A stretch of 15,614 nucleotides of DNA, from the NCBI GenBank assembly GCA_003696125.1, contig RFHZ01000225.1, positions 1 to 15,614 of the forward strand, written 5' to 3'. A program made the translations under genes and the position numbers. Below the pieces are notes generated by a model. It did not search any database. It worked only from the letters and a program-made list of their open reading frames with translations, and was not told the DNA's origin. Source of the DNA: Nitrospinota bacterium. Its GTDB lineage: Bacteria; Tectomicrobia; Entotheonellia; J063. Position 1 is the first letter of the stretch. Each line of letters begins with the position of its first letter. Below, piece after piece: positions 1 through 15,614 of this stretch.

Positions 1-721
1 CAGCATCAAAGACCTTCCCAGCCGGCTCCCCTCCGGTCTTACCGTGGGGGCCATCCCTCGTCGCGAAGACCCCCGCGACGTCCTGATCTCCCGTTCAGGG
101 CTTCCCCTGCACCAGCTGCCCAAAGGCTCCCGGGTCGGGACCAGCAGCCTGCGTCGGCAGGCGCAACTGCTCCACTACCGCCCTGATCTGGTCATCGTCC
201 CGGTGCGAGGGAATATCGATACCCGGTTGCGCAAGCTGGCCGAAGGGGAGTACGACGCCATCGTCCTTGCCGCAGCCGGCCTGCTGCGGATGGGATGGGC
301 GCAGAAGATCACCGAGTATCTCAGCCCGGATATCTGCCTGCCGGCAGTAGGCCAGGGCGCCTTAGGCATCGAAATCCGTGAGGAGGATCAGGAGGTGGAA
401 GCCCTCGTCCACAAGCTGCACTCCCCGGAGACGGAAGCGGCGATCATCGCCGAACGGGCCTTTTTACACCATCTTGGCGGGGGATGCCAGGTTCCGGTGG
501 GAGCTCTAGGCCGGATCGAGGCCAACCGGCTGGTGCTACGCGGCATGATCAGCAGTGTGAACGGGAAGCGACTGCTGACCGGCAAGCGGGAAGGTGCCAT
601 CAGCGAAGCGGTTACCATAGGGAGAGCCCTGGCAGAGGATCTCTTAGATGCGGGCGGACGTGATATCCTGGCCGAGATCGAACGGGGACAGAAACAGAAA
701 GGGAAGATGGCCGAGCGATGA
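1..721 (+). CDS. hemC: Porphobilinogen deaminase (hydroxymethylbilane synthase), 5'-truncated by window edge
   Basis: HemC polymerises four porphobilinogens into hydroxymethylbilane, a cytoplasmic step of haem/sirohaem/corrin synthesis. The reading frame is open from base 2, beginning with SIKDLPSRLPSGL. This matches the HS(M/I)KD(L/V)P segment found about 80 residues into the family, so roughly the first quarter lies outside the window. The in-frame GTG at 44 is internal and is not the start. Visible family hallmarks are REDPRD, the substrate/cofactor-binding stretch VGTSSLRRQAQL, VRGNIDTRLRKL, the LPAVGQGALGIE segment, and LGGGCQVPVGA. The Cys of the last motif (codon 485-487) is the expected attachment site of the dipyrromethane cofactor. 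The stop TGA (719-721) overlaps the hemD start as ATGA, indicating translational coupling. The identification is secure; only the N-terminus is missing. Confidence 0.96.
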   Translation, partial: SIKDLPSRLPSGLTVGAIPRREDPRDVLISRSGLPLHQLPKGSRVGTSSLRRQAQLLHYRPDLVIVPVRGNIDTRLRKLAEGEYDAIVLAAAGLLRMGWAQKITEYLSPDICLPAVGQGALGIEIREEDQEVEALVHKLHSPETEAAIIAERAFLHHLGGGCQVPVGALGRIEANRLVLRGMISSVNGKRLLTGKREGAISEAVTIGRALAEDLLDAGGRDILAEIERGQKQKGKMAER

Positions 722-1530
722 TGAAGACCGAAACCTCACACCAGAGACAGCCGTTGCTGGGTCGTAAGATCCTCATTACCAGGCCCCGGCCGCAAGCGCA
801 GGCCTTTTCACAACTGCTGCGCTCCCTGGGGGCAGAGCCGATCGAGTTTCCCACCATTCAGATCGTCCCTCCTCCTTCCTGGGAGCCGCTCGACCGGGCC
901 ATTGCCGCCCTGTCAACGTATCAATGGATCATCTTTACCAGCGCCAACGGGGTGCAGCAATTCCTGGCCCGCTTATCCTTCCACGGCCAATCTCCCCAGG
1001 TCCTGCGCGACTTCCACCTCTGTGCCATCGGACCCGCCACCGCTGCGGCCCTGACCGGGGCAGGACTGCAGGTCGAGCTGGTACCGGAGGAGTACCGGGC
1101 AGAGGCGATCTGTACGGCGCTCCAGCAAAAGACCGATCTCTCCCGGACCAGGATCCTCTTACCACGGGCCCTGGAGGCAAGGGCGGTACTGGTGGAACGC
1201 CTGCGGGAGGCGGGTGCGACGGTGGATGTGGTCCCGGCGTACCGGAGCATCAAGCCTTCTGTTGACACCGGTAGCATCAAACAGATGTTACGGGCAGGTG
1301 AGATTGCGGTGATCACCTTTACCAGCTCTTCTACGGTTCGCAATTTTGTCTCTCTCTTTAGCGAAGAAGATCTCTCAACCCTCTTGCAGGGGGTACGGAC
1401 CGCTTCCATCGGTCCCATCACCACGGAAACGATGCGGCAGATGGGGATAGAACCCGACATTGTCGCCAGGGAATATACGATCCCGGCTTTGGCCCAGGCG
1501 ATCGTAGACTATTTTACCAGATCATCATAG
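718..1530 (+). CDS. hemD: Uroporphyrinogen-III synthase
   Basis: HemD cyclises hydroxymethylbilane with inversion of ring D, giving uroporphyrinogen III. The 270-aa product has the usual single-domain length (about 250-270) and carries no methyltransferase fusion. Sequence conservation in this family is low, but the characteristic marks are present: [10 protein letters not shown] near residue 18, [10 protein letters not shown] at 70-79, [11 protein letters not shown] at 102-112, LLPRA near 147, and the second lobe's [12 protein letters not shown] at 199-210 followed by [11 protein letters not shown] near 229. These form the two-lobe arrangement of the fold. The first ATG (718) overlaps the hemC stop; a second ATG follows at 721, so the start could shift by one codon. 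Position directly after hemC supports the call. Confidence 0.93.
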
Positions 1531-1549
1531 CCACAACCGATGGGTACAG

Positions 1550-1574
1550 GGCAGGCGAGGAAGCCTCTTCTGCC
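1550..1574 (+). other. Small intercistronic hairpin between hemD and hemB
   Basis: In the 82-base hemD-hemB gap, GGCAG (1550-1554) can pair with CTGCC (1570-1574) and GAGG (1557-1560) with CCTC (1564-1567), with two mismatched positions on each side and a 3-base loop. There is no T-run after it, so it is not a convincing terminator. It may be an RNA processing or stability site within the hem transcript, or chance. Confidence 0.25.
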
Positions 1575-1612
1575 AGGAGGAGTACTCATCGAGCCAAGAG
1601 AGGAGAGCAGAG

Positions 1613-2584
1613 GTGTATTTTCCAAGGTATCGCGCGCGTCGTCTCCGGGAAAAAGCATTGTTTCGTGATATGGTTCGTGAAACCCACCTGTCGGTGAACG
1701 ATTTCATCTACCCCCTCTTTGTGGTCCCCGGCTTCGGAGTGAAAGAAGAGATCCCTTCCATGCCGACCAACTATCATCTCTCCATCGACCGGTTACTGGA
1801 GGAGGTCAAAGAGGTGAGTGATCTGGGCATACCGGCGGTACTCCTCTTCGGGCTGCCGGAGAAAAAGGACGAAGTCGGCTCAGAGGGGTATGCCGAGGAT
1901 GGGATCGTGCAGCGGGCGGTCAGGGCTCTCAAGAAAAGCTTCCCCGATCTCCTGGTGATTACGGACGTCTGTCTCTGTGAGTATACCAGCCATGGACACT
2001 GCGGCGTGATCGAGAACGGCCGGGTGCATAACGATAAGAGTGTTGAGCTCTTGGCCAAAACCGCCCTCTCCCATGCCGAGGCTGGCGCCGATATGGTTGC
2101 GCCTTCGGACATGATGGATGGCCGGGTAAAGGCGATTCGAGAGATACTCGATCTCCACGGCTTCGATCATATCCCCATCATGGCCTATGCCGCCAAATAC
2201 GCCTCCAGCATGTACGGTCCTTTCCGGGAAGCTGCAGATTCCGCTCCCGCTTTTGGGGATCGCCGTTCCTACCAGATGGATCCGGCTAACAGCCGGGAAG
2301 CGGTACGTGAAGTCGGCCTGGATATCGAAGAAGGTGCGGATATCGTCATGGTGAAACCGGCCCTCTCCTATCTAGACGTCATCTATCGTGTCCGGCAGGC
2401 CTACAACCTCCCGCTGGCCGCGTACAACGTGAGCGGAGAGTTCGCCATGGTCAAGGCTGCGGCAGCCCAGGGCTGGATCGATGGGGAACGGGTCATGATG
2501 GAGATCCTCCTGAGCATCAAACGGGCAGGAGCCGATATCATCATCACCTACTTTGCCAAAGAGGCGGCCCGCCTGCTCCGCTGA
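1613..2584 (+). CDS. hemB: Delta-aminolevulinic acid dehydratase (porphobilinogen synthase)
   Basis: HemB condenses two 5-aminolevulinates into porphobilinogen, the step before HemC. The 323-aa product has the standard family length. Both active-site lysines are visible: K195 in [15 protein letters not shown] and K248 in [13 protein letters not shown], the Schiff-base lysine. Cys120, Cys122 and Cys130 in [14 protein letters not shown] form the catalytic three-cysteine zinc site, so this is the zinc-dependent class and not the Asp-rich magnesium class. The GTG start at 1613 is chosen because AGGAGAG (1601-1607) lies 5 bases upstream and because the protein then begins with a normal HemB N-terminus (YPRxRxRRLR-like). 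It follows hemD by 82 bases on the same strand, consistent with one hemCDB operon. Confidence 0.96.
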
Positions 2585-2625
2585 TCGGCCCAACGCCGGT
2601 CTTTCTCTGGAAACGAGGTCACTCC

Positions 2626-4452
2626 ATGATTCCACGGAAACTCCGTGAGACACTCCGGGCATTGCTCAGCCAGCATGAACTCGATCGCCGGCGCATCGAG
2701 GAAGAGGGGAGGGTCTACGTCGAATTTGGCGGTACAGAGGATAGCAGACTGCTGGAGCGGATGGGGATTCAGGTCGATACGCTGGGACCGGAAAAGGTCA
2801 TCTTCCTGTGGGATGAAACGAGTGAACTGGAGATCGGAGGGTACCTGGTCCTGGACAACCTCTCTCGAGGGAGGCCGGCCCTGGGGGGCATCCGGATGCA
2901 ACCGGAGATCACGCCACAAGACATCGCCTTCCTGGCGCGGGGGATGACCCTGAAAAATGCCGCCGCGCAGCTCGACTTTGGCGGTGGCAAAGCCGGCATC
3001 ATCGCTGATCGAGCCAGGCTCACCGACGCAGAACGCGAAGAGGTCATCCGGACCTTTGCCCGCCTGCTCAGGCGTTACACCAACGACTATATCCCCGGTC
3101 CGGATGTGGGGACCAATGATGAAGACATGGCCTTAATCGCCATCGAGAACGGGCTCGATAACGCCGTGTCCAAGCCGGTGCGCATGGGAGGCAATGCGAT
3201 CGATGCCTCAGGAGCCGCGGCAGAAGGGGTGGTGGTTGCCATCGAGACCATCCTGGAACAGTGGGAAAAGCTGCGTGTCCTTCCCCAGTTTCGCCACCAG
3301 AAACCCTTGCGCCTGCGCGGGGCAACCGTCATCATCCAGGGCTTTGGTGCAGTCGGAGCCCATGTGGCCCGGCTACTGGCCGAAAGGGGAGCGAAGATCA
3401 TCGGTATCAGCGATCGGGAAGGCTATCTTTACTGCGCAGAGGGACTGGCCATCGACCGCCTGCTACGTCGCCAGGAAGAGGGAGTGGTGACCGATAGAGA
3501 GTACATGGCCTATTACCATAAGCCGTATGAGGGAAAGCGAGGAGAGGTCAAGTTCAGCAATGCCCGGGATGAGCTCCTCCGGGAGAGTGCAGACATCTTT
3601 ATCCCTGCTTCCCCCAAGCGAGACTATCTCCAGCTCTACGGCCAACCGCTCGACCTCAGCCGGGTAGGGCGATGGCGTTTGATTGTAGAAGGGGCCAATA
3701 CCTATTCGAGCCGGGAAGAGGATAGGAAGGCGCGGGAAGCCCTGGAAACGGCCCTGTACAAAGAGCAAGGGACCTTTCTGGCCACCGATTACCTGGTCAA
3801 TGCGGGTGGGGTCATCTTTGCCGCCTTTGAAAAGCTCGAGCAGGCCGATCGTTGTCTTCCTCCCCGGGAACTGCTCGGCAACCGGGAAGCCATAGAAGAT
3901 TTCCTCCAGCAGCATGCCACAGAAATCGCAGAGATCGCCAGCGCAAGAAAGCAGAGAGCTCACGAAAAACTGACTTCAGTTATCCGGCAGAATATCCGTG
4001 AGCTGATCGAAGAGTTGACCCGCAATCCGGACCTCCTCCCCTGTCAGGCTGCCGAGATGATCAGCCGTCGTCGTATCCGGAAGCTGGTGAAGGATGTCCT
4101 CTCCCCCAAGATCAAGACGATCCAGAGTCATGTCCCCATCAAGCTGGCGGCACAGGAGATGACGGCAGCAGAATTCGATCTGGTGGCGGTGCTTTCCGAA
4201 GACAACCGGCTCATCGGCGTGGTTACCCCCTGGGACATCTCCCGGGCCATTGCGGAGGATCGCCTACAGGAAGAAGTGGCGCAGATTATGGCGCGCGAAC
4301 CGGTGGTAGCCAGACGGGATGAGACGGTGCAGGAAGCTGCCCTCAAACTCAAGGAGAAGCGGATATCGGCGATGCCGGTCGTCGATGAACATGGACAGGT
4401 CATCGGGATTGTCACCGCCAGCATGCTCGCCGCTCTCTTTGTCGAGCGCTAA
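2626..4452 (+). CDS. Glu/Leu/Phe/Val-family amino-acid dehydrogenase fused to tandem CBS domains
   Basis: Expected to catalyse NAD(P)-linked oxidative deamination of an amino acid to a 2-oxo acid plus ammonia, or the reverse, in the cytoplasm. At 608 aa it is about 170 residues longer than ordinary glutamate dehydrogenases (410-450). Residues about 25-460 are the enzyme: GGIRMQP (87-93), MTLKNA with K110, GGGKAGI with catalytic-type K122, and GPDVGTNDEDM with D160. The Rossmann motif GFGAVG is at 239-244; D263, at the end of the next strand, suggests NAD. VEGANTY and VNAGGVIFAAFE (391-402) follow. A helical linker leads to two CBS repeats (about 488-547 and 552-606; VVTPWDISRAIAE and IVTASMLAAL), a module that usually binds AMP, ATP or S-adenosylmethionine. 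The lysine that holds the glutamate side chain is Leu86 here (ALGGIRM), as in leucine dehydrogenases, so glutamate is not an assured substrate. GAGGT lies 6 bases before the ATG. It starts 41 bases after hemB and may be cotranscribed with it. Confidence 0.88.
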   Translation: MIPRKLRETLRALLSQHELDRRRIEEEGRVYVEFGGTEDSRLLERMGIQVDTLGPEKVIFLWDETSELEIGGYLVLDNLSRGRPALGGIRMQPEITPQDIAFLARGMTLKNAAAQLDFGGGKAGIIADRARLTDAEREEVIRTFARLLRRYTNDYIPGPDVGTNDEDMALIAIENGLDNAVSKPVRMGGNAIDASGAAAEGVVVAIETILEQWEKLRVLPQFRHQKPLRLRGATVIIQGFGAVGAHVARLLAERGAKIIGISDREGYLYCAEGLAIDRLLRRQEEGVVTDREYMAYYHKPYEGKRGEVKFSNARDELLRESADIFIPASPKRDYLQLYGQPLDLSRVGRWRLIVEGANTYSSREEDRKAREALETALYKEQGTFLATDYLVNAGGVIFAAFEKLEQADRCLPPRELLGNREAIEDFLQQHATEIAEIASARKQRAHEKLTSVIRQNIRELIEELTRNPDLLPCQAAEMISRRRIRKLVKDVLSPKIKTIQSHVPIKLAAQEMTAAEFDLVAVLSEDNRLIGVVTPWDISRAIAEDRLQEEVAQIMAREPVVARRDETVQEAALKLKEKRISAMPVVDEHGQVIGIVTASMLAALFVER

Positions 4453-4457
4453 GAAAA

Positions 4458-4497
4458 AATCCCCGATTTTCCTTCTCCTGCCGGAAAATCGGGGATT
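4458..4497. terminator. Bidirectional intrinsic terminator between the dehydrogenase and ferredoxin genes
   Basis: Perfect 15-bp inverted repeat: AATCCCCGATTTTCC (4458-4472) pairs with GGAAAATCGGGGATT (4483-4497) around a 10-base loop. It begins 5 bases after the dehydrogenase stop. Read on the minus strand, i.e. downstream of the ferredoxin, the stem runs straight into TTTTCTT, a genuine U-tract. On the plus strand there is no U-run after the stem, so termination there would be weaker or aided by the stem's strength. The site separates convergent genes. Confidence 0.82.
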
Positions 4498-4562
4498 AGA
4501 GAAAGCTCAGCCTTCACTCCGGAAAAGCGCTTTCCCTGGTATCCGAAGCGTGTTAAGAGGTT

Positions 4563-4820
4563 TTATTGATAGTAAGCAGCATTCTTCTCGATATACTCCT
4601 GCCATTTATCGGGGAGTTCGCTCTCCTCAAAGATCGCTTCTACTGGACACTCCGGCTCGCACACCCCGCAGTCGATACACTCATCGGGATTGATATAGAG
4701 CTGCTCTGCATTCTCAAAATCCGGTTCGTCTTTGGTCGGATGGATGCAATCGACCGGACAAACCTCTACACAGGCAGTATCCTTCACCCCGATACACGGT
4801 TCCGCAATCACGTAGGCCAT
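4563..4820 (-). CDS. fdxA: Seven-iron ferredoxin ([3Fe-4S][4Fe-4S])
   Basis: Small soluble electron carrier of 85 aa. Cysteines are C9, C17, C21, C25 and C48, C51, C54, C58, in [17 protein letters not shown] and [12 protein letters not shown]. The second cysteine of the first canonical CxxC motif is replaced by Val12. This is the signature of ferredoxins carrying one [3Fe-4S] and one [4Fe-4S] cluster, as in Thermus and Bacillus; in those, the first cluster is held by C9, C17 and C58 equivalents and the second by C25, C48, C51 and C54. Length and the acidic C-terminal tail fit the family. The start is fixed by AGGAGG (plus-strand CCTCCT 4830-4835), 9 bases upstream of the ATG. It is monocistronic and convergent with the dehydrogenase. 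Its redox partner cannot be told from the window. The symbol is by family usage. Confidence 0.95.
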
Positions 4821-5045
4821 ACTATCTCTCCTCCTGAATGAGATAAGTTTGAACTCTGCGCCTCATGTCTAGTCCTTCTTCCCCTAAAAAACGACTAGTA
4901 CCATTTGGGCGCGTCCACCATGCTGAAGCTCTCTACCCGACATTCCATTGTCATCCATAAATTAAGGAAAAAAGCGGGGTAAGTCAAGGGGGAGAGGGAG
5001 AAAAATGGGGAGAAAAAACTCGTTTTTGCTGACGATAATTTCTCC

Positions 5046-5074
5046 TTGACAGGACGAGGGTAACGTGATGTGAT
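5046..5074 (+). promoter_or_regulatory. Putative sigma-70-type promoter of the cyclase gene
   Basis: A perfect -35 hexamer TTGACA (5046-5051) is followed, after a 17-base spacer, by TGTGAT (5069-5074), which matches the -10 consensus at 4 of 6 positions. A T-rich stretch lies just upstream. Transcription would start near 5081, giving a leader of about 115 bases before the ATG at 5196. The -10 is imperfect, so the call is tentative. Confidence 0.45.
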
Positions 5075-5085
5075 GGGTCGATTAT

Positions 5086-5163
5086 GGTCTCACCACATCG
5101 AGAGGGGAGGTGGTGTAGGGGAACAAGATGGGTGAGACCGGCGCAGGGGAAGAAGACGTCTCG
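5086..5163 (+). promoter_or_regulatory. Cyclase mRNA leader with competing inverted repeats
   Basis: GGTCTCACC (5086-5094) is an exact 9-base complement of GGTGAGACC (5131-5139). Part of the first arm, CACCAC (5091-5096), can instead pair with GTGGTG (5110-5115). Part of the second arm, GAGAC (5134-5138), can instead pair with GTCTC (5158-5162). These helices exclude each other, the arrangement expected of an attenuator or riboswitch-like leader. No known riboswitch core was recognised and there is no U-run terminator. A DNA-binding operator is an alternative explanation for the 9-base arms. Confidence 0.3.
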
Positions 5164-5195
5164 GAATAAACCCTCAACCAGAGGAGGGAGATATC

Positions 5196-7016
5196 ATGAG
5201 GTGGCAGATACGCAGTCTGATCTGGAGTCTCCTCCTGATCGCTGGACTCGTGGGACTCGCTGCGGCCCAGTATCAGGTGCAGGAAAAAGGCAGGGCGGCT
5301 GCCGGTGCCGGTGCTACCCATTACTGGCCGGTGACGGCTGATACGGTGGTAGACCTCTCCCCAACGGTCTCCATGAAGCACTTCCAGTACTGGCCGGGAG
5401 GGAGCCTCCATCACCAGCCGATCATCGTCCCCTACATCCAACACAGTCCGGGTCCATGGGCTTCGGACCTCTTGCTTGTCGATGAAAACACGGCCACACA
5501 ACTGGATTGTCCAACCCACATGATGCCGCCCCAGGAGAGTGGGCTTCCCAACTCCGGCTACTGGGGAGATCTGACCTGTGATAAGGTGGCGGCCTGGCAA
5601 TTCCTGGGAGAGGTGGTGAAGATCGACGGGAGAAAGATCCTCGATCAAGCCCCCAATGGCGTCAGCCCCTTATTCACCGTAGAGATGGTGAAGGCAACAG
5701 AACAGTCTTACCGACCCCTACAGCCCGGAGATGCTGTCTTGTACTGGAGCGGCTATGATGACAAATACGATCTCCCCTTACCAGAGGGAAGACGCCTGCT
5801 GGCCGATCCCATTGCCGGGACCTCGCCAGTCTGGCCAGCACCCGATTTTGATACGCAGGATTACATCGGGAGTAAAGGGATTCGACTGGTAGGACTGGAC
5901 AGCCCCAGCGTAGGTGCCTTTGGGAAACCCAAGTATTCCCTTCCTGGCCCGGCTGGAATGTATCAGAACCCCCTGGCTTTGGAGAGTCATCTGGGACTCT
6001 TCAAACATGGTGGCCTCGATGTCGAAGGGTTGATGAACCTGCACCTCGTGCCCAACGGTGCCCTCTTCATCGCCCTGCCGGTCAAACACAAGGGCTCACC
6101 GACCGTGGAGACCCGAGCCGTGGCCATTACCGACTTGAAACTGGCAGCCGAGTTGATGAAGGCGGTGCGGGCCAAGCGGGTGGTAGATCTCTCCGTGATC
6201 CTCTCCATGCGGCACCCGGTCTGGTGGACGGGAAGGGGAGTAGGGAACTACGTCTTTCCCTATCATGCGGTCATCCCTGTGAATTACTTCAACGGACCTT
6301 TCGGTCCGTACTGGGTCAACACGCATATCGTGGATTCCCGCACCGGAACCCACGTGGATCCACCAGCCCACTACGGCCCACCGCCAGGCTTCGACTTCAA
6401 CCGTTACGGCGAGGAGGCCAAAGCGGTCCTCAAAGAGTTTGAGGCCAAGTACGGTCAACTGAAAACCACCGACATGACCTCTGACAAAGTGCCGATCCAC
6501 TACTTCATGGGCCCGGCGCGGGTCATCAACGTCCAGTACCTGGTGGGGACCACGGATCCGAAGGACTGGCCAGCCTCACCGGAGATCACCGTGGACGATA
6601 TCAAAGCGCATGAAAAACTCTATGGACCCATCAAGGCAGGTGAAGTGGTCCTCTTCCATACCGGCCACACCGATGCCCATTTCAGGGCCTTTGAACGCGG
6701 GAGACCAGATATGACCATCAAAGCTCCCCTGGATGGACTGGCAGAAGGATGGCCTGCTCCCACCCCAGAAGCGATCCGCTACCTGGCCCAAAAAGGGGTA
6801 AAACATGTGGGAATCGATGCGCCGGATATGGGCTCGGTCGATCAGGCTGCCGCGACCATGACCCACTGGGTGGCAGCCAACGAAGGGATGATCTTCACCG
6901 AGTTCCTGATCGGTGTAGGACAACTCCCCCCCACAGGAGCGTTCTACGTCTTCTTAAACCCGAAGATCGAGAACAACCATGGGGGACCAGGAAGAGCCAT
7001 CGCCATCCTGCCCTGA
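5196..7016 (+). CDS. Exported tandem-domain cyclase-family metal hydrolase
   Basis: Two copies of the cyclase/kynurenine-formamidase fold (Pfam cyclase family, which includes isatin hydrolase) in a 606-aa protein, about twice the single-domain length. Residues 1-24 form a Sec signal peptide (MRWQIR, hydrophobic core, cleavage after LAAA), followed by an Ala/Gly-rich linker, so the enzyme acts outside the cytoplasm. Domain 1 (about 50-312) starts VVDLSPTVSM and ends TVETRAVAI. Domain 2 (about 328-604) starts VVDLSVILSM and ends GPGRAIAI. The family metal motif HxGTHxDxPxH reads RTGTHVDPPAH (382-392) in domain 2, nearly complete, with the first His replaced by Arg. In domain 1 it reads NTATQLDCPTH (98-108), losing both leading His. 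Domain 2 also keeps HTGHTDAH (488-495) and E569. AGGAGG at 5182-5187 fixes the ATG start. The substrate is unknown; amide, lactam or lactone ring opening is typical of relatives. Confidence 0.87.
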   Translation: MRWQIRSLIWSLLLIAGLVGLAAAQYQVQEKGRAAAGAGATHYWPVTADTVVDLSPTVSMKHFQYWPGGSLHHQPIIVPYIQHSPGPWASDLLLVDENTATQLDCPTHMMPPQESGLPNSGYWGDLTCDKVAAWQFLGEVVKIDGRKILDQAPNGVSPLFTVEMVKATEQSYRPLQPGDAVLYWSGYDDKYDLPLPEGRRLLADPIAGTSPVWPAPDFDTQDYIGSKGIRLVGLDSPSVGAFGKPKYSLPGPAGMYQNPLALESHLGLFKHGGLDVEGLMNLHLVPNGALFIALPVKHKGSPTVETRAVAITDLKLAAELMKAVRAKRVVDLSVILSMRHPVWWTGRGVGNYVFPYHAVIPVNYFNGPFGPYWVNTHIVDSRTGTHVDPPAHYGPPPGFDFNRYGEEAKAVLKEFEAKYGQLKTTDMTSDKVPIHYFMGPARVINVQYLVGTTDPKDWPASPEITVDDIKAHEKLYGPIKAGEVVLFHTGHTDAHFRAFERGRPDMTIKAPLDGLAEGWPAPTPEAIRYLAQKGVKHVGIDAPDMGSVDQAAATMTHWVAANEGMIFTEFLIGVGQLPPTGAFYVFLNPKIENNHGGPGRAIAILP

Positions 7017-7032
7017 TGGCGTCCAGGAGGTA

Positions 7033-7073
7033 GAGTGAAGAGAGGGGAAGGATTTTTCCTTCCCCTCTTACTC
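7033..7073. terminator. Terminator-like hairpin between convergent cyclase and ABC-ATPase genes
   Basis: AGAGGGGAAGGA (7041-7052) pairs perfectly over 12 bp with TCCTTCCCCTCT (7057-7068) around a TTTT loop. The outer GAGT (7033-7036) and ACTC (7070-7073) can add pairs with a bulge. It lies 16 bases after the cyclase stop and 3 bases before the ATPase stop on the other strand. There is no good U-run on either side, so efficiency is uncertain, but its position between convergent genes supports termination. Confidence 0.65.
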
Positions 7074-7075
7074 GT

Positions 7076-8176
7076 TTAAGAGGGGAGCAGAACCATGGTA
7101 TGGGTTTCCCATCCCAAAACGATCCTCTCTGCAAGCCGATGCCTCTGCTCCTGAAAATGGTGAGGGTCCATATCGACCTTGAGCACGCTCTCGGCTCCCA
7201 CCCGCACCAGGAGTCGCATGCAATTCCCCTTATAGATACCCTGCTCAAGACTCCCCTGGACCCGGTTCGGGGTGCTCGCCTCCCCGGGGAATACCCGGAT
7301 CCTCTCCGGCCGCAGGGAGACGAAGAGGACATCTCCCCTCTCCGGCTGCGGAGCGTGACCAGGCAGGGTGCTCTTCCGGGCACGGAGGACAATTCCCTGC
7401 CAGTCGAGGACGATCTCCTCCCCGTGCACGGCGGTGACCCGACACGTCAGCAGGTTCGTCTCTCCCACAAAATCGGCGATAAACTTGGTGGCAGGACGCT
7501 CGTACAGCTCCACAGGACTCCCCACCTGCTCCAGACGGCCCTGATGCATGACCACGATCAGATCGGACATGGTTAAGGCCTCTTCCTGATCGTGGGTGAC
7601 ATAGATGAAGGTCTTTGCCGTTTTGACCTGGATGCGCTTCAGTTCGAGCTGCATCTGCTGGCGCAGCTTTAGATCCAGTGCTCCCAGGGGTTCATCCAGC
7701 AATAAGACGGCCGGATCCGGAGCCAGGGCCCTGGCCAGTGCCACCCGTTGCCGCTGTCCACCGGATAACTGATCCGGTTTGCGATCGGCGATATCGGGTA
7801 ATTCCACCATCTCCAGAAGCTGGGTAACCCTCTTGGGGATCTCCGCCGGCCTGTATCGTTTCATCTGCAAACCAAAGGCGATGTTCTGGCTGACGGTAAG
7901 ATGAGGGAAAAGGGCGTAGTCCTGGAAGACCATATTCACGTTGCGACGGTAGGGAGGGACCTTAGAGACTTCCTGCCCTTCCAGGAAGATCCTGCCGCTG
8001 GTAGGGCGGAGAAAGCCGGCTATCATCTTCAGCGTCGTCGTCTTTCCACATCCGCTCGGCCCCAGCAAGGTGACAAAAGCCCCCCGCCGCACCGCCAGGG
8101 ACAGGCGCTCTACCGCCGTGACCTCCCCAAATCTCTTTGTCACGTTGTCCAGTTGAATGATGATGTCGTCCTGCAT
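7076..8176 (-). CDS. potA: ABC transporter ATP-binding protein, PotA type
   Basis: This is the ATP-hydrolysing subunit of an importer of the spermidine/putrescine (MOI/CUT1-like) group, on the cytoplasmic face of the membrane. The 366-aa protein shows Walker A GPSGCGKT (39-46), Q-loop VFQDYALFPH (83-92), signature LSGGQ (137-141), Walker B VLLLDEP (157-163), D-loop and the switch His195 in VTHDQEEA. A C-terminal TOBE_2-type domain (about 285-360) contains VSLRPERIRVFP. Length and domain order match PotA. It lies downstream of the two permeases on the same strand, but 226 bases separate it from permease 2, and that gap holds a palindromic repeat, so it may be expressed partly on its own. Only a weak Shine-Dalgarno (GGGTGAG, about 13 bases upstream) precedes the ATG. 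The transported substrate cannot be deduced from this subunit; the symbol denotes family. Confidence 0.9.
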   Translation of the reverse strand: MQDDIIIQLDNVTKRFGEVTAVERLSLAVRRGAFVTLLGPSGCGKTTTLKMIAGFLRPTSGRIFLEGQEVSKVPPYRRNVNMVFQDYALFPHLTVSQNIAFGLQMKRYRPAEIPKRVTQLLEMVELPDIADRKPDQLSGGQRQRVALARALAPDPAVLLLDEPLGALDLKLRQQMQLELKRIQVKTAKTFIYVTHDQEEALTMSDLIVVMHQGRLEQVGSPVELYERPATKFIADFVGETNLLTCRVTAVHGEEIVLDWQGIVLRARKSTLPGHAPQPERGDVLFVSLRPERIRVFPGEASTPNRVQGSLEQGIYKGNCMRLLVRVGAESVLKVDMDPHHFQEQRHRLAERIVLGWETHTMVLLPS

Positions 8177-8245
8177 AAGTAACTATTACTCACCCTTTTG
8201 CACTTTGAGCCATCTTCAGGCCATGCGTGACCGGAAGAACTTTTT

Positions 8246-8311
8246 ACCGCCGAGCACGCAGAGAACGCCGGGTAAGCAAAAACGCTCTGCGCCCTCGGCG
8301 TCCTCGGCGGT
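8246..8311. repeat. GC-rich imperfect palindromic repeat element (REP/MITE-like)
   Basis: The outer arms ACCGCCGAG (8246-8254) and CTCGGCGGT (8303-8311) pair perfectly. Inside them, CGCAGAG (8257-8263) pairs with CTCTGCG (8285-8291). The right side holds an extra CTCGGCG copy (8294-8300), giving an asymmetric internal loop. A T-run precedes the left arm. The style (ACCGCCGAG...CGCAGAG) resembles dispersed intergenic repeats recalled from many environmental genomes; copy number cannot be checked in one window. It occupies the potC-potA gap and would form a stable hairpin in the transcript. Confidence 0.6.
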
Positions 8312-8402
8312 GTAGACCTGGAGACAGCGCGAAGTTCGTGGGACAAAAAAGTGTTCAAACTGTTAGTCATACTTACTTAAAAACCCCTGAGGGACCATAT
8401 CC

Positions 8403-9188
8403 TCACCTGCGACGTAGAAAGCGCTCGGTAACCAGCCCTGCCGTGACGGTGATCAGCAAGACCAGCGTGGAGATGGCATTGATCTCCGGGCTCATGCCGA
8501 AGCGGAGCTTGGCAAAGATCAGCACCGGTAAGGTCAGAGAATATCCGGCCAGAAAGTAGGAACGGATGAAATCATCAAAGGAGATGAGCAGGGAGAAGAC
8601 GGTTGCTCCGACCAGGGCCGGCTTTAAAAAGGGGAGCGTCACCCGGCAGAAGGTGATCAGCTCGTCAGCGCCTAAGTCCATGGCCGCTTCTTCTAAGGAA
8701 GGATTCATGGCTTTGAGCCGGCTCAGGATCATGATGGCCACAAAGGGAACGTTGTGGATGGTGTGGCCGAGAATCAAGGCGAGCGTCCCGGGCTCTATGG
8801 CGAGGAGTTTGATAAAGAGGCGCAAAGAGATGCCGGAGATAATCCCGGGAATGACGGCGGGAAGGAGCATAAGACCAAAGGCGATCCCTCGTCCCCAAAA
8901 GGTCACCCGCCCCAAAAACACCCCGATGTTCAATCCGATCAACAGGGAGAGGATCGTGGAGACCACCGCGATGATGACCGAATAGCCGAAAGCCCCCATG
9001 ATCTCCGTATCCTGCAGCACCGTCCCGTACCACTTCAGGGTAAAGTGTCGGATGGGAAAGCCGATGAAGCGTGAATCCTTGAACCCCATAAGGACCATGA
9101 CCAGAATAGGCAGAAAGAGGTAAAGCACCAGGGCCCAGTACAGCGCCTTGAGGCCCAGGCTATCATACCATCGTCTCTCTCCTCTCAT
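8403..9188 (-). CDS. potC: ABC transporter permease 2, PotC type
   Basis: Inner-membrane channel subunit of the polyamine-type importer, 261 aa. About six hydrophobic segments are visible: near 16-36, 66-92, 101-122, 135-155, 190-208 and 236-254. The EAA coupling loop that contacts the ATPase reads EEAAMDLGADELITFCRVTLP (about 166-186), typical of PotC/YdcV permeases. The frame stays open 75 codons further upstream, but the start at 9188 is preferred: its ATG overlaps the upstream permease's stop as ATGA, the hydrophobic N-terminus follows directly, and the upstream extension is an antisense-like Pro/Arg-rich sequence lying within the upstream permease gene. The short terminal LRRR tail is normal. 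Translational coupling to permease 1 indicates the two assemble as a heterodimer. Confidence 0.93.
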   Translation of the reverse strand: MRGERRWYDSLGLKALYWALVLYLFLPILVMVLMGFKDSRFIGFPIRHFTLKWYGTVLQDTEIMGAFGYSVIIAVVSTILSLLIGLNIGVFLGRVTFWGRGIAFGLMLLPAVIPGIISGISLRLFIKLLAIEPGTLALILGHTIHNVPFVAIMILSRLKAMNPSLEEAAMDLGADELITFCRVTLPFLKPALVGATVFSLLISFDDFIRSYFLAGYSLTLPVLIFAKLRFGMSPEINAISTLVLLITVTAGLVTERFLRRR

Positions 9189-10123
9189 AAGAGCTTCTCT
9201 CCGCTGATCCTGATCACCCGCAGGCTTACTCCCGCTATCCCCAGCATTACCAGGAGAAGGATGAAAGCCAGGGCACATCCCATGGGCCATTCTCCCTGGG
9301 AAGTGGCGGAAAAGTAATTTCCGATCGACTCGGCAAAGAGGGTGGTATGGGGGCCTCCCAGGAGCACCGGAACGGCATACAGGCCGGAGGTCAGGATGAA
9401 AACGAGCAAACAACCGGTGAAGATCCCCTCCTTGGACAGGGGCAGGGTCACCCGCAGGAAGCGCTGGAAGGGGGTAGCCCCCAGGTCTGCAGCCGCCTGT
9501 AACAGGGAGGAATCGATCTTTTCAATGCTCGAATATAACGGCAAGAGCATATAGAGGATGGTGACGTAGAGTACCCCCATGGACAGGGAAAAAGAGGTGT
9601 ACATGAAGGGAACAGGTTCATCGATCACCCCCAGCCACCGCAAAATGGCATTGAGTAACCCCTTGTTCCCCAACACGATCATCCAGGCAAAGGTGCGGAT
9701 GATATAGCTGGCCCAGTAGGGAGCCAGCAGGAGCAGCAGATAGCGGAGCTGCTTTTGCTGTTCGGCAACCTGGGCGATGAAATAGGCGATGGGATAGACC
9801 ATAATCAACGTAGAAAAGCTCACCAAAGTGGCAAAGAGCAGGGTCCTGCCAAAGGCGGTAAGGTAGACCGATCGTCGGAAAAAGGTAAGGTAATTTTGCA
9901 GCGTAAACGTCGTGCGGCTCTCGTCGATGACCGGAAACTGGGTATAAAAGCTGATGACCGCCATCTGCAACAGGGGAAGGAGATGGGCTCCCAGGAGCCA
10001 GAGGAGGGGAAGCGATCCCAGAGCCCAAAACCGGGCTCGATCTGAGGTGGTAAAAAGCGTCAATAACCGTTGATAGGCTCTCCAGTCCCGTAGTACATCC
10101 CACCAGGGCTTTTGGAAAAACAT
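9185..10123 (-). CDS. potB: ABC transporter permease 1, PotB type
   Basis: Partner inner-membrane permease, 312 aa. A soluble N-terminal stretch of about 32 residues is followed by about six hydrophobic segments (near 35-58, 92-118, 127-151, 181-200, 235-256 and 282-303). The EAA loop is AAADLGATPFQRFLRVTLPL (210-229), the PotB form. The periplasmic loop after the first segment carries FTLQNYLTFF, common in this family. GGAAGGAT lies about 8 bases upstream of the ATG. The gene follows the binding-protein gene after a 79-base gap holding a hairpin, and overlaps the next permease by 4 bases. The N-terminal soluble stretch (WWDVLRDWRAYQRLL) is slightly longer than in E. coli PotB. The substrate is not determined by this subunit. 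Confidence 0.92.
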   Translation of the reverse strand: MFFQKPWWDVLRDWRAYQRLLTLFTTSDRARFWALGSLPLLWLLGAHLLPLLQMAVISFYTQFPVIDESRTTFTLQNYLTFFRRSVYLTAFGRTLLFATLVSFSTLIMVYPIAYFIAQVAEQQKQLRYLLLLLAPYWASYIIRTFAWMIVLGNKGLLNAILRWLGVIDEPVPFMYTSFSLSMGVLYVTILYMLLPLYSSIEKIDSSLLQAAADLGATPFQRFLRVTLPLSKEGIFTGCLLVFILTSGLYAVPVLLGGPHTTLFAESIGNYFSATSQGEWPMGCALAFILLLVMLGIAGVSLRVIRISGEKLL

Positions 10124-10145
10124 CTACTGATCCTTCCAGGATCTG

Positions 10146-10184
10146 CCACTCCCGACCTCCTTCTCGGAAAGAGGCCGCGAGTGG
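10146..10184 (-). other. Intercistronic hairpin between binding-protein and permease genes
   Basis: Plus-strand arms 10146-10159 and 10171-10184 pair as 6 bp (CCACTC/GAGTGG), two central pairs with flanking mismatches, and 4 bp (CCTC/GAGG), with an 11-base loop. No U-run follows on the minus strand. In binding-protein transport operons such hairpins commonly stabilise the upstream message or cause partial termination, so that the binding protein exceeds the permeases. That role is inferred here. Confidence 0.45.
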
Positions 10185-10202
10185 GAGGGGGGCTAGAAGA
10201 GA

Positions 10203-11306
10203 TTAGGCCGCCTTAATTTCTTCCACGGCACGATCAAACAGCTTGTATTTAAACTCTACGGCAACGGGTGAGAAGAAGGTAATCCGCTCCAGTTCTTCCT
10301 GGGAGAGGGAGGAGGCCTTCCGCTCCAGCTCGGTCAAACCCTTTTCTGCTCCCACGAAGGTGGAGACAAAGCCGGTCGCTTTGGTCAGATAGGTCCCCTG
10401 GCGCGGATCAGACATGATGGCATTCAGGAACTTGTAGGCATTCTCCCGGTTGCGGGCCCCTTTGACCACGCTAAAGGTATAGACAAAACCGAATCCCCCT
10501 TCTCGTGGAATCGTATAGCGGATGGGGAAACCGTCCATGATCAGGCGTGCAGCAGGACCAGACCAGCATTGGGCCACCCAGATATCTTCATTGATAAACA
10601 TCTGCTGCACCTGTGCCCCTGAATCGTAGAAGGCCCGTACCAGATGTTTATGCTTGATCAGGAAGTTCTTCGTCGCTTCCACCGCCCGTCTCCCCACCTC
10701 AGGGCGTTTCAGATAGCTGACCATGGTGCCATCGTAGCCGAGGTATTGCATGGCAATGGAGAGGAAATCCTGCACCTGATAGGCGATCTTACCCTTATAC
10801 CGTTCATCAAACATGACGTCCCAGGTATCGACCTTCCCCATCTTCTCCTCGTTATAGGCCATCCCTTCTGATCCCATGAGGATAGGGACCCCCCACCGCT
10901 TCCCATCCCGGATCATCCAATCCGCTTCCCGGTACACAGGATTAATGGTCTCCCAGCTCTTGATCTTGCTCTCATCCAGCGGTTCGATGGTCCCCTGGTT
11001 GATAAACTGGGGAAAACGATGACCGGCAACGGTGACAACATCTGCCGTAAAATTCGGTTTTTCGGCCACCAGAAGATTCAACTCCTTCCCTTGATCATCG
11101 ATGAGTTTTACCCGGATGCGGATCCCTGTCTCTGACTCAAAACTCTGGCGAAACTCTTTGGTGATGAAGTTATTGTAAGTCCACACCCGCAGTTCTTGAG
11201 CTGCCGAAGCGCTTCGCGGTATCCAGAAAAGCGGCTGGAAGGCTGCAGCGGTTGCCAAAGCCGTCGTTTTCATGAACCTTCGCCGACTTATCGTCGTCTC
11301 TCTCAT
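10203..11306 (-). CDS. Tat-exported extracellular solute-binding protein, PotD type
   Basis: Periplasmic ligand-capture protein of the importer, 367 aa, the usual length for spermidine/putrescine-type binding proteins. The N-terminus carries a twin-arginine signal SRRRFMK (residues 8-14), a hydrophobic stretch and a likely SASA|AQE cleavage near 35-36, so it would be exported folded. The mature part opens ELRVWTYNNFITKEF, then SETGIRIRV, typical of the family's first beta-alpha units. Later marks are WGVPILMGSEGMAYNEEK and ENAYKFLNAIMSDP. The frame is open 46 codons further upstream, but the ATG at 11306 is chosen because GGAGGAGGA lies about 6 bases before it and the Tat signal begins there. 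The binding segment equivalent to the E. coli PotD STYY region reads TVAGHRFP, so polyamine specificity is doubtful; another small nitrogenous compound is possible. Confidence 0.9.
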   Translation of the reverse strand: MRETTISRRRFMKTTALATAAAFQPLFWIPRSASAAQELRVWTYNNFITKEFRQSFESETGIRIRVKLIDDQGKELNLLVAEKPNFTADVVTVAGHRFPQFINQGTIEPLDESKIKSWETINPVYREADWMIRDGKRWGVPILMGSEGMAYNEEKMGKVDTWDVMFDERYKGKIAYQVQDFLSIAMQYLGYDGTMVSYLKRPEVGRRAVEATKNFLIKHKHLVRAFYDSGAQVQQMFINEDIWVAQCWSGPAARLIMDGFPIRYTIPREGGFGFVYTFSVVKGARNRENAYKFLNAIMSDPRQGTYLTKATGFVSTFVGAEKGLTELERKASSLSQEELERITFFSPVAVEFKYKLFDRAVEEIKAA

Positions 11307-11421
11307 CTCTTCCTCCTCCCCTGTGATCTGAATGATTACTCCTCCTCTCCATGAGCCAGAGACCGAACCCTGGATGGCTCGCTCCCTCTCTTCTATAAGG
11401 GATTCGATTTTTCCTGCCTTA

Positions 11422-11439
11422 CCCAAACGTCCCAAACGT
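11422..11439. repeat. Tandem 9-base direct repeat upstream of the binding-protein gene
   Basis: CCCAAACGT occurs twice head to tail, about 115 bases before the binding-protein ATG and on the promoter side of that divergent operon. Such short tandem sites can be a regulator's paired half-sites, but two copies could also arise by chance. No protein is assigned. Confidence 0.4.
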
Positions 11440-11503
11440 AACACAGCCCACTCTGATTTGCAAGGAGAAAAAGGGGAGGGAAAACCGGCTCACTTTGGGG
11501 GAA

Positions 11504-11535
11504 CCCCGGTCAGGGAGGGGGGGACCTGACCGGGG
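11504..11535. repeat. 11-bp perfect inverted repeat in the divergent intergenic region
   Basis: CCCCGGTCAGG (11504-11514) is exactly complementary to CCTGACCGGGG (11525-11535), with a 10-base G-rich loop. Neither side carries a U-run, so it is unlikely to be an intrinsic terminator. It could be an operator or a leader hairpin of the minus-strand transport operon, whose start lies about 200 bases away. Confidence 0.5.
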
Positions 11536-11795
11536 GATGGAGAGGGGAAAACCAAGCAAAAAAGGAGGGAGAAACCAATTTTGCTTTGAACTGCAAACCT
11601 CTCCGGTCCTGCACGGTACTGCGTCTTTCTGAGGATACCGAATCGGTTCATCTATCCTATCGGCAGGGCCCATATTTTTCTTGAGCATTTTTTCAAAAAA
11701 AATTCGATGCGGGGAAAAAAGAGGCGAGGAGAGGCCATAGGCGGTCTTTGAGCGCATGCGGATGCCGACGCAAACCCCGACAGCCAGGCAGAACC

Positions 11796-11824
11796 TTGAC
11801 GTGCCTGGGAGAAAACATTATCTT
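11796..11824 (+). promoter_or_regulatory. Putative sigma-70-type promoter of the lipoprotein gene
   Basis: TTGACG (11796-11801, 5 of 6 to the -35 consensus) and TATCTT (11819-11824, 4 of 6 to the -10) are separated by exactly 17 bases. They sit in a relatively AT-rich stretch. Transcription would begin near 11831, giving a leader of about 115 bases before the lipoprotein ATG. Confidence 0.5.
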
Positions 11825-11859
11825 TTTATAAGGAGGGGTTACCGGGAAGCAGAGTTCTT

Positions 11860-11949
11860 ATGATGCCACCTCTCTGGACAATAAATACCAGGAGGGGACA
11901 GCATCCCCCAGCTTATCTATCAAGTATACAGGGAGAGGATAACGCATGA
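11860..11949 (+). CDS. Possible 29-aa leader ORF overlapping the lipoprotein start
   Basis: An open frame ATGATGCCACCT... of 29 codons lies wholly inside the predicted lipoprotein mRNA leader. It ends with a TGA (11947-11949) that overlaps the lipoprotein ATG as ATGA. The predicted peptide (MMPPLWTINTRRGQ...GEDNA) resembles nothing recognised. No strong Shine-Dalgarno stands at the right distance: AGGAGG at 11831-11836 is 23 bases away. It may be a regulatory upstream ORF, coupling its translation to the lipoprotein, or an accident. Confidence 0.25.
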   Translation: MMPPLWTINTRRGQHPPAYLSSIQGEDNA

Positions 11950-12371
11950 AAAGAGTGGTCGTTTGGTTGGTAGTAGGTGTCTTCGGTACCCTTTTACTTT
12001 CTTCCTGCGTGACGACCGAACGGACGTACCAGGGGGCTGCGGCCGGTGGGGCTCTAGGGGCAGGAGCCGGTGCCTTGATCGACAAGGATAACCGCTGGCG
12101 TGGTGCACTCATCGGGGGATTACTTGGGGCTGCCCTGGGAGGAACGGTAACCGAGATCTCCTCCCGTGCCGCCCGCGAAGCAGCGCAGAGCGGTCAGCCG
12201 GTTGCCTACCAGAGTGTTGATGGCTTCCAAAAAGTCGAGGCAACCCCGGTCGGTTTCAACGCCCAGACCAACTGCCATAAGGTGCGCGAACGGGTCTGGC
12301 AGGACGGCAAGCTGGTGAAGGATGAGATCAAGGAGGTCTGCGAAAGCCAGAAACAGGAGCAGACTTATTAA
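11946..12371 (+). CDS. Glycine-zipper outer-membrane-type lipoprotein
   Basis: Small envelope lipoprotein of 141 aa, function unknown. The N-terminal signal ends in a lipobox LLSSC, with Cys21 as the lipidation site; Val22 after the Cys does not suggest inner-membrane retention. Residues 29-67 form two Gly/Ala-rich segments, GAAAGGALGAGAGALI and GALIGGLLGAALGG, separated by DKDNRWR. This is the two-segment glycine-zipper layout of the Rickettsia 17-kDa antigen/YMGG-like families. The C-terminal part holds Cys110 and Cys132 about 22 residues apart and could form a disulfide in the periplasm. GGGAGAGGA is about 7 bases before the ATG. It appears to be transcribed alone from its own promoter, with a terminator-like hairpin after it. 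Relatives act in envelope integrity; no specific role can be assigned. Confidence 0.85.
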   Translation: MKRVVVWLVVGVFGTLLLSSCVTTERTYQGAAAGGALGAGAGALIDKDNRWRGALIGGLLGAALGGTVTEISSRAAREAAQSGQPVAYQSVDGFQKVEATPVGFNAQTNCHKVRERVWQDGKLVKDEIKEVCESQKQEQTY

Positions 12372-12389
12372 CAGGATCGTCCCTCACCC

Positions 12390-12433
12390 GGTCCGCTCCC
12401 TCTCTTCTTTCCTCCTCCAGATGGGAGCGGACC
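12390..12433 (+). terminator. Terminator-like hairpin after the lipoprotein gene
   Basis: GGTCCGCTCCC (12390-12400) pairs perfectly over 11 bp with GGGAGCGGACC (12423-12433) around a 22-base pyrimidine-rich loop. It sits 18 bases after the lipoprotein stop. A C/T-rich run, not pure T, follows the stem, so this is a likely but not textbook intrinsic terminator. Confidence 0.55.
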
Positions 12434-12518
12434 AGTCCCCCCCCTCTCTTCTCTCCATTATAACCTCCTACCTACACTGCGAGGGTGCCGGTAGTAACCT
12501 GGGAGGAGAAAAAGGCTC

Positions 12519-12547
12519 TTGACCTCCCACCAGGAAGAGGATAGGAT
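12519..12547 (+). promoter_or_regulatory. Putative promoter of the hyuAB genes
   Basis: TTGACC (12519-12524, 5 of 6) and TAGGAT (12542-12547, 4 of 6) have a 17-base spacer and lie about 50 bases before the hyuA start. The -35 overlaps the right arm of a 7-bp inverted repeat (TGGGAGG 12500-12506 with CCTCCCA 12523-12529), which could be an operator. Tentative. Confidence 0.4.
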
Positions 12548-12598
12548 ACGGACAAACTCGATCACATCTGATACTCACCCCAAGGAGAAGGAGCAGAC

Positions 12599-14677
12599 GT
12601 GGGTATACGCGTTGGTATCGATATTGGCGGGACCTTTACCGATATTCTGGCTCTCGATGCCACCGGAAAGCTCTCCACCCTCAAGGTCCTCTCGACACCA
12701 GAAGATTTCAGCCAGGGCATCCTCCGCGGTCTGGAACGCCTCCTCCCTACCTTTGCCGACACCATACCGGAAGAGGTGATTCACGGCACCACCGTAGCCA
12801 CCAATGCCATCCTGGAGCAGAAGGGGGCCAAGACCGGCCTGATCACCACCAGAGGATTCCGGGATGTCCTCGAGATTCGACGCATCCGCATGCCGGAACT
12901 CTACAACCTGCGCTGGGAAAAACCGAAACCGCTGGTCGAAAGGCGCTGGCGCCTGGAGGTCGGGGAACGCATCGATCACCGGGGAGAAATCTTGGTCCCC
13001 TTGCAGGAGGACGAGGTCGAACAGGCTCTGGAGAAACTCCGCCGGGAAGGGGTGACCTCGGTGGCGGTCTGCCTGATCAACTCCTTCCTGAACCCGGTGC
13101 ATGAACAGCAGATCGGTGCCTTCATCCGGGAGCGGTACAGCGACCTGTACTGTTCCCTCTCCCACCAGATCCTCCCCGAGATCAAGGAGTACGAACGGAC
13201 GAGCACCACGGTGATCAACGCCTATGTGATGCCGGTCGTACAACAATACCTGGACACCCTGGAGCAGGGACTACGGCGGCTCGGGTACACCAGACCCCTT
13301 CTGATCATGCAGTCGAACGGCGGGATCATGTCGGCCACGGTGGCCCGGGAAAGACCGGTCCATATCATCGAATCCGGACCGGCGGCCGGGGTGATCGGTG
13401 CAGCGGCGGTGAGTCGAAAATGCGGCTATCCTAACGTGATCACCCTCGACATGGGGGGAACCACGGCCAAGGCGTCCATCATTGAAGGAGGCCTCCTCTC
13501 CCGCTCACCCGAGTACGAGGTAGGGGGAGGCATCACGGTGGGGAGCCGGCTGATCAAAGGGGGAGGGTACCTGGTCCGGGCCCCGGTGATCGACATCGCC
13601 GAGGTGGGAGCCGGGGGAGGGAGCATCGCCTGGATCGATAAGGGTGGACACCTGCAGGTCGGCCCCCAGAGCGCCGGGGCGATACCCGGGCCGATCTGCT
13701 ACAACCAGGGCGGGGAAGAGCCGACCCTCACCGATGCCAATCTCCTGCTCGGGTACCTGAATCCGGCCTATCTGGTCGGTGGTGCCCTGGCCCTGGAACG
13801 GGAAAAAGCGGCCCGCATCCTCTCCCGGAAGATCGCCACCCCGCTCTCCCGTTCCCTGCCCGAAGCCGCCTACGGGGTACACATCCTGGCCAATGCCAGC
13901 ATGATGCGGGCAGTCCGGGCGGTATCGACCGAGCGTGGTCGTGATCCGAGGGATTTTGCCCTGATGGCTTTTGGGGGGAATGGTCCGGTACATGCGGCCG
14001 CCCTGGCCCAGGCCCTGGAGATGAAGACGGTGATCATCCCTCCTTTTCCCGGTGTCTTTAGTGCCTTTGGCCTCCTCGTCTCCGAGGTGGAACACCATCA
14101 CGTGCAGACCTACTACCGCTCGCTGCATAGACTCGACCTGGCGGAGTTCAATGGGATGCTCGCCACCCTGGAGGCAGAGCTACGCGAGACCCTGTCCCGC
14201 GAGGGATATGCGGCAGAAGCGATGGTGATCGAACGTGCCGTTGATCTCCGCTACGCCGGCCAGTCATTTGAGCTGACCGTCCCCCTTGACCCGGGTATCA
14301 TCACCGCCACCACCCTAGAAAAGCTGGCTACCCGTTTTGGTGAAGAGCACCAGAAAACATACGGACACAAGGCGGATAACGAACCGATCGAACTGGTCAA
14401 CCTGCGTCTCGTTGCGCGAGGTCTCCCCACCAGGCCTCGCTTTCCTGAGCAACTCCAGCCGGATACACATGCCCTCTCCCTGTCCCCTTCTCGACCGGTC
14501 TATTTCGGTACCGCCTACGGAGAGGTGGAAACGCCGATCAGAAGCCGGGAGAGCCTGGGGATGGAGGGGGAAGAGGGACCCATGATCATCGAAGAGTACG
14601 ATGCCACCATCGTGGTACCCCCGGAATGCCGGGTGAAGAGAGATGCCTGGCACAACGTGATCATCACCCTGCCTTGA
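12599..14677 (+). CDS. hyuA: Hydantoinase/oxoprolinase A subunit (N-methylhydantoinase A family)
   Basis: Large ATP-binding subunit of the ATP-dependent cyclic-amide hydrolases (N-methylhydantoinase, 5-oxoprolinase; acetone carboxylases are relatives). It would phosphorylate and activate the substrate in the cytoplasm. The 692-aa length is typical. Visible marks are the N-terminal actin-like phosphate motif GIDIGGTFTD (6-15), IHGTTVATNAILEQKGAKTGLITTRGFRDVLEI (about 61-93), SNGGIMS (239-245), ESGPAAGVIGAA (258-269), the second phosphate motif DMGGTTAKAS (284-293), EVGAGGGSIAW (335-345) and GPQSAGAIPGPICY (355-368). The GTG at 12599 is chosen because AAGGAG (12588-12593) lies 5 bases upstream and only seven residues separate it from the GGTFTD motif, as in relatives. 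The hyuB gene begins 11 bases after the stop. The exact substrate (hydantoin, oxoproline, other) cannot be told. Confidence 0.93.
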   Translation: MGIRVGIDIGGTFTDILALDATGKLSTLKVLSTPEDFSQGILRGLERLLPTFADTIPEEVIHGTTVATNAILEQKGAKTGLITTRGFRDVLEIRRIRMPELYNLRWEKPKPLVERRWRLEVGERIDHRGEILVPLQEDEVEQALEKLRREGVTSVAVCLINSFLNPVHEQQIGAFIRERYSDLYCSLSHQILPEIKEYERTSTTVINAYVMPVVQQYLDTLEQGLRRLGYTRPLLIMQSNGGIMSATVARERPVHIIESGPAAGVIGAAAVSRKCGYPNVITLDMGGTTAKASIIEGGLLSRSPEYEVGGGITVGSRLIKGGGYLVRAPVIDIAEVGAGGGSIAWIDKGGHLQVGPQSAGAIPGPICYNQGGEEPTLTDANLLLGYLNPAYLVGGALALEREKAARILSRKIATPLSRSLPEAAYGVHILANASMMRAVRAVSTERGRDPRDFALMAFGGNGPVHAAALAQALEMKTVIIPPFPGVFSAFGLLVSEVEHHHVQTYYRSLHRLDLAEFNGMLATLEAELRETLSREGYAAEAMVIERAVDLRYAGQSFELTVPLDPGIITATTLEKLATRFGEEHQKTYGHKADNEPIELVNLRLVARGLPTRPRFPEQLQPDTHALSLSPSRPVYFGTAYGEVETPIRSRESLGMEGEEGPMIIEEYDATIVVPPECRVKRDAWHNVIITLP

Positions 14678-14688
14678 GGAGGAGAGAG

Positions 14689-15614
14689 GTGGAGCAGAGT
14701 CGCGTCGATCCGATTACCCTGGAGCTGATCAAAAACGCCCTGCAGTCGATTGTGGATGAGATGGCCCTCACCGTGGTCCGCACCGCCCATTCGGGAGTGA
14801 TCAAGGATGTGATGGACTTCTCTACCGGTTTCTGTACCGCCAGTGGAGAGATGATCGCGCAGGGGCTGACCCTGCCTCTCCACCTGGGAGCGATTCCAGA
14901 TGCCATGACCGCCGTGCTCCGCAAATACGGCACCAATGTCGCTCCAGGAGACATCATCATCATGAACGATCCCTTTGATGGGGGGATGCACCTGCCGGAT
15001 ATCTTCATGTTCAAACCCCTCTTCTACCGGGGAGAGTTGATCGGCTTTCCGGCCGTGGTCTGTCACCATACCGATGTGGGGGGACGCGTGGCAGGAAGTA
15101 ATGCCAGCGACTCTACCGAGATCTACCAGGAGGGACTCCGCATCCCTCCCCTCAAGCTCTACGAGGCCGGTGTGCCCAACGAGACCCTCTTTGCCCTGAT
15201 CGAGAAGAACGTGCGGGTACCGGTAAAGGTTCTGGGGGACCTGCGCGCCCAGCTCGCCGCCTGCCACATTGCCGAGCGGGAGTATCTCCGCCTGGTGGAG
15301 CGCTACGGTGTGCAGGAGTTGAACCGGTACCTGGAGGAACTCCTCAACTACACGGAGCGCCTGGCCCGGGCCGAGATTGCCGCCATGCCGGACGGGGAGT
15401 ACTCCTTTACCGATTACATCGATAACGACGGGATCGATCCGGATCCGATCCTCCTGCAGGTCAGGGTCACCGTGCACGGGGACACGATGACGGTCGATTT
15501 CAGCGGCACCTCACCCCAGGTCAAGGGAGCGATCAACTCCACCTTCTCCTTCACCAAGTCGGCCGTCTACCTCTCGGTACGTTGCATCATGGATGCCCAT
15601 ATCCCGAACAACGC
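14689..15614 (+). CDS. hyuB: Hydantoinase/oxoprolinase B subunit, 3'-truncated by window edge
   Basis: Partner subunit of HyuA that completes ring opening of the activated cyclic amide. The first 308 codons are in the window, open to its end; the family normally runs 510-580 aa, so about half is missing. The GTG start is set by AGGAGG (14677-14682), 6 bases upstream, and the product begins VEQSRVDPITLELIKNALQSI, the standard HyuB N-terminus. Conserved metal/active-site segments are present: NDPFDGGMHLPD (93-104) and CHHTDVGGRVAGS (125-137), followed by EIYQEGLRIPPLKLYEAG (about 144-161) and the family's DGEYSFTDYIDNDG (235-248) and VDFSGTSPQVKGAIN (269-283). It starts 11 bases after the hyuA stop in the same operon. 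An open frame on the opposite strand here is only a shadow. Confidence 0.94.
   Translation, partial: MEQSRVDPITLELIKNALQSIVDEMALTVVRTAHSGVIKDVMDFSTGFCTASGEMIAQGLTLPLHLGAIPDAMTAVLRKYGTNVAPGDIIIMNDPFDGGMHLPDIFMFKPLFYRGELIGFPAVVCHHTDVGGRVAGSNASDSTEIYQEGLRIPPLKLYEAGVPNETLFALIEKNVRVPVKVLGDLRAQLAACHIAEREYLRLVERYGVQELNRYLEELLNYTERLARAEIAAMPDGEYSFTDYIDNDGIDPDPILLQVRVTVHGDTMTVDFSGTSPQVKGAINSTFSFTKSAVYLSVRCIMDAHIPNN

Follow-up and report, generated by a model that had tools for sequence, protein, structure and literature searches.

Gene Structure and Genomic Context

The window, that is, the whole stretch of DNA analyzed, comprises 15,614 nucleotides of a contig assigned to a Nitrospinota bacterium. 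One of its forward-strand genes (2626–4452) is a single reading frame with no internal stops or frame breaks, starting at an ATG at position 2626, a few bases downstream from a GAGGT sequence. The Pfam families ELFV_dehydrog_N, ELFV_dehydrog and both CBS repeats were all recognized in the predicted 608-residue protein with scores far above the gathering thresholds (Table 1), the CBS model matching two stretches (E 9e-24). PF02812, PF00208 and the two CBS repeats also exceeded the gathering score in seven further members of the family described below. The first-pass annotation, which described an amino-acid dehydrogenase continued in frame into two CBS repeats, is therefore borne out, and the frame or assembly error that could have separated the CBS part is excluded by the occurrence of the whole-length fusion in many independent genomes of several phyla. 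The fusion is a real, conserved kind of enzyme. It was also proposed to be an uncharacterized architecture, and this holds so far as the open-access literature goes, in which we found no paper describing an ELFV dehydrogenase combined with a CBS pair. The fusion is thus apparently undescribed and new, its component parts being already known.

Table 1. Features of the dehydrogenase-CBS gene and of its upstream neighbor.
Feature	Position in the window	Strand	Basis
hemB, 41 bases upstream of the fusion gene; context, not part of the enzyme	1613..2584	+	Pfam ALAD, E 5e-155
Whole gene, 608 aa, ELFV amino-acid dehydrogenase with C-terminal CBS pair	2626..4452	+	Open frame, Pfam, full-length homologues
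ELFV_dehydrog_N, substrate-binding/dimerization domain	2848..3141	+	Pfam PF02812, residues 75-172, E 1.3e-24
Residue 86, Leu in the window, Met in most members; place of GDH Lys89/LeuDH Leu40	2881..2883	+	Alignments
Lys110, equivalent of the alpha-carboxylate lysine GDH Lys113	2953..2955	+	78/78 members; alignment
Lys122, equivalent of the catalytic lysine GDH Lys125	2989..2991	+	78/78 members
Gly158-Pro159-Asp160; Asp160 is the catalytic Asp	3097..3105	+	G158 and D160 in 78/78
ELFV_dehydrog, NAD(P)-binding domain	3202..3858	+	Pfam PF00208, residues 193-411, E 3.2e-25
Dinucleotide loop GFGAVG, residues 239-244	3340..3357	+	Glycines 78/78
Val396 to Ala399, places of GDH Val377 and Ser380	3811..3822	+	Val396 and Ala399 in 78/78
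Helical connector, dehydrogenase to CBS pair	3859..4083	+	Residues 412-486; modelled helices 420-484
CBS1, residues ~487-546	4084..4263	+	Pfam; alignment to MJ0100
GVVTPWD, residues 531-537, CBS1 ribose/phosphate motif	4216..4236	+	Conservation counts; motif role PMC4276868
CBS2, residues ~547-605, without Asp at the last place of the motif	4264..4440	+	Pfam; residue 600 L/I/M/V in all members

The fusion gene is preceded by a hemC-hemD-hemB run, with a terminator-like hairpin between hemB and the fusion gene (four such matches were found, close to the 2.7 expected by chance). This arrangement of hem genes was repeated in none of the compared neighborhoods, and an operon inference was rejected. 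The adjoining HemB is 69–70% identical to the proteins of four genomes of the same class, which are among its best matches; the contig therefore fits its genome bin, and a misbinned foreign contig was ruled out. Elsewhere in the window lie a 606-residue protein with two tandem putative cyclase (PF04199) stretches in one chain (5196–7016, +), an apparently complete polyamine-type ABC transporter (7076–11444, −) and, within 12599–15614 (+), a hydantoinase A family protein resembling the caprolactamase alpha subunit (578 bits against a cutoff of 1000). The components of the transporter are an ATPase, a PotF/YdcS-like substrate-binding protein and two permease-like frames, and Pfam supports all of them but one of the permeases. 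The hydantoinase A family protein overlaps the start of a frame running off the contig, which probably encodes a partner subunit.

No pathway clue emerged from the genes next to family members in the compared neighborhoods. In many Lokiarchaeota genomes (loci L062–L098), a DUF1464 gene and a gene for a pterin-binding/DUF4346 protein lie upstream, with convergent CofH-like radical SAM genes, a RibD-like gene (RibD_C) and an amidohydrolase gene downstream. These neighbors are conserved within the Lokiarchaeota only and are absent beside the bacterial members; the neighbor in Anaerolineae is an endonuclease III-like gene. In two unrelated bacteria, a panB-like gene, assigned to its family by eye from the sequence, lies two or three genes from the family member (L029, 3717–4583, +; L100, 7991–8845, +). 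PanB uses 2-oxoisovalerate; two loci are too few for this proximity to be used, and it may be due to chance.

Distribution and Phylogeny of the Family

A scan of species genomes yielded four full-length relatives, 45–48% identical to the window protein over its whole length, from metagenome-assembled genomes (MAGs) labelled Lokiarchaeota, Chloroflexota, Anaerolineae and Brocadiia. A profile built from these five sequences was used to scan further genomes (E up to 1e-60); the genomes, mostly MAGs, are samples, the following counts refer to these samples, and the groups are named as in the titles of the genome records. Full-length members were detected in 40 of the 227 genomes of the phylum of the Lokiarchaeota MAG, every one of them in its own class (40/83). 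They were present in 17 of the 20 genomes of one order of Anaerolineae and in 43 of the 396 genomes of that class as a whole, and in 2/294 genomes of the phylum of the Brocadiia MAG. A further 385 genomes, sampled as relatives of the source genome, contained no member. No match spanning 80% of the query was found in plasmids, and viral contigs gave no match. The matches that fell clearly short of the full length of the model were fragments at contig ends, with one exception (genome G1266; L122, 2812–4677), in which the frame strays within CBS2, probably because of a frameshift or a misassembly of this MAG. Among the profile matches away from contig ends in the scanned genomes, none was a family member devoid of CBS domains. 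The Pfam search and survey of phylogenetic spread proposed in the first-pass annotation thus reveal a fusion recurring in one class of Lokiarchaeota and in Anaerolineae, and sporadic elsewhere. The fusion is fixed across two domains of life.

In a phylogenetic tree of the dehydrogenase part, all family members formed one clade (support 97/95), apart from the GDH-like and LeuDH-like proteins tested. The Lokiarchaeota sequences constituted a single group (96/100) adjoining the Chloroflexota sequences (90/84), and the sequences of the window and of the planctomycete phylum fell outside this grouping. The branches leading to the outgroups are very long, which makes the root of the tree and any direction of transfer between domains uncertain.

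Catalytic Residues and Substrate Class

Residue conservation was counted over 78 members, or over the 37 representatives retained after thinning at 80% identity. The catalytic residues Lys110, Lys122 and Asp160 and the glycines of the Rossmann GxGxxG motif showed no variation in the 78 members; the enzyme is therefore probably active.

In GDH, Lys89 and Ser380 bind the gamma-carboxylate of glutamate, the corresponding residues in LeuDH being Leu40 and Val294 (PMC2723916; roles also described in PMC8784811). At these two places (Clostridium symbiosum numbering), all family members with a letter there have Met/Leu86 and Ala399, and the nonpolar residues characteristic of LeuDH, PheDH and ValDH at positions 40, 291 and 294 are represented by Met/Leu86, Val396 and Ala399. 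The place of LeuDH Ala113 is occupied by Gly158 in the alignment, as in Rhodococcus PheDH, the residue being Ala in LeuDH and GDH. Both gamma-carboxylate residues being replaced by nonpolar ones, the family is probably not a glutamate dehydrogenase. These replacements suggest that the side-chain pocket is roomy and nonpolar, and the enzyme probably acts on a nonpolar amino acid, either aliphatic or aromatic. Changing positions 40 and 294 alone fails to convert GDH into LeuDH (PMC2723916), so the substrate class is not readable from two residues. The catalytic N-domain of the whole-protein model, obtained from five sequences, had a mean pLDDT of 61.5, too weak for pocket geometry, and the pocket residues are accordingly those given by sequence alignment.

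The CBS Pair and its Candidate Ligand

The CBS part is the least conserved region of the protein, with a mean majority-residue frequency of 0.58–0.61, versus 0.72–0.81 for the catalytic domains. Despite these variable surroundings, CBS1 carries the ribose/phosphate motif GhhTxx(D/N), in the form GhhTxWD in essentially every member, and its key residues are 97–100% conserved in the representatives: G531 in 37/37, T534 in 36/37 (one Ser) and D537 in 36/37 (one Asn). In the corresponding motif of human cystathionine beta-synthase, GVVTAID, the Asp contacts the ribose of AdoMet and the Thr its carboxylate (PMC4276868). The canonical motif was not found in CBS2, in which residue 600 is hydrophobic in all members. 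At CBS2 residues 597–600 (window positions 4414–4425), most members have S-x-(D/N), shifted by one residue relative to the canonical motif, with D or N at position 599 in 32 of the 37 representatives. The CBS-pyrophosphatases (CBS-PPases) bind one AMP per module, and the motif is not needed in both CBS repeats (PMC11172384). With the motif kept in CBS1 and the Asp missing from CBS2, each CBS module is likely to have one canonical site, at which an adenosyl ligand would bind. The first-pass annotation had named conserved nucleotide-contact residues and a modelled nucleotide pocket as tests: the CBS1 motif is retained and the CBS pair fits ligand-bound structures, with one canonical site rather than two.

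The modelled CBS pair (pLDDT ~85) superimposed on MJ0100 with methylthioadenosine (MTA) or SAM (Z 20.4, rmsd 1.4 over 119 residues, 35% identity) and on AcuB with AMP/ADP (Z 18.8). By sequence, too, the CBS pair of the window is closest to MJ0100 (E 1.3e-20). The members disagree as to the closest CBS protein: for the CBS pairs of other members, MJ0100 is outranked by MJ1225 or by further archaeal CBS proteins, and the nearest solved structure therefore cannot name the ligand. AMP/ADP/ATP and SAM/MTA are both plausible ligands, and energy charge is one of two good options.

Proposed Mechanism and Alternatives

We propose, with a probability of about 0.6, that the family is an active NAD(P)-dependent L-amino-acid dehydrogenase, probably acting on a nonpolar substrate, that is set allosterically through the connector by an adenosine-containing ligand at Thr534 and Asp537 of CBS1. 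The ligand would bind between the CBS repeats, at the one canonical site; binding would alter the packing of the CBS module against the helical connector (residues 412–486), and this would in turn shift how the cleft separating the two catalytic domains opens and closes. Ligand binding and the steps that follow it are inferred, as are catalysis, the substrate class and the direction of regulation.

The energy-charge switch envisaged in the first-pass annotation, with AMP or ADP set against ATP, has in our view a nearly even chance. The CBS1 motif is intact, a basic residue is found at position 557 in 31 of the 37 representatives, and adenosine and guanosine phosphates have been described as the commonest CBS ligands; in the CBS-PPases, AMP and ADP inhibit and ATP activates (PMC11172384). 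The presence of a single canonical site and the competing resemblance to SAM/MTA-binding proteins count against it. If the ligand were SAM or MTA, the enzyme would answer to methionine or one-carbon status rather than to energy charge. We regard this as a serious but rather doubtful possibility: MJ0100, solved with MTA and SAM, is the best CBS match of the window by sequence and, among CBS entries, by fold, and the family motif GVVTxWD resembles its GIITSWD, but this ranking does not extend to the other members, and AcuB with AMP/ADP scores nearly equally, fold and rank failing to separate the ligands.

It is unlikely that the CBS pair serves only to assemble the enzyme into an oligomer or a filament and has no ligand that matters for regulation. 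CBS pairs commonly dimerize, and the low conservation of this region would suit such a role, but the ribose-contact residues stand out as conspicuously conserved against that variable background. A conserved CBS1 motif can nevertheless be retained for the fold. If the enzyme were simply a glutamate dehydrogenase to which an accessory domain had been added, this would explain why the catalytic part has its best matches, by profile and by fold, among GDHs. We consider this unlikely, because the equivalents of both Lys89 and Ser380 are missing throughout the 78 members, the NCBIfam GDH equivalog models gave scores of 118.8, 110.3 and 67.7 against cutoffs of 620, 750 and 536, and the source genome encodes a separate GDH-like protein (L002) that retains both the Lys and the Ser.

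It has been proposed that the ancestors of the Asgard/Loki archaea lived, and gained their energy, by degrading amino acids syntrophically (PMC7015854). More broadly, and tentatively, the allosteric dehydrogenase proposed here may represent an undescribed family, common in one Loki lineage and shared with Anaerolineae, that uses an adenosyl signal, read through the CBS pair, to gate the removal of ammonia from nonpolar amino acids. If so, it would sit in Asgard archaea with a proposed amino-acid-degrading ancestry, and a deamination valve would make sense in such a life. It would also be an independent solution to the control of amino-acid deamination, quite different from that of animal GDH, and would provide a single-protein handle on how such cells adjust the oxidation of amino acids to their energy state or to their methyl-donor status.

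Relationship to Known Systems

The best fold match of the family is to the hexameric NAD(P)-dependent GDHs, such as those of Thermotoga, Pyrobaculum and Thermococcus, with which it shares the two-domain ELFV fold, the catalytic Lys/Lys/Asp and the Rossmann loop. It differs from them in lacking the gamma-carboxylate Lys and Ser, in forming its own clade, and in having extra length within the catalytic part in addition to the CBS pair. The leucine and phenylalanine dehydrogenases (1leh, 6acf, 1c1d) resemble the family in being nonpolar at positions 40 and 294, and the Rhodococcus PheDH has the same GPDV with Gly; these enzymes, however, are about 350–370 residues long and have no CBS domains, and the overall sequence of the family is nearer to GDH.

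Animal glutamate dehydrogenase is controlled by purine nucleotides, and the family would resemble it as an amino-acid dehydrogenase under presumed nucleotide control. The comparison drawn in the first-pass annotation is nevertheless loose: the residues recognizing the glutamate side chain are absent in all family members, and animal GDH has no CBS domain, whereas the control element of the family is a separate C-terminal module. IMP dehydrogenase, CBS-pyrophosphatase and cystathionine beta-synthase are also enzymes joined to a CBS pair in which GhhTxxD occurs, but their catalytic domains are unrelated to that of the family, in which the canonical Asp is present in CBS1 only. In MJ0100 (3kpb/3kpc/3kpd), by contrast, the motif is present in both repeats (GIITSWD and GIVTSED), and the solved fragment is a CBS pair alone.
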